64,000 bases of DNA from a virus. The position numbers were made by a program, and so were the translations under genes. The notes under the pieces are model-generated. The model did no database searches. It saw nothing but the letters and a program-made list of their open reading frames with translations, and was not told the DNA's origin. The stretch is taken from positions 1 to 64,000 of the IMG/VR virus record IMGVR_UViG_3300034418_006037; one strand, given 5' to 3'. This document shows, one piece after another, positions 1 through 64,000 of the stretch. Numbering within the stretch: position 1 is the first letter of the stretch; each line of letters begins with the position of its first letter.

Positions 1-26
1 GTCAGAGGAGTTTGATTGAATTGCCA

Positions 27-311
27 TTAGTCTTGTATTTCGGATTGGTTGTCTTCAGTTTTTGGATCTTGAGTATCGTCAATCAAGGTTACACGGATAG
101 TCTTGTACGTCTTCACACGTAGACCTTTCAGCTTCGGGTGAGAGAATATATCCTTCGCCTCTGCTATTGTCAGTCCATACTTCTTCCTGATCTCATCACG
201 AGTCATCCCATCCTCTTTGAGGTGCTTGATGAGCTGCGAAATGGTCAGGGTTTGAGGTGTCTCCTCCTGTGTCGAGTTAGTCTCGACATCTACTCTTGCG
301 TCAATAGACAT
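27..311 (-). CDS. small HTH-like protein, unknown function
   Basis: Encodes 94 aa. The central segment (DGMTRDEIRKKYGLTIAEAK) looks like a helix-turn-helix of the kind that reads a recognition helix after 'KKYGLT'. The C-terminus is acidic. The start at 311 is chosen because it leaves an 11-bp gap to the upstream ATPase gene; a start at 347 would overlap that gene by 25 bp and adds a weak N-terminus. It is the last gene visible in the leftward replication operon. A DNA-binding or regulatory role is inferred from the fold pattern only. Confidence 0.6.
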   Translation of the reverse strand: MSIDARVDVETNSTQEETPQTLTISQLIKHLKEDGMTRDEIRKKYGLTIAEAKDIFSHPKLKGLRVKTYKTIRVTLIDDTQDPKTEDNQSEIQD

Positions 312-322
312 TTGTTTGGGGT

Positions 323-1030
323 TTAGTCGATAAAGATTTTGCTCCAATCCAATTCAGCATCCAGGCCACGTAGATGCTCACAGCGGGAGCCTGCTGTGTC
401 GTCGTTTGTAGAATCGAACGATATTCTGGTTTTACCCTCTCCATGGTACACATAACCAATGGCATCTGCATTGGCACAGGCTATCTCACGAAGCTTGCCG
501 GACAGTGACAAGTCGTTAGCCTTCACCTCTTTACCATTCTTGGTAAGGTATTTATCCTTGAGGTGACCAACAAAGATGACATGGTCTGCAAGCTTGGAGA
601 GATTGAAGAACCACTTCATGAAAGCCTTACGAAGGTACAGGTAACCAGCACCTTGGGGCAGAGTAAGGACAGACAATCCCTTGTTATCGGAATCGAAGTT
701 CTTACCCATAGGTGTGGCCTTGTACAGTTTCTTTGCTTCTTCTTCACACCACACCTCGAGCTGTGTGATAGTGTCGATAGCAATATACTTGTATGGCTTT
801 TCTTCTTGCATGATTTGCTTACCTATCTTACCTAGGTCAGCAATAGAATTTACTTTGATCTTGAGTGCGTCCACCATATCGCTCCCGTCCTCGAGATCGA
901 TGATGAGACAGCCCTCAAGCTGTGACAATGCTGTGGTCTTACCGATCTTGGGAGGACCATAGATTATCATGTTCTTAGGTGATTTGCGTGTGGCTTTAAC
1001 CACCTTCTTGGGAAGTGCTAGTTCGCTCAT
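323..1030 (-). CDS. Sak4-like RecA-fold ATPase (phage nucleotide-binding protein)
   Basis: Encodes 235 aa. Walker A GPPKIGKTT lies at residues 25-33 and a Walker B-like strand (YIAIDT) at about 82-87. A conserved 'VGHLKDKY' stretch follows about 80 residues later. This layout is that of the AAA_24/Sak4 family of phage single-strand annealing or recombination ATPases, which commonly sit beside replication helicases. The start MSELALPKK at 1030 overlaps the DnaB gene by 35 bp; a start at 1060 is possible but deepens the overlap. It probably acts in recombination-coupled replication. Family call good, exact role inferred. Confidence 0.75.
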   Translation of the reverse strand: MSELALPKKVVKATRKSPKNMIIYGPPKIGKTTALSQLEGCLIIDLEDGSDMVDALKIKVNSIADLGKIGKQIMQEEKPYKYIAIDTITQLEVWCEEEAKKLYKATPMGKNFDSDNKGLSVLTLPQGAGYLYLRKAFMKWFFNLSKLADHVIFVGHLKDKYLTKNGKEVKANDLSLSGKLREIACANADAIGYVYHGEGKTRISFDSTNDDTAGSRCEHLRGLDAELDWSKIFID

Positions 1031-1976
1031 TAATTGTAAAGGTTGATAGATCAGTTTCAAAGGGTATCATCCCGAGCAAACCATCGCGGTTTTTCTCTAC
1101 GTGGACAGCCATTAAGCCACGTGGATCCTCACCGCAATAGGTGTCAGTGATACCATACAGGTCATAAGGACGCTGCAACATCATGACAACGTGTGCATCC
1201 TGACCAATAGAATCGCCCCCGAACAAGTCGGTCAGCATAGGCTGATATTGATTCTTGGCACGGAACTCTTGCTCAATGTTACGATTGAGCTGAGACAACA
1301 GAATAGTGATAGAGCTGTGCTGCGCTTGCATGTACATACACGTCTTAGACAACTGATTGAGTTTGAGTAACTCGATGTCTAATGTGCTGGGTACAAGGCG
1401 AGAGTGGTCAATCAGATTGATGACAGTAGGATCATGCAATTGTTGCCTAACAGTACGCACTGCCTGCTCTATATCATGTACATCCTGGGGCACGGAACAG
1501 AAGTATATAGGGTATTGCTTATACTTCTGTACAGACTGTACATAATTAGCATAGCCTTCAGATGAAAGCTTACCATCCACTGACAACAGCTCTGCAGTTT
1601 GAAGCTTAGTATGCTTCGAACCTGCACGCAGTATCTGCTGCTCACCAGGCATCTCGAAGCTCCAGTACAATACAATGACATTCTTGTCATGGTTCTTGTC
1701 TAGAACATCGAAGATGAGCTGGTTAGAAAAGGCTGATTTACCCACACCGGGTCTCCCAGCTATAACATACATCTTACCGGGCTGCAATCCCCCCATAAGA
1801 TTACGGTTAAGTCTATTCCACTGAGTAGAAAAGACTTTCCTATTACCCTCTCGAGCATCTACCACATTCTCAATAGACTTGTCTACTGATTTAGATATAT
1901 GCTCAAGCCCTAGAGGCAGTATCAGCTTAGAGTTGGCGGGTAATTCTTCTGTCTTGGTCGTCTGTTCTTCCGACAT
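996..1976 (-). CDS. DnaB-type replicative helicase (RecA-like domain only)
   Basis: Encodes 326 aa. Walker A is GRPGVGKS (residues 74-81), followed by the SFEMP motif (106-110), a Walker B-like LIDHSR (188-193) and LSQLNR (227-232). Near the end the motif GDSIGQDAHVV and an arginine-containing 'EKNRDG' match the DnaB/F4 helicase family, in which hexamers unwind DNA ahead of the polymerase. The N-terminal primase-interaction domain of host DnaB is absent, as is usual in short phage versions. The ATG at 1976 is preferred over a TTG at 1979. The start overlaps the upstream gene by 50 bp. Confidence 0.88.
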   Translation of the reverse strand: MSEEQTTKTEELPANSKLILPLGLEHISKSVDKSIENVVDAREGNRKVFSTQWNRLNRNLMGGLQPGKMYVIAGRPGVGKSAFSNQLIFDVLDKNHDKNVIVLYWSFEMPGEQQILRAGSKHTKLQTAELLSVDGKLSSEGYANYVQSVQKYKQYPIYFCSVPQDVHDIEQAVRTVRQQLHDPTVINLIDHSRLVPSTLDIELLKLNQLSKTCMYMQAQHSSITILLSQLNRNIEQEFRAKNQYQPMLTDLFGGDSIGQDAHVVMMLQRPYDLYGITDTYCGEDPRGLMAVHVEKNRDGLLGMIPFETDLSTFTINERTSTSQEGG

Positions 1977-2481
1977 CAATGTCTTCGTATTGCTCCCACG
2001 TATGCTGGTTTACCCATGTCTGTAACATCTGCATATACTCAAGACTGTTGTTGCTCTTACGAAACTCTAGCTCGTTCTTGAGACAGTTAACAATCTTGTT
2101 ATGCTTTGCTACATTCTTCCCAATCACCTTGTGATAAGCTTTCTTCGCCTTCTGGTTGTTACGAGCGTCGGCATCCTTTGCGCGTAGAATACGCACATTA
2201 CCTTTCGTATACACCTTTAGAGGAAAGTGGGAGAGGAGTTCAGACCACATCCTATCGAAAGAATCCTCGATATAATCAAGGAATTTCTGTCGTACGACAT
2301 CGTCTTCCACATCCTCTCCCAGCTTAACGTACCCTTCCGTTTGAAGGAACTCAGTGTTTGGCTTGATAGACAACTCACGAATCAAATCGTAAGCTTTGGC
2401 ATGCAAGAGATACAAATATACAAAGTCATCAGCACTTATTCCAAGATCGTTAAGAATATCTGTATCAATTTCTATATGCAT
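1927..2481 (-). CDS. conserved replication-operon protein, unknown function
   Basis: Encodes 184 aa, mostly helical. An acidic N-terminal half is followed by a basic middle (RILRAKDADARNNQKAKKAY) that could contact DNA. It lies immediately upstream of, and overlaps by about 50 bp, the DnaB-type helicase. That position is often taken by helicase loaders or replisome adaptors, but no AAA or primase motif is visible. I recognise it only as a companion of replication genes; no specific function is claimed. Confidence 0.6.
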   Translation of the reverse strand: MHIEIDTDILNDLGISADDFVYLYLLHAKAYDLIRELSIKPNTEFLQTEGYVKLGEDVEDDVVRQKFLDYIEDSFDRMWSELLSHFPLKVYTKGNVRILRAKDADARNNQKAKKAYHKVIGKNVAKHNKIVNCLKNELEFRKSNNSLEYMQMLQTWVNQHTWEQYEDIDVGRTDDQDRRITRQL

Positions 2482-2831
2482 TACTTGTCTGTAAACATAA
2501 TTGTAATCTCAATACCCACGTTGGGCATTTTCATGATCATTTGCTTCGGGGATCCAGCTTCAGGAGCAGCAACTACTTGCTCTACAACTTGTTGAGTAGG
2601 GGGTTTGACTTCAGCCTTGAAGCTATCAGTCTCCCAATCATACCCATTACGTCTAAGCTCATAGCATTTAGCTCTAACACCTTGGTGATTCCCCTTTAGA
2701 TCTGGGTAAACTTCTTCAAGAGCTTTGAGTGCTGCTTTAGAAGCATCTTCTACGCTCTTGTCAGACTTAGATCTTGACTCCCAGAATGTTCTACACATCA
2801 GGGGGTACATCTTAGGCTCGTACTTAGCCAT
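2481..2831 (-). CDS. SANT/Myb-like small DNA-binding candidate A
   Basis: Encodes 116 aa. The N-terminal 65 residues are helical with conserved tryptophan, leucine and arginine spacing reminiscent of SANT/Myb-like domains. A Pro/Gln/Val linker follows, and the tail ends in 'GIEITIMFTDK'. A similar tail (NKKITVIFKD) closes the neighbouring upstream gene, suggesting the two are related or share a partner. The gene abuts its neighbours with 1-bp overlaps on both sides, so it is translated in the same operon. DNA binding is inferred. Confidence 0.5.
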   Translation of the reverse strand: MAKYEPKMYPLMCRTFWESRSKSDKSVEDASKAALKALEEVYPDLKGNHQGVRAKCYELRRNGYDWETDSFKAEVKPPTQQVVEQVVAAPEAGSPKQMIMKMPNVGIEITIMFTDK

Positions 2832-3316
2832 CAGTCCTTGAAGATTACAGTGATCTTCTTGTTAAACCGCAGAGGAATAACAGCCTTCTTAGCACCTTGC
2901 TTACGAAGCTCTTCCACAGCTTCATCCAAAGTCGTGCACCTGCGTGGTTTAGGCTTAGGAGTTTCTTCGAACTCAACTTCAACAGGTGCATACGCATTGG
3001 TTGGGTAACGGCAGTCCATTTGCTTGACTCCAATGTACATCTCTACTCCGTGATACTCTTGAGCATCTTTGAGAGCTGTTATTGGGGACTTCTTGGGTTC
3101 TTCATCCGCCTGCATGCCTCTGTAATAGTAGATATGCATAGGAGGATTAGGGCCTGCCAAGGTAGCCCATCTGTTCCTAATCCCACCTTCAGTTCTAGAC
3201 TTGTCTACACTCTTTAGTTTGAGAGCTGACTTGATTCTAGACCTAACAGTAGCATCCTTAGGGCGATTAGCAATGTGCTTGTAGATAGCTAGATCTTCTT
3301 TTTCCGTATAGTTCAT
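2831..3316 (-). CDS. SANT/Myb-like DNA-binding candidate B
   Basis: Encodes 161 aa. Residues about 1-55 begin NYTEKEDLAIYKHI and include an arginine-rich segment ending 'GGIRNRWATL', resembling a Myb/SANT or MADF-type helical domain. A middle region with aromatic residues and a charged 'PKPKPRR' patch follows. The C-terminus 'RFNKKITVIFKD' parallels the tail of the next gene. It starts 4 bp inside the SF2 helicase gene end. Specific targets are unknown. Confidence 0.5.
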   Translation of the reverse strand: MNYTEKEDLAIYKHIANRPKDATVRSRIKSALKLKSVDKSRTEGGIRNRWATLAGPNPPMHIYYYRGMQADEEPKKSPITALKDAQEYHGVEMYIGVKQMDCRYPTNAYAPVEVEFEETPKPKPRRCTTLDEAVEELRKQGAKKAVIPLRFNKKITVIFKD

Positions 3317-4479
3317 GAGTTTAAAATTGATGTGAGGTCTTCACGTTTGACATTACTGAGAGTTTTCGTGGCACTCTCTAGCCACTTTTCTTCTTGTGAG
3401 TTAGGGACATACAGGATATAGATTCTACCCCGCTTCCCTTCTTTGAACCTGATGAGTCGACCCACACGCTGTATCATAGACAACGTCTTGGACTCTAGAC
3501 CTGCGATGATACCGACCCCTACATCGGGTACATCGAAGCCTTGATTCAAAGCTTTAGTAGAGCATAGTATACTCGTAGTAGACTTGTTGAACGCTTCAAG
3601 AATCTTTCTGCGTTGTGCTTGTGTCTTACCTGAGTGATACGCAGTAGCCCCAAGCCTATCAGCCATCAGATTTGTAAACTCGTTAGTACCACCGAAGGTC
3701 AGTATCTTGTCTTCGATATGATAGTCAGCAATTTCTTTTGCTGCCTCGAGCTTATTCTCTGCATGCTGAACAACTTGCTTACGCTGCCGTATGGCATTGA
3801 AGAACTGTGCTGCTGCACCTTTGTCACCGGGTGCACCTGCTAGTATAGATTGAGCTTGTTTGAATGCATCAAACCCACCCAGCCTGTACTTCATCTGTAC
3901 AAACAAGTTGTTGGCTTTCTTGTATGCTGCTTGTTCTTCCTCTGTCATCTCCACAGGGATGCAGATGATATCGTACGGAGCTACAAGCCCTAGTTCTACA
4001 CACTCATCAAGAGTAATCTTGTAGCATGTAGGAGCAAGCTCTCCCAATAGTTTCTTGTACTCATCCTCTTCAGGGAGAGTAGCAGTCATACATAGTAGCT
4101 TATCGTAAGTATTCTTTTCAAAGAACTCACGATATACTGGACTCAATCCAAGATGAACCTCATCACATACAACGATGTCATAGTGTTCATTTTCAAGCTT
4201 ATGCGCTGATTGATAGCACAGTATTTCTACACGTGGGAGTATGTCTTCACATCCCCACTTGATGAACTCTTGCTTGAATTGATCCTGTAGTTGTGTGGTG
4301 GGGACTAGAACCAGAGCTCTACCTCCTGATCCAAGGATATGGCGTACAGCAAGGACACCACATCTAGACTTACCAAAACCAGTACCAGCAATAATGCTAC
4401 CAATACCGTTCTGCGTCCACCATGCGTTGAGAGCTTTCCTTTGTTGCTCATCTTTAGTTTTAATCGTTTGGGTTTTCAT
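3313..4479 (-). CDS. SF2 DEAD/DEAH-type helicase (UvsW/RadD-like)
   Basis: Encodes 388 aa. Motif I is AGTGFGKSR (about residues 31-39), motif II is DEVH (106-109), motif III is TATLP, and motif VI is QRVGRLIR near the C-terminus. A RecA-like second domain includes 'LNQGFDVPDV'. This is the compact two-domain helicase used by many phages for branch migration, fork restart or origin R-loop removal. The start at 4479 has a GGAG nine bases upstream; an in-frame ATG at 4494 is the alternative. The upstream gene overlaps either start. Confidence 0.9.
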   Translation of the reverse strand: MKTQTIKTKDEQQRKALNAWWTQNGIGSIIAGTGFGKSRCGVLAVRHILGSGGRALVLVPTTQLQDQFKQEFIKWGCEDILPRVEILCYQSAHKLENEHYDIVVCDEVHLGLSPVYREFFEKNTYDKLLCMTATLPEEDEYKKLLGELAPTCYKITLDECVELGLVAPYDIICIPVEMTEEEQAAYKKANNLFVQMKYRLGGFDAFKQAQSILAGAPGDKGAAAQFFNAIRQRKQVVQHAENKLEAAKEIADYHIEDKILTFGGTNEFTNLMADRLGATAYHSGKTQAQRRKILEAFNKSTTSILCSTKALNQGFDVPDVGVGIIAGLESKTLSMIQRVGRLIRFKEGKRGRIYILYVPNSQEEKWLESATKTLSNVKREDLTSILNS

Positions 4480-4714
4480 CAGTAAGTTCTCCATCTAATA
4501 TTTCTTCTTGAAGTTGCTCTACAAAGTCAATGTCTGGTTCCTCTAAGTCGTACTCCATCTTAATTATTCTGACGCTTGGGGATACACCTGGGCTCCCACT
4601 TCCGTCTGGGTAATAATCTACCCTAGGTTCACCGGGATCAAATTCATACTCAATCCTCAGTGTTCCGTTCCCTAGTTCCGTATTCAATGGGGCTTCCCAA
4701 CTTTTGATACTCAT
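4460..4714 (-). CDS. small acidic hypothetical protein
   Basis: Encodes 84 aa and is strongly acidic, especially the C-terminal half (EEPDIDFVEQLQEEILDGE). No motif is recognised. It overlaps the start of the SF2 helicase by about 20 bp and the coiled-coil gene upstream by 65 bp. Such overlaps are longer than the usual ATGA junction but recur in this operon. Acidic small proteins next to helicases sometimes act as DNA mimics or inhibitors; here that is only a possibility. Confidence 0.45.
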   Translation of the reverse strand: MSIKSWEAPLNTELGNGTLRIEYEFDPGEPRVDYYPDGSGSPGVSPSVRIIKMEYDLEEPDIDFVEQLQEEILDGELTDENPND

Positions 4715-4859
4715 AGTTTAGTTCATTATACATGATTATAAGTCTAACGACTTGACGTTTGAGTGAAGACAAGTCGTTGCGTAGGACTGCTACCTGAGCT
4801 TCCAACAGTTCTGACTTGGCTTCTAAGACCCTCATGGAGTCCTGTGTGTTCGAATCCAT
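4650..4859 (-). CDS. short coiled-coil protein
   Basis: Encodes 69 aa. Residues 8-50 form a heptad-patterned amphipathic helix (VLEAKSELLEAQVAVLRNDL), a probable dimerising coiled coil. The C-terminal 20 residues are polar and read through the start of the next gene. It overlaps the DnaA-like gene by 116 bp in another frame, which is unusually long. The heptad pattern argues that this frame is the translated one in the overlap. Function unknown. Confidence 0.45.
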   Translation of the reverse strand: MDSNTQDSMRVLEAKSELLEAQVAVLRNDLSSLKRQVVRLIIMYNELNYEYQKLGSPIEYGTRERNTED

Positions 4860-5238
4860 ACTTATCTAATTTAGATTCTGCAGTTGATAAACATCTGTGA
4901 TACAAATGGTTAAAGGACTTGTCGACTTTCAACAAACCCTTGGCGGTTTTAGTGTTTGATACTATTGTAGAATGATCTCTCTTTAGAAACTTACCGAGTA
5001 GCTTGACCCTGGTCTGTAGGATCTCTCGGCAAATCAAAGAGAATATCATTCTAGCCATGACTATGTCTTGAAACTTTCGAGTGGAAAAGAATTCATCCTC
5101 TGTTACTTGTGTGACTTCGCACACTACTTGCATTACGCAGTGAAGCTCTCCTTTGTCGAATGTGTTAATCAAGACGATTTCTTGTCGCTGTTCATAGCCA
5201 AGACCAGCGAATACTTGCGGATGTATTACATGTTTCAT
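4744..5238 (-). CDS. DnaA domain IV-like DNA-binding protein
   Basis: Encodes 164 aa. Residues about 45-110 match DnaA domain IV: 'RKFQDIVMARMIFSLICREI' corresponds to the long helix, and GKFLKRDHSTIVSN (82-95) carries the RDHST signature that contacts DnaA boxes. The AAA+ domain is absent. Stand-alone DnaA-IV proteins occur in crAss-like phages and probably mark the phage origin or recruit host replication factors. The start at 5238 is used because longer versions run into the adjacent tRNA. The last ~40 residues look random and overlap the next gene, so the functional protein may end near residue 125. Confidence 0.72.
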   Translation of the reverse strand: MKHVIHPQVFAGLGYEQRQEIVLINTFDKGELHCVMQVVCEVTQVTEDEFFSTRKFQDIVMARMIFSLICREILQTRVKLLGKFLKRDHSTIVSNTKTAKGLLKVDKSFNHLYHRCLSTAESKLDKYGFEHTGLHEGLRSQVRTVGSSGSSPTQRLVFTQTSSR

Positions 5239-5253
5239 AAAATTTAGAGTGTG

Positions 5254-5327
5254 TGCGCCAGGCAGGATTCGAACCTGCAACCAATCGATTATCCAATCGA
5301 GAACTCTACCAGTTGAGATACTGGCGC
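5254..5327 (-). tRNA. tRNA with 8-nt anticodon loop (Ile/Ser-like, expanded)
   Basis: Reading leftward: acceptor GCGCCAG/CTGGCGC pairs 7/7, D-arm CTC-AACTGGTA-GAG, T-arm GCAGG-TTCGAAT-CCTGC, and discriminator A with no encoded CCA. With canonical spacing, the anticodon stem TCGA/TCGA closes an 8-nt loop TTGGATAA (5289-5296), one base more than normal, and the gene is 74 nt with a standard D-loop. A C-T mismatch sits at the base of that stem. The extra base makes the anticodon ambiguous: GGA by position, GAT if offset, or a GGAT quadruplet. Automated callers may label it Ile, Ser or undetermined. Confidence 0.85.
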
Positions 5328-5333
5328 ATTAAA

Positions 5334-5409
5334 GATCCAATACCCAACACGTTTAAAGGCTGGCTATGGGCGGTGCTACCTACGACCGAGATATTCATCT
5401 CATTGGATC
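5334..5409 (-). ncRNA. candidate tRNA-sized cloverleaf RNA between two tRNAs
   Basis: The 104-bp gap between the two tRNAs contains an 8-bp inverted repeat (GATCCAAT at 5334-5341, ATTGGATC at 5402-5409) that closes exactly 76 nt. Inside are a 5-bp hairpin (GAGAT/ATCTC around 5389-5402), a short GGT/ACC helix and a CCCA/TGGG pairing, giving a cloverleaf-like layout. It lacks a TTC-type T-loop and a D-loop GG, so it is not a normal tRNA. It could be a processed spacer RNA or a degenerated tRNA. Structure inferred by eye. Confidence 0.35.
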
Positions 5410-5431
5410 CCTTTTATGTTATTTTATTTAG

Positions 5432-5504
5432 TGCGCCCGGTAGGACTTGAACCTACGACCTGCCGATTATGAGTCGGATGCTCTAACCACTGAGCTACGA
5501 GCGC
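5432..5504 (-). tRNA. tRNA with CAT anticodon (Met or Ile2)
   Basis: The acceptor GCGCTCG/CGGGCGC pairs with one T-G wobble. The D-arm is GCTC-AGTGGTTA-GAGC, the anticodon loop CTCATAA (CAT), and the T-arm GTAGG-TTCAAGT-CCTAC. Length is 73 nt including the discriminator; CCA is not encoded. CAT can be elongator Met or, if its C34 is modified to lysidine, Ile decoding AUA; the sequence alone does not decide. It shares with its neighbour tRNA a mismatch at the first anticodon-stem pair. Confidence 0.93.
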
Positions 5505-5508
5505 ATAG

Positions 5509-5534
5509 AAAAGGCCACCCACGTTTGGATGGCC
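5509..5534 (-). terminator. intrinsic terminator-like hairpin
   Basis: Leftward strand: GGCCATCC, a 6-nt loop, GGGTGGCC, then TTTT. The 8-bp GC-rich stem (5513-5520 with 5527-5534) sits directly before the Met/Ile2 tRNA 5' end and after the carbohydrate-binding-like gene. It could end that gene's transcript or mark a processing boundary before the tRNA. Confidence 0.6.
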
Positions 5535-5577
5535 CTTTCACCTTAACCAGATTGCGACGTTTAAGAAGGCGTCACCC

Positions 5578-6072
5578 TTATCCCATATAGTATACTTTTA
5601 CAGAAGCAATGTAACCAGTGAATGCATTCACAGCTTGATCATTTTCAGGATCTTTGACATAAAAAGCTAAGCCATAAGTACTTGACGTAGTAAATGAGAC
5701 TGATATTGTAGACCATTGATCTGCTGTAGGAGTACCTGATTGAAAAGCAAGGCTTCCAATACTTAATTTTGTCCCAGTCCCATCTGTAGGAACATATATC
5801 TCTGCTTCAGCCGTGTATGTTTCTCCTTCAAAGGCTATAGAAGGAGAACGAAGCAAAACATCGTAGAAGCCTGCTACTGAAGTAAACTTAAGAACGTTGT
5901 TTTTGCCTTCGTACGTTACTCCTGCTTCTGTAGTCCATGTACCATTTACTTGGAAAGACCATCCATCTGCATCTTCACTGAAATCAGATTGATACACGTA
6001 CTGTCTAGTCAACTGAGGACCAGCTGATGTAATGACAGGTGAAGATGAAGTAGATAAACCTAGCTTAGGCAT
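5578..6072 (-). CDS. carbohydrate-binding-module-like beta-sandwich protein
   Basis: Encodes 164 aa. After a Ser/Pro-rich N-terminus, residues ~28-163 show the alternating beta pattern of CBM4/9-like jelly rolls: 'WSFQVNGTW', then 'TYTAEAEIYVP', 'WSTISVSFTTSS' and a final 'ASVKVYYMG'. This fold binds glycans and is common in Bacteroidota surface proteins and phage fibre tips. It is odd here: a structural-type protein embedded in the leftward replication and tRNA arm, far from the other virion genes. There is no signal peptide. It may be a virion decoration expressed early, or a moron-type gene. Confidence 0.55.
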   Translation of the reverse strand: MPKLGLSTSSSPVITSAGPQLTRQYVYQSDFSEDADGWSFQVNGTWTTEAGVTYEGKNNVLKFTSVAGFYDVLLRSPSIAFEGETYTAEAEIYVPTDGTGTKLSIGSLAFQSGTPTADQWSTISVSFTTSSTYGLAFYVKDPENDQAVNAFTGYIASVKVYYMG

Positions 6073-6248
6073 TACTCCTTAGGAGTCTTGATACGATCTG
6101 AAAAGACCATATTAATAAGTGAATCGATATAACCGAACACTTGGTTGTCTTTCTCGGTCGGAGTGAGATTAACAACCACTTTAATCAATGCCATGAGCGC
6201 AATAATGAGCTCGGCAAGGTTATTCATGATAAATGCTGAAATGTCCAT
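6072..6248 (-). CDS. small hydrophobic protein with one membrane-like helix
   Basis: Encodes 58 aa. Residues 8-27 (MNNLAELIIALMALIKVVVN) form an amphipathic to hydrophobic helix, followed by a polar tail ending 'SDRIKTPKE'. The ATG at 6248 is chosen because longer reading begins inside tRNA-Arg, and a TAnnTTTG promoter lies just upstream. Its end shares one base with the next start. Similar small helix proteins occur as holin-like or Bacteroidota phage accessory products; no function is assigned. Confidence 0.5.
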   Translation of the reverse strand: MDISAFIMNNLAELIIALMALIKVVVNLTPTEKDNQVFGYIDSLINMVFSDRIKTPKE

Positions 6249-6266
6249 AACAAATTTGTTTAGGTA

Positions 6267-6274
6267 CAAATATA
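6267..6274 (-). promoter_or_regulatory. Bacteroidota-type -7 promoter box (TATATTTG)
   Basis: On the leftward strand TATATTTG matches the Bacteroidota -7 consensus TAnnTTTG and lies 18 bp before the ATG at 6248. It sits within an inverted repeat GTACAAA...TTTGTAC directly after the 3' end of tRNA-Arg. It probably drives the 58-aa gene and the carbohydrate-binding-like gene. Confidence 0.5.
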
Positions 6275-6287
6275 TACAAACATTTTG

Positions 6288-6361
6288 TACTCCCGGCGGG
6301 ATTCGAACCCACAACCTACAGCTTAGAAGGCTGTTGCACTATCCGGTTGTGCTACGGGAGC
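6288..6361 (-). tRNA. tRNA-Arg (TCT)
   Basis: The acceptor GCTCCCG/CGGGAGT has a terminal G-T wobble. The D-arm is GCAC-AACCGGATA-GTGC, the anticodon arm ACAGC-CTTCTAA-GCTGT (anticodon TCT, reading AGA), and the T-arm GTGGG-TTCGAAT-CCCGC with one T-G pair. The discriminator is A and CCA is not encoded. AGA is a frequent arginine codon in the phage genes, so the tRNA fits codon supplementation. Confidence 0.95.
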
Positions 6362-6368
6362 TACCTGA

Positions 6369-6620
6369 TTACTCAGGCTTCAGCCTTGTCTCGAGCTGAA
6401 ACTTAGTGTAATCAATCGTAGTGATCTTGGTGATGATATAGATCTTCTTGTTCCCCTCGAACTCAGTCTCCTCAAGCTTCATCTCATCCCCAATACGCTT
6501 AGTATACGTAGGCTTCTTAAGACCATCACGGATAGTCTCATACAAACCTGCGTGGGTGGTGTCTTCATAACGTTCGATAGCGAAGACCGCACCGACAATG
6601 GTTTCATAGATATTCTTCAT
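6369..6620 (-). CDS. hypothetical protein downstream of DNA polymerase
   Basis: Encodes 83 aa starting MKNIYETIVG, with an ATGA overlap with the polymerase stop, so it is probably translationally coupled. The predicted structure is a short helix followed by beta strands (EFEGNKKIYIITKITTIDYT). No known motif is seen. Position suggests a polymerase accessory or replication modulator, but this is inference. Confidence 0.55.
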   Translation of the reverse strand: MKNIYETIVGAVFAIERYEDTTHAGLYETIRDGLKKPTYTKRIGDEMKLEETEFEGNKKIYIITKITTIDYTKFQLETRLKPE

Positions 6621-8473
6621 TTTTCCCAAGTTTCTGAAATATTAGTGTCTGCTTTTAGCAACCCATTCTTGACAATCTTCATGGCTGCTTTCTCCATCAA
6701 TTCTGTCATTTTGGTTGCCCATTCATCTGCTATCTCACGCTTACAGATAGTATCTATCTGGTCGTGGACAGTCATTACAATTTTTACATCATTCTTGTAG
6801 TTCTCTTGTATCTCATCATAGATATAGATGAGAGCTAGTTTAGTCATATCAGCTGATGAGCCTTGAATTGGGGTGTTCTTAGATGCACGTTCGATGGAAC
6901 CTAGTTCCCCCATCATCGTTCTATCATTCCATATTTTCGGATACCAATTGTCGAACCACCTCCTACGCTTGAAGGGAGGCATAGTGGTGATGAAACCGTT
7001 GTGCTTACCGTATCTACCTAGTTTATCTAAGAAGTCTTTGATGTTTGGGAAGGCACTGAAGTATTTCTCTATCAGTTCTTCTGCTTCTTTCTTACTTATA
7101 CTAAGTGTGTCAGCGAGCTTAAAGGGCCCCATTCCATATGCCAACCCGAAATTGATTGTTTTGATTGTTGTTCGAAGGGTTTTACGAAGGTCACCATCAG
7201 CTTCCCTCCACCTTTGTTCAAATACGAGATCTGCACATACTCCATGCAAATCGGCTCCTCTTTCAAGAGCCTCGAGCCACACTGGATCTTGACTTCCATA
7301 CGCTATCACATTCAGTTCCTGTGAAGCGTAATCTGACGAGACAAAGACCCATCCGGACGGAGCAACGAAACAGTTTCTAAAGGTATTATCACTGGGTATC
7401 TGCTGCATGTTCGGCTTGGAACTCGACACTCGTCCAGTATCCAAGATCTGTGAGAAATTTGTGTGGACTCTCCCATCGCAGTTAATATAGTTGAAGAACT
7501 TGGTACCATAGGCATTCGCAAGTTTCGTCCTTTCTTTATACAATATATATTCATCAATCAGTTTGTGTTTGTACCTGTACTTGCTGAGCTTCTTACCGTT
7601 GACATCCTCAAGCTTAGGTACTAAATGTTTAAATAACTCCAAGGTTTGCATGGGTGAGCTCCAGTTTATGGAGGTCTTACGCAACTCTTCTGGGGGAGTA
7701 AACATATCTGCTTGTATTGGTTGTGCATACTTCGCTGCAAGCAAAGGATGTTCCAACACAAGCTTATCTAAGTGTAACTCCTGTTCTCTTGCCAATCTGA
7801 CATTATCCTCTGCCATCTTGGTCCATTTTGTCTCATCAATCATGAGACCCTCGTACTCAATCTCAGCAAATACTTTTACTGCTTTGTTTTCGAGCTTGCT
7901 AACCATCTCAAGCTCGTACGTATGTAGCTGAGACTTCTGAGCCTCCCATATGTCGATGAGATAGACAACGTCCTTCGCACCATAGGTAATCTGATCGACA
8001 TTAAAGGGCGCTCCACGTAAGTCGATGAACTTGTTCCGAACTTCTTTGTCCAAAATGTCACCGCAATACCTTTCGACACATTTGCTGAGAGAATAGCCGT
8101 GGTCTTGCTTACCACAATGAATAACCCTCTCGGCCAGGTAAGTATCGTATATGTTCTCAACGTCGATTTTTCCCCAGTTCTTAATAAACTTATAGTCGAA
8201 CTTGGCGTTGTGGAAGATTTTGATGGTATCTCTATCTTCAAGAACGGTTCTGAGTGGCTCGATTGAGATGTCTCTTGCATCAATTACGTATTGTCGGTCT
8301 TTATCTCCGATCTGCAACATAACCAATTTCTTGCAGGTGAAGTCAAAGCCCTCAGTCTCAGTATCAACACCGAGGACTGACTTCTCCTTACAATATGCCA
8401 CACACTCATCTATGGTCGCTGTCTGGACCTCGTTCAACAAACTCTTCTGTCCTATGAATCTTATGCTGTTCAC
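6617..8473 (-). CDS. polA-like: family-A DNA polymerase with 3'-5' exonuclease domain
   Basis: Encodes 618 aa. The exonuclease motifs are D37/E39 (GVDTET), N89/D93 (HNAKFDYKF) and Y164/D168 (YGAKDVV). Polymerase motif A holds D381 (SSDYASQEL), motif B runs R434...K438...F442...Y446 (RTTIKTINFGLAYG), and motif C is VHDQID with D571. The usual motif C glutamate (HDE) is Gln572 here. No 5'-3' exonuclease domain is present. It is the replicative polymerase of the phage and lies with the SSB candidate upstream. One group of crAss-like phages uses this polymerase family. Confidence 0.95.
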   Translation of the reverse strand: MNSIRFIGQKSLLNEVQTATIDECVAYCKEKSVLGVDTETEGFDFTCKKLVMLQIGDKDRQYVIDARDISIEPLRTVLEDRDTIKIFHNAKFDYKFIKNWGKIDVENIYDTYLAERVIHCGKQDHGYSLSKCVERYCGDILDKEVRNKFIDLRGAPFNVDQITYGAKDVVYLIDIWEAQKSQLHTYELEMVSKLENKAVKVFAEIEYEGLMIDETKWTKMAEDNVRLAREQELHLDKLVLEHPLLAAKYAQPIQADMFTPPEELRKTSINWSSPMQTLELFKHLVPKLEDVNGKKLSKYRYKHKLIDEYILYKERTKLANAYGTKFFNYINCDGRVHTNFSQILDTGRVSSSKPNMQQIPSDNTFRNCFVAPSGWVFVSSDYASQELNVIAYGSQDPVWLEALERGADLHGVCADLVFEQRWREADGDLRKTLRTTIKTINFGLAYGMGPFKLADTLSISKKEAEELIEKYFSAFPNIKDFLDKLGRYGKHNGFITTMPPFKRRRWFDNWYPKIWNDRTMMGELGSIERASKNTPIQGSSADMTKLALIYIYDEIQENYKNDVKIVMTVHDQIDTICKREIADEWATKMTELMEKAAMKIVKNGLLKADTNISETWEK

Positions 8474-8627
8474 CTTGCATAAATATTAGTATCTGTTTAG
8501 CATCCATTAGCGAATAGATGCGACCACGAAAATTAATGCGATCTGAGTTCAATCGCACAGCCTTCTTGATAAGAGTATCAAGTTCATTCATCCCATCATC
8601 TTGCATGACGATGAAGATTTCTTTCAT
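8406..8627 (-). CDS. small hypothetical protein before DNA polymerase
   Basis: Encodes 73 aa from MKEIFIVMQD. The pattern is beta-helix-beta, with 'LNSDRINFRGRIYSLMDAKQ' suggesting a small mixed fold. The last ~22 codons overlap the polymerase start in another frame (68 bp), so the C-terminus may be non-conserved. A start at 8636 is an alternative. It sits directly downstream of a strong terminator and may open a new transcript. Confidence 0.5.
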   Translation of the reverse strand: MKEIFIVMQDDGMNELDTLIKKAVRLNSDRINFRGRIYSLMDAKQILIFMQGEQHKIHRTEEFVERGPDSDHR

Positions 8628-8658
8628 TCTACCCATTGTACATTGCCTAATTGCAGTT

Positions 8659-8698
8659 AAAAAAAAGAAAGCGTAGCGCCTCCTGCTGGGACGCTACG
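8659..8698 (-). terminator. strong intrinsic terminator
   Basis: Leftward strand: CGTAGCG stem (8692-8698) pairs with CGCTACG (8672-8678), followed by CTTTC and a run of eight T (8659-8666). It separates the well-expressed 198-aa gene (SSB candidate) from the polymerase genes. Confidence 0.85.
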
Positions 8699-8747
8699 TT
8701 GATGCTTTCTATACAAATTATGCACTTAGCAGGATATAATGAGGTGC

Positions 8748-9344
8748 TTAGCTAGCAATCTCATTGGAAGCAACCCCAAACGGAGTTGCAGCAGCAGGCT
8801 GAGCTTGTGCAGACTCAGATGCAATAAACGTGTGACTGCAGTTATCTGCAAGCACCAAATCAGTGTGACGATACACAGGCATCTGTGTACCAGTCACGGG
8901 ATTGGTGGCAACAACCACCTCACCAGTCGAAGGGTTGACCTTTGGGGTCTGACTCTTCGAGTAAGGATTCTTATCGAAGTTCTCAGTCACCTGAACAGCG
9001 AGCTGAGTTCCCTCGGGCATGCCGAGCTTCTGATAAAAATCGTCTGCAGTAAAGACAGGACTACCCATAGTCGCGTCACCTTCACGTGACCCGAGGATAG
9101 CAGAAGCCTTGTCTGCATTAAACGAACGAAGGGCAGTCACACGAGTGTGAGTACCAAGAGCCTCAGTGCCCTGTTCCAAACTAATCAACAGCGAATTTGC
9201 GCTGCTTGCATCGTTGGTAGGACGCTCGACTGCCTGTTGAAACTGGACAGTCATTTGGTTCTTGGTGCTGTTCGTATTGAACCACCACTTACGGATGACC
9301 ACTTTGCCCGTGGCCAGGGCGTTCTCATAAGCCGGGTTATTCAT
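8748..9344 (-). CDS. putative ssDNA-binding protein
   Basis: Encodes 198 aa. Beta-rich segments in the N-terminal two thirds (ATGKVVIRKWWFNTN, NQMTVQFQQA, TQLAVQVTENF) suit an OB-fold. An Ala/Gln/Pro-rich linker follows near the C-terminus (SAQAQPAAATP). It is a short transcription unit of its own: a strong terminator follows it and another precedes it, which suits an abundant protein. Its position next to the polymerase and the aromatic residues (W19, W20) support SSB, but I do not recognise a diagnostic motif. Alternatively it is another abundant early protein. Confidence 0.45.
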   Translation of the reverse strand: MNNPAYENALATGKVVIRKWWFNTNSTKNQMTVQFQQAVERPTNDASSANSLLISLEQGTEALGTHTRVTALRSFNADKASAILGSREGDATMGSPVFTADDFYQKLGMPEGTQLAVQVTENFDKNPYSKSQTPKVNPSTGEVVVATNPVTGTQMPVYRHTDLVLADNCSHTFIASESAQAQPAAATPFGVASNEIAS

Positions 9345-9360
9345 GGCTATGATAAATTAA

Positions 9361-9394
9361 AAGAAAAGAATGGGGACACTTGATGGTAGTCCCC
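9361..9394 (-). terminator. intrinsic terminator after 2H phosphoesterase gene
   Basis: Leftward strand: GGGGAC (9389-9394) pairs with GTCCCC (9372-9377) around an 11-nt loop, then a T-rich stretch ATTCTTTTCTT. It lies between the 2H phosphoesterase stop and the start of the SSB candidate. Confidence 0.65.
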
Positions 9395-9408
9395 GACACC
9401 AATATCAT

Positions 9409-9945
9409 TCAACGAGGATGACTAACTCGGAAGTTGTTAGTAAGCTCATTGTTCCAAACATGCCGAGTCAATCCGATACCATTGTGGTCACCATCAACCC
9501 CAATTGTGATGTGAGGTATAGGAAGATGCCGTTCGATACCAGGAAACAAAGCCTCCATCTTGTGATGGAACTTCAAGTGATGCTCTCCTGGTTCAATCAT
9601 GTACACAAGAGACTTGCGAAGGCCATCGTCGTATTGCTTCTCAATGATACGCATCTCATCATCGTCTGATATGTGGATGAACCTCTCTAGATACTCATGC
9701 GTAGACATCATGAACTCATTGACTGCATCTATGTAACGAGGCTCAAGAAGCTCACGGTTGGCGTTAATATGCTCACTAATAATCTTACCAGCTTTGTACC
9801 CAAGGATGGTGATGTGAAGCTCCTCTTTTGCTTTGAAGCCCATGCCTTGAGCCTGGTGTCTAAAATGTGGCGTATGAACTCTTGAATGCTTCAAGAGTAC
9901 CAACAGCGTGTGATTCTTATCATCAAAATCAATTTTCTTTTCCAT
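9409..9945 (-). CDS. 2H phosphoesterase (LigT/CPDase superfamily)
   Basis: Encodes 178 aa with two HxTx motifs, HITI at residues 44-47 (ELHITILGYK) and HITI at 145-148 (PIPHITIGVDGD), about 100 residues apart and each on a predicted strand. This is the hallmark of 2H enzymes, which hydrolyse 2',3'-cyclic phosphates, ADP-ribose 1'',2''-cyclic phosphate or 2'-5'-linked nucleotides. In phages this superfamily includes the anti-CBASS nuclease Acb1. Candidate roles here are RNA-end healing for tRNAs or destruction of host cyclic-nucleotide alarms. It has its own terminator and lies next to tRNA-like elements. Confidence 0.8.
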   Translation of the reverse strand: MEKKIDFDDKNHTLLVLLKHSRVHTPHFRHQAQGMGFKAKEELHITILGYKAGKIISEHINANRELLEPRYIDAVNEFMMSTHEYLERFIHISDDDEMRIIEKQYDDGLRKSLVYMIEPGEHHLKFHHKMEALFPGIERHLPIPHITIGVDGDHNGIGLTRHVWNNELTNNFRVSHPR

Positions 9946-9966
9946 CTGTATTTAGTTTAAGAATAG

Positions 9967-10047
9967 AGCACAGTGTGGAATCGAACCACAATACTTTAAT
10001 AGTGAAAACCGATTCAACTATGATGCTGAAGTATCTCCAAGCTGTGC
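9967..10047 (-). other. tRNA-like element (intact T-arm and acceptor, aberrant core)
   Basis: Leftward strand: acceptor GCACAG/CTGTGC (6 bp) and a canonical T-arm TGTGG-TTCGATT-CCACA abut correctly. The 51-nt core does not form normal D and anticodon arms. A 4-bp GGAG/CTTC hairpin with a 3-nt loop sits in the D position and ATAGT/ACTAT closes a 13-nt loop. Total length is 81 nt, as in tRNAs with long variable arms. It could be a degenerate tRNA or a tRNA mimic. Confidence 0.5.
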
Positions 10048-10070
10048 ATAAAGATGTGTGCTATCCATGA

Positions 10071-10401
10071 GCTTATTGTTATTAACCTGACGTAAACCCT
10101 ACCCGCAGGCAGTTCTCGGATTCCATTACTCTTCTCCGGTATATAAATAACGTATACTCATCTTGCGTGTACTTGACTGCAGGAGTAATCCTTTGAACCT
10201 GCACGGCACACATCTGGTCGTGTTTAACTTGACTGTGGAATTACGACCAATACCAACAGCTGCCAGGCATGTTTCAAGAGAGCCTATCCTCCTGCTGATT
10301 CCACAGCAATATTCGCACGGTACATAGCCCGTGACTAACTCATTCTTACCATCAGAATGTAATGAGTCTCCCCATGTGAGACCAAGGGTAATTCACTGTG
10401 T
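10071..10401 (-). ncRNA. noncoding region with potential pseudoknot RNA
   Basis: About 330 bp without a convincing ORF on either strand. It contains interleaved inverted repeats: TGGTCGT (10215-10221) with ACGACCA (10243-10249), and CTGTGGAAT (10233-10241) with ATTCCACAG (10298-10306). The order A-B-A'-B' can form an H-type pseudoknot. A T-loop-like 'GCAGGTTCAAAG' on the leftward strand (about 10180-10200) pairs with CCTGC around an enlarged loop. Two near repeats of ACTTGACTG occur. Strand assigned from neighbouring genes; transcription is unproven. Confidence 0.4.
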
Positions 10402-10452
10402 TTACAGATTCATGACGATGACTACAAGGAGCACAATGGCTCCCTGTATCAT
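10402..10452 (-). CDS. possible 16-aa hydrophobic micropeptide
   Basis: A 17-codon ORF encodes MIQGAIVLLVVIVMNL, almost entirely membrane-type residues, with a GAGGAGG purine run ~15 nt upstream overlapping the end of the 79-aa gene. Very short ORFs arise by chance, so this is weak on its own. It gains some weight from two other tiny hydrophobic ORFs in the next kilobase. Confidence 0.2.
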   Translation of the reverse strand: MIQGAIVLLVVIVMNL

Positions 10453-10472
10453 CAAGATGGCTGTTGACCTCC

Positions 10473-10712
10473 TCACAGCATTCTGAGTTGGTCATTGAGA
10501 TTGTAGACAGAACGCTGTGCTCTGTCTGCAAATCGTACATGGTCAGCGAACTGACCGAGCAACGCTCCTTGGTTCTCACCTGCGTTGTAAAGAATTTTTT
10601 CTCGCACCTCATAAGCAAGCTTCGAGTGAAGCTGTTGCTTTTTGAGTTCAATATCGAGCTGCTTCTCGAGCTCTTGAATTTGTCCTTCTTTTGTTTTGCT
10701 AAGTAAAATCAT
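10473..10712 (-). CDS. small helical protein
   Basis: Encodes 79 aa and is strongly helical and charged. Residues 5-40 form a likely coiled coil (KTKEGQIQELEKQLDIELKK). It overlaps the upstream gene by the ATGA junction, so the two are co-translated. No family recognised. Confidence 0.55.
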   Translation of the reverse strand: MILLSKTKEGQIQELEKQLDIELKKQQLHSKLAYEVREKILYNAGENQGALLGQFADHVRFADRAQRSVYNLNDQLRML

Positions 10713-11014
10713 GCTGTATGTTCTTGAAGTTTGTAAGCGATGATGTTGTCGATTTCTGAAAGCTGGTCAGCTATATCTCTAATGAGTTGCTCTGCTTCCT
10801 TGTTGTCATGTACTATGTGCTCAAGACCTTCATGCAGATCTTCTACGATTCCAATGAATTCGTAGTCAGTGTCTTGGTCACTGGCTTGCATTATATCTCT
10901 CCAGATCTTCATTGCCAAGAGCTCGTACTCTTTGAAGTTGAACAGCTTTAGGTTGTTTACATATACCATAGACAATAGGTATACAACACGTTCTGCAAGT
11001 TGTTTAGGTGTCAT
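10709..11014 (-). CDS. all-helical hypothetical protein
   Basis: Encodes 101 aa with a helical bundle pattern throughout (KQLAERVVYLLSMVYVNNLK, then acidic helices with 'EGLEHIVHDNKEAEQLI'). It is coupled by ATGA to the next gene and separated by only 2 bp from the 33-aa membrane ORF upstream. No motif recognised. The context is a cluster of small, possibly host-take-over genes. Confidence 0.6.
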   Translation of the reverse strand: MTPKQLAERVVYLLSMVYVNNLKLFNFKEYELLAMKIWRDIMQASDQDTDYEFIGIVEDLHEGLEHIVHDNKEAEQLIRDIADQLSEIDNIIAYKLQEHTA

Positions 11015-11016
11015 GA

Positions 11017-11118
11017 TTAAATGAAGTTGATTGCTACGTAAATCCAGAATGCAACAACAACTACGAGAGCTGTGAATGCATAGCTAGTAAGAATGAAAGT
11101 TTCAGTCTTCTTGTCCAT
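11017..11118 (-). CDS. 33-aa single-pass membrane micropeptide
   Basis: Begins MDKKTETFILTSYAFTAL and continues with a VVVVAFWIYV core: a polar N-terminus and one clear ~22-residue transmembrane helix. The stop lies 2 bp before the next ATG, the spacing expected of a real operon member. Too short for routine ORF calling. It could be a holin-like, superinfection-exclusion or membrane-anchoring peptide; function unknown. Confidence 0.5.
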   Translation of the reverse strand: MDKKTETFILTSYAFTALVVVVAFWIYVAINFI

Positions 11119-11271
11119 ATGTTTGAAAGATCCCCAGCAGCCTCTCGTCAGAGGTGCCAGTTCCGCTCCTAACGGCTTTTCTGTTGCCCCGCTTACGTGG
11201 TAGAGCTTCTAATGTCTCTACTCTTAAGTTGTACGCTGTCGTTGTTCGTCAACGGTGACAAAGGGCGAAGT
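11119..11271 (-). ncRNA. hairpin-rich noncoding segment
   Basis: No ORF starts here on either strand. Reading leftward there are successive hairpins: CGTTG-acgaa-CAACG (about 11240-11254), GTAGAG-N10-CTCTAC (about 11200-11221) and CCTCT-gacg-AGAGG (about 11141-11154). They follow directly on the acceptor/T-arm minihelix. The density of short perfect stems suggests a folded RNA or leader for the 33-aa gene. Confidence 0.35.
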
Positions 11272-11272
11272 G

Positions 11273-11316
11273 AAGTATGAAGAGGAATCGAACCTCTTTG
11301 TTAACCATTCATACTT
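11273..11316 (-). other. acceptor/T-arm minihelix lacking D and anticodon arms
   Basis: Leftward strand: AAGTATG (11310-11316), 11 nt AATGGTTAACA, T-arm AAGAGG-TTCGATT-CCTCTT, then CATACTT (11273-11279). The 7-bp acceptor and 6-bp T stems are perfect and abut exactly as in tRNA, with a consensus T-loop, but the D and anticodon arms are replaced by 11 nt. It is either the relic of a deleted tRNA or a functional tRNA-top-half mimic. Confidence 0.6.
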
Positions 11317-11324
11317 GAGTGTGC

Positions 11325-11405
11325 TTACTTGGTTACGTGATATGCAAACAAGAAACACAAGGCCTTTAAAGTGAAGTACATCACTCCTGCTATTGTTGGT
11401 GTCAT
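11325..11405 (-). CDS. 26-aa hydrophobic micropeptide
   Basis: Encodes MTPTIAGVMYFTLKALCFLF plus a six-residue tail (AYHVTK), a single hydrophobic helix. Its start region is identical over 16 bp to that of the 70-aa gene just upstream (ATTGTATTACACATGA on the leftward strand), placing the ATG at the same position in both copies. This shared initiation region is the main argument that the ORF is real. Function unknown; membrane location inferred. Confidence 0.45.
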   Translation of the reverse strand: MTPTIAGVMYFTLKALCFLFAYHVTK

Positions 11406-11417
11406 GTGTAATACAAT
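11402..11417 (-). repeat. duplicated translation-initiation region, copy 1
   Basis: Leftward ATTGTATTACACATGA, containing the ATG of the 26-aa ORF. An exact copy lies at 11629-11644 around the start of the 70-aa gene. Either a duplicated leader or promoter module, or a shared operator. Confidence 0.7.
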
Positions 11418-11419
11418 CA

Positions 11420-11632
11420 TTAGTTACGTTCGAAAGTGAATACGATATTCTGAAGGATAGTAAGGTCCTTGTCTGTCAAGCTTGTATGTTGAGACTGGTA
11501 GTCTAACCAATTCAAAGCTTCGTGCCTCGTTGCGAAGTTGTTGTCAATGAAGTTGGCTATCATCCATGAGCGTGTGTCGTGGTCTTGCAAGTAAGCAAGA
11601 TGTTTGATGATATGAAGAATGAAGTCCATCAT
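11420..11632 (-). CDS. 70-aa hypothetical protein
   Basis: Encodes 70 aa, helical, with several histidines and aromatic residues ('NFATRHEALNWLDYQSQ'). The first of two ATGs (11632) is used because it matches the position of the ATG in the duplicated initiation region of the neighbouring 26-aa ORF. No family recognised. It belongs to the small-gene cluster downstream of the 54-aa gene's terminator. Confidence 0.55.
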   Translation of the reverse strand: MMDFILHIIKHLAYLQDHDTRSWMIANFIDNNFATRHEALNWLDYQSQHTSLTDKDLTILQNIVFTFERN

Positions 11633-11644
11633 GTGTAATACAAT
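11629..11644 (-). repeat. duplicated translation-initiation region, copy 2
   Basis: An exact 16-bp copy of the sequence at 11402-11417, here overlapping the start of the 70-aa gene. Confidence 0.7.
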
Positions 11645-11681
11645 TGAATGTCAATGAATTGATAGCTAAGTGGAAAGAGAT

Positions 11682-11721
11682 AAAAAGTGTGGAGAGTGGC
11701 TATCACCTCACTCTCACACAC
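11682..11721 (-). terminator. strong intrinsic terminator after the 54-aa gene
   Basis: Leftward strand: GTGTG + GAGAGTG pairs with CACTCTC + CACAC (12 bp with one bulged base), then TTTTT. It closes the short transcript of the 54-aa gene nearest the divergent promoter region. Confidence 0.8.
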
Positions 11722-11752
11722 TAGCCAATACCTCTTGCCCTCGGCAGACCGC

Positions 11753-11917
11753 TTACGCGGCCGCCTCGTCCTCTTGGGCTTTGAGGATGAGGTCGTACAG
11801 AGGTGTGCCCTTCCTGACGAAGCGTGGCTTAGGCACAGTGCCATCGGCATTCAGCTTGGTAGGTTCGGCGACAAGGTACTCCCCGGAAGGAGTAAGTTGG
11901 AAATCAGAAAAGTGCAT
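11753..11917 (-). CDS. 54-aa first leftward gene, unknown function
   Basis: Starts MHFSDFQLTPSGEYLVAEPT and ends in an acidic/alanine tail (ILKAQEDEAAA). It has good codon structure and a rather GC-rich composition compared with its neighbours. It is the first gene leftward from the divergent region and is followed by a strong terminator, so it is probably a small, highly transcribed, early product. No family recognised. Other frames over this region lack these features. Confidence 0.6.
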   Translation of the reverse strand: MHFSDFQLTPSGEYLVAEPTKLNADGTVPKPRFVRKGTPLYDLILKAQEDEAAA

Positions 11918-12019
11918 AATGGTGGCGTGGGTTTGACGCCGTTAGATAGTAGGGGTCTTGTTTGGTGTAGGTTCACGCTCTCAAAAATTTTATCCCAAAA
12001 ATTTTTTTATCTTAGTAGT
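11918..12019. promoter_or_regulatory. divergent AT-rich control region, origin candidate
   Basis: Separates the leftward and rightward arms. It contains a direct repeat CAAAAATTTT (11982-11991 and 11996-12005) within a 30-bp A/T tract, and TTTTATCCCAAAA resembling a weak DnaA box (TTATNCACA). On the leftward strand the repeats read AAAATTTTTG, similar to a Bacteroidota -7 box. Likely holds both early promoters and could serve as a replication origin bound by the phage DnaA-IV protein; the origin role is inference. Confidence 0.45.
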
Positions 12020-12148
12020 ATGAAAACCACAAGCACTTTTACTCCTAAAGACAAAGTCAATCGACCTGGAATCCATGCTAAGACTAAGACGTCTAAAAAC
12101 AAAAAGTCTAAGCTGTACAAGAAAGCGTACAGGGGTCAAGGCAGGTAG
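12020..12148 (+). CDS. 42-aa basic protein (KYKKxYRGQGR type)
   Basis: Begins MKTTSTFTPKDKVNRPGIHA, has a lysine-rich middle (KTKTSKNKKSK) and ends LYKKAYRGQGR. Short basic proteins with this 'NRPG.H.KTK...YRGQGR' signature are recurrent in Bacteroidota phages, as far as I recall. The start is chosen because the upstream part of the frame overlaps the divergent region. First gene of the rightward arm. A nucleic-acid-binding role is inferred. Confidence 0.6.
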   Translation: MKTTSTFTPKDKVNRPGIHAKTKTSKNKKSKLYKKAYRGQGR

Positions 12149-12168
12149 GGTCACAACCTTAACCTGCA

Positions 12169-12477
12169 ATGAAACTTGATGACGACACAAACTTTGGTAT
12201 TAATATTAAATGGCTAATTCAAATTGTTGGGGGAGTCGGGGGAGCTGTGTGGATATACTTCACAATAATGCAAGCTATCTCTAGCCTTGAGATAGAAACC
12301 CTGCGGCACAATCAAGAGATTGAATTGAATTCTGAGTTCAGAGTCAAGTGGCCAAGAGGAGAGATGGGCAGCCTCCCAGACGATGCTGAGCAGAACCTCA
12401 GGTTAAATCACCTAGAAAGAGATGTAGAACATCTACAAATTTTAGTTGATGAACTACGTCAGAAGAATTGCGATTGA
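12169..12477 (+). CDS. membrane protein with coiled-coil tail (holin/spanin-like candidate)
   Basis: Encodes 102 aa. Residues ~14-35 form one transmembrane helix (WLIQIVGGVGGAVWIYFTIM). The soluble C-terminal half ends in a heptad coiled coil (LNHLERDVEHLQILVDEL). Its place just before the amidase endolysin suggests a lysis accessory such as a pinholin or inner-membrane spanin, or an infection-stage membrane protein. No diagnostic motif. Confidence 0.55.
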   Translation: MKLDDDTNFGINIKWLIQIVGGVGGAVWIYFTIMQAISSLEIETLRHNQEIELNSEFRVKWPRGEMGSLPDDAEQNLRLNHLERDVEHLQILVDELRQKNCD

Positions 12478-12478
12478 C

Positions 12479-12486
12479 TATATTTG
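12479..12486 (+). promoter_or_regulatory. TATATTTG -7 promoter box
   Basis: Exact TAnnTTTG match overlapping the end of the membrane-protein gene. Transcription would begin around 12490-12494, at the 5' edge of the structured RNA. No clear TTTG element at the -33 distance. Confidence 0.5.
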
Positions 12487-12489
12487 CAT

Positions 12490-12728
12490 CTAGAAACCTC
12501 AAAGGAGACCGGCCCTGAGGTAACCAGGAAGGGCCTAGACATCGGGTTTTAGTAGGGTACTACCATAGGTATCTGAAAGTCGTCCCCGGTAGTTTCGAAA
12601 AGTGCGATGGTATAAAACTCGGGTGGGAACAAGGCTATAGGCTGAAAGAAATGCCCCCACGTAGGCTAAACACGGCGAGCGGAAATCCATCGTTAGACAC
12701 GAAAACTGAGGGGGAAAATTGTATAGTT
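12490..12728 (+). ncRNA. structured leader or ncRNA before the endolysin
   Basis: About 240 nt without a coding start of good quality. Interleaved stems CCTCA/TGAGG (12497-12501, 12516-12520) and GGCCC/GGGCC (12511-12515, 12531-12535) form a pseudoknot. GTTTTA/TAAAAC (12546-12551, 12613-12618) stacks on TACCAT/ATGGTA (12561-12566, 12607-12612). CGATGG/CCATCG (12605-12610, 12687-12692) and GTGGG/CCCAC versus CCCCC/GGGGG (12654-12658, 12710-12714) give competing pairings. A promoter lies at its 5' edge and the amidase ATG at its 3' edge. May be a riboswitch-like leader, a ribozyme or a free ncRNA; no known class recognised. Confidence 0.6.
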
Positions 12729-13160
12729 ATGAGAGAAATTAACCGCATTATCATTCATTGCTCAGCTACCCCGGAGGGTAGACATGTAACTGCTGCTACT
12801 ATTCGTGATTGGCATATGAGAAAAGGCTGGTCAGATATCGGGTATCATTATGTTATTGATATTGAGGGATGTATAGAAGCTGGGAGACCGATAGACAAAA
12901 TAGGGGCCCATACTAAAGGTCACAACAAAGACTCTATCGGGATATGTTACATTGGGGGAGTAGCCAAAGAAAAGAATGAGAAAGGTCAGTGGGTAGCTAA
13001 AGACACTATGACTGATCAGCAAGAGCATGCTATGCGTGAGCTCATCTACTCTCTGCGTATGGTGGCAGACAAGCAACTCTCAATACACGGACACAACGAA
13101 TTCGCAAACAAGGCTTGCCCCTCCTTCAAAGTGTCTGAAAAATTCAAAGACATACTATAA
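12729..13160 (+). CDS. N-acetylmuramoyl-L-alanine amidase endolysin
   Basis: Encodes 143 aa, one Amidase_2/PGRP domain of T7-lysozyme type. Probable zinc ligands are H10 (IIIHCSATPEG), H122 (GHNEF) and C130 (KACPSF); Y41 (YHYVI) and K128 match the catalytic tyrosine and lysine. It cleaves the lactyl-amide bond of peptidoglycan during lysis. The start MREINRI at 12729 is chosen because an upstream in-frame ATG would add 26 residues encoded by the structured RNA. There is no signal peptide, so a holin is needed. Confidence 0.93.
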   Translation: MREINRIIIHCSATPEGRHVTAATIRDWHMRKGWSDIGYHYVIDIEGCIEAGRPIDKIGAHTKGHNKDSIGICYIGGVAKEKNEKGQWVAKDTMTDQQEHAMRELIYSLRMVADKQLSIHGHNEFANKACPSFKVSEKFKDIL

Positions 13161-13170
13161 GTATTTTCTT

Positions 13171-13178
13171 TATATTTG
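13171..13178 (+). promoter_or_regulatory. TATATTTG -7 promoter box before groES-like gene
   Basis: Exact Bacteroidota -7 consensus, 17 bp upstream of the ATG at 13195, in the short gap after the amidase gene. It implies a ~10-nt leader. Confidence 0.65.
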
Positions 13179-13194
13179 CCATAAACCAAGCATT

Positions 13195-13464
13195 ATGGCA
13201 TTTAACTTTCATCCTACCCGTGATTGGGTAGTGCTCCCAATACGAGAGCAAAAAGAAAAGAGCGGTATCCTCCTAGCCGGAGGTGCAGAACGTAGTCTGC
13301 GTAGCAATATCCTAGAGGTAGTAGCTGCTGGTCCTAGTTGTGAAAACATCAAGAAAGGGGACACAGTAATGGTACACCCCACAACCGAAGGTCTAGTGAT
13401 CGAGGTTGATGGGGAAAACTACGTTATGGTCAATGAATTCCAAATCTGCGGTAAGTTTTATTGA
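13195..13464 (+). CDS. GroES-like co-chaperonin (Cpn10)
   Basis: Encodes 89 aa. N-terminal 'FHPTRDWVVLPI' matches the GroES start, then 'EKSGILLAGGAER' is the mobile-loop region that binds GroEL. Next comes 'EVVAAGPSCENIKKGDTVMV', the core strands of Cpn10, and the protein ends 'VMVNEFQICGKFY'. Phage versions (T4 gp31, for example) replace host GroES to fold a large capsid protein. It has its own promoter and lies upstream of the packaging and capsid block. Confidence 0.85.
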   Translation: MAFNFHPTRDWVVLPIREQKEKSGILLAGGAERSLRSNILEVVAAGPSCENIKKGDTVMVHPTTEGLVIEVDGENYVMVNEFQICGKFY

Positions 13465-13709
13465 TGACTGGTACCGTCACCATACCGCTGAAAGACTTCG
13501 ACGAATTACGAGAAGCAAAATCCAAAGCAGACGAGTCTCAGGTAAAATTAACTCGTGCTGCAAAGGAGCTAGAAGTATTTCTATCCTTCCTTGTTACAAG
13601 AGAAAACCTGCAGGAATACGTAGACGAATTCAACAGACAGTCTCAAAGATCCACCATCTCCGTCATAGACGGGAGAGCAAAGATTGCATTCAATGACCCG
13701 AAGAATTAA
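13464..13709 (+). CDS. small helical hypothetical protein
   Basis: Encodes 81 aa. Begins MTGTVTIPLKDFDELREAKSK, followed by a charged helix. The ATG at 13464 overlaps the groES-like stop by one base. The C-terminus overlaps the next gene by 17 bp. The pattern resembles short phage proteins with a strand followed by a coiled coil; no function recognised. Confidence 0.55.
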   Translation: MTGTVTIPLKDFDELREAKSKADESQVKLTRAAKELEVFLSFLVTRENLQEYVDEFNRQSQRSTISVIDGRAKIAFNDPKN

Positions 13710-14007
13710 AATACAACCCAACACCACGTATCAGTTCCTACAAGTATTCAATGGGATACTTGAGCTAACAGACAAAGAGCTAGAAGTACTCTCCTTGTTC
13801 ATAGACAACAGCAGTACTGTAGACCTATGCTCCATAGACAACAAAAAGGTTGTAGCTGAGAAGCTGAACATAGATAACCCGAACACGCTCAATATCTATG
13901 TCAAACGGCTCAAAGACAAAGGAGCCATCACAAAGACCAAAGATGGGTATAAAACAAGTAAATTACTTGAGCGTAATAAACAAGTCATCATAGAAATCAA
14001 TTCATAA
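13693..14007 (+). CDS. winged-helix-like DNA-binding protein
   Basis: Encodes 104 aa. Central 'LTDKELEVLSLFIDNSS' helix, then 'NKKVVAEKLNIDNPNTLNIY' as a helix-turn-helix, and 'VKRLKDKGAITKTKDGYKTS' as a recognition helix plus wing. This is a MarR/winged-helix style arrangement. It is probably a late-gene regulator or a packaging-site binding factor, being close upstream of TerL. The start at 13693 (MTRRIKIQ) is preferred over an upstream TTG. Confidence 0.6.
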   Translation: MTRRIKIQPNTTYQFLQVFNGILELTDKELEVLSLFIDNSSTVDLCSIDNKKVVAEKLNIDNPNTLNIYVKRLKDKGAITKTKDGYKTSKLLERNKQVIIEINS

Positions 14008-14342
14008 TGCCTTCTATATACAAAATGGTGAAAGGCTTCGTCAAAGAAGCTGTAGAGTATGCCAAGCAAGGAGCCCCTCACGTAACTGCCAAGCAATACG
14101 AGGATAGACTCAAAGCATGTTATAGCTGTGAGCATCTCAAAAAGGATGTAGAAAGATGCGGTCTATGCGGGTGTTTGATAGAGCACAAAGCAAAGTGGGC
14201 TACGTCTAACTGTCCAGATGACCCCAAGAGATGGGAGAAGATTAAAGTGGGGTCAGGGGGAAAGAAAATAAAACTCAATGGACGAAAGAATAATTCTACA
14301 GAAGCTGGCGACGAAGTACGATCTCCCGATACAGAAGATTGA
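14007..14342 (+). CDS. small zinc-ribbon protein
   Basis: Encodes 111 aa. Cysteines C38, C41, C51, C54, C56 and C69 (ACYSCEH, RCGLCGC, NCP) form a zinc-ribbon. The N-terminus is a basic helix. Such cysteine knots with a 'CP...W' end are frequent in phage proteins of Bacteroidota. The last ~22 codons overlap the HU-like gene, so the tail is probably unimportant. Function unknown, perhaps nucleic-acid binding. Confidence 0.6.
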   Translation: MPSIYKMVKGFVKEAVEYAKQGAPHVTAKQYEDRLKACYSCEHLKKDVERCGLCGCLIEHKAKWATSNCPDDPKRWEKIKVGSGGKKIKLNGRKNNSTEAGDEVRSPDTED

Positions 14343-14493
14343 GGAAGCAGTGTACTATCAATTCAAGTACGTATCACAAATAATAAAGTCAGGGACATTC
14401 GAGTCAATACGACTCCCGTACCTCGGTAAATTCCATGTACTCCCCGGGAGACTTAAGCACTTGAATAATGCGAGAGCTAATAACTGTAAGTAA
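14278..14493 (+). CDS. HU/IHF-like small DNA-binding protein
   Basis: Encodes 71 aa. Helical N-terminus (LQKLATKYDLPIQKIEEAV) followed by 'FESIRLPYLGKFHVLPGRLK', the HU-family helix-then-beta signature in abbreviated form. crAss-like phages carry such IHF-type proteins close to TerL. It likely bends DNA during packaging or transcription. It overlaps both neighbours. Confidence 0.7.
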   Translation: MDERIILQKLATKYDLPIQKIEEAVYYQFKYVSQIIKSGTFESIRLPYLGKFHVLPGRLKHLNNARANNCK

Positions 14494-14965
14494 CAACGTA
14501 GTAGTACCCTCCCCGTACGCTATCACCATCAGTGAATTCAAGGTACTGAAGAGCAATGAGCTTGGGGCTGTATACTTCTTTGCAGACCACAACTCCCCCT
14601 ACGCTGTCTACGACGAAGACGAAAGGGAGGAGAAGATAGGGCAAGATCTAAAGATTAAGTTCACAGCTAAAGTGAGAGCGGGTATAGATAAATATAGGGA
14701 ACTATCTGAGACTCACGCAGTTAAACTATTAAAAGCAGCCCGCATATCAGTTAACAAACTTGAGCACTACTTCAAAGGTATGGACCTTACACTGCTAGAT
14801 GACCACGGTAAACCTGTATACTCAGCCAAAGACTTGATCATGAATCTAGAGAAGATGGGGAAAGTAGTACAGGGTCTAGAAGACCTCGAAGAGATAGTCA
14901 AGAAGCAACAATCTAAAGGCAACCCAAATCGTGGTGGGGTAGTAACTAACAAGTACTCACAGTAA
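14468..14965 (+). CDS. conserved protein preceding TerL (small terminase candidate)
   Basis: Encodes 165 aa. N-terminal strand region 'NVVVPSPYAITISEFKVL', then 'SPYAVYDEDEREEKIGQDLK', then long helices with 'HAVKLLKAARISVNKLEHYF' and 'KPVYSAKDLIMNLEKMGKVV'. This is a recurrent protein immediately upstream of TerL in crAss-like phages. Position and helical content make a small-terminase or packaging-accessory role plausible, but there is no classic HTH. Stop and TerL start overlap by one base. Confidence 0.65.
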   Translation: MRELITVSNNVVVPSPYAITISEFKVLKSNELGAVYFFADHNSPYAVYDEDEREEKIGQDLKIKFTAKVRAGIDKYRELSETHAVKLLKAARISVNKLEHYFKGMDLTLLDDHGKPVYSAKDLIMNLEKMGKVVQGLEDLEEIVKKQQSKGNPNRGGVVTNKYSQ

Positions 14966-16917
14966 TGTTCAAGGACAGTCATAAATACTCCCCTGCAGCA
15001 GAAACATACTTAGAGAGAGGATTCTACACGGACTCCCTACCTGGGACTAAGGAGTATTATGACTATTGGGATGAGCAGAAGCAACGCTGCTTGACTGGGT
15101 ATCTGGACATTACAGGGTTCCATTACTTCTACTTAAACTTCTGCCCTATCGACAGAGTCATAGACGAGCTGCTCCCTGACGGGAGTAACATAGCAAGGAG
15201 AGACCGTACGTTCCCTGCATTCTATGATGGGGACTACGAGTACTTCCATGCAATAGATAGATGCCGGAAAGAGAACAAACATATGATAGTGCTCAAGGCA
15301 CGTCGTAAAGGTTTCTCGTACAAGGCTGGGGCTATGCTAGCACGGAACTACTTCTTAATGCGTAACTCCAAGAACTACGTATTTGCTAGTCAAAAAGAAT
15401 ACCTCATCGGGGACGGGCTTCTGTCCAAGGCATGGGACTTCCTGTCCTTCATAGATGACAACACAGCTTGGACACAGCCCAGACTAAGGGACAGAGAAAT
15501 GCACAAGCAGTCAGGGTACAAGAAGAATGTAAACGGGGCAGACGTAGAGCTCGGGATGAAGTCACAGATCATTGGGGTGTCCCTGAAGGACAACCCTGAT
15601 AAGGTACGTGGTAAAGCAGGGGACCTCATCTTCTTCGAGGAAGCGGGATCATTTGGGGGATTGCTTAAAGCATGGGAAGTAGCTATGCCTACTATGCGTC
15701 AGGGCTCCAAGACTCTTGGGACCATGATAGCATTCGGTACTGGGGGTGAGGAAGGGGTAGGGTTTGACGGTATGGAAGAACTGTTCTATCACCCTGACTC
15801 CTACGACTGCATGGCATTTGATAACGAGTGGGACGCAGGTGCCATGGGAACCAAGTGTGGGTACTTCGTCCCTATATATCAAAACCTAGATGGATTTATA
15901 GACGATGACGGTAATTCGCAGATACAAGAAGCTAAAGAGCACGAAGAGATACAGCGTGAAAAGAAAAAGGGTGCCAATGACCCAAAGGCTCTTGACCAGT
16001 ATACAGCAGAGCATCCGTTCACTCCGCAAGAAGCAACGCTGCAAGTAACAGCTAATCTCTTCGACGTCACCTCACTCAAAGAACAGTACAACAAAGTAAA
16101 AGCTCATGACTTGCACAAAGAGGGAACAGCCGGAGTACTGTATTACAACAAGGACAAGAAAATAGCATTTCGCCCATCTCAAGAAGTCACTCCAGTCCTT
16201 AAGTTCCCGCACAGGAAAGGAGATAAAACAGAAGGGGCTGTAGTCATGTACGAAGCACCGTACTCTACTAAAGAAGGGGAAGTCCCACACAATCTGTACT
16301 TTGTGTGCCATGACCCATACGCACAGGAAAAGTCTGGGTCTAACGAGTCACTTGGAGCTGCCTTTGTAATGAAGCGCCCAAACAACGTATCTAAACCTGA
16401 TGACATAATTGTAGCTAGCTATGTCGGACGCCCGAAGACACAAGATGAGTACAACCGTAATCTATTTATGCTCGCGGAGTACTACAACGCCAAGATCGGA
16501 TTCGAAAACGATCGTGGTGAGCTCATTGCTTACGCGAAGAGATATCGCAAACTTCATAAGTTACAGGAGGAGTTTGAGATGCTGGATAAGAAAGAACTCA
16601 AATCCAGGAACGTACGACGACAGTACGGAATGCATATGACCGAGCAACGTAAGAGGCAAGGTGAGCTATATATAAGAGACTGGCTGATTACCCCTCGCCA
16701 CACAGACGAGGACGGAAAGACAACACTTAACCTACACAGAATATACGATACTGCTCTTTTGCAGGAACTAATTAAGTTCAATCATAAAGGAAACTTCGAC
16801 CGTGTTATGGCACTAATGGTAGGGATGTACCATACCAGAGAGCTATATAATAAAGAGGTCGTGGAAATCCTTAAGGATGGGGCTGCAGATGAGTGGTTTG
16901 ATCGTATATATCAATAA
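14965..16917 (+). CDS. terL: terminase large subunit (TerL)
   Basis: Encodes 650 aa. The ATPase P-loop variant KARRKGFSYK (111-120) and Walker B LIFFEEAG (221-228) mark the motor domain. A coupling-type motif follows near 'TMIAFGTGG'. The RNase H-like nuclease begins at ~445 with 'YFVCHDPYAQ' and continues with 'AKIGFENDRGELIAYAKRY' and 'DRVMALMVGM'. It packages DNA into the procapsid and cuts it. Length fits crAss-like TerL. It overlaps the preceding gene by one base. Confidence 0.95.
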   Translation: MFKDSHKYSPAAETYLERGFYTDSLPGTKEYYDYWDEQKQRCLTGYLDITGFHYFYLNFCPIDRVIDELLPDGSNIARRDRTFPAFYDGDYEYFHAIDRCRKENKHMIVLKARRKGFSYKAGAMLARNYFLMRNSKNYVFASQKEYLIGDGLLSKAWDFLSFIDDNTAWTQPRLRDREMHKQSGYKKNVNGADVELGMKSQIIGVSLKDNPDKVRGKAGDLIFFEEAGSFGGLLKAWEVAMPTMRQGSKTLGTMIAFGTGGEEGVGFDGMEELFYHPDSYDCMAFDNEWDAGAMGTKCGYFVPIYQNLDGFIDDDGNSQIQEAKEHEEIQREKKKGANDPKALDQYTAEHPFTPQEATLQVTANLFDVTSLKEQYNKVKAHDLHKEGTAGVLYYNKDKKIAFRPSQEVTPVLKFPHRKGDKTEGAVVMYEAPYSTKEGEVPHNLYFVCHDPYAQEKSGSNESLGAAFVMKRPNNVSKPDDIIVASYVGRPKTQDEYNRNLFMLAEYYNAKIGFENDRGELIAYAKRYRKLHKLQEEFEMLDKKELKSRNVRRQYGMHMTEQRKRQGELYIRDWLITPRHTDEDGKTTLNLHRIYDTALLQELIKFNHKGNFDRVMALMVGMYHTRELYNKEVVEILKDGAADEWFDRIYQ

Positions 16918-16922
16918 TTTTG
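16915..16922 (+). promoter_or_regulatory. TAATTTTG -7 box overlapping the TerL stop
   Basis: Matches TAnnTTTG and includes the TerL TAA. The portal ATG is at 16929, only six bases after the box, so the mRNA would be nearly leaderless. Confidence 0.5.
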
Positions 16923-16928
16923 TAAGAC

Positions 16929-19133
16929 ATGTATGGACAAGCGAACCTCCCTAAACAGCGTATTCCCAAGTCACAGAAGACGAAAAAGTGGAGGGAAGAA
17001 TGTGTGGAAGCTTACATAGACTTATCTAAGTTCGGAGTCAGTGAACGGAGATCATATCTAAAGTCACTGTACGACTATTACAACGGAGTTATCGATGAAC
17101 AAGACTACCGGTATGTGCTTAAGCCGTACGGTAAGACTAGGAATAACTTCCCATCTAAACTTAGGAACTACCCTATCATCAAGCCTATCATAGACTTGCT
17201 GCTCGGAGAAAAAGCAAAGCGACCTCTGAACTATACAGTAACTGTTACTAACTCTGATAGTACATCTATTAAAGAGCAGGAGAAGCACGCCATGCTTATG
17301 AATATGGCAAATGAGATGTTTGCTCAAAAGATGTCTCCGCAAGAACAGCAAGGGCAACAACAACAGTCCCCGAAGCAAATAATAGATGAGTTCGAAAGAA
17401 CCTATGTAGATAGTCGCGCACTAAAAGGTCAAGCTGCTATCAATTACATAATGCAGAACCAAGAAGTTAAAGACAAACTTCTAAATGGATTTTTTCACTA
17501 CTTGGTTACTGGGGAAGTATACTCTCATAAAGGTGTAGTACGTAATGATCCATTCTTTGAGATACTTAATCCTCTAGACATAGACTACGATAAAGATCCA
17601 GATCTTGAATTTGTAGAAGATGGGGATTGGGCTATTGTACGTAAGTACGCGCATGCATCTACAGTCATAGACATCTTTGGGGAGTCCCTGACAGACGAGC
17701 AGATACTAGAGCTAGAGAACCCACAGCAGACATCAGCTGATTCTTATTTGCTGTACAGGGCAGAAGCTAACGGTAGTGATGAAAATATCTACCGCAACAG
17801 ACTCGTAGAATGCATTACTGTATACTGGAAAAGCAGAAAAAGAATAGGATTCCTGTCCTATCCCGACCCTATGACTGGGAGTATGGAAGAGATGGTAGTT
17901 CAGGAAGGCTACAAAATGCCTGCGAAGTATAGAGAAATAGGGGCTAAGATAAGATACGAGTGGGTCAATGAAGTATGGGAGGGCACACGTATAGATGGGA
18001 GATTCTATATAGACATAAACCCCATAGCTAATCAAAGGACATCCATGGACAATCCGTCCAAATGTAAGTTGCCTGTAAATGGGAGAAAATACTCAGACAT
18101 AAACTCCGATAATATATCAGTAGTAAGTCTAGGTATCCCCTATCAGCTGAACTACAATATCTTCAAGTATCGTATGGAACTAGCTATAGCTCGCTCCAAA
18201 GATATCATAGCTCAGTTCGACATCAACATGATCCCCAAGAAGTGGGACATGGACAAGTTCATGTACTTCGTAGAAGGTACAGGTATTGCATGGGTTGACT
18301 ACAACAAAGAAGGTATACAGCTATCTCCACAGCATCAGTCTGTGTTGGACATGTCTATTAAGACAATAGACCAATACCTGCAACTGCTCGAGTCCATACA
18401 ATTAGAGTGGGAAAAGATATCTGGAGTCAACAGACAACGTCAAGGTGGTATAGGACCATATGAAGGAAAAGCTGTATCACAACAAGCTATTGTACAATCA
18501 TCTCATATAACCGAAGATTTATTTAGAAAATATTCTAGGTTCGAGCAAAGAGAACTGCAAGGTCTACTTGATTATTCTAAAGAAGCCTGGGTGAATGGTA
18601 AGAAAGGTATGTACGTCATGCCTGATACTACGATACAGATGTTTGACCTCTCATCGATGGAATTGATGGAGTCAGAGTTCGGAATCTTTGTGTCTGACTC
18701 TGGGAGAGATCAAGACAAGCTTGAACAAGCAAGAGCTATTGGACAATCAATGGTGCAGAACGGAGTACCAGCATCTGCAGTGCTTGATATGTTTGATACT
18801 GAGAACTTTATCGGCCTTAAGGATAAGATTCGCAAAGCAGAGAAAGCTCAAGAAGAATTGCAACAAGCTCAGCAGCAAGCACAGCAAGAACAGCAGCAAC
18901 AGCAAATGCAGATGGAGCAGCAGAAGATGCAGATGGAAGAGCTTAGCAAAGACAAAGACCGTCAGGTTGATATTGAGGTAGCGCTTATAAATGCAGAAGC
19001 ACGAGATCAAACTGACAAGTTGCAGATTGATATGGAGAAGATGATGCGAGACTTTGAAATAAAAGAAAAAGAATTGCAACTAAAAGAAAAAGCGCTTTTC
19101 ACTGAAGGTGATACTGAACCTAACGGGGTATGA
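16929..19133 (+). CDS. portal protein
   Basis: Encodes 734 aa. The N-terminal region has 'RSYLKSLYDYYNGVIDEQDY' and 'YPIIKPIIDLLLGEKAKRP', typical of crAss-like portals. The central stretch 'GIPYQLNYNIFKYRMELAIA' leads into the stem and clip region, and 'WEKISGVNRQRQGGI' is a recurrent portal motif. The C-terminal ~120 residues are Gln/Glu/Lys-rich coiled coil (QQAQQEQQQQQMQMEQQKMQ), probably the barrel. Forms the 12-mer DNA gate bound by TerL. The stop overlaps the next start by 4 bp. Confidence 0.93.
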   Translation: MYGQANLPKQRIPKSQKTKKWREECVEAYIDLSKFGVSERRSYLKSLYDYYNGVIDEQDYRYVLKPYGKTRNNFPSKLRNYPIIKPIIDLLLGEKAKRPLNYTVTVTNSDSTSIKEQEKHAMLMNMANEMFAQKMSPQEQQGQQQQSPKQIIDEFERTYVDSRALKGQAAINYIMQNQEVKDKLLNGFFHYLVTGEVYSHKGVVRNDPFFEILNPLDIDYDKDPDLEFVEDGDWAIVRKYAHASTVIDIFGESLTDEQILELENPQQTSADSYLLYRAEANGSDENIYRNRLVECITVYWKSRKRIGFLSYPDPMTGSMEEMVVQEGYKMPAKYREIGAKIRYEWVNEVWEGTRIDGRFYIDINPIANQRTSMDNPSKCKLPVNGRKYSDINSDNISVVSLGIPYQLNYNIFKYRMELAIARSKDIIAQFDINMIPKKWDMDKFMYFVEGTGIAWVDYNKEGIQLSPQHQSVLDMSIKTIDQYLQLLESIQLEWEKISGVNRQRQGGIGPYEGKAVSQQAIVQSSHITEDLFRKYSRFEQRELQGLLDYSKEAWVNGKKGMYVMPDTTIQMFDLSSMELMESEFGIFVSDSGRDQDKLEQARAIGQSMVQNGVPASAVLDMFDTENFIGLKDKIRKAEKAQEELQQAQQQAQQEQQQQQMQMEQQKMQMEELSKDKDRQVDIEVALINAEARDQTDKLQIDMEKMMRDFEIKEKELQLKEKALFTEGDTEPNGV

Positions 19134-21175
19134 CAAACAAAGAGCGTAGAAATATTGTAAATGACGCAAAAACTCGTGGATACACGGGTAGTTACGTAGA
19201 TCTTTTTAAGGAAGCTGCATTAAATCCTACAGGAACACCAACTCCTGATAATGTAGCAGTAACTCCTCAAGAACAAGAAGCAGGGCTGAGACCATACCAC
19301 GATGCCGGGGATACGAACGCATCTATGGCATTCAAAGATGTGCCTCCTAATACCCCATTCAATACAGTCGGAATGAAGAGGCCGATTGATATTAAAAAGT
19401 ATGATAAGCAGGGACACCTCGTAAAATCATGGAACAGCGTTCCCCCCGGCATCCAAAATCTCGACACTGGTCCAAATGCAGGTACAATAATTGAGACTCC
19501 TGCACGTATGCAAGAGGGCGGTCCTGTAAAAAAACAAGTAGGTCCTAGGGTACCTAAACAAGATACCCCAGTAAGATCTACTGAGAGTAGGAACTTAGAC
19601 AACGACTCTACTTACAATACTAAAGGGTGGTTAGCTGCAGGTGCTCCCGGAGGGATAGACCCGGGAGACGGAGAGTTTCATGGGGCGAGTGTAGACCCAA
19701 ACACAGGAATGTGGCTTAAAAGCAAAAATCATTCTACAGCCTGGAAGGAACACTTAGGAGCACAGCTTAGCCCTGACCAGTTCTTCAAAGAAAATATGGC
19801 AGTTGTAAACCCAGAAGGATACTTCGGGAATAACCAGCTGCAGTATGTTCCTAGGAAAAAACAACAAGTAGGAGGGTACAACCCGGGTGAGTATATGAAT
19901 GAGATGCAGCCCAAAGTATTCCCGAATCAAAAAAGGGATGCTAAATGGGTCAAGTATACTACAGATCACGACTTTGCAGGGAGATTCCCAGGAGAAACAA
20001 GGAGCAACAGAGAGCTTGGGTTAGAAATATCTAATAGAAATACTGTTTCACTCGTCCCAAACCCAGATCTACAATCTGCAATTGAAAGTAAAAAAGTAAA
20101 AGCTCAGTATGGATCTTTTGTTGCCGGCCAAAAGCGAGACGAGCTAAATAAAAAACTTGCCGGAATGAATGCTGAAGACCGGGAAGCATACATGCAGACT
20201 GAGGAATACGATAAGGAGTTTAGGCAAACATTGGGACAATCAGAAGCTATTCAGTACGTACCATTAGTAGAAGGTATAACATTTGGAGCAGCACTTGCTC
20301 CATTAGCAGGACCAGCTTTTGGTCGTGCTACTACTGCGATTAACGAAGCTGCTGGAAGTTTGTATACAGCTGCAGGTGATGCTGTTGGGGCACTTACTAA
20401 TACAATAGGCAGTACACGCGCAGGACAAGCTATGGCAGCAGGTAGAGATGCTCTTGCATCAAGTAGATTGGGACAAGCAGGACAAGCTATTTACAACTAT
20501 GCCCAAGCGCCAGGTCAATATATTGCAAATTCCAGGCTTGGACAAGCTATGGGAACAGCGTACAATGCTCCGATATCAGCACTAGGAGGTCAAAGTTTTA
20601 AAGGAGCAATTAAACCCTTTATGACTTGGTATGGTCTGACTCAAGGTGACGATGTTGTTAGAAAACTATCAGAAGGAGATATAACAGGAGCTGCAAGTTC
20701 TGCATCAAAAATGCCAGGTTTGGGGGGAGCCAAAAATGCTGTTACTCAAGCAATCAACACGGCAAAAACAATAGGGTACTTAGATGATAGTGCTACTGCT
20801 GCTGTTAATATAGCTTCAGGAGAAGCAACTGTTGATGACGTTTTAGATTTAACAAAAAGCACTCCTGGTACAAGTGGAATTAGATTCGTAGGGAACACCG
20901 CAAAGAATGTAGTCGGGAATGATGCAGAGGAAGATGTATCTATAAACGTAGAACCTCAGTTAAAAGAAAAAGAACCTAGGGGCAGAAGTGAGCGGTATGA
21001 TAGAATGGGAAATGTAGTTACTGAATTTGAGTTTCAGGAAACTAGCGAGGGAAGAAGAGCTCCTCAACGTGCTCAAAGAAGTTATGATCCTATGACTTTA
21101 GGAGGGTACAAAAAACGACCAGTGCGATATAATAATAATCGCTATAAAAAATACTTTAATAAAAGCAAGCCATAA
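19130..21175 (+). CDS. large virion or internal (cargo-like) protein
   Basis: Encodes 681 aa. N-terminal 'RGYTGSYVDLFKEAAL' and a middle 'GEFHGASVDPNTGMWLKSKN' are stretches I associate with phage internal virion proteins. Residues ~380-560 are Ala/Gly-rich and hydrophobic (YVPLVEGITFGAALAPLAGP) with repeats of 'SRLGQA', suggesting membrane interaction after ejection. The C-terminus is Arg/Lys/Tyr-rich. It follows the portal with a 4-bp overlap. A role as ejected or head-lumen protein is inferred. Confidence 0.55.
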   Translation: MTNKERRNIVNDAKTRGYTGSYVDLFKEAALNPTGTPTPDNVAVTPQEQEAGLRPYHDAGDTNASMAFKDVPPNTPFNTVGMKRPIDIKKYDKQGHLVKSWNSVPPGIQNLDTGPNAGTIIETPARMQEGGPVKKQVGPRVPKQDTPVRSTESRNLDNDSTYNTKGWLAAGAPGGIDPGDGEFHGASVDPNTGMWLKSKNHSTAWKEHLGAQLSPDQFFKENMAVVNPEGYFGNNQLQYVPRKKQQVGGYNPGEYMNEMQPKVFPNQKRDAKWVKYTTDHDFAGRFPGETRSNRELGLEISNRNTVSLVPNPDLQSAIESKKVKAQYGSFVAGQKRDELNKKLAGMNAEDREAYMQTEEYDKEFRQTLGQSEAIQYVPLVEGITFGAALAPLAGPAFGRATTAINEAAGSLYTAAGDAVGALTNTIGSTRAGQAMAAGRDALASSRLGQAGQAIYNYAQAPGQYIANSRLGQAMGTAYNAPISALGGQSFKGAIKPFMTWYGLTQGDDVVRKLSEGDITGAASSASKMPGLGGAKNAVTQAINTAKTIGYLDDSATAAVNIASGEATVDDVLDLTKSTPGTSGIRFVGNTAKNVVGNDAEEDVSINVEPQLKEKEPRGRSERYDRMGNVVTEFEFQETSEGRRAPQRAQRSYDPMTLGGYKKRPVRYNNNRYKKYFNKSKP

Positions 21176-21184
21176 AACACTAAA

Positions 21185-21192
21185 TACCTTTG
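21185..21192 (+). promoter_or_regulatory. TACCTTTG -7 promoter box
   Basis: Exact TAnnTTTG, four bases before the ATG at 21197. With a start site about 6 nt downstream the transcript would begin at or within the start codon, implying leaderless translation. It drives the scaffold-like and capsid genes. Confidence 0.6.
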
Positions 21193-21196
21193 TATA

Positions 21197-22291
21197 ATGA
21201 CAGACCCAAACGACAAATTAGATTTCAACTCGATATCGTTCGATGACGTTATCGGTGACGGGGCACCGGGCCTTGACATAGTTGAAGAAACCTTGCCTCA
21301 AGAAGTTGAGGAAGAAGAACCTATTGACAACGAACTAGACGAGGATGCTAGGGGGTATGGGGACGAAGATGATGATGATGATGATTATCACCGCCCAGAA
21401 GAAGAAACTTACGTAGAAGATGGATACGAAGATTCAGATCCCCCAATAGCACATCAAATTTCTGATATTCTAGGCTACGAACTTGAGAACGAGTACGACG
21501 ATACAGTTGAAGGCCTGACAGAATATGTAAGAGATATTTCTCAAGAAGTTGCAGAGGAACAGCTAAATGAACTGTTCGAGCAATTTCCAGAAGTTCAACG
21601 GCACTTAGACTATGTGCTTGCAGGAGGAGAGTCAGATCAATTCTTTGAAGCACATAATCCGCAGAACGATTTCTCAAATCTGCATATGTCTGAAAGAGAT
21701 ACCATGACTCAAAAGGCTGTACTGTCTCAGTACTTCCAGTACAAAGGTCATGACCAAGCTTTCATTCAAGATATGCTGGATGACTATGAAGACAGTGGTA
21801 AGCTCTTTGATAAAGCTAATCTTGCCAAAGAGTCTCTAGCACAAGTGCAGCAACAGCAACGTGAAGAGATGTTCGAACAACAACAACGACTCTTTGAACA
21901 GCAAGAAGCTGAACAAGAAGCATTCTGGGATGGGGTAGCAAATACACTTGAAGAAGGACGAGAGTTTGCAGGGATTAGAATTCCTGACAGAGATAAGTCT
22001 ACATTCTTTGAGTATATCTCTGCACCTATAGATGACAGCGGTAGAACCCAACGAGACATAGACTATTCAGAAGCTGATATGGATATCAAGCTTGCAATAG
22101 ATTACTTGATGTTTAGTGGGTTCAACCTAGAAGATATTATTTCTACGAAAGCTAAGACCGAAAGCGCACGCAATTTGCGTGATCGTATTGTCTCTAACCA
22201 AGAGAGAGTACGTAATGCTAAAGGTCAAAGCAGAAGTAGACAAACAGCATTTGATCCAGACAATCTGGACATAAACGCGCTTTTTCAATAA
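21197..22291 (+). CDS. acidic coiled-coil protein, probable capsid scaffold
   Basis: Encodes 364 aa. The first ~75 residues are extremely acidic (EEVEEEEPIDNELDED, then a run of Asp). The middle is helical, with a Gln/Glu coiled coil at ~210-245 (LAQVQQQQREEMFEQQQRLF). The C-terminus is basic and polar. High acidity, helical rods and the position directly upstream of the major capsid gene are typical of scaffolding proteins. No protease is visible nearby, so it may leave intact. Confidence 0.65.
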   Translation: MTDPNDKLDFNSISFDDVIGDGAPGLDIVEETLPQEVEEEEPIDNELDEDARGYGDEDDDDDDYHRPEEETYVEDGYEDSDPPIAHQISDILGYELENEYDDTVEGLTEYVRDISQEVAEEQLNELFEQFPEVQRHLDYVLAGGESDQFFEAHNPQNDFSNLHMSERDTMTQKAVLSQYFQYKGHDQAFIQDMLDDYEDSGKLFDKANLAKESLAQVQQQQREEMFEQQQRLFEQQEAEQEAFWDGVANTLEEGREFAGIRIPDRDKSTFFEYISAPIDDSGRTQRDIDYSEADMDIKLAIDYLMFSGFNLEDIISTKAKTESARNLRDRIVSNQERVRNAKGQSRSRQTAFDPDNLDINALFQ

Positions 22292-22319
22292 GCAACCTAA
22301 CTTTTAAATATAGACAATC

Positions 22320-23810
22320 ATGGCTTTGATGCAAGTACTGAAAACGTACTATAACGATTCGCAGATGACCGACACAAACTCGTTGGTTAATGCATTGATG
22401 GAGAAACCCGAAGAACTCTCCCCAATTATCACGCACTTGGCTGGACGTGAAGAGAAGAAGTTTCCGCTTTCTTTTCTGACCGAAGGGGTTGGAAACACAC
22501 GCTCGATCAACCGTTGGGAGTACGAGTACCGTGTTAAAACTCATGAAGTCAACGTCCGCCCGGTCGTTAGTGTTAAACAAATAGCAGCTGGTGGCGATAC
22601 CGCTATTGGTGCTAGTGGATCTACCTTCAAGGTAGTGTTCCCCGACAAGTGGTTCATCTTTCCTTACACGCTCGTCTCCCAATCTGGTGAGCTTGCGCGT
22701 ATCATGAAAGACCCTGAGCCTGTTGGTGATGGATATGAGTACACCCTTCAGTTGGTTAAGCCCAATGCAGGTGGACTTAGTGCAGCTGCAGGTGGTGACC
22801 TTGCTACTGGTGCTCTCTGGGGTATGCTGTATGCTAACGTTGGAATCGACTTCTCAAGAGGTAACGCTTCCAACTGGACAGCACCTGGCCTCGTCCGGTC
22901 TAAGATTGGAACGATTCGTAAGTCCTACCAGTTCTCTGGTAACGCAAAGGACTACGTTGCTGAGTTCAATCTCCCGACCAAAGAAGGTTCTTCCACCAAG
23001 TTGTGGATGGACTACGAGGAGTACCGCCACATGCTGAAGTTCAAGGAGGAGTGCGAGATGTACTACTGGTACGGTCAGCGCACCCATGACGACAAAGGTC
23101 GTACGACGATGACTGACGAGAATGGTCAGCCTGTTGTTTCTGGTCCTGGTCTGCTTGAGCAAATCATCAACAAGGATACCTACTCCACCCTGACTCAGAA
23201 GAAGATGGAGGATGTTATTGGTGACTTGTTCTATGGTATGACTGATGCTACTGATAAGCAGGTTACTCTGTATACCGGTATCGGTGGTGCACGTGAGTTC
23301 GATAAGGCTCTGCGTAACTACTATGCTGGTGGTGGTTTGAACCCTTCGGGCATTGCTGCTGATAGTGGTAATAACGCTTACCTGCGCACGACTGAGTCCA
23401 AGTTCATTACTGGAAGCGGACGTAGCCTTGGTATTACTGGTTACTTCACCAGCTATGACCACATTGATGGTCACACGGTAAACGTGGTGAAGTCTCCTCT
23501 GTTTGATCATGGTCCTGTTGCTCAAGCTTCTAAGAAGCACCCCGAAAGCGGTCTCCCGCTCGAAAGCTACAGAATGGTCTTTGTTGACCAGTCCAACTAT
23601 GACGGAGAAAACAATCTCCAGATGATTAACAAGAAGGGTCGTGAGATGCTTCGTTGGGCTGTTGCAGGTTCCGTCGTCCCGAAAGGGTTCAAAGAGTCGG
23701 ATACCCGCGCAAGCGATATAGACGGTGCTTCTGTGCACATGCTGAAGACGGCTGGTATCCTGCTCCGCAGATTTGATACTTCGCTGGATTTGCAGTGCAC
23801 TGCATCGTAA
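22320..23810 (+). CDS. mcp: major capsid protein (HK97 fold)
   Basis: Encodes 496 aa. The N-terminal helix and loop resemble crAss-like major capsid proteins (LVNALMEKPEELSPIITHLA; GVGNTRSINRWEYEYRVKT). It is rich in Gly/Asp loops and ends in a compact strand 'TAGILLRRFDTSLDLQCTAS'. Codon use is more GC-rich and regular than neighbours, as expected of the most abundant protein, and a hairpin terminator follows. The phage GroES probably assists its folding. Confidence 0.9.
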   Translation: MALMQVLKTYYNDSQMTDTNSLVNALMEKPEELSPIITHLAGREEKKFPLSFLTEGVGNTRSINRWEYEYRVKTHEVNVRPVVSVKQIAAGGDTAIGASGSTFKVVFPDKWFIFPYTLVSQSGELARIMKDPEPVGDGYEYTLQLVKPNAGGLSAAAGGDLATGALWGMLYANVGIDFSRGNASNWTAPGLVRSKIGTIRKSYQFSGNAKDYVAEFNLPTKEGSSTKLWMDYEEYRHMLKFKEECEMYYWYGQRTHDDKGRTTMTDENGQPVVSGPGLLEQIINKDTYSTLTQKKMEDVIGDLFYGMTDATDKQVTLYTGIGGAREFDKALRNYYAGGGLNPSGIAADSGNNAYLRTTESKFITGSGRSLGITGYFTSYDHIDGHTVNVVKSPLFDHGPVAQASKKHPESGLPLESYRMVFVDQSNYDGENNLQMINKKGREMLRWAVAGSVVPKGFKESDTRASDIDGASVHMLKTAGILLRRFDTSLDLQCTAS

Positions 23811-23832
23811 TTTGGTGTTTGGTTTGCATGAA

Positions 23833-23858
23833 GGGGGGACTGCGAAGGTGGTCCCCCT
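23833..23858 (+). terminator. hairpin after major capsid gene
   Basis: GGGGGAC (23834-23840) pairs with GTCCCCC (23851-23857) around a 10-nt loop. No long T run follows, so it may be a partial terminator or a 3' mRNA-stabilising hairpin. Confidence 0.6.
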
Positions 23859-23902
23859 GAAATGCGACTCTACATATAAGTTATTCTTAAACTAAAAAGA
23901 AC

Positions 23903-24706
23903 ATGAAAAAAGTGTACATCAGACGTAAGGAGCTTAACGGCTACCTTCCAAAGGAAATCCTCTCAACGGCGAGGATATCAATCGGTTCAATTTATGTGGG
24001 CAGACAACCCCTGAAAGGGTTTGAAGACGAAGAATCCAAAAAACACCTAAGACGGATTCTTGACGTTCCCCCAGATCATCCTAGCTGGCCAGCTCTTGAA
24101 AAAAATTACTGGTCATCTATGAGTCTAAAAGTTCCATTCGAAGGAGTAGAGCTTGATATAACTCTTGATGATAATGGAGACGCTGTCAATCCTCAAGACT
24201 ATGCTACATTCAGATGGTGCCAAAGGCACAGACAAGTAGCAACGTCTAAGGAAGAGATGGATAAAAGTAGTCACAAAAAATTCTACATCTATGATCCACA
24301 AGAAGACTTGATTAAGTCCAACAACAAGATCAAGCTTAGCAAAGATGCTGATAAAGAGTTCATCAAAATCTCATCCGACGCGGATAAGATGCGAAGAGTT
24401 CTTAGAGTATTGACTAAACAGAACACGGATAAAATGACTGACATGGAAATAGAGAATACTCTCTACGGACAAAAGAGCAGTAATCCAGGTTTGTTCCTAA
24501 AAGTATCTTTGGATAAGAACCTTGATGTTAGAGCTGAGATAGAGGAACTGATCGAGCGGGGAGTACTTCGCAAAATTGGGAACCAAATTATCCATGAAGA
24601 TGAAACAATTGGGTCCGATATGACGGACACTATTGTGTACTTCAATAACAAAAAGAACTCAGGTGCTGTAAACGCCATGAGAGCAAAACTTAAAACACTA
24701 GCATGA
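23903..24706 (+). CDS. conserved head-neck protein
   Basis: Encodes 267 aa. Starts 'KKVYIRRKELNGYLPKEIL'; a segment 'DYATFRWCQRHRQVATSKEE' and a helical C-terminal region follow. It sits between the capsid and a ring-type protein, as a similar protein does in crAss-like genomes, and overlaps the ring gene by ATGA. Probably an auxiliary capsid or neck component. No enzymatic motif. Confidence 0.6.
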   Translation: MKKVYIRRKELNGYLPKEILSTARISIGSIYVGRQPLKGFEDEESKKHLRRILDVPPDHPSWPALEKNYWSSMSLKVPFEGVELDITLDDNGDAVNPQDYATFRWCQRHRQVATSKEEMDKSSHKKFYIYDPQEDLIKSNNKIKLSKDADKEFIKISSDADKMRRVLRVLTKQNTDKMTDMEIENTLYGQKSSNPGLFLKVSLDKNLDVRAEIEELIERGVLRKIGNQIIHEDETIGSDMTDTIVYFNNKKNSGAVNAMRAKLKTLA

Positions 24707-25917
24707 CAGTAGAGGAGATGCACGTAGCAGTAAACTTGGGAGTGCAAAAAATTGCATCATTCCAAGCAGATAACTTGTTGTCGGAAGAAATCGACTATGA
24801 GCTTAATACTGCTGTACGCAGACTTATCTCCCAACGCTACAACATGCTAGGCAACAAGTATCGGCGGGGGTTTGAACAGTCTCAGAAGAGACTCGACGAC
24901 CTCCGCCATCTTGTTGAAGACTATACCACGCAGAACTCCAGCTATATGGGGATAGGGTATACGTCACGCACGAACGGGAATATTGATATCTACAGATACA
25001 AATTTCCTAATGACTATATGTTCTTGATTAATGTGTTGTCAGAAGTTACTTATGATTGTAGGAAAGATCCTGTACAGATAACTGAAGGATACACATACAA
25101 AGAATATTTGAAGATATCTCTTACAGTTCCTGCACCTGGGTACATGATACAAAGTATAGCAGTAGCTGATCAGGAGGGACTCCCTGAGACAGTAATATTT
25201 GGACAAGAAGGACTTAGCTATGATTACTTGATAGGTCCTTACTACAGTGGTAATATCAATCCTAGCTTGTCCAACAATGACAGCTTTACTGATAGATACT
25301 TCGATACTGTAGCTACTGACTCTCCCCCAGCTGATGGAAACGAGCTATATCTAGAGAGAGTGTTTCAGGTTGAGGGTCAAGGATTTAACCAGTTTGACGG
25401 AGGTGCTATGTCAAACAATGATCCAGATGTAGACGGTAACATTTACAACGGAGCTTACGCTATAGTAACCTGGGTAAATCCAAGCACGCTGGAAACTTTG
25501 GAGCAGGTAAATAATCTAGATCCAACAACAACAACTATCGAGACTAGAGTTGCTAACTATGGATTCCCAGCACCACCTCAAATAAGGATCTCAAGAACTA
25601 ACTGTAAGTTCTCTCAACAAGATGATATTTACGCAATTCTTGATGACCCATTTAATAGCACTTCTCCGTCAGGAATATTGTATACAGTTCAAGAAACTTT
25701 CTTAGATTTGTATACTAATAATACTTTTGTACCGAACTCGGTTCAAATTAAATACATACGTAAACCCGCAACGATCTCTCGTAGGTTTGGTGTGGGATGC
25801 GAACTACCAGAACATACACATCATGAAGTTGTGGAAATGGCAGTGAAAAGCATCTTGGAAGGCTTCGAGTCTCCGAGATATCAAACGCAATCTAGGGAAG
25901 TCCTGGAGAGCGAGTAA
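24703..25917 (+). CDS. ring/connector-type virion protein
   Basis: Encodes 404 aa. Begins 'TVEEMHVAVNLGVQKIASFQ' and continues with 'EIDYELNTAVRRLISQRYNM', an arrangement I recognise from crAss-like tail-connector (ring) proteins. The middle is beta-rich with aromatic residues. The C-terminal 'ELPEHTHHEVVEMAVKSILE' is helical. It likely forms a dodecameric ring under the portal. Confidence 0.72.
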   Translation: MTVEEMHVAVNLGVQKIASFQADNLLSEEIDYELNTAVRRLISQRYNMLGNKYRRGFEQSQKRLDDLRHLVEDYTTQNSSYMGIGYTSRTNGNIDIYRYKFPNDYMFLINVLSEVTYDCRKDPVQITEGYTYKEYLKISLTVPAPGYMIQSIAVADQEGLPETVIFGQEGLSYDYLIGPYYSGNINPSLSNNDSFTDRYFDTVATDSPPADGNELYLERVFQVEGQGFNQFDGGAMSNNDPDVDGNIYNGAYAIVTWVNPSTLETLEQVNNLDPTTTTIETRVANYGFPAPPQIRISRTNCKFSQQDDIYAILDDPFNSTSPSGILYTVQETFLDLYTNNTFVPNSVQIKYIRKPATISRRFGVGCELPEHTHHEVVEMAVKSILEGFESPRYQTQSREVLESE

Positions 25918-25946
25918 TTTTTGTATAATAGTCTTAAAAATATATC

Positions 25947-27005
25947 ATGAGACAAGTTTTTTTCAAGACCGTGGACGCTTTGGAAGCTGCGGCAAGTACA
26001 GCAGGAGATGCTAGATTCAATGACCTGGAATCAGGTAAATTGGGTTTCTGGAACCTCGATGCTGCTACTGGAGGTGATTGGTTTGCTACTGCTTTGTTTC
26101 AAGCTGCAATTGACACTGATGCTGAAGCTGGCGACGACACTACAGGCTTGACCACTATTGCTAACCCAATTATGTTGAAGAGAAGTCTTCAAGTTGTACA
26201 GGGTTTTACCAGTGGTAATCCTATTGCTACTCCGATCATCAACACAAGAGACGTAGTTCGTGTGACTGCTGAAGGTTATGTTGCTAGCACAAAGCATCAG
26301 CAAACAGTAACTTTTGCAGCTGGAGATGCTGGAGATGAAGTGCAGCTCAGATTTGTTGTACGCACTGCTCACACGGGATACCTCGACTATGTCAATGGCG
26401 AAACTGCGTTTTCCGATTTGACCGGAGAAGGTTATCACTTCCCACTGGGTGTGTTCAACACTACTAACCACAAGGTGATCAACTTCAGCTTTACTGCAAC
26501 TAATAGTGGTTCTGACAATGGAGCTGCTGCTTGCGTAACTGCAATCGAAGGTAACGAAACGTTGAACGCAATGTTCAATGTTGCTGTGGCTAACACCAAT
26601 ACGGTTACGTTTGATGCTCGCCACGCTGGTGTGATCTTCGATATCATTGCTGATAACCTTACTGGTAGCACTAGCCTTACTGTTACTCAGTCAGCTAATT
26701 GGACTCCAGGTGTTGGTAATGCTTGGCAAGCTCGTACAGATGAGTTGAAGTCTCGTGCTATGGCAGGACACTACAACCGCATGTACTTCCCGATGGATTT
26801 CCAAAACTTCGTTACTGCTGCAGATACAGAGTACGACAGATACGAAATCACCTACAAAATTGATGGTGATCGTGCTGTTGTCAAAGGATCTCAGTATGGT
26901 ACTGCTATTATCTACGAAGTTAATGGTCAGAACGACGTCGGCGTTGTCCTCAACGCAGGTACGGCTGATCCGGTTGCTACCAAAACAGAGTACGTATTTG
27001 CTTAA
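25947..27005 (+). CDS. abundant structural protein (tail-tube or head-decoration type)
   Basis: Encodes 352 aa, beta-rich, Ala/Thr/Gly-rich, with conserved aromatic clusters (GDWFATALFQAA; YNRMYFPMDFQNFV). It has its own leader with a near-consensus promoter (TAATTTTTG at 25915-25923) and a 12-bp hairpin after the stop, making it a stand-alone transcript like the capsid gene, so it is probably made in large amounts. Which virion part it forms cannot be told from sequence. Confidence 0.55.
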   Translation: MRQVFFKTVDALEAAASTAGDARFNDLESGKLGFWNLDAATGGDWFATALFQAAIDTDAEAGDDTTGLTTIANPIMLKRSLQVVQGFTSGNPIATPIINTRDVVRVTAEGYVASTKHQQTVTFAAGDAGDEVQLRFVVRTAHTGYLDYVNGETAFSDLTGEGYHFPLGVFNTTNHKVINFSFTATNSGSDNGAAACVTAIEGNETLNAMFNVAVANTNTVTFDARHAGVIFDIIADNLTGSTSLTVTQSANWTPGVGNAWQARTDELKSRAMAGHYNRMYFPMDFQNFVTAADTEYDRYEITYKIDGDRAVVKGSQYGTAIIYEVNGQNDVGVVLNAGTADPVATKTEYVFA

Positions 27006-27012
27006 TTAATAT

Positions 27013-27040
27013 GGGGGGCATCACACTAGTGGTGCTCCCC
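27013..27040 (+). terminator. long hairpin, likely terminator
   Basis: Stem GGGG-g-GCA-t-CAC (27013-27024) with GTG-g-TGC-t-CCCC (27029-27040), 12 bp with two wobble positions, 4-nt loop, followed by TATATTTCTAT. Also close to a promoter-like TATATTTC, so termination and re-initiation may be adjacent. Confidence 0.65.
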
Positions 27041-27056
27041 TATATTTCTATCAATC

Positions 27057-27518
27057 ATGGGTCTTAAGCATCTAGCAGCAAATACTAAGTTGAAGGTAAC
27101 CAGCAAAGGAGTTCAACCAAACTCCACTTTTGTTATTACCGTAAATAATCTTAGCTCTGGAAAACAATTTGTTTCTAGATCTAAAAGCAGATCCAGTACG
27201 TTTATCTCAACAGTTACTGCAGACACTAGAGGTGTAAATAAAGTAACTGTTACTGATAAAAATCAAACGATAGTTAAAAGCTACGTTACTGTAGGTAGCG
27301 CTGAAATAGATTGCTGCATTGCCAAGCTGGTTCATGACGCAATCAATTGCACATGCAAGTGTAATAAGTGCAAAGAAGATCTTGAAAGAGCACAAACTAT
27401 TAGGCTTTTGCTTCAAGCTGCAAAGTATGAAGCTACACTTGGACTGACTGATAGTGTTCAGGACAAGTACAACAAAGCAAAAGAGTTGTGCACTGAAGTA
27501 TGCGCTTGTGGCTGCTAA
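27057..27518 (+). CDS. cysteine-rich small virion or associated protein
   Basis: Encodes 153 aa. An Ig-like beta N-terminal half (KLKVTSKGVQPNSTFVITV) is followed by a Cys-rich helical hairpin (CCIAKLVHDAI..CTCKCNKC, then LCTEVCACGC). Paired CxC/CxxC at both helix ends suggest metal or disulfide clamping. The pattern recurs in Bacteroidota phages. Located directly before the giant surface protein, so it may be its chaperone or an adhesin base. Confidence 0.6.
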   Translation: MGLKHLAANTKLKVTSKGVQPNSTFVITVNNLSSGKQFVSRSKSRSSTFISTVTADTRGVNKVTVTDKNQTIVKSYVTVGSAEIDCCIAKLVHDAINCTCKCNKCKEDLERAQTIRLLLQAAKYEATLGLTDSVQDKYNKAKELCTEVCACGC

Positions 27519-27528
27519 CAAGTGACAT

Positions 27529-30500
27529 ATGAAAGGCAAACATTCTAACAATAAGCTGGTATTTGTATACCAAGACAAGACTGAAAGAGCAGCTGCAAGT
27601 AATCCATCACTGAATGCAGCTGAAAGCGGATCTTGTGTAATTAGAGTTGTACAAAATTGCATAGACCCTGCAAACAATATTCAGACGCATCACGACTACG
27701 TTAGCAGCGGTGCGACACAGCTTGCCCAAATAGGAATAGATTCACTGGTAAGTGCTAGTGTGTCAGGGATAATAAGAACTAGTCAAACAGGAGCTAGTTC
27801 ATTTGAGTCTACGTCTGATATAGTACAATCTATTAGTCACTTCCAAATAGGAGGGGCTAAAGTGATAGATATAGTCATATCGCAAACCTTGCAGAGTATT
27901 ATCAATACTCAGTCAAATCTGTACAAGGCAGTAGTAGAACTCAACTTTATTTCTGGGGATGTAGAAGATGTGGTGCTTAACCTTAAGCCTGCCGATGGCT
28001 GTGCTTTAATCATAAGTCCAGATCAATTAACCATACACGGACCTATCTCTGTCACGGCCGGCAATGAAGATCCTGATCTTCCACCTGGTATGACAGGCAG
28101 TAGAGTAGCCTACTCGTTTTCAAAGATTTACAGAAGACTAAACGAAAGGTCAAACGCTTCGACTAGTACAAACAATACTACAAGAAAGCAATATGGTATA
28201 GGCTACAAAGGGCATGCAACTTTTACGATGCCTTGGGGAGGTATTTTTGATGATCTATCGTCAAAGACTTTGTTCGGTACATTTCCAGCTGGAAATCAAA
28301 GCTGGCTTTCTGAGAGCGGATACGCTACTGCAAAAACTACTTATGTAAATTGGTTTACAGGTATTAATGATGTAACTAATGTTAGATTCCCTAACCCTGA
28401 TATTTTTCAGATAGGAAATGGCCAAGGGCAATCACCACCAGCATTAGCACTCAGCACCCAAGGAGTTAATTTCAGTAACTTCTTCGGATCAAAAATAATT
28501 GTAGACAGAACAACCAGCGATAGCTCAACTCTAGCGTTTTTGGTAAAGCCGGAGGGAAAACTGTCTTTTGGTAAACAGTTTGGGTGGTTTTCTACGTTTG
28601 TAAGCGGAGACATAGTGTCCCCGACAGGGCAAGTGATGGTATCTGAGAATAGTGAGAACTATGGTGTACCTCCTATATTCAGAGAAAGCTTTCAAGCTCC
28701 TAATAATGGCACTGGTGTAGATAGACCTGGACATTTTTGGTGTGCGTTCTCTGACACTATTCCTGCAGCTGATGGAACAGCAATAGCTAATGATTTTGGT
28801 CTTACATCTCTTAGCACAACTTTCGGACCAAATCCACAGAATCAAAGTACAGACCCAACAGAGTCTAGGTACAGCAAATTATTCTACGGAGGGAGCAACA
28901 CAGATTGGCATCTTCCAGGACATACAAATGTGAGTACAGGCAGCGTAGTAAACACTAATTTTAGTACTGCTTATATAAACTCATATCTAGCTGACTACGC
29001 GCCTGAGACTATAAGACCTTACTATGCACTAATAGTTGTAGAAGATACAAAGCTTTCAGGTACAGCATTAAATAGTAAAATAAGACTAGGATCTCTAGAC
29101 CAAATAACTAGTAATTATGGGGCAAGCTTTTTCTACCCAGGAAGTGCTGGAACAAGCAGTGACCCATATGTACCTGTGTTCAAAGGCATTGCTAGAATAT
29201 GCACAGTAACAAGATATACTTTAACAAGTGACACAACTCTTGGGCTAAGCTTGTCTAATAGCCTCAGGTTGGGAGGACTGGATGATAATTCTCTAGCAGA
29301 TGTACATGGAATATATGCATCGCTTGTTCCGCATACAAATCTGAATATCAACGAAAGTCCAACTCAAGGCTTGGGACCTGATGACGAATTGTTTTACAGC
29401 CTCTTGTTTGCAGGTCACACTTATCCAAGACAGTTAACTGGGTCTCTGCAGGATACTATGTGTGGACATATGCCGCAGGTAAATGCTGCTGCTTTTCAAA
29501 CCTGGAGGCTAGGTCTTGACTGTTTGCGTACCGATGGAGCAAACATACTAGTAGGACAAGGAGAAATTCAAGTTAGTGCACAGGACATAGTAGTACTTAA
29601 TAGTGGAATAGTTCCAGACCCGTACAACGGTTTTAGTCCAAGTGATCAAGATAGCACTGACTCAAGAGGTAGGGCAATATCAAGGAACCATCCAGTAGGA
29701 TGGGCAGGAAACAAGGACCAACAGGTAATAACTCCATCCTATGAGCACTTCATAAACTCACAGTTTGGAGTACGTCCGTACCCAATTACATCTCGGTCAT
29801 ACCATACTGACTTGGGAGAAGATGCAACATCTCCTGTACCTCCGTACCCGTATGCCCCAACTATGTTCCTGACTCAAACTTTGGGTAAACCTGGATATGC
29901 AAATTTTGTAGGACCAGAGTCAGGGACTACTGGCTATTTCCACCCCCAAGTAAGCGACAGTAATGATGGTGAAACATTTTTAACTAGCGCTGGGCAGCAG
30001 GGAATAGTAATACCCACATCAGCTAACACTGGGTTTAATGAGTCATTTTTCACAGGAACTGACCAATGTTTTACTGGTCAAGCAAGCACTGTGACTTTAA
30101 CTGGAGTATCAGGATCTCTCTCGAGTGCTATAGGTACAGGAGAGCTAAAAATCAGATACGAGTTTTTCTATACAAACAACTGTAGCGGAGAATTTGAAAC
30201 TGATGCAGGATCAAAGATAGTTCTAGAAAACAGCGACACTCTAGCTAATAGAATAACTAAGGTTAGGCAGATATTCCCACATATAGAATATCGACCACTA
30301 GCTATGGACAATGCGCTCAATGAAAGCCCATTGGCATACAAACTGATTGTAGAAGACAACAATGATGTCGATAATATATTTATTGACAGTATAGGGTCAA
30401 ACTCATATAGGCTAGTTGTAGAGATAACAGCAGACTCCGATGACGTAGCATTTTTGGAGGGCGCTGACGTAAACTTCCCTTATGGAGATATATGGCCAGA

Positions 30501-33500
30501 TACTCCCTACCCATCAGCACCTTCTACTGATAGTGAAGAGCTGCCTGACTTCTCTAAAAGATATATATCTGTAGAAGGAAACGTAGACTACAGCAGGTTT
30601 AAAGGGAGCTTTATAACCATAGCTAGTGCAAGTAACTGGAATACGTTCCCAGGCAACACATCAATTATTCAAAGTACGAATGCTGATCTCACAAGATTTG
30701 CTTACCATACTCCGTTTATTACATATGGTAATCTTGTAGATCCTCCTGATGGAGTATTCGATATCCCGGGATGTACGGATGAGAATGCTATCAACTATGA
30801 TTCTACTGCAACAGTAGATAACGGTACATGTCTGGAGTGTAATAGTGTAGCAGAAGCTCAGGGATGGGACATAGCTAATATAGGATTGAACAACGGCACT
30901 ACCGGTATGCGCTTGGGTGTATACGAAGGACCTAGTGCTGTAAACTCTTACTTGTGCGGACTAACGGGTGATGCACAAACATCGCTAGAGACATATTTCA
31001 ATGTGCAAGGTCAGGCTTATGGTCAGCTTTATAATTCTACCGGAGCACAATATGGTGGTGCAGTAGTTTGCAACAATGACTTTGCAGATAACACAGGCGT
31101 AGCTAATCTATCCATACGAGGAGTAAACCAAGGCTCTACAGCCTTTACAAACTTACTCAACTGGATGGCTACAACGTACAATGAAACGTACACAGCTTGG
31201 AAGCTACACATCAGGCCTCTTACAGACCAGCTTGCAAATATCATTGATCTAGAGCAGTCATACAGCGAGTCTAATCCACCGCCTACACAGCTTATCCCAG
31301 GTGCTTTTAACTACGTAACTCCTGATTACACAGCTACTGCTACCGGAGGAACTATCACAGAACCTACTTGGGATGAGATTGTAACTATTGCAGCTACTCA
31401 AAATTGGTTCAGAGCAGGCAGAGTTTATCTGATAGAACTTGAGCTTGATCCACAAGAGCTTCCTGCAGAATGCACGCTGTTAAACTCTAACTACAATAGA
31501 GTTCTTGGATTGATGTGGACCACGTTCTGTTCATGTGCAGATATAACTAATGATTACTTCAGCTTGGCAATGTCAGGCTTCCAGTATCCATGGCAGCAGA
31601 ACATTGCATATCCTATACTTCCATATCAACCTGCTTCAAACTGTCCAGATATAGTCCCGTCCAACAATTTGTTGGGAGACGGAGCTTATCCAAACAGCAT
31701 ATGCTTCACTCAAGACGAAGCTACAACTAACTGTGATCAGTACTGGTTGTGGTGTATTGCACAGACTACTACAGTATGTGACAATGGAAACCTTGACAAT
31801 ACAATTGACATAGGTACTACTACCTATTTTAATTACGTATCTGGAAGCATAACAGTTAGCATTGAAGGGGTGTATGATCCTGCAAGCAATGGATTTATAT
31901 TTAGCCCAGACATAGAGTATACGGTAGTTGTTACAGGTCCCCAAGGATACTTACAGACTCAGACTCAATCTGACAATGTCACACCTAACATACCTCAGTT
32001 TACAAATGAGTTCTTAGGAACTATATATCCTGGGACATACACAGTAACTGTCACGTTTACAAGTCCTTACGTAAGTTACTTTAGCGGAGATGCTCCTTGC
32101 GAGTTTGTGGACACAGTATACATCCCATCTCCAGATGAGCAGGGGTGTGATACTTTGGTTGGGGGATGTACCGATCCCACTGCGGACACCTTTGATCCTA
32201 ATGCTACGTTCGATGACGGAAGCTGCGAGAACACTGACCCTTGCCAAGAAACGCTTAACAATGCAGCGTTTACTACAACTATTACGTCAGTAAACTCTAC
32301 GTCAAATTGTGTTACAAACACCACCGTAGTAGAAGGGGTATCCTTTGAAGGTCAAGTTATCACTCCAAATAACAATGGTCAGGTAACTGTAAATATATCG
32401 TACAATTCTGCAGGGACTGAAGGAGTTAACATAAATACGTTTGCAGTTCTACTTGTTGCTCAAAACAGCTCTGTACCAGGAGTAACCAATATACTTGATT
32501 CAATAGCTACTATGTTTACTAACCTTCCCACTAGTGAAGAGTTAGGTACATCTATAGCTGGGGTAGGATATTGGTCTCCTTTGAATAATACTGCTACAGG
32601 AAGTTCATTTACAGAAGTATTTACTGGTATTCCTCCCGGGTTCTACTACGTAATAGTGGCAGCTAACCCTACACCTGAATCTCTTACAAACTGCGGAGGA
32701 TTAGCATTCTCACAGCTGTCTACATATTTGGATACTGTAACTGTAGGTTTGGATGCACCGCTAGACGAATGTCTTGAGCCGTGTGTAGGACCAAATTGTG
32801 AGGAATACACACTTGGGTGTACCGACCCGGAAGCAGATAATTACAATCCTGATGCTACCTACGATGATGGGACTTGTGAAGTAATATTGACTCATTGCGA
32901 GCAGAATCCAACTGACGAAGAGTGTTACGATTGTACAGATTTGTTGGAGGGAGCAGGGGCACGATTTGCTCTAGGAAGTCTTTCAGAGCCTCCTTGTGAT
33001 GATTTTGCGGGAGGTGATGGTGAGTGCACAGATCCTAATGCTTGCAACTACAACCCTGACGCACCTCTAGACGCAAGCAACAACTTGGTATGTGAATACT
33101 GTGGATGCGTTGGTTCTATTGACCCTGACTGTGATGGAAGTGATACAGAATGCGATCCAGCTACAGACCCCAATTGTCAAGAACAAGAGCCTGAATGTCC
33201 TGATCCTAGCAACCCAAACTGTGATCCGACTGTTTATGATCCTTGCCCTGTTGGTGATTGCGGACCTCCCGTTGACCCATGCATCATACTTGGTAACTGC
33301 ACTGAAGATGGAGGTGGAGGAGATGATGAAGACGATCCGTTCGTGGATGTTGTCAATCCTGTGGAGATTACATGCGCAGTAGACATTGAATCCGCAGATG
33401 GAAGTCCTCTAAACTTCAGCGCTGTTCAACAGCAGGCTTTCCAATGTATGTCTGAGGAAGGTAAGAAGCTTCTGTTCAGAATGAAGTCTGGAGCTTACTA

Positions 33501-34068
33501 CGATGATACTGACATACTGAAGCTGTCTCTAATTGCCTACCTGTTTGCAGGAGGACTTAACAACTCAGAGCTCCCATGTCTGTTTAACTGTAACTACGAA
33601 TCAGCTGATAAGAGCAAGGCATTTGACTGCTCAATCCAATGGGTAGCAAGTGGAGCAAAGTACTACAACTCTACAGACACATACTCAAAAGGTGAGACTA
33701 TAATGTACTTCCACCAGAAAGGAGGAAAGGTAACTAGGAGTTACTATACAGCTACTAGGGAGATGACACCTCTGGACATACACCCAAGATTCCCTAACTC
33801 AGGATGGGCTAGATGTCAAGATGTAAAACTCAGAACTGCAGACAGAAACAACATTGCCACTGGTAATGAGGAATACCTACAAGTATTCTGGGAGTTTATG
33901 ACAAGATTCTGCAACGAGTGCCAGGTATCTACAATGCCTCCTAGTGCAGAAAACGTAAACAACGTGGATCCTAAAGTTCTCAAGAACTACATAGATCCTA
34001 AAACAAACAATAACACTTCCAGCGGATCCGGTATACTTGGAGAAGATGGAGAAGAACTAATATTCTAA
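27529..34068 (+). CDS. giant 2179-aa virion surface protein with GCTD repeats
   Basis: A modular protein. The N-terminal ~1,050 residues are beta-rich. Then come four copies of a cysteine module of form (G)CTDxxAxNYxxxAxxDxGxC, at about residues 1080, 1545, 1762 and 1830, separated by beta domains. Two Pro/Asp/Cys-rich stretches follow, and the C-terminus after ~1940 holds a compact domain ('SGAYYDDTDILKLSLIAYLF'). The repeats are typical of marine Flavobacteriia extracellular proteins and may bind calcium. It has no signal peptide. It probably forms a long appendage that contacts host glycans or surface layers. Confidence 0.7.
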   Translation: MKGKHSNNKLVFVYQDKTERAAASNPSLNAAESGSCVIRVVQNCIDPANNIQTHHDYVSSGATQLAQIGIDSLVSASVSGIIRTSQTGASSFESTSDIVQSISHFQIGGAKVIDIVISQTLQSIINTQSNLYKAVVELNFISGDVEDVVLNLKPADGCALIISPDQLTIHGPISVTAGNEDPDLPPGMTGSRVAYSFSKIYRRLNERSNASTSTNNTTRKQYGIGYKGHATFTMPWGGIFDDLSSKTLFGTFPAGNQSWLSESGYATAKTTYVNWFTGINDVTNVRFPNPDIFQIGNGQGQSPPALALSTQGVNFSNFFGSKIIVDRTTSDSSTLAFLVKPEGKLSFGKQFGWFSTFVSGDIVSPTGQVMVSENSENYGVPPIFRESFQAPNNGTGVDRPGHFWCAFSDTIPAADGTAIANDFGLTSLSTTFGPNPQNQSTDPTESRYSKLFYGGSNTDWHLPGHTNVSTGSVVNTNFSTAYINSYLADYAPETIRPYYALIVVEDTKLSGTALNSKIRLGSLDQITSNYGASFFYPGSAGTSSDPYVPVFKGIARICTVTRYTLTSDTTLGLSLSNSLRLGGLDDNSLADVHGIYASLVPHTNLNINESPTQGLGPDDELFYSLLFAGHTYPRQLTGSLQDTMCGHMPQVNAAAFQTWRLGLDCLRTDGANILVGQGEIQVSAQDIVVLNSGIVPDPYNGFSPSDQDSTDSRGRAISRNHPVGWAGNKDQQVITPSYEHFINSQFGVRPYPITSRSYHTDLGEDATSPVPPYPYAPTMFLTQTLGKPGYANFVGPESGTTGYFHPQVSDSNDGETFLTSAGQQGIVIPTSANTGFNESFFTGTDQCFTGQASTVTLTGVSGSLSSAIGTGELKIRYEFFYTNNCSGEFETDAGSKIVLENSDTLANRITKVRQIFPHIEYRPLAMDNALNESPLAYKLIVEDNNDVDNIFIDSIGSNSYRLVVEITADSDDVAFLEGADVNFPYGDIWPDTPYPSAPSTDSEELPDFSKRYISVEGNVDYSRFKGSFITIASASNWNTFPGNTSIIQSTNADLTRFAYHTPFITYGNLVDPPDGVFDIPGCTDENAINYDSTATVDNGTCLECNSVAEAQGWDIANIGLNNGTTGMRLGVYEGPSAVNSYLCGLTGDAQTSLETYFNVQGQAYGQLYNSTGAQYGGAVVCNNDFADNTGVANLSIRGVNQGSTAFTNLLNWMATTYNETYTAWKLHIRPLTDQLANIIDLEQSYSESNPPPTQLIPGAFNYVTPDYTATATGGTITEPTWDEIVTIAATQNWFRAGRVYLIELELDPQELPAECTLLNSNYNRVLGLMWTTFCSCADITNDYFSLAMSGFQYPWQQNIAYPILPYQPASNCPDIVPSNNLLGDGAYPNSICFTQDEATTNCDQYWLWCIAQTTTVCDNGNLDNTIDIGTTTYFNYVSGSITVSIEGVYDPASNGFIFSPDIEYTVVVTGPQGYLQTQTQSDNVTPNIPQFTNEFLGTIYPGTYTVTVTFTSPYVSYFSGDAPCEFVDTVYIPSPDEQGCDTLVGGCTDPTADTFDPNATFDDGSCENTDPCQETLNNAAFTTTITSVNSTSNCVTNTTVVEGVSFEGQVITPNNNGQVTVNISYNSAGTEGVNINTFAVLLVAQNSSVPGVTNILDSIATMFTNLPTSEELGTSIAGVGYWSPLNNTATGSSFTEVFTGIPPGFYYVIVAANPTPESLTNCGGLAFSQLSTYLDTVTVGLDAPLDECLEPCVGPNCEEYTLGCTDPEADNYNPDATYDDGTCEVILTHCEQNPTDEECYDCTDLLEGAGARFALGSLSEPPCDDFAGGDGECTDPNACNYNPDAPLDASNNLVCEYCGCVGSIDPDCDGSDTECDPATDPNCQEQEPECPDPSNPNCDPTVYDPCPVGDCGPPVDPCIILGNCTEDGGGGDDEDDPFVDVVNPVEITCAVDIESADGSPLNFSAVQQQAFQCMSEEGKKLLFRMKSGAYYDDTDILKLSLIAYLFAGGLNNSELPCLFNCNYESADKSKAFDCSIQWVASGAKYYNSTDTYSKGETIMYFHQKGGKVTRSYYTATREMTPLDIHPRFPNSGWARCQDVKLRTADRNNIATGNEEYLQVFWEFMTRFCNECQVSTMPPSAENVNNVDPKVLKNYIDPKTNNNTSSGSGILGEDGEELIF

Positions 34069-35606
34069 TGTCCAAGAGAATCAGCCAACTTAGAACAGCT
34101 AATAAAGCAGCTAACACAAGTCGTGAATACTTGTTGCTTAGTAATATAGATTCTAGTACCTCAAGTAAAATTGCACTTAATGACGTGCTTCCTACACTGC
34201 AAAGTGGTAAGGCAACTGGGGGTGTTACTCAAGGCACTGCAGGTACCACAATCCAAGATTTGTTTGTAGGAGGAGGTGTAGGCAGTACTGCAGGTAACAC
34301 AGATAAGTCAGTCCTTATATTCAAGGGGCTTGGAGTATCTGATACTACAGGTACTCTTAAAATCAGAAATGATAAGAGTACTGCAGATTCTACAAAGCAG
34401 AACTTGATGCTTGTGTTTGATCCCTCTAACATAGATTTGAATGCAGCAAGCAATACAAACTCTAAGTTTTTGTCAGAATTTGGAGGACCTAATCAACTTG
34501 ATCTTGCAGATACTACGCACTACACTAACCAACTTGCTGTTGCTGGTGGTGGTACGGGAGCTTCTACGTTTACAGATGGTGCCCTACTTGTTGGTAACGG
34601 AACTAGTGCTGTAGAAACTATAGGAACTATGGCTGCAGGTGCTCTTGTTGTTGGAACTGCAGCTGGAACAAATCCTGGAGTTCTTACGTCATCAGGCAGT
34701 AATGGGCAAGTACTGACTGTAAATACTTCTGCTAGTAACGGTTTGGAATGGGCAACTCCAGTATTCAAGTCAACATCCTTTTCTGCTACTCTTGATACTA
34801 ACGGAAATGATATAAAGCTTGGAAATGGTGTGCTTAGAGGATCAACTGCAGGAGACAACGGCATCACCCTGAATACTGCTACAGACTATGTATTTATAGG
34901 AGGAGCAAGCAAATACTACGATTCTTTCCTAAATGTAGGCGGTGATATAACACTGGGCATACAAGATGGAACAGCAGCCACGAACATAACTGCTAGAGAT
35001 TGTAGTTCAGGAACAAGTCCGCAGCTTACTATAAAAGCGTCTAGCAGTACAGCAGCAGCAGCTGGTGGAGCTATAAGAGTACAGGCAGGTGCTGGACATA
35101 CCAATGGATCTGGGGGTAATACCACGATTGCTGGAGGCAGAAAGTCAGGATCTGGTACTGAAGGAAGTGTGTTTTTAGAAACAGCAGGTACGACTAGACT
35201 TACTATAGATGAAAGCGGGCACAGCACATTTGCTGATCAAGTAGTTCTGGAGTCTAGTAGAGGTATGCTTACTAGCGATTCAGGAGCTATAACGCAGGGT
35301 ACTAGTCTTACTACAGCGGTATCAATAAACAAGTTTGCAGGGGTTATTACTTTGCACGCTACCGCAATTAGTGCAGCTGCTGAACATGAGTTTACTGTAA
35401 CAAACTCCCTGGTAAGCACTACGTCTATGATTATGTTGACTGTTCAATCTGCAGCAGCATCTACAGAAAACGATGGTGCTACTCTCTGTGCTAACATATC
35501 TGATGTAGCTGCAGGGTCTTTCAAGATTAGATTAACCAACCCAGGATCACAAGCTACAAGTACTTCCAATAAAATACACTTCTTGATTATAGGAGTAAAT
35601 TCGTAA
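34068..35606 (+). CDS. tail or head fibre protein
   Basis: Encodes 512 aa. Gly/Ser/Thr/Ala-rich with the fibre signature 'LAVAGGGTGASTFTDGALLV' and short repetitive beta units, as in trimeric phage fibres. N-terminal helix 'KRISQLRTANKAANTSREYL' could attach to the virion. C-terminal ~100 residues form a denser beta domain. The start overlaps the giant gene stop by one base. Confidence 0.75.
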   Translation: MSKRISQLRTANKAANTSREYLLLSNIDSSTSSKIALNDVLPTLQSGKATGGVTQGTAGTTIQDLFVGGGVGSTAGNTDKSVLIFKGLGVSDTTGTLKIRNDKSTADSTKQNLMLVFDPSNIDLNAASNTNSKFLSEFGGPNQLDLADTTHYTNQLAVAGGGTGASTFTDGALLVGNGTSAVETIGTMAAGALVVGTAAGTNPGVLTSSGSNGQVLTVNTSASNGLEWATPVFKSTSFSATLDTNGNDIKLGNGVLRGSTAGDNGITLNTATDYVFIGGASKYYDSFLNVGGDITLGIQDGTAATNITARDCSSGTSPQLTIKASSSTAAAAGGAIRVQAGAGHTNGSGGNTTIAGGRKSGSGTEGSVFLETAGTTRLTIDESGHSTFADQVVLESSRGMLTSDSGAITQGTSLTTAVSINKFAGVITLHATAISAAAEHEFTVTNSLVSTTSMIMLTVQSAAASTENDGATLCANISDVAAGSFKIRLTNPGSQATSTSNKIHFLIIGVNS

Positions 35607-35635
35607 CTTAGCAAAAACCATCAAACCTATATACC

Positions 35636-36040
35636 ATGGAAAAGTTTAACGCAACTAACCGAGAGCTTCTGAACCTTTACAAAGGACTTGAAGCAGTAAA
35701 ATCTATCAAAGGAGCACGCTTTGCTGTTCTTGTTGGGAAGAATATTAAAGAACTCCGTAACATACTGGATCCGCTTGAACAGGCTGCTGTTCCTAGCATG
35801 GAGTTTCAGGAGCTGTCGGTAGAGATGCAAAAACTTATTGAGGCTGAAAATCAAGAAGCTATAGAAAATCTGGAGAAGGAAAACACTGAACTTATTGATC
35901 AGCGTAAGAGACAGCTTGCAGATGTAGAGGAGCTTCTAGATAATAAAATTGAGGTGTTTCTGCACCCCATCAGAGAAGACCAACTCCCTGATGAAATAAC
36001 AGGGGAGCAAGTAGAAAAGCTCCTACAAATAATTGCCTAA
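35636..36040 (+). CDS. coiled-coil virion accessory protein (DUF1617-like)
   Basis: Encodes 134 aa. 'TNRELLNLYKGLEAVKSIKG' and 'KNIKELRNILDPLEQAA' are helical. A coiled coil with Glu-Asn-rich residues follows, then a C-terminal 'VFLHPIREDQLPDEITGEQV' strand-helix. The layout resembles DUF1617-type phage proteins and is repeated in the 127-aa gene at 45921-46304. Its C-terminal part probably binds a fibre or assembly partner. Confidence 0.55.
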   Translation: MEKFNATNRELLNLYKGLEAVKSIKGARFAVLVGKNIKELRNILDPLEQAAVPSMEFQELSVEMQKLIEAENQEAIENLEKENTELIDQRKRQLADVEELLDNKIEVFLHPIREDQLPDEITGEQVEKLLQIIA

Positions 36041-36465
36041 TGGGTACCATCAACACAAGAATATCTATTCGCTCAAGCAATACTTTTAGAAACAGTATAT
36101 CTCAACGTCACGACAGAACATTCAATGTAGAATCTCAGATTGACTCAGCCACAAGGCTGATTAAAGCTACTACATCTGGTTCTCCGTATACTCTGTTTGA
36201 CGGGGCAGATTTTTATGACTCTGCTGAAACTGGGGCAGGTGCCAATCAGGTGTATGTGTTTATACGTAACACATCTACTACTGGGGGCAAGACTCTCACC
36301 ATACAGTTCAACAAGAACGGTGTGAGAGATGACGCCTTGCTTTTGAATGCTGGTGAGTTTGCAATGTTTCCATGGAAATGCGACGCAGCTACTGATGACA
36401 TTGAAGTATTCTCCAATGACGCCGCAGGAGTTAGAATCGAATACATTGCCTCCCCAATGCGATGA
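36040..36465 (+). CDS. small beta-rich virion protein
   Basis: Encodes 141 aa. Beta pattern in the second half: 'NQVYVFIRNTSTTGGKTLTI' and 'LLLNAGEFAMFPWKCDAATD'. Phage proteins with this 'NTS..G..L.I' strand set are often small decoration or fibre-tip proteins. The stop overlaps the holin start. Function inferred from position. Confidence 0.5.
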   Translation: MGTINTRISIRSSNTFRNSISQRHDRTFNVESQIDSATRLIKATTSGSPYTLFDGADFYDSAETGAGANQVYVFIRNTSTTGGKTLTIQFNKNGVRDDALLLNAGEFAMFPWKCDAATDDIEVFSNDAAGVRIEYIASPMR

Positions 36466-36896
36466 GCGACAAGAAGAAACTACGCGATACCAAGGTTGGA
36501 GAGTGGCTAAAAGAAAAGGCCCCATCTGTCCTCGAAGTGGTCGGAGATGTACTCCCGGACCGCGGCGTATTGGGCGTAGTTAAAAATCTTGTAGATAAAG
36601 ACCCAACGCTCGATAGTGAAAGCTTTCAAGCAGTTATGGACGCAGAAATTAAAGCTCAAGAGAATGTCACACGACGATGGGAAGCGGACGCGAAATCAGA
36701 CGTTAAGCTTGCTAAGCTTATACGCCCTATTATGCTTGTTCTGCTATGTGTTTTCTTTATGGTGATGATGATTTGGGAAGGTATTGATCCCAACTTCAAA
36801 CCACCTAGCAGCTATATCAGCTTACTAGAGATACTAATGCTCACTGTATTCGGAGCATACTTTGCAGGCCGCACCGTAGAAAAAGTAAAGAAATGA
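36462..36896 (+). CDS. holin-like membrane protein
   Basis: Encodes 144 aa. A cytoplasmic amphipathic region (residues 1-85), then two transmembrane helices at ~88-106 (LIRPIMLVLLCVFFMVMMIW) and 119-136 (LLEILMLTVFGAYFAGRTVE). This arrangement, with 'RPI' before TM1 and 'AYFAGR' after TM2, is typical of class II-like holins in Bacteroidota phages. It would release the amidase encoded at 12729. It overlaps the next gene by ATGA. Confidence 0.75.
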   Translation: MSDKKKLRDTKVGEWLKEKAPSVLEVVGDVLPDRGVLGVVKNLVDKDPTLDSESFQAVMDAEIKAQENVTRRWEADAKSDVKLAKLIRPIMLVLLCVFFMVMMIWEGIDPNFKPPSSYISLLEILMLTVFGAYFAGRTVEKVKK

Positions 36897-37135
36897 AAGA
36901 TCCAAAGACACTTATCACTTCAGCTGCAGGACTTCTCGTTGTAGGTATAGGCACTTGGCTTATAGCTACTACTGCTGACAGCACCGTAGAAATGGCTACG
37001 GCAGAGAAAGACATTGAATCCATAATCATCAAGCTTGACGAAATTGAGGAAGATGTAGAAAAGCTGCAGTCACAGGTCAGAGAGCTCAAAGCTAGTGCAC
37101 ATACGCACGATAAACGGGGAAATGTAGTAGAATGA
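36893..37135 (+). CDS. single-pass membrane protein, possible spanin or second holin component
   Basis: Encodes 80 aa. N-terminal transmembrane helix (residues 9-27, SAAGLLVVGIGTWLIATTAD), then a coiled coil (IIIKLDEIEEDVEKLQSQVR). The topology of a short cytoplasmic end, one membrane segment and a periplasmic coil fits an inner-membrane spanin. Coupled to the holin by a 4-bp overlap. No lipobox partner seen. Confidence 0.6.
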   Translation: MKDPKTLITSAAGLLVVGIGTWLIATTADSTVEMATAEKDIESIIIKLDEIEEDVEKLQSQVRELKASAHTHDKRGNVVE

Positions 37136-38259
37136 CAATTGAAGATATAAAGGACTTCATCGGGGAGAGGCCTGGTTATCTGAAGAAGAGTGCGCAAGTA
37201 CTTGCAGAAAGACTTGACGCACCGATAGAAGACTGTGAAACAGCACTATACGAAGCTAGAACGCTAGCTCGTGGGAACTCAAATGAGAGCGATAACGTTA
37301 TCACTGAGTTCCAAGAGTACCTTGACAAGAATGGAATCAAAACTTCAGACGTAGCTAGCGTAAAGTTTTGGCAGACAGTATCAGGTAAGCAGAGGTTCTC
37401 TGTAGTTACAAAGAGCGAATCTGTTAGTGTGCAAGATGTAAAGCAAGAGATAGAACGCTTTGCATCTAAGTATAGCCCTGAGGTACCACTCATAGAGCGT
37501 GAGCCTAAGCTCAAGCCTATTGCATATGAGATATCTCTACCTGATTTGCACTATGGTAAAGAGCATAGTCAATCTATAGATGAGGTTGAGGCTCAGTATA
37601 TAGGTGTAGTGCATGAGCTGGTACGCAAAGCTGATGGTCTAGAGATAGACAAGTTCATACTCCCTATCGGGAATGACGGTATGAACTCTGAAGGGATGAG
37701 GAGAACTACCACAAAAGGAACACCTGTTGAGGAATCAGCAAGTTGGAAAGATACATTCCGTGGTTACTGGCTGCTTATGGTCAAAGCGATTGACTACTTG
37801 AAGCAGATAGCACCTGTGGATGTAATTGTGGTTTCTGGGAATCATGACTTCGAGCGTATGTTCTACGCAGGAGATGTGCTCTCAGGGTGGTATAGGTATG
37901 ACCAAAATGTTCAAGTAGACAATAGCTATGAGAGCCGTAAGTACTACCAGTACGGAAAGAATATGCTGATGTTTACGCATGGAGATAAAGAAAAAGCTGC
38001 TGACATGCCACTGATCATGGCGACGGAACAACCGGAGATGTTTGCACGTACTACTCACAGAGAGGTACACTGCGGCCATCTTCATAAAGAGATGGTAAAT
38101 GAGTACAGAGGTATTAAGGTCAGGTTCATACCATCTATTTGTCCTAACGATGACTGGCACAAGCAGATGGGGTATGAAGCTAAACGAGCAGGACAAGCAT
38201 ATATATGGAATAAGCAAACTGGACTTGAAGGATATCTACAGGCAAATGTTAGACTTTGA
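37132..38259 (+). CDS. calcineurin-like metallophosphoesterase
   Basis: Encodes 375 aa. A ~125-residue N-terminal helical region is followed by the phosphoesterase fold: D138/H140 (PDLHYGK), GND (180-182), GNHD (236-239), THGD (282-285) and GHLH (315-318). All metal ligands are present, so it should be active, perhaps a nuclease (Mre11/SbcD-like) or a nucleotide phosphodiesterase. It lies unexpectedly between lysis and connector genes, translationally coupled to the 80-aa membrane protein. Confidence 0.85.
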   Translation: MTIEDIKDFIGERPGYLKKSAQVLAERLDAPIEDCETALYEARTLARGNSNESDNVITEFQEYLDKNGIKTSDVASVKFWQTVSGKQRFSVVTKSESVSVQDVKQEIERFASKYSPEVPLIEREPKLKPIAYEISLPDLHYGKEHSQSIDEVEAQYIGVVHELVRKADGLEIDKFILPIGNDGMNSEGMRRTTTKGTPVEESASWKDTFRGYWLLMVKAIDYLKQIAPVDVIVVSGNHDFERMFYAGDVLSGWYRYDQNVQVDNSYESRKYYQYGKNMLMFTHGDKEKAADMPLIMATEQPEMFARTTHREVHCGHLHKEMVNEYRGIKVRFIPSICPNDDWHKQMGYEAKRAGQAYIWNKQTGLEGYLQANVRL

Positions 38260-38536
38260 CGACACAGAAGACGAAGATCTCGTAACCTCTCTAGAAGAGG
38301 AAATAGAGATATTGGATGAAGCATATCGAAATGCTTACAAGGTGATTACTGGGGCTATGTCCATCCAGCAACTCCTTGATGATGCAGATGATATGATATT
38401 TCTTCCATTCGATCCCGGTGTGCCTGAGACTTTCATGTTGATTGCAGATGATATGATACAATACTTCGAAGATGCAGAAGAGTACGAGAAGTGCTCTGAG
38501 ATCATGAAGATCAAAGATAAGTTAGATGACGCTTGA
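38246..38536 (+). CDS. small acidic helical protein
   Basis: Encodes 96 aa. Begins MLDFDDTEDEDLVTSLEEEI; almost all helix with many Asp/Glu. The start at 38246 gives a 14-bp overlap with the phosphoesterase; upstream extension is in the wrong frame of a real gene. Could be an assembly chaperone of the ring protein that follows (10-bp overlap). Function unknown. Confidence 0.5.
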   Translation: MLDFDDTEDEDLVTSLEEEIEILDEAYRNAYKVITGAMSIQQLLDDADDMIFLPFDPGVPETFMLIADDMIQYFEDAEEYEKCSEIMKIKDKLDDA

Positions 38537-39212
38537 TGAAATAGCATACAATCTACTCAACCTGGTACGTGGAGGACGTTCCAGCAATGATGAACATATA
38601 TCTCTAGATCAGATAAAGTTCAACATCAAGCATTACCGTGCGATGTTTATTCGCAGGGACTATGCTCGTAATGGGTATGTATCTAAAACTCTAGAACAAG
38701 ACCTTGGATGTCTAAAGCTTAAGCAAATAGATGCATCCAAGTGCTGCGACCTCCCTCCCACCTGTGTAGTATACAGGACAGTAGATAAGCTTCCCAAGAC
38801 TATTAGATTTAATTTTAGGGATGCACTTACTTTTATAGGTAAACCTGATGGAACAGGTAGTATCCCAAGAGTAGAGCCTTATGAGGTAGAGTACTTGGAG
38901 TTCGAAAAATACACAAAAGGTCAGACTAGATATTACGTTATTGATGAGTATATTTACGTCTATAGACCGAAGGGTTTAGAAGCTATAAATGTTAGGGGAG
39001 TATTCGAGGACCCTGAAGAGGTATATAACTTTAATACCTGTAATGATGGTCCTTGTTATGATCCCCAATCTCCGTACCCGTTACCAGCGGATATGGTAGC
39101 TCAAATTAACCAAGGTATCATGGCTGGAGAACTTAGAATGTTGGCAGGCTCTTTCCCTGATACTGAGAATGATAAACAGCAGGATAAGATTCCGCTTCAA
39201 CAAGGACAATAA
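38526..39212 (+). CDS. crAss-like ring/connector protein
   Basis: Encodes 228 aa. 'TLDEIAYNLLNLVRGGRSSN', then 'FNIKHYRAMFIRRDYARNGY' and 'QDLGCLKLKQIDASKCCDLP' are characteristic of a conserved crAss-like virion protein that forms a tail-connector ring. The C-terminal half is beta and loop, ending in a helix 'VAQINQGIMAGELRMLAGSF'. Strong support for crAss-like affiliation of the genome. Confidence 0.8.
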   Translation: MTLDEIAYNLLNLVRGGRSSNDEHISLDQIKFNIKHYRAMFIRRDYARNGYVSKTLEQDLGCLKLKQIDASKCCDLPPTCVVYRTVDKLPKTIRFNFRDALTFIGKPDGTGSIPRVEPYEVEYLEFEKYTKGQTRYYVIDEYIYVYRPKGLEAINVRGVFEDPEEVYNFNTCNDGPCYDPQSPYPLPADMVAQINQGIMAGELRMLAGSFPDTENDKQQDKIPLQQGQ

Positions 39213-39487
39213 TGGCAAGTAAAAGATTCAATACACCCCAAGATCAAACAGCTGCTGTAATGAGAGAGCAGGTTGGGGGATGCGGCGCTCAGGTAATAGG
39301 AGCAAGTTCAAATATAAACGGTGACTTTGTAGCATTTACTCTTATAGCAGGAGATGATGTTAGTACGACTGGTAGTCCAGCTATGACAAGTTTGGATATA
39401 CCTCCGGGAGTTACTGTGTTTGGGGCTATGACCAACATAACCACAGGAGCTGGAACAACTGTTATTGCATATTCTTCCTGTAAGTAA
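39212..39487 (+). CDS. small Ser/Gly-rich virion protein
   Basis: Encodes 91 aa, beta-rich with an AGDDVST loop, two cysteines near residue 24 and the C-terminal 'YSSCK'. Looks like a small head-decoration or fibre-tip domain. The start overlaps the ring gene by one base, and the next gene overlaps its stop. Confidence 0.45.
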   Translation: MASKRFNTPQDQTAAVMREQVGGCGAQVIGASSNINGDFVAFTLIAGDDVSTTGSPAMTSLDIPPGVTVFGAMTNITTGAGTTVIAYSSCK

Positions 39488-39882
39488 TGTCTTCAAAGTA
39501 TCACATCCGAAAAGATGGTAAGAAGGTGCGTAAAGGCCTTTGGTACAACATCAATAAGAAGAAAAAAGCTGGTACATCTAGACCTGGAAAAGGAACTGTG
39601 TCTGATGAAGCTATAAAAAGATCACAAGCCAAGTCAGGAGCTTGGACTCGTAAAGAAGGAAAGAATCCTAGCGGAGGTCTAAATGAGAAAGGTCGTAAGT
39701 CTTATGAGCGTGAGAATCCTGGATCAGACCTTAAAGCACCACAACCTCAAGGAGGAAAGCGAAGAGATTCCTTCTGTGCACGCATGTGCGGAATGAAAAG
39801 AAGCCGAACCGGAGCTGAAGGAAAAAGAGACCCTAATTCAAGAATTAACAAAGCTCTTAGAGCCTGGAAATGTAATTGCTAA
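39487..39882 (+). CDS. basic protein (DUF6321-like)
   Basis: Encodes 131 aa. Lys/Arg/Gly-rich; the signature 'GGLNEKGRKSYERENPGSDL', then 'RRDSFCARMCGMK' and the ending 'NSRINKALRAWKCNC' matches a small basic phage family I know as DUF6321, found in marine viruses. Possibly DNA-condensing or an internal virion protein. Conserved cysteines near the C-terminus. Confidence 0.65.
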   Translation: MSSKYHIRKDGKKVRKGLWYNINKKKKAGTSRPGKGTVSDEAIKRSQAKSGAWTRKEGKNPSGGLNEKGRKSYERENPGSDLKAPQPQGGKRRDSFCARMCGMKRSRTGAEGKRDPNSRINKALRAWKCNC

Positions 39883-40094
39883 TGCCTGACTATTTATCTC
39901 ACTTTGAGTTTTTGATGATTGCTGGAGCACTTGTAGGAGTTTGGATCAAGCATCAAAATGATTACGCATCCCTTAAGAGTCGTGTTAAAACTCTTGAGTT
40001 GCGTAACGATAAAATAGATACTGTTCTTAATCAGCTTGCTGAAGATATGGCTGAAATAAAATTATTGCTTGCTCGCAATCAAATGGATAGATGA
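39882..40094 (+). CDS. small membrane protein with coiled coil
   Basis: Encodes 70 aa. Transmembrane helix at residues ~8-24 (FEFLMIAGALVGVWIK), then a coiled coil (LKSRVKTLELRNDKIDTVLN). The ATG at 39882 overlaps the preceding stop by one base. The arrangement repeats the 80-aa and 102-aa proteins elsewhere in the window, so a lysis-related or spanin-like role is possible. Confidence 0.5.
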   Translation: MPDYLSHFEFLMIAGALVGVWIKHQNDYASLKSRVKTLELRNDKIDTVLNQLAEDMAEIKLLLARNQMDR

Positions 40095-41989
40095 ATTCGT
40101 TTGTATTTACAAATAGCGATACCAATTCTTTTAATGTGGGGGTAGAGTCTTTCTCCCACTCAAATTACTATGCCCCAGGAGTTATAAGCCTATTCTTTAA
40201 GATAGAGAAGAAAGGTGGGGGAGGTACTACAGAAGTACGACTAAATACTGCAGTAGGAGACGAAGTTGCTGCAATGAATGATATCAGTAGAAGAATGTTT
40301 TCTCGCGACAAAGGCAGGGAAATGGTCTACAGAGATACAGGAATAATAAGAGAAGTAAGAAATTATAGAGGTCTAAGACTCGTCAGTGTAGGATCTGAGT
40401 ATGACTCCCCATTCGTGACAGGCGTAGATTCTATAACTGATACTGATCCTACACCAGCAACTGTTGCTGCGGGCGTACCATTAGAAGGTAAACCTGGGCA
40501 AATAATAGTAAAGTCGTCAAACACTGACTACGACACTACTTGGAGATTCCTAAGTTCTACAGTAACAGGAGATCAACTTGTTGCAGCACTAGAAGCAATA
40601 ACAGCAGGAGATCCTGTATATATACATAGTGCAGATGCAGACTACATATATGTAAAGATTGCAGATGCAGATGATGCTACAGCAATGCCTTGTGTGGGAG
40701 TAGCTAACTCAACTGTTTCTTACGGAGACAGTGTAGATATTACTACTCACGGACTTCTAGACGTAGAGATATTTGGGTATACCAGTGTAAGCGTTGGGGA
40801 CATCCTGTATGTAAGTGATGCAGGTGATCTTACAACAACAAGACCTACATCTAGCACAGCTAAAGTGCAAAATGTAGGTGTTGTAACTCAGGTAAACTCA
40901 GCTGGAACTACCATAGAACAGATAATGGTTCATCTGCAAGGGCATGAAGAAATGGTCCCGAATCTTGCAGATGGAGCTATATTCCTTGGAGGAGTGGCAA
41001 ATCAGATATCCCCATACACATTCCCCCTGTCAGACGGTACTGCTAACCAAGTACTTACCACAGATGGATCAGGAAGTCTAAGTTTTACAAATGTCAGCGG
41101 TGGCGGTGGCGGTGGGGGAGGAACTATAGACTCTAATCTGTCAGTTACTAATAGTATAGGAGATGCTGTAGTAGGAACTACTTATAGTTCAGGTACAGAC
41201 CTTGAAGATATAATTAGAGATATACTTGCTCCGTTCACTGAACCTACAATAGTATCTACAGTACCATCTAGCAGCAATACAAACCTTATAGAGGGTAACA
41301 ACATTATATTCCCAACGGGGCAAACAAGTACGATAGACAGTTACACTGTAACTGTGACAGACTTTGGAAACCTTGAAGACGGAGTATCAATTGTAAATAC
41401 CAGTGTTCAACCAAGCGGAGAAGACATAGAAGTTAATGCTTCCTATGTCTGGACTGGAAATTCAGCTACATTCTCTAGTCTTAGTTATAGTCCTACTGTA
41501 CAAACTTCCCATGGAGCAGCTGCGACTGTAACATTTACTTTGTCTTACTTAAGTAACAATGGTGCGGGAAGTGCAGTTAATTTGACAAGCACAGCATCAA
41601 TAATATTTAGAGACGAGTTCTATGTTGTAGCAAGCTCAACAGGGAACACAGTAACTGTTAGTGGTTTGCTAGGGGATTCAGTTGTGCATAACAGTTTAGG
41701 ATTAGCTAACGTAGCATCTCAGACACACGACTTCGATTGCAGTTCAGACACTGTTAATAATTCTAACTTCACATATTTGATTATTCCTGCTATCTTTACT
41801 ATACAAGAAATAGCAGCAAGTGTATCAGGAAGAGGAGTAGCAGACTATACTGACAGTTTTGAACTACTTGGTAGTAGTTACAGCTATACTGCAGGAAGTG
41901 CTTCTAGGACATATAAAATATACAAAAGCAGGCAAACAGGTGCATTTGACAGCGACGTAAGCCTACATCTAACAATCTCAAAACCATAA
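40091..41989 (+). CDS. fibre/receptor-binding protein 1
   Basis: Encodes 632 aa. Beta-rich with a decoration-type domain at ~165-280 (EAITAGDPVYIHSADADYIY). A run of eight glycines at ~337-344 acts as a hinge. Then comes the fibre shaft region with 'SGTDLEDIIRDILAPFTEPT', a motif echoed in the next gene. The C-terminal ~130 residues form a compact head. Probable receptor-binding or head fibre protein, coupled by ATGA to the preceding gene. Confidence 0.65.
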   Translation: MNSFVFTNSDTNSFNVGVESFSHSNYYAPGVISLFFKIEKKGGGGTTEVRLNTAVGDEVAAMNDISRRMFSRDKGREMVYRDTGIIREVRNYRGLRLVSVGSEYDSPFVTGVDSITDTDPTPATVAAGVPLEGKPGQIIVKSSNTDYDTTWRFLSSTVTGDQLVAALEAITAGDPVYIHSADADYIYVKIADADDATAMPCVGVANSTVSYGDSVDITTHGLLDVEIFGYTSVSVGDILYVSDAGDLTTTRPTSSTAKVQNVGVVTQVNSAGTTIEQIMVHLQGHEEMVPNLADGAIFLGGVANQISPYTFPLSDGTANQVLTTDGSGSLSFTNVSGGGGGGGGTIDSNLSVTNSIGDAVVGTTYSSGTDLEDIIRDILAPFTEPTIVSTVPSSSNTNLIEGNNIIFPTGQTSTIDSYTVTVTDFGNLEDGVSIVNTSVQPSGEDIEVNASYVWTGNSATFSSLSYSPTVQTSHGAAATVTFTLSYLSNNGAGSAVNLTSTASIIFRDEFYVVASSTGNTVTVSGLLGDSVVHNSLGLANVASQTHDFDCSSDTVNNSNFTYLIIPAIFTIQEIAASVSGRGVADYTDSFELLGSSYSYTAGSASRTYKIYKSRQTGAFDSDVSLHLTISKP

Positions 41990-41992
41990 GAC

Positions 41993-43690
41993 ATGGCAAT
42001 TAAATTCGGAGATACTCTAGAGAATCAAAACTCAGCGTATCCTATTGTTGATGCCTCAGGCAACAACCTAAAAGGTGTTATTTTTAGTACAGGCCTACCG
42101 GCAGCTGGCGACTTCCCTAACAAACGAGCTAATGGTGCTATTCTGATTGATACTACTAATGACAAAGTCTATGTGTATCAAAACTCTGATTTAGAAAATT
42201 TGGCATGGTCAACAGCTTCAAACTGGGAGCAGATCGGAAAAGCAAGTGATGTATTTCAAACAAGTGATATTAATTACTCTATCGGCAGCAACACCTTCGG
42301 CACGCTGACTGGTAGTGGTACCATTACCGCATCTTCTGCAACACCCAAGACTGCTTTGCAAATTATAAATGAAGTGCTGGTTTCTTACCAGGAACCCACC
42401 GGAGGCTTTGCAGGCACTGAGGGCAGCGTTGCTTATGATACTACCACTCAAACTAAAAATCATACTGTAACATTCAATGTGACAAACTTGAATCAATCAG
42501 TTGTAGACGGCAATAACTACGCTATTAGTGAAATTAAGCTATGGAGACGCCTAGGTTCTAACGCTTACTCAGAAGTAGCTAATGCTACATCTTCAGTAAA
42601 TGATTTTAATACTGGAACATTTAGTGATTTAAATACAGCTGGAACTCCGACAGCAGAGACTTTCACATTTAATGACTCTTTTTCAGTACTATCTGGTAGT
42701 GCTGATTTCAACTACAAAGTTGAAATATACCCGTTAGACGGAAATGGGTCTGCAGCAACTACTGTCACAATAACTGGTACAGATGCTCAAAACGCTAGTG
42801 GTTATGTCAACTGCGCTGCTTATAATGCTCCACAACTTACTTCAGACTCGTTTACTCGAGAAGATACCTCGTCTCACTTTGTAGCAGGATCATCTGGTAA
42901 CCAAGGAACGGAAACAGCCGTTCGCAGGGAAAAGGGAAATGTAGCTACAAAGCTGAACTTTAAGGTCCAGAACGATAGCTCCTTAGTGCCTATTACAAGC
43001 TTTGTTGTTAAGCGCAGCATTGATGGGGCAGCTGGGGTTGCTATTTATAGTGAAACTGGTTTATCAATTACAGGGACCTCATCTGAATATAAAATCTTTG
43101 ACTCTATCTCAACTACTACAGGAAACATTACTGGGTTGAACGATGTTCCAACAGGCTATACTGTAGTGACTTCAGCATTTCCAAGTGCAGATACAGATTG
43201 TGATACAGTTACGTACACAGTAGAGATTACAGATGATGAGACAACCACTACTGATTCGCTTGCTACTGGTGAGATTAACTTTGAGTTCCCCGGTTTGATT
43301 GGGTATGGAACTACAGACTGCGACGGATTTGATTCAACCGATAACTCTACTATGACCACCTTGCTGCATGCTATTAGAGACAATTCAGGGAATCGAGCGC
43401 AGTACGAAATCATCAGCACTGCTGATAACCTTTCCGGAGTAGACGCAGATTTTGGAGTTGTGGCATTGTCTACAACCGCCAGTCAATTTGTATACATCGG
43501 CCACCCTGCCGCTTTAGATACAATTGATACAATTAATGACCCTGGAGGTACACCATCTTATGGCGCTTTTGGAAGTGCCCCAAGATCTACCACGGTACCA
43601 TTTACAACTCATTACGGAGTAGCAGGAACTTATGAGTTTTATGCTTCTAACTCAGCTGGATCGTTTAGTGGTAATTATACTATTAACTAA
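41993..43690 (+). CDS. fibre/receptor-binding protein 2
   Basis: Encodes 565 aa. N-terminal module MAIKFGDTLENQNSAYPIVD with 'NKRANGAILIDTTNDKVYVY' and 'ASNWEQIGKA' (1-85), then 'KTALQIINEVLVSYQEPTGG' and several Ig-like beta repeats, ending 'YEFYASNSAGSFSGNYTIN'. The N-terminus is shared with the 517-aa gene at 46285 and, less clearly, with 43706. It likely plugs into a common virion socket. Confidence 0.65.
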   Translation: MAIKFGDTLENQNSAYPIVDASGNNLKGVIFSTGLPAAGDFPNKRANGAILIDTTNDKVYVYQNSDLENLAWSTASNWEQIGKASDVFQTSDINYSIGSNTFGTLTGSGTITASSATPKTALQIINEVLVSYQEPTGGFAGTEGSVAYDTTTQTKNHTVTFNVTNLNQSVVDGNNYAISEIKLWRRLGSNAYSEVANATSSVNDFNTGTFSDLNTAGTPTAETFTFNDSFSVLSGSADFNYKVEIYPLDGNGSAATTVTITGTDAQNASGYVNCAAYNAPQLTSDSFTREDTSSHFVAGSSGNQGTETAVRREKGNVATKLNFKVQNDSSLVPITSFVVKRSIDGAAGVAIYSETGLSITGTSSEYKIFDSISTTTGNITGLNDVPTGYTVVTSAFPSADTDCDTVTYTVEITDDETTTTDSLATGEINFEFPGLIGYGTTDCDGFDSTDNSTMTTLLHAIRDNSGNRAQYEIISTADNLSGVDADFGVVALSTTASQFVYIGHPAALDTIDTINDPGGTPSYGAFGSAPRSTTVPFTTHYGVAGTYEFYASNSAGSFSGNYTIN

Positions 43691-43705
43691 TAATACCTAG
43701 AAACT

Positions 43706-45892
43706 ATGCCAATTGGATTTGCAGATCTACTACAAACAAACTCTCAGTATGTTAACGGCCTGAACAAAGGCATCGTCAGTACAGATGATAGCTTTGGAGG
43801 TATTCGTAGTAAAATTGATGACTGGACAGATCTTCATCTGTCTACTAAAACTAACGACAACAACGTTACCTATTACACGTTCCAAGACGATGGAACGAAT
43901 GCTGCCCCCGGCCAGTTCAAAGAGTACTCTACCATGTTCTATGTCGCTGATGGACGAGCTTTGGTGGAAGATTCAAGTGCAGGTGCTAATTTTATTAGGC
44001 TTGATGGTAGTGGTAACTTTGTTTCATCTGGTGGTACAAAGTATGTAGTACCTTCAAGCGGTAGCGCAGAACCTGAGTTTTGGGTTTTAGATGATGCCAC
44101 ACAAACTGGAGGTTCCGGCATTGGAACAGATAAGCTTCCTAAGTTTACTATTACTGGTACACAAGGTAGTGATAGTTCTACAGCTATTCCAGCCGGTTAC
44201 CAAAAACTGCGAGTACTAGCAAATGCAGCATCATCTGATGGAGCTGTTTCTCTTAGTGCTACTCTCGACTCTAACTTGCTGTCAAACACAGCAGGCGAGT
44301 TGGGTCTGGACACCCAGAACGCTAATATCGTTTTTGCTGGTCCTAGTAGTGGTGGTGCTGCGGCCCCATCTTTCCGTTCTTTAGTTTCAGCTGATATTCC
44401 TAACAACGCAGCGAATACTACTGGTACTGCTGCTGGGCTGACAAACGCGGGTACCATTACGTTTACAGGAGATGTAATCGGAGGCACTACTCCAACATAT
44501 ACGAGCGGTGGTAACCTAAGTATTGCGATGACTATCCAGCCCAGTTCTGTGGGTCTGGGAGATTTGGTAGACATTGCAGATGAGCGCTTGCTTGGTAGAG
44601 TTGATAACGCGACTAGCTCAGTTGCTGAGTTGACTGCGACGCAAGTGCGGACGATGCTTAACGTAGCAGACGGAGCAAACAATTATGCTCACCCAACATT
44701 TGACGGTGACGATATTGATGTAGATACAGGAGCATTAACTGGTGCTGAAGTAGTATCGGATATTGATATTAACATTACAACAGATACTAATGGTCACGTA
44801 ACTGACGCAAATGGTACTATTGCTACTAGAACCCTCACCCTTAGTGACTTAGGGTATACAGGTGCTAGTGACGCTAATAATTATGTACACCCTGACCACA
44901 CTGGTGATGTAACGTCTAGTGCAGATGGTGCTACTACAATTGCGGATGAAGCAGTCACTTTGGCTAAAATGGCTCATATAGCTACTGCTAGCTTTTTGGG
45001 TAGAAATTCAGCTGGCACTAATGATGTAGAGGTTCTAAACATGACCACCGCTAAATCCATGTTGTCTGTAGACGACTTGGTTACTTTGAGCGGTGTCAGT
45101 GACGGAGCTATAAATCTAGGGGCATTTACTGCTAGCACTGTGCTTAGCAGTAGTACACTTACAATAAAAGGTGCACTGCAAGCTCTTGCTGATCAAGTAG
45201 ACAGCAACTCAAGTAACAGTGGTACTACTAACCTTAGTGTTGGTACTAGCAATGCTACTTCGCTTATACTGAGCTCTAGCACCCAAGATAACAGTGGTGT
45301 AACTATCCCTGTGCACGCTGAGAACATAGCAGGTATCATAACTGATGCTTCTCAGACTATTTATGGTGATAAGACGTTTAACGACAACGTAACGATCACT
45401 GGAAGTCTTACAGTTACAGATAGCACCAGCTACGTAAATATACAGGAAGAGAATGTCTATATCAAAGACGCTCTCATTACTCTTGGTATTACTGATGCAG
45501 ATGGGGATGGTACTGGTACAGTTGCAACTAGTGACGTAGGTATTGAGGCTTACGGTCAAGGTGTTTCTTCTACTTCTCCTACTCTTGTCTATGATATCTC
45601 TGCAGATTACTGGGCTATTGACAATAAGGATCATGCTAGTAGTGCTCTTACTAGAATTGCTAGAACATACAAGGAGCAGTACACTATCGCAGCAGGTGAC
45701 GTAACTGCTGGTTATTTTGAGATAACACATAACTTAAACCACGAGGACATCATAGTTCAGGTCAGAGACAACGCTACAGATCAAGGACTTGTGATATTCA
45801 AGTATCAGACAATGAATGCTCAAACAGTTCGCATTGCAATCGGGAACGGAGTTACAGCAACCACCGTATTCAATGTAGTTATTGTAGGTTAA
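43706..45892 (+). CDS. fibre/receptor-binding protein 3
   Basis: Encodes 728 aa. N-terminal region 'PIGFADLLQTNSQYVNGLNK' is followed by repeated shaft units with classic fibre patterns: 'DINITTDTNGHVTDANGTI', 'HPDHTGDVTSSADGATTIAD', 'TIYGDKTFNDNVTITGSLTV'. The C-terminal ~60 residues form a knob (QVRDNATDQGLVIFKYQTMN). Strong fibre call; receptor unknown. Confidence 0.8.
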   Translation: MPIGFADLLQTNSQYVNGLNKGIVSTDDSFGGIRSKIDDWTDLHLSTKTNDNNVTYYTFQDDGTNAAPGQFKEYSTMFYVADGRALVEDSSAGANFIRLDGSGNFVSSGGTKYVVPSSGSAEPEFWVLDDATQTGGSGIGTDKLPKFTITGTQGSDSSTAIPAGYQKLRVLANAASSDGAVSLSATLDSNLLSNTAGELGLDTQNANIVFAGPSSGGAAAPSFRSLVSADIPNNAANTTGTAAGLTNAGTITFTGDVIGGTTPTYTSGGNLSIAMTIQPSSVGLGDLVDIADERLLGRVDNATSSVAELTATQVRTMLNVADGANNYAHPTFDGDDIDVDTGALTGAEVVSDIDINITTDTNGHVTDANGTIATRTLTLSDLGYTGASDANNYVHPDHTGDVTSSADGATTIADEAVTLAKMAHIATASFLGRNSAGTNDVEVLNMTTAKSMLSVDDLVTLSGVSDGAINLGAFTASTVLSSSTLTIKGALQALADQVDSNSSNSGTTNLSVGTSNATSLILSSSTQDNSGVTIPVHAENIAGIITDASQTIYGDKTFNDNVTITGSLTVTDSTSYVNIQEENVYIKDALITLGITDADGDGTGTVATSDVGIEAYGQGVSSTSPTLVYDISADYWAIDNKDHASSALTRIARTYKEQYTIAAGDVTAGYFEITHNLNHEDIIVQVRDNATDQGLVIFKYQTMNAQTVRIAIGNGVTATTVFNVVIVG

Positions 45893-45920
45893 TGTATCTT
45901 GCAAACCAAACCCAAACATC

Positions 45921-46304
45921 ATGTTACTCAAAGAATGTATCAACGTGTACAAAGCATTTCAACAGATCAGTCAGAACACACTGCCTCTGAAGACGAGTTG
46001 GAACATTGCTCAAAATCTTTCTAAGCTGCAGCCTCTTGTAGAGTCATTCGAAGAACATCGGAAGTCCTATATAGACCAGCTAAGAGAAAAAGCTACACTT
46101 GACAGCAAAGGAGAACCTGAGGTAAGTGACGAAGCTGCTGCTTTGTTCGAGTCACAGGTTAAAGAACTTCTTGAAGAAGACCAGAAGGTTAGACTCAAGA
46201 AAGTTGAGCTCATCGACGACGGACAGTTGTCCATTGCACCGAACATTCTGATGGCAGCTATGGACTATCTAACCCTAAAGAGCGATGGCAATCAAACTAG
46301 CTGA
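45921..46304 (+). CDS. coiled-coil accessory protein, paralogue-like of the 134-aa gene
   Basis: Encodes 127 aa. Same order of helices as the 134-aa protein at 35636: 'NVYKAFQQISQNTLPLKTSW', a coiled coil, and a C-terminal 'RLKKVELIDDGQLSIAPNIL'. Each copy immediately precedes surface-type proteins. Probably a fibre assembly factor or a subunit partner. It overlaps the next gene by 20 bp. Confidence 0.5.
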   Translation: MLLKECINVYKAFQQISQNTLPLKTSWNIAQNLSKLQPLVESFEEHRKSYIDQLREKATLDSKGEPEVSDEAAALFESQVKELLEEDQKVRLKKVELIDDGQLSIAPNILMAAMDYLTLKSDGNQTS

Positions 46305-47838
46305 TGTAATAGAGAATCAAAATACCGACTATCCTGTCCTGGATAGCTCTATTGACGCTACGTCTGGAGGCGGTATTAGAGGTTTTGGAATATTTAGAAA
46401 TATTACAGGGCGCAACGGAGTACCAGAAAATAAAAGGTGCTATGGTTATGTTGCTGTAGTTTTATATGCAACTAGCAACGGAGAGGTTTCGCCAACGCAT
46501 TCTAACATCGACCTTAATAATAGCCCGACCAGTTCTCAATTAGAGTACGATGTAAATAATGATGGGACGTATTCTCCAGCAGACACGACGATAATTGCTG
46601 GTAGAGAAAACCAAATCATAACCCCCTTATCATGGTTTGGGTTTAATACTTCCACTAGAGTATACGTATACAAGACCTATCCCCATGGATTAGATGTGAA
46701 TAGTGACGGCGCGGGTGCGGTACTCACTTCCTCAGGTGGAAATACTGTCAATGTGAGCGTTACAGATGAGGATCCTACGGCTGCAATTTCAAACATAGAT
46801 TGGACAAATGCTGCTAATTGGACAGAGATTGGATTGGCAGGCAATTCATACACAAGAGTAGATATCGACGATCTCATCAGCGACGCAAATAACTATCGGC
46901 TAACAGTAAATAATATATCGAGCAATAACCTTACTGCATTAAGCGTCAATGACCTAATGGGCTGGATACTTCAGTCAATGATTGAGGCAGTAACAGCAGC
47001 AGGTTTAGGAACAGTGACTACGTATACAAATCCAGATACTGGACTTGTAGGCGATTTTAATGGTGATGGACTGGTAGGATCGGCAGATTTGATAATCTTC
47101 CTCCAGAATTTTGGTAGTACTATTCAAAGCGATGCTGCGCAGTTTGACGATTCTTCATATGTAATAAGTGGGTCAAGTCTAATGGATGCTAATGCCGTGA
47201 GCTATTTGATTCAGCAGGCATTGGGTGGAGATGCTTGGTCAGGCGCTCCTAATGCTTCTGAGCTGCAAAATGGGGGTACTGATTACCAATCAGGCTTTTT
47301 CTTCTCAGCAGCTCAAGGCTCTCCATTAGTGGGTGCCTGGGATGTTTTTGAGAGTATTGGTAGTACGCCTTCTAACAGAAGTTTTTTTGGTTTTGAACAA
47401 TCCACAGATGCAAACGCCCCGTCTTTTCAAGATGCCGCCGCAAAAATCCGACTTACTGAATGTGCTGTTGTAGGATGGGGCAGATTTATAGCCGATTCAC
47501 ATAACATAGGCATAGTATTTAGAATTCGCTTGAAGAATTCATCAGGTACAGTATTGCAAACCAAGTATCATCACTGGTCACATCAGTTTTTAAATACTAC
47601 ATCTGTAGCTGGATCTACAGCAGACGCATTTTCTGTCATGCCGGGCAATGGACCATTAATGTTAGTAGATTTTAGTGACCAATCTAGTTTTGGGGCTACA
47701 GATCCCGGAGTAGCTCCCAACCAAGTTCCGGATGTTACTAGGATAGAGATAGAGTTCGACTACTATGTCCCAGATCCTTTTGGTGGGGTCTTTTATAGTC
47801 TTAGCCTTGCGCCAACAGTTACTTGTTCTAATCTGTGA
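46285..47838 (+). CDS. fibre-like protein 4 with dockerin-like EF-hands
   Basis: Encodes 517 aa. The N-terminal anchor MAIKLADVIENQNTDYPVLD matches that of the 565-aa gene. Two EF-hand-type loops are visible: DVNNDGTYSPAD near residue 90 and GDFNGDGLVGSADLIIFL near 255, the latter a dockerin-like pair motif. The C-terminal ~180 residues are beta (VVGWGRFIADSHNIGIVFRI). Such calcium motifs are common in Bacteroidota surface proteins and may stabilise or attach this fibre. Confidence 0.65.
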   Translation: MAIKLADVIENQNTDYPVLDSSIDATSGGGIRGFGIFRNITGRNGVPENKRCYGYVAVVLYATSNGEVSPTHSNIDLNNSPTSSQLEYDVNNDGTYSPADTTIIAGRENQIITPLSWFGFNTSTRVYVYKTYPHGLDVNSDGAGAVLTSSGGNTVNVSVTDEDPTAAISNIDWTNAANWTEIGLAGNSYTRVDIDDLISDANNYRLTVNNISSNNLTALSVNDLMGWILQSMIEAVTAAGLGTVTTYTNPDTGLVGDFNGDGLVGSADLIIFLQNFGSTIQSDAAQFDDSSYVISGSSLMDANAVSYLIQQALGGDAWSGAPNASELQNGGTDYQSGFFFSAAQGSPLVGAWDVFESIGSTPSNRSFFGFEQSTDANAPSFQDAAAKIRLTECAVVGWGRFIADSHNIGIVFRIRLKNSSGTVLQTKYHHWSHQFLNTTSVAGSTADAFSVMPGNGPLMLVDFSDQSSFGATDPGVAPNQVPDVTRIEIEFDYYVPDPFGGVFYSLSLAPTVTCSNL

Positions 47839-49025
47839 TGGATAGTATTAAAGTATATATTAAGAATGGTCTTGTGCTAATTAAGCCAAGCGCTGGGAAT
47901 CCATTCGTCTATGAAGCGGGGGATATCCTGACTGCGTCAAATAATAGCACTCTGGCTGCCGGAGTAGATATTACGGACGACACAACGTCAAAAGTATTCC
48001 TTTCAGGAATAGACTATCGCCGAATATTCGATGAGTCAGGGACTGTATTAGCTGCAAGTCGAAGTGCAACAGTAACTGCACTAAATACTATTTTTCAGCA
48101 AAGGGTATTAGATGACTTTATAGTAAAAGATGAAACTTCTGAGCTTACCGGTACTACAAAAATCCGACACAAAGAGGGCACAGGAGGAGCAGACCGAGAT
48201 GAAGGTGGTACACTAGAGCTAGATTTACACAGTGCATCTATTGGACTGTACGGCAGCTACCTAAAGATTACTGAAGACGATCTGAATAATACATCCGGTA
48301 AGAACTCTGCATATGGTAGGTTGCAGGTGTATCTTGAAAATACAGGTACACCAATTGAGGTGCTGGACATGCAGATGACAAATCTGGTATCTGCCCCAAT
48401 AGTAGACTTAAACACCAGCTCCTTAGATGTGTCTGGAGATGTTACATTCTCTACTGTATCAGGTACTGTAACCTTTAGTGGTGATACTAGCGGTATAGCT
48501 TATGGGGATATTACAGGTACACCTACTATACCTACTAATGTATCAGACCTGACCAATGACTCTGGGTTTATTACGTCAGCCAATGAGCTAGATGGAATTT
48601 ATTTGGAGGTGTTTACTCGCTCCTCTTCGTACGGAAGTGGCTCATACGAAGGACAAATAGTGAAGTATGGAAATAACACGAACCTGAGTGCAGGCAAGGC
48701 GTATGTACTTTCAAATGACGGTGGAAGCCCAATAGCAAACGCTACGTGGATTGAAGCAGATGCTGATTTGGAAGCGTCAACGAAGGGTTTGTTTGGAATA
48801 GCTCTTGGATCTAGCGCGACTAGTGATGGCCTTTTGGTCAGGGGTATACGTGGTCAAAACACAAGTGCAAACCCTGGAGACTTAATGTATATAAGTACAA
48901 GCTCTGGCCTTATAACTAGTGCAATACCACAAACACAAGGAGATTTCGTAAGGGTTATCGGTTACGCTTTGTCTTCTACCCTGTTGTACGTAGATCCTTC
49001 ACCAGACTATATCGAGCTTGCGTAA
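47838..49025 (+). CDS. fibre-like protein 5
   Basis: Encodes 395 aa. N-terminal 'DSIKVYIKNGLVLIKPSAGN', shaft-type repeats 'TFSTVSGTVTFSGDTSGIAY' and 'NVSDLTNDSGFITSANELDG', and a C-terminal domain (AGKAYVLSNDGGSP..NTSANPGDLMYI) like the decoration-type domain of the 632-aa gene. The ATG at 47838 overlaps the preceding TGA. Confidence 0.65.
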   Translation: MDSIKVYIKNGLVLIKPSAGNPFVYEAGDILTASNNSTLAAGVDITDDTTSKVFLSGIDYRRIFDESGTVLAASRSATVTALNTIFQQRVLDDFIVKDETSELTGTTKIRHKEGTGGADRDEGGTLELDLHSASIGLYGSYLKITEDDLNNTSGKNSAYGRLQVYLENTGTPIEVLDMQMTNLVSAPIVDLNTSSLDVSGDVTFSTVSGTVTFSGDTSGIAYGDITGTPTIPTNVSDLTNDSGFITSANELDGIYLEVFTRSSSYGSGSYEGQIVKYGNNTNLSAGKAYVLSNDGGSPIANATWIEADADLEASTKGLFGIALGSSATSDGLLVRGIRGQNTSANPGDLMYISTSSGLITSAIPQTQGDFVRVIGYALSSTLLYVDPSPDYIELA

Positions 49026-49255
49026 TGTCATTCATTCGAGCAACATACAATTCTGGTACAGTTCAATCTCAAGATACCTCTACTGAACTAGCTACAAATC
49101 AAGATAAATATTGGGCAACTGAAGAAGGAGTTTCAGATACCATAGGAGTATGGGATGATGTAAATAGAAGATTTATACCGGACGGCTGGTATGATGAAAC
49201 TACAGGGTGGTTATGGCCCGTAGATTTGCAATGGGATTATGATAAAACTCAATAA
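49025..49255 (+). CDS. short hypothetical virion protein
   Basis: Encodes 76 aa. 'NQDKYWATEEGVSDTIGVWD' and many aromatic residues at the C-terminus (GWYDETTGWLWPVDLQWDYD). Possibly a tip peptide or a spacer domain between fibre genes. It overlaps the preceding stop by one base. No family recognised. Confidence 0.45.
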   Translation: MSFIRATYNSGTVQSQDTSTELATNQDKYWATEEGVSDTIGVWDDVNRRFIPDGWYDETTGWLWPVDLQWDYDKTQ

Positions 49256-49264
49256 TACCTACCT

Positions 49265-49987
49265 ATGGCTGACACAGGAATAATAGGACCTTTAGCAAAC
49301 GCCGCAGTAGGCACAGGACTTGGCGATGGAATCAATTATGGAGCTTGGTCGTTCCCTCTAAGATTACATAGAACTGCGACAAATGCTAATGCTGCGGTTG
49401 TAACAACAGCTAATAAAGGCACTCGTTGGTACAATTGCTTTGATAACAACCAAATTCCTGCAGGCGCAACTATTACTGGAGTAGAGATTGTAGCAACAAC
49501 AGATTTTGATGGGTCAGGTAATTCAAACATAGGTACCTTCGGTTCAACAGGAGCAACAGAAAGCATCACATTAAGAGCTTATCTTTATAACGGATCTAGC
49601 TATTCATCAGCACTAACATATGATGGATCTACCCGCGCAGGTATTACATATTCTGACAGTAATACGACAGCTACATTTTTAGGAGCTAATAGACGATACT
49701 TGGGTCTATCCACTTTAGGAACCCTGTTTGGGGGATCAAGTGATTTATCAGGTTTAACCTGGGATCCTGCAAACCAAGCTAGTTTTGGGTTTGCTTTTAC
49801 TAGCACAGCAATAGTAAACACCCCAGTAGCTGGAGCTATTAGAGGTATTGGACTAAGAATAACTTACACTGAAGGTAGCTCAGGCCCAGCAGATGTAGCC
49901 GAAATTAATGGGGTTGCTGCAGCAGACATAGATAAGTTTAGCGGGGTAACCTTTAGTGACATAAGTAAAATCAATTCTATATCTTAA
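49265..49987 (+). CDS. small beta-rich fibre-tip-like protein
   Basis: Encodes 240 aa. A Gly/Ala/Thr-rich beta domain with 'GIGLRITYTEGSSGPADVAE' near the end and a repeat-like tail 'INGVAAADIDKFSGVTFSDI'. That tail resembles short concatenated anchor motifs in marine phage surface proteins. Probable receptor-binding accessory. Confidence 0.5.
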   Translation: MADTGIIGPLANAAVGTGLGDGINYGAWSFPLRLHRTATNANAAVVTTANKGTRWYNCFDNNQIPAGATITGVEIVATTDFDGSGNSNIGTFGSTGATESITLRAYLYNGSSYSSALTYDGSTRAGITYSDSNTTATFLGANRRYLGLSTLGTLFGGSSDLSGLTWDPANQASFGFAFTSTAIVNTPVAGAIRGIGLRITYTEGSSGPADVAEINGVAAADIDKFSGVTFSDISKINSIS

Positions 49988-49994
49988 TGTTTAT

Positions 49995-50002
49995 TATATT
50001 TG
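49995..50002 (+). promoter_or_regulatory. TATATTTG -7 promoter box
   Basis: Exact TAnnTTTG 35 bp before the ATG of the 555-aa gene, in the 49-bp gap after the fibre block. It starts a new transcript for the connector and cargo block. Confidence 0.65.
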
Positions 50003-50036
50003 CAATAGCAAAGCCTCTCCATAAATCCTAACAATA

Positions 50037-51704
50037 ATGAAAAATAAATATCAAAAAGGAGGAATGCCTTCTAAAAGTAAACCCGCTGCTCTTAGATCAG
50101 GGTTTAAAACTCGTCCGAAAGGACTGAAACCTAGTACTGGTAAAACTAAGCCTGCAGTAAAACCTTCAGATATGAAAAAGAGAAAGAAAGATCTTTCTTC
50201 TATCGGCATTGAAGAGTCCAAAGAATTGAAGTTTGGGGGGCCTATTGGTGTAAAAGCAAAGAAAGGAAGAGTTAAACGTGGTAACGGCGGCGAGGACGAG
50301 CTGAGACCTGGAGATCCTGGGTATATGGTTGAGGCTTCTAAAAGAGCAGCACAATCTGAGGGACCAATAGGAGAAGCTATTAGAAGCGCCGAAGCTGCTA
50401 AAAGAGGAGCACAAAACGCTGAGAAGAAAAGGATAGCTGATGAAGCTGCTGCAAGAAGAGGTCCTAGCAGAGAAGAAAAGCAGAACACTCGTCAAGGCGC
50501 AGGTGATGGGAAAGCTACAGGTTCTACTATGGATAGAATAGGAGCAATGGGCCGAGGAGAAACTTCACCCAAACCTGAAGATGTTGGAGCTACTAGAGCG
50601 GGATCAAGCAAGGCTACTCAAGACGCTAGAGCAAAGGGAGTTGCAGGACAGGCAGCTGATGATGCTAAGAGAAAAGCTGCTGCTGAACCTAAGAAGGGAA
50701 CGTATGAGTACGCTAAGAAGCAAAATTCTAACATTGATGCTTTGATCAAGCGTAGACAAGGTTTGACTAAGGGCACTCCTGAGTATAACAAGATTCAAAA
50801 CCAAATTAATACAGCATATGGTAAAGGATCTACTACTAGGAATACCACTCCTACTGCATCACTTGCAAGAAGAGATGTAAAATCTGTAGATAGTAAGCAG
50901 CCAGAACAGAAACTGCAAATTTCTAAGCCTTCGACTTCGACTTCATCGACGTCGAAAACTCCTAGCGGTTCTGTATCTGAAAAAGCAGCTGCTAGAGTTT
51001 CTAAGATTAAGGATCGTAGAGCTAAAGCAGCAGCTAGGCAGGAGAACAGAGCGGATAACAAGAATGACAGATCTGCTAATAGATCTTTCAGGAAAAACGA
51101 AAGGCAAGGTTCTCGTGACGACAATAAGCAGAGGAGAATGGATAACCGTGAGGATCGTCAGGACAGAAGAGATAGTAGGAAAGATCAACGGAAAATTGAT
51201 AGGTCGGCTATAAAGCAAGCTCGCAAAGCTCAAATGGGAGGACCTCGTAAAAAAGCTATAGCTGGTGCAATGGTTGCTGGAGGTGGTCAAGCTCTTAAAG
51301 GAGTTGGTAGCTTGGTTAATGCTATTGCAGGTAAAGAAACTAAGTTCGGAAACATAGCTAATTCTGTTGGAGAAGTTGCTGGTGGTATTGGTTCTATGAT
51401 GGGACCTGGTGGTGCTGCAGTGAACAAAGTAGGCGGAGCATTGAACAACGCAGTCGCACCCGGTGCTCCTGAGGTTCAGGTTGGTGCAAATGCAGGTGCT
51501 AATGCAGGTGCTAATCCACAGAATCCTGACATGCCTACTCAGCGCTATGGTGGCATAAAGAAGAAGAAGGGTAAGAAGGGTATGATGAAGTACAAAACAG
51601 GAGGTGCTAAGCCTGACTATCTTGATATGGACAAGGACGGTAATAAGACTGAGTCTATGAGGTCTGCTCTTAAAGACCGTCGTAGACGTGGTGGTCGCAG
51701 ATAA
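50037..51704 (+). CDS. basic, disordered virion protein with calcium-type loop
   Basis: Encodes 555 aa. Lys/Arg/Ala/Gly-rich and mostly disordered, with extensive 'RR/KK' runs ('RRMDNREDRQDRRDSRKDQR'). An Ala/Gly-rich membrane-like segment lies at ~410-480, and a conserved ending 'PDYLDMDKDGNKTESMRSAL' carries an EF-hand-like DxDxDG loop. This ending recurs in marine phage proteins. Likely an internal DNA-condensing or ejected virion protein. Confidence 0.6.
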   Translation: MKNKYQKGGMPSKSKPAALRSGFKTRPKGLKPSTGKTKPAVKPSDMKKRKKDLSSIGIEESKELKFGGPIGVKAKKGRVKRGNGGEDELRPGDPGYMVEASKRAAQSEGPIGEAIRSAEAAKRGAQNAEKKRIADEAAARRGPSREEKQNTRQGAGDGKATGSTMDRIGAMGRGETSPKPEDVGATRAGSSKATQDARAKGVAGQAADDAKRKAAAEPKKGTYEYAKKQNSNIDALIKRRQGLTKGTPEYNKIQNQINTAYGKGSTTRNTTPTASLARRDVKSVDSKQPEQKLQISKPSTSTSSTSKTPSGSVSEKAAARVSKIKDRRAKAAARQENRADNKNDRSANRSFRKNERQGSRDDNKQRRMDNREDRQDRRDSRKDQRKIDRSAIKQARKAQMGGPRKKAIAGAMVAGGGQALKGVGSLVNAIAGKETKFGNIANSVGEVAGGIGSMMGPGGAAVNKVGGALNNAVAPGAPEVQVGANAGANAGANPQNPDMPTQRYGGIKKKKGKKGMMKYKTGGAKPDYLDMDKDGNKTESMRSALKDRRRRGGRR

Positions 51705-52186
51705 TGCTAACCATTAAGGATATACACAAAGACTATGTGAAGCATGTTGAAGACCCCATAGAGACTCGCTTGTTTAAGCAGATCTGTGAGGAATTCAACA
51801 TGCTAATAGTCGATAGTATTCTTGATGGTGCAGAATTCAGTATGGGTAGTAACTTGTCTACCTTATCTATACGTAGGATAGAACGCAATCCCAGCAAGCC
51901 TACAATAGACTGGTGGGAGAGTAACAAGTACAAGCAAGAGCTTCTAGCTGAAGGCAAGGAGCTCTTTGATGTATCTACAGGTCAAGGTGAAAAGTGGTTC
52001 ATATACTACACTGATCCTTGGTATTGTAAGTACCATTGGCAGAAATCTAGATGTAAGATTTCTAACAAGAGTGCATATCGGTTTACCCCAACCAGAGGAA
52101 TAAAGGGGAACAAAGAGAAGCTAACCAAACTACTCAGAGACGATGACCTGGCATATCTAAGATTCAGAAAGCATGGCAGTATATAA
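51704..52186 (+). CDS. conserved crAss-like virion-block protein
   Basis: Encodes 160 aa. 'FKQICEEFNMLIVDSILDGA', then 'NLSTLSIRRIERNPSKPTID' and 'CKISNKSAYRFTPTRGIKGN' form a pattern I recognise from an uncharacterised protein conserved among crAss-like phages, located before ring and muzzle genes. Function unknown; possibly a connector subunit. It overlaps the next gene by 14 bp. Confidence 0.7.
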   Translation: MLTIKDIHKDYVKHVEDPIETRLFKQICEEFNMLIVDSILDGAEFSMGSNLSTLSIRRIERNPSKPTIDWWESNKYKQELLAEGKELFDVSTGQGEKWFIYYTDPWYCKYHWQKSRCKISNKSAYRFTPTRGIKGNKEKLTKLLRDDDLAYLRFRKHGSI

Positions 52187-53165
52187 GACCATATCAAGCA
52201 AAATGATAGTGCGCAAAGTAATGCGCGATTTGAATCCTCATAGTCAAAATGGGGATTGGTTACATGATGCCATAGAATGGATCGGAGAAGCTCTAGAACA
52301 TATAGGGAGTAGTACTCAGCTTATTACAAAAGTATGTACGGTTCAGATCAAAAATCATAAGGCCGCACTACCTGCTGACTTGTATTACCCGCAGCAGGTG
52401 TCAACAAGCGGTCATCCTGATGCTGAAACTATATATGAAGAGCTAGAAGGTCTCTCCGAAAAGATAGCTGATCTAAAAAGAACCTATGTGGATGCCAAAG
52501 AAGATATGGCTAGCCACTTAATAAAGACACGAAGTGGTGCTGTCATATCTAATCTTGATGAGAAACTGCTAGATAAGTACAACTCAATATCTAAAAGCAG
52601 TGATTATGCTCTTAGAGATTTGTCATCAAGAGTTGTGGTGCTTGAAAACACTTTGATGGGTGGAGATCATGGTGAACACCTTATTCCTCTGAAGTATTGT
52701 ACTACTACTTTCCCTGAGTCAGAACCTTGTCCGGATTGTCATCATGATAGTCACGTAGAGTGTTACTTTATTGAAAGTGACTACATTAAAACGTCATTTG
52801 CATCAGGCACTGTATGCATAAGTTACAAAGCATTTCCTACAGACCCTGATTGCTACCCCTTGGTGCCAGACGATATCAGCTTCAAAGAAGCTATGTTTTG
52901 GTACATATACAAGAAGATGCTACTTGGGGGTACGGTTGATGTAAATAAGAACGGGATACAGTATGATTTTGCTGATCAGAAGTGGAAGTACTACTGCACA
53001 CAAGCACGCAATGCTGCAGTGTTCCCAGACATCGACAGAATGGAAAGCTTTATGAATCAGTGGGTTAGACTTATCCCCAACATCAACAGACACGACCATG
53101 TGTTTGATGAGCTTGGGGACAGGGAAGACATATATAGAGGACGTTACAATACCTATGGTAGATGA
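52173..53165 (+). CDS. ring/connector-type protein before muzzle
   Basis: Encodes 330 aa. N-terminal 'SKMIVRKVMRDLNPHSQNGD' and 'DAIEWIGEALEHIGSSTQLI', plus 'KAALPADLYYPQQVS', match the crAss-like ring protein layout. The middle is a coiled coil and contains a cysteine group (PCPDCHHDSHVECY) that may bind zinc. The C-terminal helix ends 'NTYGR'. It overlaps the muzzle gene by ATGA. Confidence 0.72.
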   Translation: MAVYKTISSKMIVRKVMRDLNPHSQNGDWLHDAIEWIGEALEHIGSSTQLITKVCTVQIKNHKAALPADLYYPQQVSTSGHPDAETIYEELEGLSEKIADLKRTYVDAKEDMASHLIKTRSGAVISNLDEKLLDKYNSISKSSDYALRDLSSRVVVLENTLMGGDHGEHLIPLKYCTTTFPESEPCPDCHHDSHVECYFIESDYIKTSFASGTVCISYKAFPTDPDCYPLVPDDISFKEAMFWYIYKKMLLGGTVDVNKNGIQYDFADQKWKYYCTQARNAAVFPDIDRMESFMNQWVRLIPNINRHDHVFDELGDREDIYRGRYNTYGR

Positions 53166-56100
53166 AGAAGCTAGGGAAAGGTATGTTCAAGGATACCGCT
53201 CGGGTAGATCAGCCCGAGGGTACAATGCGTGATGCACTAAACGCTAACCTGAACATAAAGAAAGGAAGTATCAGCAATGAGTGGGGTACTTATGAATACC
53301 CTAATAATGCTGGGTTTAGAGTACTAGGTAGAACTGTACTTGACGATGATGTCATTGTCATGTTTGGGCAGGCAGTAAATGTCGTAGATAATGAGACAGT
53401 ATACACTGATCAAATACGTACTCTGAATACTAGAAATCAAGAGGTACTAGTTCTGTACGAGAACGATCTGTTGAACTTTCAGCAAACTCATCCTATAGTA
53501 GCTACTAATAGAAAGAACCAAGCAGGAGATTATATAGTATACTTCACCGACGGATATAAGGAAGAGGCAGAGCTTTACACGGCTTTTGAATATGTTAACA
53601 CATATAATCCTCCTAGAGTAATAAATGTAACTAGACAGAGGGCATTTAGACTGCGCGGTGGACTTGTTGATCAGCTGTACAACAACACTAACTCTTTCTA
53701 CAAATTAAACCTAATACCTAGGATAGGTACTCACTCTTCGTTTGATTCAGCAAGAGTTCTGAGCGGAGGTAACTTGTACGCAGCTGCATATTATTTAGCT
53801 CTTGCGTATACAGATAGAGACGGGGTAGAAACTAATTACTTCGTACTTTCCAATCCAGTATATATAGTCCCAAACTCTGAGAATATTACTCCGACTAATA
53901 GTTTTATTGGGGCAGAGGGTGGTACTAAATGTAACAAGACTATTCAGTGGGTAGTAGATACACCTATTGATATAGACTACGAGCTGCTTCAGCCTGCAGT
54001 TATAAAGTTGCAGAAGACTGCAATGACAGCTGAAAAGCTTAAGCCTGTTGCAATGAACAAAGGATACGAAACAATAGTGACGTATTCAGGAAACGAAGAC
54101 TCTCAATCAATTGCTGTTGAAGACATCATAGTAGATGATGTAAACTACATTACTGCGGACACTATAAGTCAACTGGACAATAGGTTGTATTTAGGTAATG
54201 TCTCAAGTAACAAAGACATTGGTTTTCAGCCTTTTGCACAAAACATACAGCTTGAAGCTGTAGTAGAAGAAGCAGAAGCATTCAGCCCTAGGCTTTACGA
54301 CACGTTTGCTTTGAACCAAGGTTATGCTGCACTTATACAAGAGTGGCATGCTGATGTGCCACAGCAATTCAAAAATGAGTACCAAGATCTGCAGACAGGC
54401 AATATTTCATATGCTCCTACAGGAAACATAAACTATCAATACCAAGAGCTCCTAAACAATCTTCTGTTAGATCCTCTTGGTAATACTCGGAAAGGGTATA
54501 GAGATCCTAATTTCTACTTCCAAAGAAAATCTTTTAGAAGAGGTGAGGTATATGCTTTCTACATATCATTCATACTAAATGATGGTACTGAAACATATGC
54601 TTACCACATTCCCGGGAGAGAGCCTAGATGCATTCCTGTACCAGCGACACAGCAGACTACTTATGAGTATGCTCAGTATAGGAAGGTAACATTCTCTTTT
54701 GATGACTACGATTTTAGTTTTGGGGGAAGTGGAGTAGCAAGTCAGCATGAACTTGTGTTTTTGTATGTACCACCACTTGGTCAAGGAAATTCGCCTGTAG
54801 GATACCCAAACGCAGGATACTACAGACCCGCTGGCTGGACTAATGATGCAACACTGGTAAATCAGTTTAATGCTAACTCACTACCTGAAACTATATCTGT
54901 AACTGGAGCTACGTACATATCTCTAACTCTGAATTCTGCAGATGACTTCGGTGCTTCGTATAATCAAACTACCGTCTTCAATGCAATGGAAGCATGGTTG
55001 TTATCAAACGGACCTACCCTTGGAGCTACAGAAGGATGGGACGAAATAGTTGGGGAAGAAATAAGTTCACAAACTCCTGCAATACTGGAGACAGAGGTTA
55101 GTATCAGTATTCTTTCAGATGATGATGTATGTGAAAACGATGCTCTTTCAAAGAACCCAGCTGCTACTAAACTAGCATTTGGATTTCTCCCAACTGAAGC
55201 ACTAGAACAATATGATGATATAAGATTGTTCAATGTTCTTGATACCGGAAACAAGATAGATCCTGAGCTATCTGGTAATATGGGGTACTGGGCTAATGAG
55301 AATGAGTTCTACCCTAGTACTAGAGACTTCACATTTGGGGATGTAACTACAGAAGGAGTTGCAGTCCTAGACGATGCGCAAGGTATTTATGGTGAAAGAG
55401 TTAGGCATCACAGAATGCCTGGTAACCTTAGTGATGAGTTCTCATACATAGAGAGGTCGTCAGAACACCCTGTAAATAACAGTAATGGGAACACTCATGG
55501 CTGGTTTGAAGAGCTAGGTTACAGGCCTCTAGAAGGGGACAGACTTCGCACGATTCGTGGCATTGGGGGCGACGGGACTATGGCGCTGGATGAAAATGTG
55601 CGCCTGTTGGGTGTGAGACTCAACAATCTTAAAATACCTAGAGGGATTCTAGAGCAAATCCAAGGGTATAAGATATACTATGCTAAGAGAGATGAGAAAG
55701 ACAAGACTATACTTGGACAGAGTATAGCAGTGCCTGGGCATCCTAGAGCAGCTAGTGTAAATAAGCAAAGCTTAGAAGAAGCTGTAACTGGTCCTTTTAC
55801 TAAAGCCTTCTATATGTATGGGGGACTAGACCATACAGATAATACTACTGTAGAGACTTACGGTAAGTGGAAGAGCACAATTGAAGGCGAACGCAGGTAT
55901 TACTCCCACCCAGTATTCAAGTTTCACGATCTGCATCAGCTGCGCAAAAGATCTGATATGTCTGCTGCTACCCACATACAATGTCAGTATGGAGTAATAT
56001 TTAGAATGTACTCCGGAGGGCCTGGAGTATTTGTACCTCCATGTGCTCCTGATAAAGTTTGGGACGCAGTTATTGATTTTGATGAGAGTGAACTCTCAAC

Positions 56101-59100
56101 CTCTTTTAATGATGGAGTCCCAGATTACATCATAAGGAATAGTGATAACAACTTAGATCCTTGGGATGCACACTCTACTACTTTCCCTTCTTTAGGATGG
56201 GTCAGTCCTGAGATGCAGAACACAGTAGACTTCTACTGGCACGATCCTAAAAATCAGTTGGGTAAAAAAAGCATCGATAAAAAGATGTTTGGGGAAACTC
56301 GCATACTTGACATAAGTGATGTCCAGGAAGGAGTAATAAACTATGGGTTTATTGGAGACGATGATGGCGAGATAGTAGGTCAAGGTGTTGATGGAGGCGC
56401 TAACGACAATACTGGAGTTAGTATTGCAAAACGTGCTAGAAAATACAGACGCGGAGAAGATTTGTCACAGCCTGCAAATGGTGATTTTGAGGGTAAAGCA
56501 GAGCAATTCCTAGCTATTAAAGCTAAGGAGGCTAGAGTGCGTGCTTGGTACACTTCGGCTATGATAGGAACTGCATACATATCACCTAGCATAGCTTTAT
56601 CCTCCCCAACTGTAGTCAAGGGTGGAAGCTATAAAGCAGTAAGTGCTTTTCTAGATGGGGATTACTTAGTTACATCAGGCGCTTCTGCACTTAATAGGTT
56701 TTACCAAGAAGGTAATTTTGATGATAACCAGCTTACTCTTATGCTGGATCCGAACAGCAAGATACTGCTGCACGGGCGTGAGAATCATGAGACTAGTGAC
56801 AGCACCTCATTTAAAGGAGCACAGATTCTATACAACTTAGCAGGTGAAACTGCTCATGCGTTTGGGTTGGTAAGCGGCCTTCCCGCTCTTAGAGGACATG
56901 CTCCTTTTGATAACCTTACTCAGGTTGGGTCTAATGGAGACCGAGCAGGTCTTGTAAGGTGGGGAGAAGCTCTCAATTGGTTGTACCCTGATGCTTTTAA
57001 AGACACAGTTCCATATGAATACCAGCTCTATGGGTTTAATACAGGATCTCAATTCCACTACCTAGCTAATGCTTCTGGGCAGGACGGAGAGATGTATGCC
57101 CCAAGAAATTATCAAGGTCTCAGGTATAGAATGTCTCCTACAAACCACATTATGGGACTGCCTATGGCGTGGCTTCTTAACGTGTGTGCTATACGTAGAA
57201 ACGTCTTCTCTCCGTTTGATCAGCAGAACCTAGTATGGACTGGTTACTTTAACAGAATAAGAAACGCAAACCTTACTACTGGAGAAGCAGATGATGGATA
57301 CTACACAAGAAATTACTACGAGGGAGCACAGTCTAGAGAGATCTTTGGGGGAGATACTTACATAACTAAAACTAGCTTCCGCTCTACTTCTCAAAGCTAT
57401 GGGCATAGCTATTGGAGAGCCAACAGGTGGTATGGAGATCCTGTGGGAGCAAGTGAAGAGTACACGCAGGGAGGTGTAGTTATAGAAAATGCATCTAACC
57501 TTATAAACATAGCGTTTAATACTACAGATTTCTTTGGGCGTAGAAGATTTCAATCTGACTTACCGGCAAACCTAGACCCTCTATCTGCTGGTTTGTACAT
57601 AGCGGATAGATTTGGAACTACTCAAGGAGCCCCAATATGGAATGCTACCCCAGACTATCTTCAGATAGGAGTAAATTCAGGTGCTGCTGATAGTAGGTAT
57701 GACATGGCTCAAAAGTTTGTCAACGTTGTAGCAGATAGCCACAACTGGGTAAAGGGCAATGTCAATCCTGTATCTACTGTATTCTCTTTCTATGTAGAGT
57801 CTGATGACTTGCTAGAGTGGAGGCACGTAGATGATGTAGAGCGCGGAGAAAAGACTAAAGTGTTTGACTATCATACAGGACATTCTGTAATATTCAATCC
57901 TCCCTACGACGACTTCACCAAACCTGATAAGATACTTTACGAGGATCACCTATCTGCACTGCAGAACGTAAAGGTAACCTCACCTTTGAATGTATTCGGA
58001 GAGCTATCTAAGGTTCAGACATTCCCTAACAGAGTAGTACGTTCTGATGTAGACTCAGGCAGTATTTCTGATGGGTATAGGAAGTTTAGAGCGCTGGAAT
58101 ACAAAGACATACCTACTCATAGAGGTCAGATTAAAAATCTATTTGATCTGAACGGGAACCTGTACATACATACAGAGCGCTCACTGTTTGTGACAAAGGG
58201 TAAAGAGGAACTTCAACTGGATGCTGTCACTGCATTCATAGGTAGCGGTAACATCTTTGTGCAAGATCCTGATGAAGCTATGCAAGCTGATGCAGGCTAT
58301 GCTGGTACTGCTTCTAGACATGCACACATAACTACTGTGTATGGACACTTTTACGTCAACTACAGAGACAGAAAAGTGTACAGCGTGAGTGGGCAAGGTG
58401 TGGCAGACATAACTAGTGGTATGGAAACATGGTTGAGAGACAACATGCCATTTGCTCTAGAGCAGTTTGGGATAAACCTAGACAGTGACAATGCTAGGGA
58501 GAATGGCTTCTTTGTGGATGCTACAACTGGGGTCAACGTACCAATAGGATTTACCCTTGGGTATGACCCACTGTTTAAGCGCATACTTATTACAAAGCAT
58601 GAGCCCATACCTACACAGCAGTTTTTCGAAGACTTCTACGCAGGTAACATAGTAGTTATCAATGACATACCAGAGCTTATATCTGGATGTGCAGACTTAG
58701 ATGTCATACAAACTAATGCTAGAGTACCCATCCCAGAGCAGGTAAACTTTAAAGCTAACAACCCAGTTTATTGCGGACCTATATGGTTTGGTAACCCTGT
58801 ATACTTTACACAAAGCTCTTGGACCATTTCATACTACCCTGAACTTAAAGTGTGGGGCAGTAGACACAGCTATGCACCTAACCTGTACACGAATACCTCA
58901 GAGTACTTGGTAAGCTTTGCGGGTGATCGTAGCTGGGAGCACACTAACAAGAACAACCCTGGTAGATTCTACGGAGAGCTATACAACTTCGAAGTAGAGT
59001 TCATAGACAATACAGCTGCTGCAGAAGCTAAGCTGTTCTCGAATATGTTCTACTGGGCTGAGTCCTTCCTTCCTGATCAAAACAGTATCTCTGAGCAATT

Positions 59101-59518
59101 CAGAGTATCTAATCCTGTGTTTGATGAGTTCTATGCATACAATAGCACTCAGATTACAGGTCTACCTATAACAATCAACTACTTGAATAATGCTAGGTTG
59201 GTAGATAGGATATGGTATGTCAACGAGATACGAGATCTTTCAATCCAACAACAACTTACTGAGGGTGAGCTTATTACTGGAACAGAGAATGTTGCAGGAA
59301 ATATAACAACAGAAGTTACTGTGCACCCTCAAGCTACAACTATGTTCACTGAAGAGGGTGTAGTAAATAACAACTATGTAAATCTCAATAAAGAATGGTT
59401 TAATCGCAGAAAGATGATTGACCACTATCTAGGAGTGAGACTTATAAAAGATAATACTAACAGAAATTTAGTACATTTGTATGCAGTTGGTACTAAGTTC
59501 CGTAAATCATTCAGATAA
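53162..59518 (+). CDS. muzzle/stabilisation-type tail protein, 2118 aa
   Basis: The N-terminus 'KKLGKGMFKDTARVDQPEGT' followed by 'RDALNANL' is the signature of the crAss-like stabilisation or muzzle protein, the distal ring of the short tail. The rest is beta-rich with many Tyr/Asn. Central segments such as 'AGSQFHYLANASG'-like loops and 'GHSVIFNPPYDDFTKPDKIL' are followed by a region with 'LFDLNGNLYIHTERSLFVTK', typical of large tail-nozzle proteins. It is long for this family (usually about 1,000-1,500 aa in my recollection), so extra modules are probably inserted. Confidence 0.8.
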   Translation: MKKLGKGMFKDTARVDQPEGTMRDALNANLNIKKGSISNEWGTYEYPNNAGFRVLGRTVLDDDVIVMFGQAVNVVDNETVYTDQIRTLNTRNQEVLVLYENDLLNFQQTHPIVATNRKNQAGDYIVYFTDGYKEEAELYTAFEYVNTYNPPRVINVTRQRAFRLRGGLVDQLYNNTNSFYKLNLIPRIGTHSSFDSARVLSGGNLYAAAYYLALAYTDRDGVETNYFVLSNPVYIVPNSENITPTNSFIGAEGGTKCNKTIQWVVDTPIDIDYELLQPAVIKLQKTAMTAEKLKPVAMNKGYETIVTYSGNEDSQSIAVEDIIVDDVNYITADTISQLDNRLYLGNVSSNKDIGFQPFAQNIQLEAVVEEAEAFSPRLYDTFALNQGYAALIQEWHADVPQQFKNEYQDLQTGNISYAPTGNINYQYQELLNNLLLDPLGNTRKGYRDPNFYFQRKSFRRGEVYAFYISFILNDGTETYAYHIPGREPRCIPVPATQQTTYEYAQYRKVTFSFDDYDFSFGGSGVASQHELVFLYVPPLGQGNSPVGYPNAGYYRPAGWTNDATLVNQFNANSLPETISVTGATYISLTLNSADDFGASYNQTTVFNAMEAWLLSNGPTLGATEGWDEIVGEEISSQTPAILETEVSISILSDDDVCENDALSKNPAATKLAFGFLPTEALEQYDDIRLFNVLDTGNKIDPELSGNMGYWANENEFYPSTRDFTFGDVTTEGVAVLDDAQGIYGERVRHHRMPGNLSDEFSYIERSSEHPVNNSNGNTHGWFEELGYRPLEGDRLRTIRGIGGDGTMALDENVRLLGVRLNNLKIPRGILEQIQGYKIYYAKRDEKDKTILGQSIAVPGHPRAASVNKQSLEEAVTGPFTKAFYMYGGLDHTDNTTVETYGKWKSTIEGERRYYSHPVFKFHDLHQLRKRSDMSAATHIQCQYGVIFRMYSGGPGVFVPPCAPDKVWDAVIDFDESELSTSFNDGVPDYIIRNSDNNLDPWDAHSTTFPSLGWVSPEMQNTVDFYWHDPKNQLGKKSIDKKMFGETRILDISDVQEGVINYGFIGDDDGEIVGQGVDGGANDNTGVSIAKRARKYRRGEDLSQPANGDFEGKAEQFLAIKAKEARVRAWYTSAMIGTAYISPSIALSSPTVVKGGSYKAVSAFLDGDYLVTSGASALNRFYQEGNFDDNQLTLMLDPNSKILLHGRENHETSDSTSFKGAQILYNLAGETAHAFGLVSGLPALRGHAPFDNLTQVGSNGDRAGLVRWGEALNWLYPDAFKDTVPYEYQLYGFNTGSQFHYLANASGQDGEMYAPRNYQGLRYRMSPTNHIMGLPMAWLLNVCAIRRNVFSPFDQQNLVWTGYFNRIRNANLTTGEADDGYYTRNYYEGAQSREIFGGDTYITKTSFRSTSQSYGHSYWRANRWYGDPVGASEEYTQGGVVIENASNLINIAFNTTDFFGRRRFQSDLPANLDPLSAGLYIADRFGTTQGAPIWNATPDYLQIGVNSGAADSRYDMAQKFVNVVADSHNWVKGNVNPVSTVFSFYVESDDLLEWRHVDDVERGEKTKVFDYHTGHSVIFNPPYDDFTKPDKILYEDHLSALQNVKVTSPLNVFGELSKVQTFPNRVVRSDVDSGSISDGYRKFRALEYKDIPTHRGQIKNLFDLNGNLYIHTERSLFVTKGKEELQLDAVTAFIGSGNIFVQDPDEAMQADAGYAGTASRHAHITTVYGHFYVNYRDRKVYSVSGQGVADITSGMETWLRDNMPFALEQFGINLDSDNARENGFFVDATTGVNVPIGFTLGYDPLFKRILITKHEPIPTQQFFEDFYAGNIVVINDIPELISGCADLDVIQTNARVPIPEQVNFKANNPVYCGPIWFGNPVYFTQSSWTISYYPELKVWGSRHSYAPNLYTNTSEYLVSFAGDRSWEHTNKNNPGRFYGELYNFEVEFIDNTAAAEAKLFSNMFYWAESFLPDQNSISEQFRVSNPVFDEFYAYNSTQITGLPITINYLNNARLVDRIWYVNEIRDLSIQQQLTEGELITGTENVAGNITTEVTVHPQATTMFTEEGVVNNNYVNLNKEWFNRRKMIDHYLGVRLIKDNTNRNLVHLYAVGTKFRKSFR

Positions 59519-61557
59519 TGGCAAACAGAAAGCAAGGATATTTGGACAAAGCTAAGCGCCAAATGAAAAAGAAAGGAACTGTCGGCGCATTCACAGAATA
59601 CTGCGGTGGTAAAGTTACAGATAAGTGTATAGAACGTGCACTAAATAGTAACGACGATACTTTACGCAAGCGTGCACAATTTGCTAAGAACGTTAGAGCA
59701 AAAGACGGGGGAGCAAAACCTCTGCCTGGGGGTATTATGCAGCCCATAGGGTACGGTGCATTCAAGTTCCATGGCAACAAGCATGATGAAGCAGGTATGG
59801 GTTCTGACAGCGGTATCATACTTGAAGAGGGTGGTAAGAAGAAGCCAGGCCTTGAAGTAGAAGATGGTGAGCTGCAAGTAGATGTTAATACCAAAGATGG
59901 TAAGAAGGAATACATAGTGTCGGATTACATCAAAAATCCTGCTACTGGTAACACACTTGCCGAAGATCTAGAAAAGGAACTAGCAAAAGCTAAGAACAAC
60001 CAAGAAGCAGCTAAGATTACTGCACGCTACGTAAGACTGAATGAAAAGCTTCGCGGAGAAGAAGGGGAACCTGAATCAGTAGAGAAGCCCAGAGAAAAAG
60101 CACAACTGGGTAAGAGACGCAAGCAAAAGAAACAGTACGAGCAGGACATGGCAGACTACGAAGAAAGCTTGTCTGAATTTGAGGAAAAGCAATCTGCTTA
60201 TGAAGATGAAAAGAAAGCTGTTGAAGAAAGAAACAAGAAGATACGAGAGGAGAATAAAAAAGCTAAAGAGGACTACGAGGCTAAAGAAGCTAAGAGGAAG
60301 GAGATTATAGAGAGGAACGAGAAGCTTAGGAGTGAGCGTGGAGCTGCTGGAGCAATTCAAGAAACAGATCCTAATACGGGAGAGCGTATATACGGTGAGA
60401 CTGTGGTTAACAGCGGTAACCGGGCAGATAAAATGAGGGACTGGTATAACAGGATGACTGAAGAGCAAGGTTCGCTGCCAGAAGACGTAGATAGATTTGA
60501 CTTCTCAGAATATATGACTGATGGAGAGTTTGATCCTTCTAAATTTGATACTACAGAAGCTAAGGACTCTTTTAGAAGTTGGTACAATGAGCTAGACGAT
60601 GACCTGGTTACAGGTAAAATAGCGTCTGACAATCAGGGTAGAGACCTGATATTCGGTGATCAATGGTATAGCAGGCATCTATTGGAAAGACCTGGTGCTC
60701 CAGAAGCAGAGCCAGAGTACAAGCCGGAGGAGGATTTGGAGGCTCCTACATTTGAAGGTGAAAGACCCGATAAGCCAGCAGATCTACCTAATCAGTTTAG
60801 GCCTCGAATGCCGGGAACCATGTTACAAATGGCTGGTCCTATAGCTGCTTTACAGTCTATGCAAGCTGCGAATCTTATGAAGCCGGAGTATGCTAGGGAA
60901 GTACGTATGGGTCGTACAAACTTAGATCCAGAACGTGCAGCAGCAGCTCAACAATCTCAAGGAGCAGCAGCTGGTATAACATCTTCTATGTCTGGTCCCG
61001 GAGCACTAGCTATGCAGCAAAAGAATTTGGCTGCAGGTCAACAAGCTCAACGTAATATTAATGACCAGGAAAGCAGAGCCAACTTACAAATAGCCAACAC
61101 GGAAAAAGGTATCAATGCAGGTATTAGACAACAGAATGCTTCTAATGCTATGAAGGCTAGTGAATACAATGCTTCTGCTAAAACTAGAACAGCGGAACAG
61201 AATAGAGCAGTAAAGCTAGCTGCTATCAATCAGATGGGTAAGATTGGTACACAGACAGTTAAGGATTACAACCAGCAGTATGCTAACTTTGGGAGTGACA
61301 TGATGCAATATGGTCCTGTTGCAGCAGACTACTATGCTAATGTGTACAAAGGCAATACTCCCTTTAATATGGGTGCTAGAGATATAAATGTATCTGGAGC
61401 CGGAGCGGAAGAGCAGGTTGCTGATATTATGCAGAATCAGCAAGCATCTGAAATATTACCTGACTCAAACGACACCAATGAAGGTGGTAGGAAAGGCAGG
61501 TATGTGAAAAAGCCTGGGAAGATTCGTCGTAAGACTACAAGAAAGAGAAGAAGATGA
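59518..61557 (+). CDS. probable internal virion (cargo) protein 1
   Basis: Encodes 679 aa. A basic N-terminus precedes the motif 'KRAQFAKNVR..GGAKPLPGG' and 'GYGAFKFHGNKHDEAGMGSD'. A long charged coiled coil follows at ~190-280 (YEDEKKAVEERNKKIREENK), then a Pro/Glu linker and an Ala/Gln/Met-rich helical region (~440-560). The tail is Lys/Arg-rich (KPGKIRRKTTRKRRR). This composition fits head-lumen cargo ejected with DNA. Coupled to the next gene by ATGA. Confidence 0.6.
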   Translation: MANRKQGYLDKAKRQMKKKGTVGAFTEYCGGKVTDKCIERALNSNDDTLRKRAQFAKNVRAKDGGAKPLPGGIMQPIGYGAFKFHGNKHDEAGMGSDSGIILEEGGKKKPGLEVEDGELQVDVNTKDGKKEYIVSDYIKNPATGNTLAEDLEKELAKAKNNQEAAKITARYVRLNEKLRGEEGEPESVEKPREKAQLGKRRKQKKQYEQDMADYEESLSEFEEKQSAYEDEKKAVEERNKKIREENKKAKEDYEAKEAKRKEIIERNEKLRSERGAAGAIQETDPNTGERIYGETVVNSGNRADKMRDWYNRMTEEQGSLPEDVDRFDFSEYMTDGEFDPSKFDTTEAKDSFRSWYNELDDDLVTGKIASDNQGRDLIFGDQWYSRHLLERPGAPEAEPEYKPEEDLEAPTFEGERPDKPADLPNQFRPRMPGTMLQMAGPIAALQSMQAANLMKPEYAREVRMGRTNLDPERAAAAQQSQGAAAGITSSMSGPGALAMQQKNLAAGQQAQRNINDQESRANLQIANTEKGINAGIRQQNASNAMKASEYNASAKTRTAEQNRAVKLAAINQMGKIGTQTVKDYNQQYANFGSDMMQYGPVAADYYANVYKGNTPFNMGARDINVSGAGAEEQVADIMQNQQASEILPDSNDTNEGGRKGRYVKKPGKIRRKTTRKRRR

Positions 61558-63731
61558 GAAGAAAAAGAGCACAATTTGGTCAGGTCGTAAGTGGGTACGT
61601 AGATCCTACTCCAGAAGGTCTTGATAAAGCGTATGATAGACATATGGATAACCTCCTTATGAATGCAGCTATTAGAACAGAAGCTAACCAATTGAATTCT
61701 GCTCCTTTTGAAGGAGACAGAGAAGCTCGTAGGCAGCTCTTGGATAATACTGACAGAGCTCTTACTTCAATAACAGACAGTGCATCTTCTAATTATGGTA
61801 ACCTGTCTAATATGACAGCTGCTGTCACTAGAGCTTCTGCTGAGTATCAAAAAGGTTCTCAACCTATAAAGCAGAACTTAGAAAACTATACTGCTTATAA
61901 GAGCGAGCTAGATGAGCTGCTAAAAAACAAGAGGATAGACGCAGAAGACTACGAAGGTAGTTTAGATCTATCTACGCTCGGATACAATGGATTCTCCTAC
62001 GACGAAGCAGGTAACGCAATCAATATGTTTGAGGGTGTAAAAGCTTGGCAAATACCTGACATACAAAATCGTATCCGCCAGGCTTTGCAAGGGCTTAAGC
62101 CTGACTCTGTAATAACGTCGAATACTATACTTGGAGGTGAACAAGATGGTATGGTTACACTTAAGACTGCCTCAGGCACTACACAAGTAAGTGAAGAGAA
62201 AGTAAGAGCAGCTCTTCAGGGAGTCATGAACGATCCTGAGGTTCTTGGATACTACGGAAGGAAAGGAGAAATTAAAGCGGCTCGTATGGATGAGCCAAAC
62301 CTTAGACAGGAAATTGCTAGGATGATGGATGATGAGTCTAAGTCTTCCAATCCTGATCCGGAGAAAGTTGGTAGACTTTCTCAAGCTTTAGAGGCAGGAA
62401 ATATAGAGGAGATGCGGCAAATTGTTTCAGATGACATTAGAGACAATATACTTGGGACAATAACTGATGGAGCAGTAGAAGGAAACTCCTTCAGACAAAC
62501 ATCAAACACCACAGACAGATCTTATGATGAGTTGTGGATGACAAACTACAAGCAGAAACTTGCAGATGAGTCTTGGAAAATGCGTCAAGATTATGAAGCT
62601 GCACAAGCTGCAAAAACTGCAAAGACAACTGAGCCTGTAACGCCTAGTCAGCCCGGATTTGTAATCACAGAGGATGGAATAGTATATAGAAGAAGAGGAG
62701 GTGAATATGCTGGAGAGCTGCATAATGAAATAACTGCAGTTGAGGCAGAGCTTGAAGAGCTTCTTACTCTGTACGAAAATCCTCAGAATCAATTATCAGC
62801 TGAGGGAAGGGAATCTCTGGAGAGGCAAATAGAAGATAAAGCTACAGAAGCCAGGATGTTAAACATTACATTCCAAGATTTGTACAAGGACACACCACAA
62901 AATTTGCTAGACAATGATTCAGAGTGGGAAGCATTGCAGGAAGATGAACCATTTTCGTTTACTGGAGTAGGTGCTGCGGGTGGAGTTGGGATTTTACAGA
63001 CATTGCGCCGTCAAAACAAACAAAAACGGGAAAAAAGAGACTTCTTGATGCAAGAAGAATATGCATCACCTGTGGGTGAAAGCACTGTCATATCAACTAC
63101 ATACGTAGATCCTATGAGCCTTGGTTTGACTAAAGCGCAAGCTGATCAAATGGATGCTTTCTTTGAGGCAGGTATCAAGCCTACTCAAATGGTTTTAGAT
63201 CCTGTTACAGGCCAAACTATAACATATAAAGAATGGAAGGCCGGCAAAGATGCAAATGGTGATCGTAGACCTCAAGACCTTGTAGTTAAAGATGTTGCAG
63301 TATCTTACTCTGCACCTATAGGAGGTCAACCTACAGTAAGACTTTCTATGGCAAATAAAGATGGTCAAAGTGCATCACTTCTTGTTCCTGTAGGAAAAGG
63401 AAGTTACTTCGACATCCCTGGACTAAGCCAGTATTATGATAATCCAGGAGCTAAACTGGTAAGCGAGTTGCTTACTTATAAGCATGAGGGTCTTACAGAC
63501 ATAGATATGAACGATGGTCTAAAATGGGTGGGAGAATTCACAACAAATCCCAGCGATCCAGCTGCTCCAAAAGTTCAGCAAGGCGGCTATATAACTGCTG
63601 ATCTTACTACATCAGAAGGAGGGACTATAAGCATATACAACGCGCAAGGAGAACTTATTAATACTGTAGGCTTGCTTGATCCTAGATTACAGACCTTTGC
63701 AAAACTCTACAACATAAAACTTACTATATAA
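61554..63731 (+). CDS. probable internal virion (cargo) protein 2
   Basis: Encodes 725 aa. A basic start 'RRKRAQFGQVVSGYVDPTPE' echoes the tail of the previous gene. Residues 40-140 are helical, ~200-300 charged helices with 'EEKVRAALQGVMNDPEVLGY'. A C-terminal domain follows ('YVDPMSLGLTKAQADQMDAF'). No catalytic motif is seen. The stop and the next start overlap by one base, keeping the block translationally coupled. Confidence 0.55.
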   Translation: MRRKRAQFGQVVSGYVDPTPEGLDKAYDRHMDNLLMNAAIRTEANQLNSAPFEGDREARRQLLDNTDRALTSITDSASSNYGNLSNMTAAVTRASAEYQKGSQPIKQNLENYTAYKSELDELLKNKRIDAEDYEGSLDLSTLGYNGFSYDEAGNAINMFEGVKAWQIPDIQNRIRQALQGLKPDSVITSNTILGGEQDGMVTLKTASGTTQVSEEKVRAALQGVMNDPEVLGYYGRKGEIKAARMDEPNLRQEIARMMDDESKSSNPDPEKVGRLSQALEAGNIEEMRQIVSDDIRDNILGTITDGAVEGNSFRQTSNTTDRSYDELWMTNYKQKLADESWKMRQDYEAAQAAKTAKTTEPVTPSQPGFVITEDGIVYRRRGGEYAGELHNEITAVEAELEELLTLYENPQNQLSAEGRESLERQIEDKATEARMLNITFQDLYKDTPQNLLDNDSEWEALQEDEPFSFTGVGAAGGVGILQTLRRQNKQKREKRDFLMQEEYASPVGESTVISTTYVDPMSLGLTKAQADQMDAFFEAGIKPTQMVLDPVTGQTITYKEWKAGKDANGDRRPQDLVVKDVAVSYSAPIGGQPTVRLSMANKDGQSASLLVPVGKGSYFDIPGLSQYYDNPGAKLVSELLTYKHEGLTDIDMNDGLKWVGEFTTNPSDPAAPKVQQGGYITADLTTSEGGTISIYNAQGELINTVGLLDPRLQTFAKLYNIKLTI

Positions 63732-64000
63732 TGTCTGAAAAGGTTATAGATCCTTTCACAGGGCTAGAGGTTGTCAAGTCTGGTGTTGTAGACCCTTTCA
63801 CAGGGCTTAGCTATGACACTGCACCTGTTAAAGATGATACTCCTATCATGCCATCATCTACTGAGATGTTTCTTGATGGGGATCCAAATAGTTATCTAAG
63901 CTATGGTGTGCCTGTTCTTCCTGGGTTAGACATTGATGAGATGCGTGCTCAGCGTCAGTCTCGTGCAGAGAAGTGGGGCAGAGGATTGATGAAAGCTGGT
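63731..64000 (+). CDS. start of a further gene, probably a giant cargo protein (partial)
   Basis: Runs off the window end after 90 codons. Begins MSEKVIDPFTGLEVVKSGVV with a tandem 'V(I)DPFTGL' motif, then 'GLDIDEMRAQRQSRAEKWGR'. In crAss-like phages this position is followed by multi-thousand-residue virion proteins including a DxDGD RNA polymerase, and a 'RAQ.Q...W' stretch is familiar from them. Identity inferred from context only. Confidence 0.5.
   Translation, partial: MSEKVIDPFTGLEVVKSGVVDPFTGLSYDTAPVKDDTPIMPSSTEMFLDGDPNSYLSYGVPVLPGLDIDEMRAQRQSRAEKWGRGLMKAG

Follow-up and report, generated by a model that had tools for sequence, protein, structure and literature searches.

The DNA directly upstream of the endolysin gene of this phage carries a structured non-coding RNA of about 230 nt that would represent a new RNA family, as it matches no Rfam entry, although structured phage RNAs of the GOLLD/ROOL type already exist as a broad kind. 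The RNA is retained where the gene beside it has been replaced or lies elsewhere, and it is thus probably an independent gene rather than a switch for that one gene. The reading that best accommodates the comparative sequence data, to which we assign a probability of roughly 0.6, is that a crAss-like clade carries a stand-alone gene for a structured non-coding RNA that has its own sigma-A promoter and two pseudoknot-locked domains and would act in trans.

The window, which is the whole stretch of DNA that was analysed, comprises bases 1–64,000 of an 89,217-base (89.2 kb) virus record. Its TerL is 43% identical to that of the gut crAss-like phage cr52_1 (Suoliviridae) and is more distant from those of other Crassvirales, and thus the source is a crAss-like phage. 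The RNA locus is flanked by a 102-residue gene (12169–12477) and by the Amidase_2 endolysin gene. An earlier note on this DNA had placed a non-coding stretch just before the amidase ATG (12729), which is confirmed for 12491 to about 12724, the RNA ending 4 nt 5′ of this codon; its 5′ end was set from the promoter, and its 3′ end (about 12724) is the limit of conservation only. A tiny basic protein ending in KKAYRGQGR (12020–12148), with no Pfam match, is kept near the RNA in many lineages. The principal features of the locus are as follows.

12479–12486, + strand: TATATTTG, a Bacteroidota sigma-A −7 box (TAnnTTYG), with a predicted transcription start at about 12491
12491–12724, + strand: structured non-coding RNA, about 230 nt, with 55 distinct homologues (covariance model matches E <= 2e-29) and no open sense frame in any
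12729–13160, + strand: Amidase_2 endolysin gene (PF01510, E 1e-12; phrog_822), a neighbour and not part of the RNA, directly 3′ of it in 33 of 55 homologues

Homologues were gathered from IMG/VR with DNA patterns derived from the amidase and the RNA, and divergent members were then recovered with covariance models. The 55 distinct sequences, which are counted one by one and do not represent independent events, align across the entire ~230-nt element. Five viral pattern matches (L084/L117, L115, L124, L133, L146) were dropped on inspection as lying within coding sequence, three pattern matches in the genome collection were not upheld by the covariance model, and a nucleotide search of cultured phages returned no similar DNA. 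Members found with covariance models occur in phages with TerL 76–78% identical, and one sits 13.5 kb 5′ of the gene for the terminase. A single RNA copy is present in every one of the 14 matching records, and contigs without a match are mostly short or end near the locus. Seven genomes of crAss-like or related phages, from the gut, from insects or from culture, were scanned almost in full with the broadest model and had no match at E <= 10. From these data, the family therefore appears to belong to one crAss-like branch. The absence from gut phages, together with the kind of samples, suggests that this branch is marine.

The region does not encode a conserved protein. Such a protein, raised by the earlier note as the counter-case, was looked for and is absent, with all three sense frames carrying stops in each of the 55 homologues. 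Additionally, in all 32 comparisons with the amidase gene next to it, the RNA shows the higher conservation (median 87% vs 71%).

The supported fold consists of ten helices and one long-range pseudoknot, arranged in two domains.

12493–12497 with 12592–12596, + strand: H1, closing domain 1 (a multi-helix junction); 99.6% paired, 4/5 pairs change on both sides
12498–12500 with 12505–12507, + strand: H2 hairpin; 100% paired, 3/3 covary
12511–12515 with 12531–12535, + strand: H3; 100% paired, 3/5 covary
12519–12520 with 12524–12525, + strand: inner pairs of H3, weaker
12542–12546 with 12585–12589, + strand: H4; 100% paired, one pair covaries, one has a one-sided change, three are invariant
12556–12561 with 12568–12573, + strand: H5, hairpin within H4; 93.8% paired, 4/5 modelled pairs covary
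12604–12610 with 12687–12693, + strand: H6, base of domain 2; 97.9% paired, 6/7 covary
12617–12621 with 12676–12680, + strand: H7; 97.5% paired, 5/5 covary
12623–12627 with 12656–12660, + strand: H8; 100% paired, 3/5 covary (GUGGG/CCCAC, GUUCG/CGAAC, GUCUG/CAGAC)
12633–12635 with 12653–12655, + strand: H9; 94.5% paired, 1/3 covaries
12579–12581 with 12696–12698, + strand: pseudoknot, GUY with RAC, bridging domain 1 and the 3′ side of domain 2; the strongest non-nested covariation
12699–12724, + strand: 3′ tail including the G run 12710–12714, of which 12710–12713 are identical in 55/55

The RNA and this fold are real on comparative sequence evidence, the proof being comparative and not energetic. 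In the 55-sequence alignment, which was fitted to the model and is biased toward it, 97.9% of cells are paired, 34 of 48 pairs show changes on both sides (5–13 when the partners are slid), and the cells with both-side changes number 312, against 10–34 in the slid controls. The effect is already clear on the first MAFFT alignment, made before fitting, where both-side changes occur in 20 of 46 proposed pairs versus 2–7 in slid controls. Mutual information placed 16 pairs of the structure among the top 20, with one pair outside the nested fold ranked fourth. The pair 12581–12696 is C-G in 28 and U-A in 27 of the 55 sequences, and 12580–12697 is U-A in 53 and flipped to A-U in two divergent ones; this covariation and this flip together establish the 3-bp long-range pseudoknot. 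An RNAalifold alternative to H1, pairing AGAC (12538–12541) with GUUU, was rejected because H1 covaries in 4/5 of its pairs. A partner for the G run was likewise discarded, as every C run already sits in supported helices and covariation is impossible. Thermodynamic folding alone was set aside as evidence, since the minimum-energy fold of the window RNA equals that of dinucleotide shuffles (z −0.04; 91/200 shuffles fold as well).

These results bear on the earlier note, whose fold is mostly wrong though the RNA it pointed to is real. Its statement that pairing greatly exceeds that of an ordinary leader is not borne out by the shuffles. The alignment bears out the stems GGCCC/GGGCC, CGATGG/CCATCG and GTGGG/CCCAC, which are conserved with both-side changes. 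A pseudoknot does exist, but it is a different one from that drawn in the note, which occurs in a few close relatives only. CCTCA/TGAGG is perfect in the window but fully formed in only 6 of the 55 homologues, and ATGGTA/TACCAT, also perfect in the window, is formed in 2. Helices described as coaxial are likewise confined to a few close relatives (the GTTTTA/TAAAAC helix to 3/55), and CCCCC/GGGGG is nearly invariant among the homologues, without covariation.

The promoter box that had been reported beside the non-coding stretch is present. In 44 of 55 homologues, at most 8 nt separate the end of a TAnnTTYG motif from the RNA, against a rate of 0.7% in shuffled upstream DNA. The Flavobacterium box extends from −12 to −5 (PMC9723704), and the predicted +1 thus falls at, or a few bases from, the first H1 base. 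Among the 11 homologues that lack the box, L041 and L143 have near-matches, and nine constitute the divergent L209-type lineage (L209, L247, L252, L260, L281, L299, L307, L311, L315). In this lineage, the RNA starts either at the stop codon of the preceding ORF or just a few bases farther on, which would imply 5′ processing or read-through. A clear terminator was not found after the RNA: transcription in the amidase type should continue into the gene, and the A+T-rich hairpin in the groES type is weak (z about −1). A groES promoter box lies downstream of the RNA, at 13171–13178 in the window and also in groES-type loci.

The genes that follow the RNA are variable. Directly 3′ of it, the 55 homologues have Amidase_2 (33), a small putative membrane protein that is holin-like by inspection and has no Pfam match (8), a structural-looking protein (4) or a DUF5675 protein (3), which may be an alternative endolysin; seven stand alone. 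The window itself encodes, at 36474–36893, a homologue (61% identity) of the holin-like protein whose gene in the L209 lineage comes directly after the RNA. Endolysin type is itself swapped in the region, between Amidase_2, DUF5675 and a protein that is M15-peptidase-like by inspection, with the RNA kept (L085, L097, L242, window 12729–13160). In the stand-alone loci (L097, L102, L104, L116, L134, L148, L243), the RNA has a DUF5675 gene upstream on the opposite strand and the groES promoter box downstream, with no ORF before the latter. The amidase is present in L246, L244 and L311 at a distance of 1.6–11 kb from the RNA, and on the TerL tree the context must have changed at least 7 times, with the RNA persisting. 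The varied contexts, distant amidases and repeated changes show that the amidase is not a constant partner of the RNA, which is independent of its neighbour gene.

Comparison with known classes upholds the suggestion of a novel non-coding RNA class, along with the strong covariation and the closed sense frames. Rfam 15, which the earlier note had proposed to search besides collecting homologous leaders, returned only three tRNAs for the window at the gathering score. At E <= 10, there was one chance snoRNA match, below threshold, and the divergent RNA loci gave none. Neither the GOLLD/ROOL models nor those of known ribozyme families matched in the window or the divergent loci, nor did the phi29 pRNA model in the window. 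No tmRNA, sought as a tRNA-like domain with a tag frame (ARAGORN, Rfam), was found at the RNA. The gut phage cr52_1 has an annotated tmRNA gene (L217 1–151; NC_055888.1 81171–81551). The literature searched held no report of a structured RNA gene in crAss-like phages or Crassvirales.

In kind, the RNA resembles GOLLD and ROOL in being phage-borne, extensively structured, pseudoknotted and non-coding. It differs in its length, about 230 nt versus >800 nt for many GOLLD, and in lying outside a tRNA island, as 6 kb separate it from the tRNAs (5253–6361), which are on the opposite strand. One of these, at 5253–5327, is a tRNA of undetermined anticodon beside two ordinary phage tRNAs. A phi29-type pRNA is likewise a small RNA encoded by a phage close to its packaging genes, TerL here being 2–14 kb downstream, but this TerL is of the crAss and not the phi29 ATPase type, and the fold differs.

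Of the competing explanations, the strongest is a cis-acting leader, a riboswitch or timing element that would control how the next late or lysis gene, whichever that is, is translated, and we consider it rather unlikely. As in structured mRNA leaders, the RNA lies directly 5′ of a start codon in most members, ending 3–45 nt before the gene (Amidase_2 33/55, DUF5675 3, membrane protein 8), and in the window the invariant G run is about 14 nt 5′ of the amidase ATG. Yet a riboswitch should show a constant theme among its co-transcribed genes, whereas contexts here differ, four homologues precede structural genes, and in seven the groES promoter comes next, with no intervening ORF. Two of the competing helices proposed for switching (ATGGTA/TACCAT, GTTTTA/TAAAAC) are not conserved, and both domains are, rather than just an aptamer and a platform. 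A switch timing lysis through the amidase start, as the earlier note had envisaged, is thus not supported as a general function, for the RNA persists away from the amidase, before other genes and alone.

Processive antitermination, in which an RNA-polymerase-modifying leader like HK022 put would head the late operon, is improbable. The RNA does lie, like put, upstream of a long phage operon on the same strand, preceding groES–TerL by 0.1 to about 13 kb in the compared loci with those genes on the contig. By comparison, put RNAs are much shorter, and a promoter box for groES lies downstream of the RNA, so that this operon should be readable without it. Equally improbable is a self-cleaving or otherwise catalytic RNA that would free itself from, or process, the late mRNA. 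Long invariant single-stranded stretches and the pseudoknot would suit such an activity, as would the L209 lineage, where the RNA sits between ORFs without a promoter and some 5′ processing would be needed. Against it, no Rfam ribozyme matches, the fold is not among the known nested double pseudoknots, and a cleavage site cannot be pointed to. The last rival, fortuitous pairing in an otherwise ordinary leader, would suit the shuffle-like folding energy and is already refuted by the controlled covariation and by matches in phages with little shared helix sequence.

The stand-alone RNA gene draws instead on the covariation, the adjacent promoter in 44/55 homologues, the greater conservation than the amidase in 32/32 comparisons, the context changes and the seven loci without an ORF. 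It has to accommodate the lack of a clear terminator, the L209 lineage without a box, and a proven or possible lysis gene within about 45 nt downstream in 44/55 homologues, which also fits a leader. In most lineages, the RNA would be transcribed from its own host-type sigma-A promoter, with the first transcribed bases at or a few bases from the first helix, fold into its two domains locked by the long-range pseudoknot, and act in trans, as a separate RNA. Its most likely form would be a late RNA or RNA-protein particle, similar in style to GOLLD/ROOL, that works on machinery of the host or the phage (the ribosome, RNA polymerase or packaging). The level of GOLLD rises during lysis (PMC12286853). 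Where no more than about 15 nt separate the RNA from the amidase gene, its transcript probably doubles as amidase mRNA leader, and in amidase-type genomes a leader role may thus stand alongside the trans role. More tentatively, the family could be a new functional class of clade-wide, trans-acting viral RNA with a late role unlike that of any known phage RNA, such as host-machine takeover or virion assembly.

Together, these comparisons caution that an RNA directly 5′ of a phage endolysin gene is not necessarily an endolysin regulator. For the Crassvirales, which infect Bacteroidota and are very widespread, they would add a new RNA family that is absent from Rfam, bears a clear genetic signature and has a secondary structure, including a long-range pseudoknot, that is well supported.
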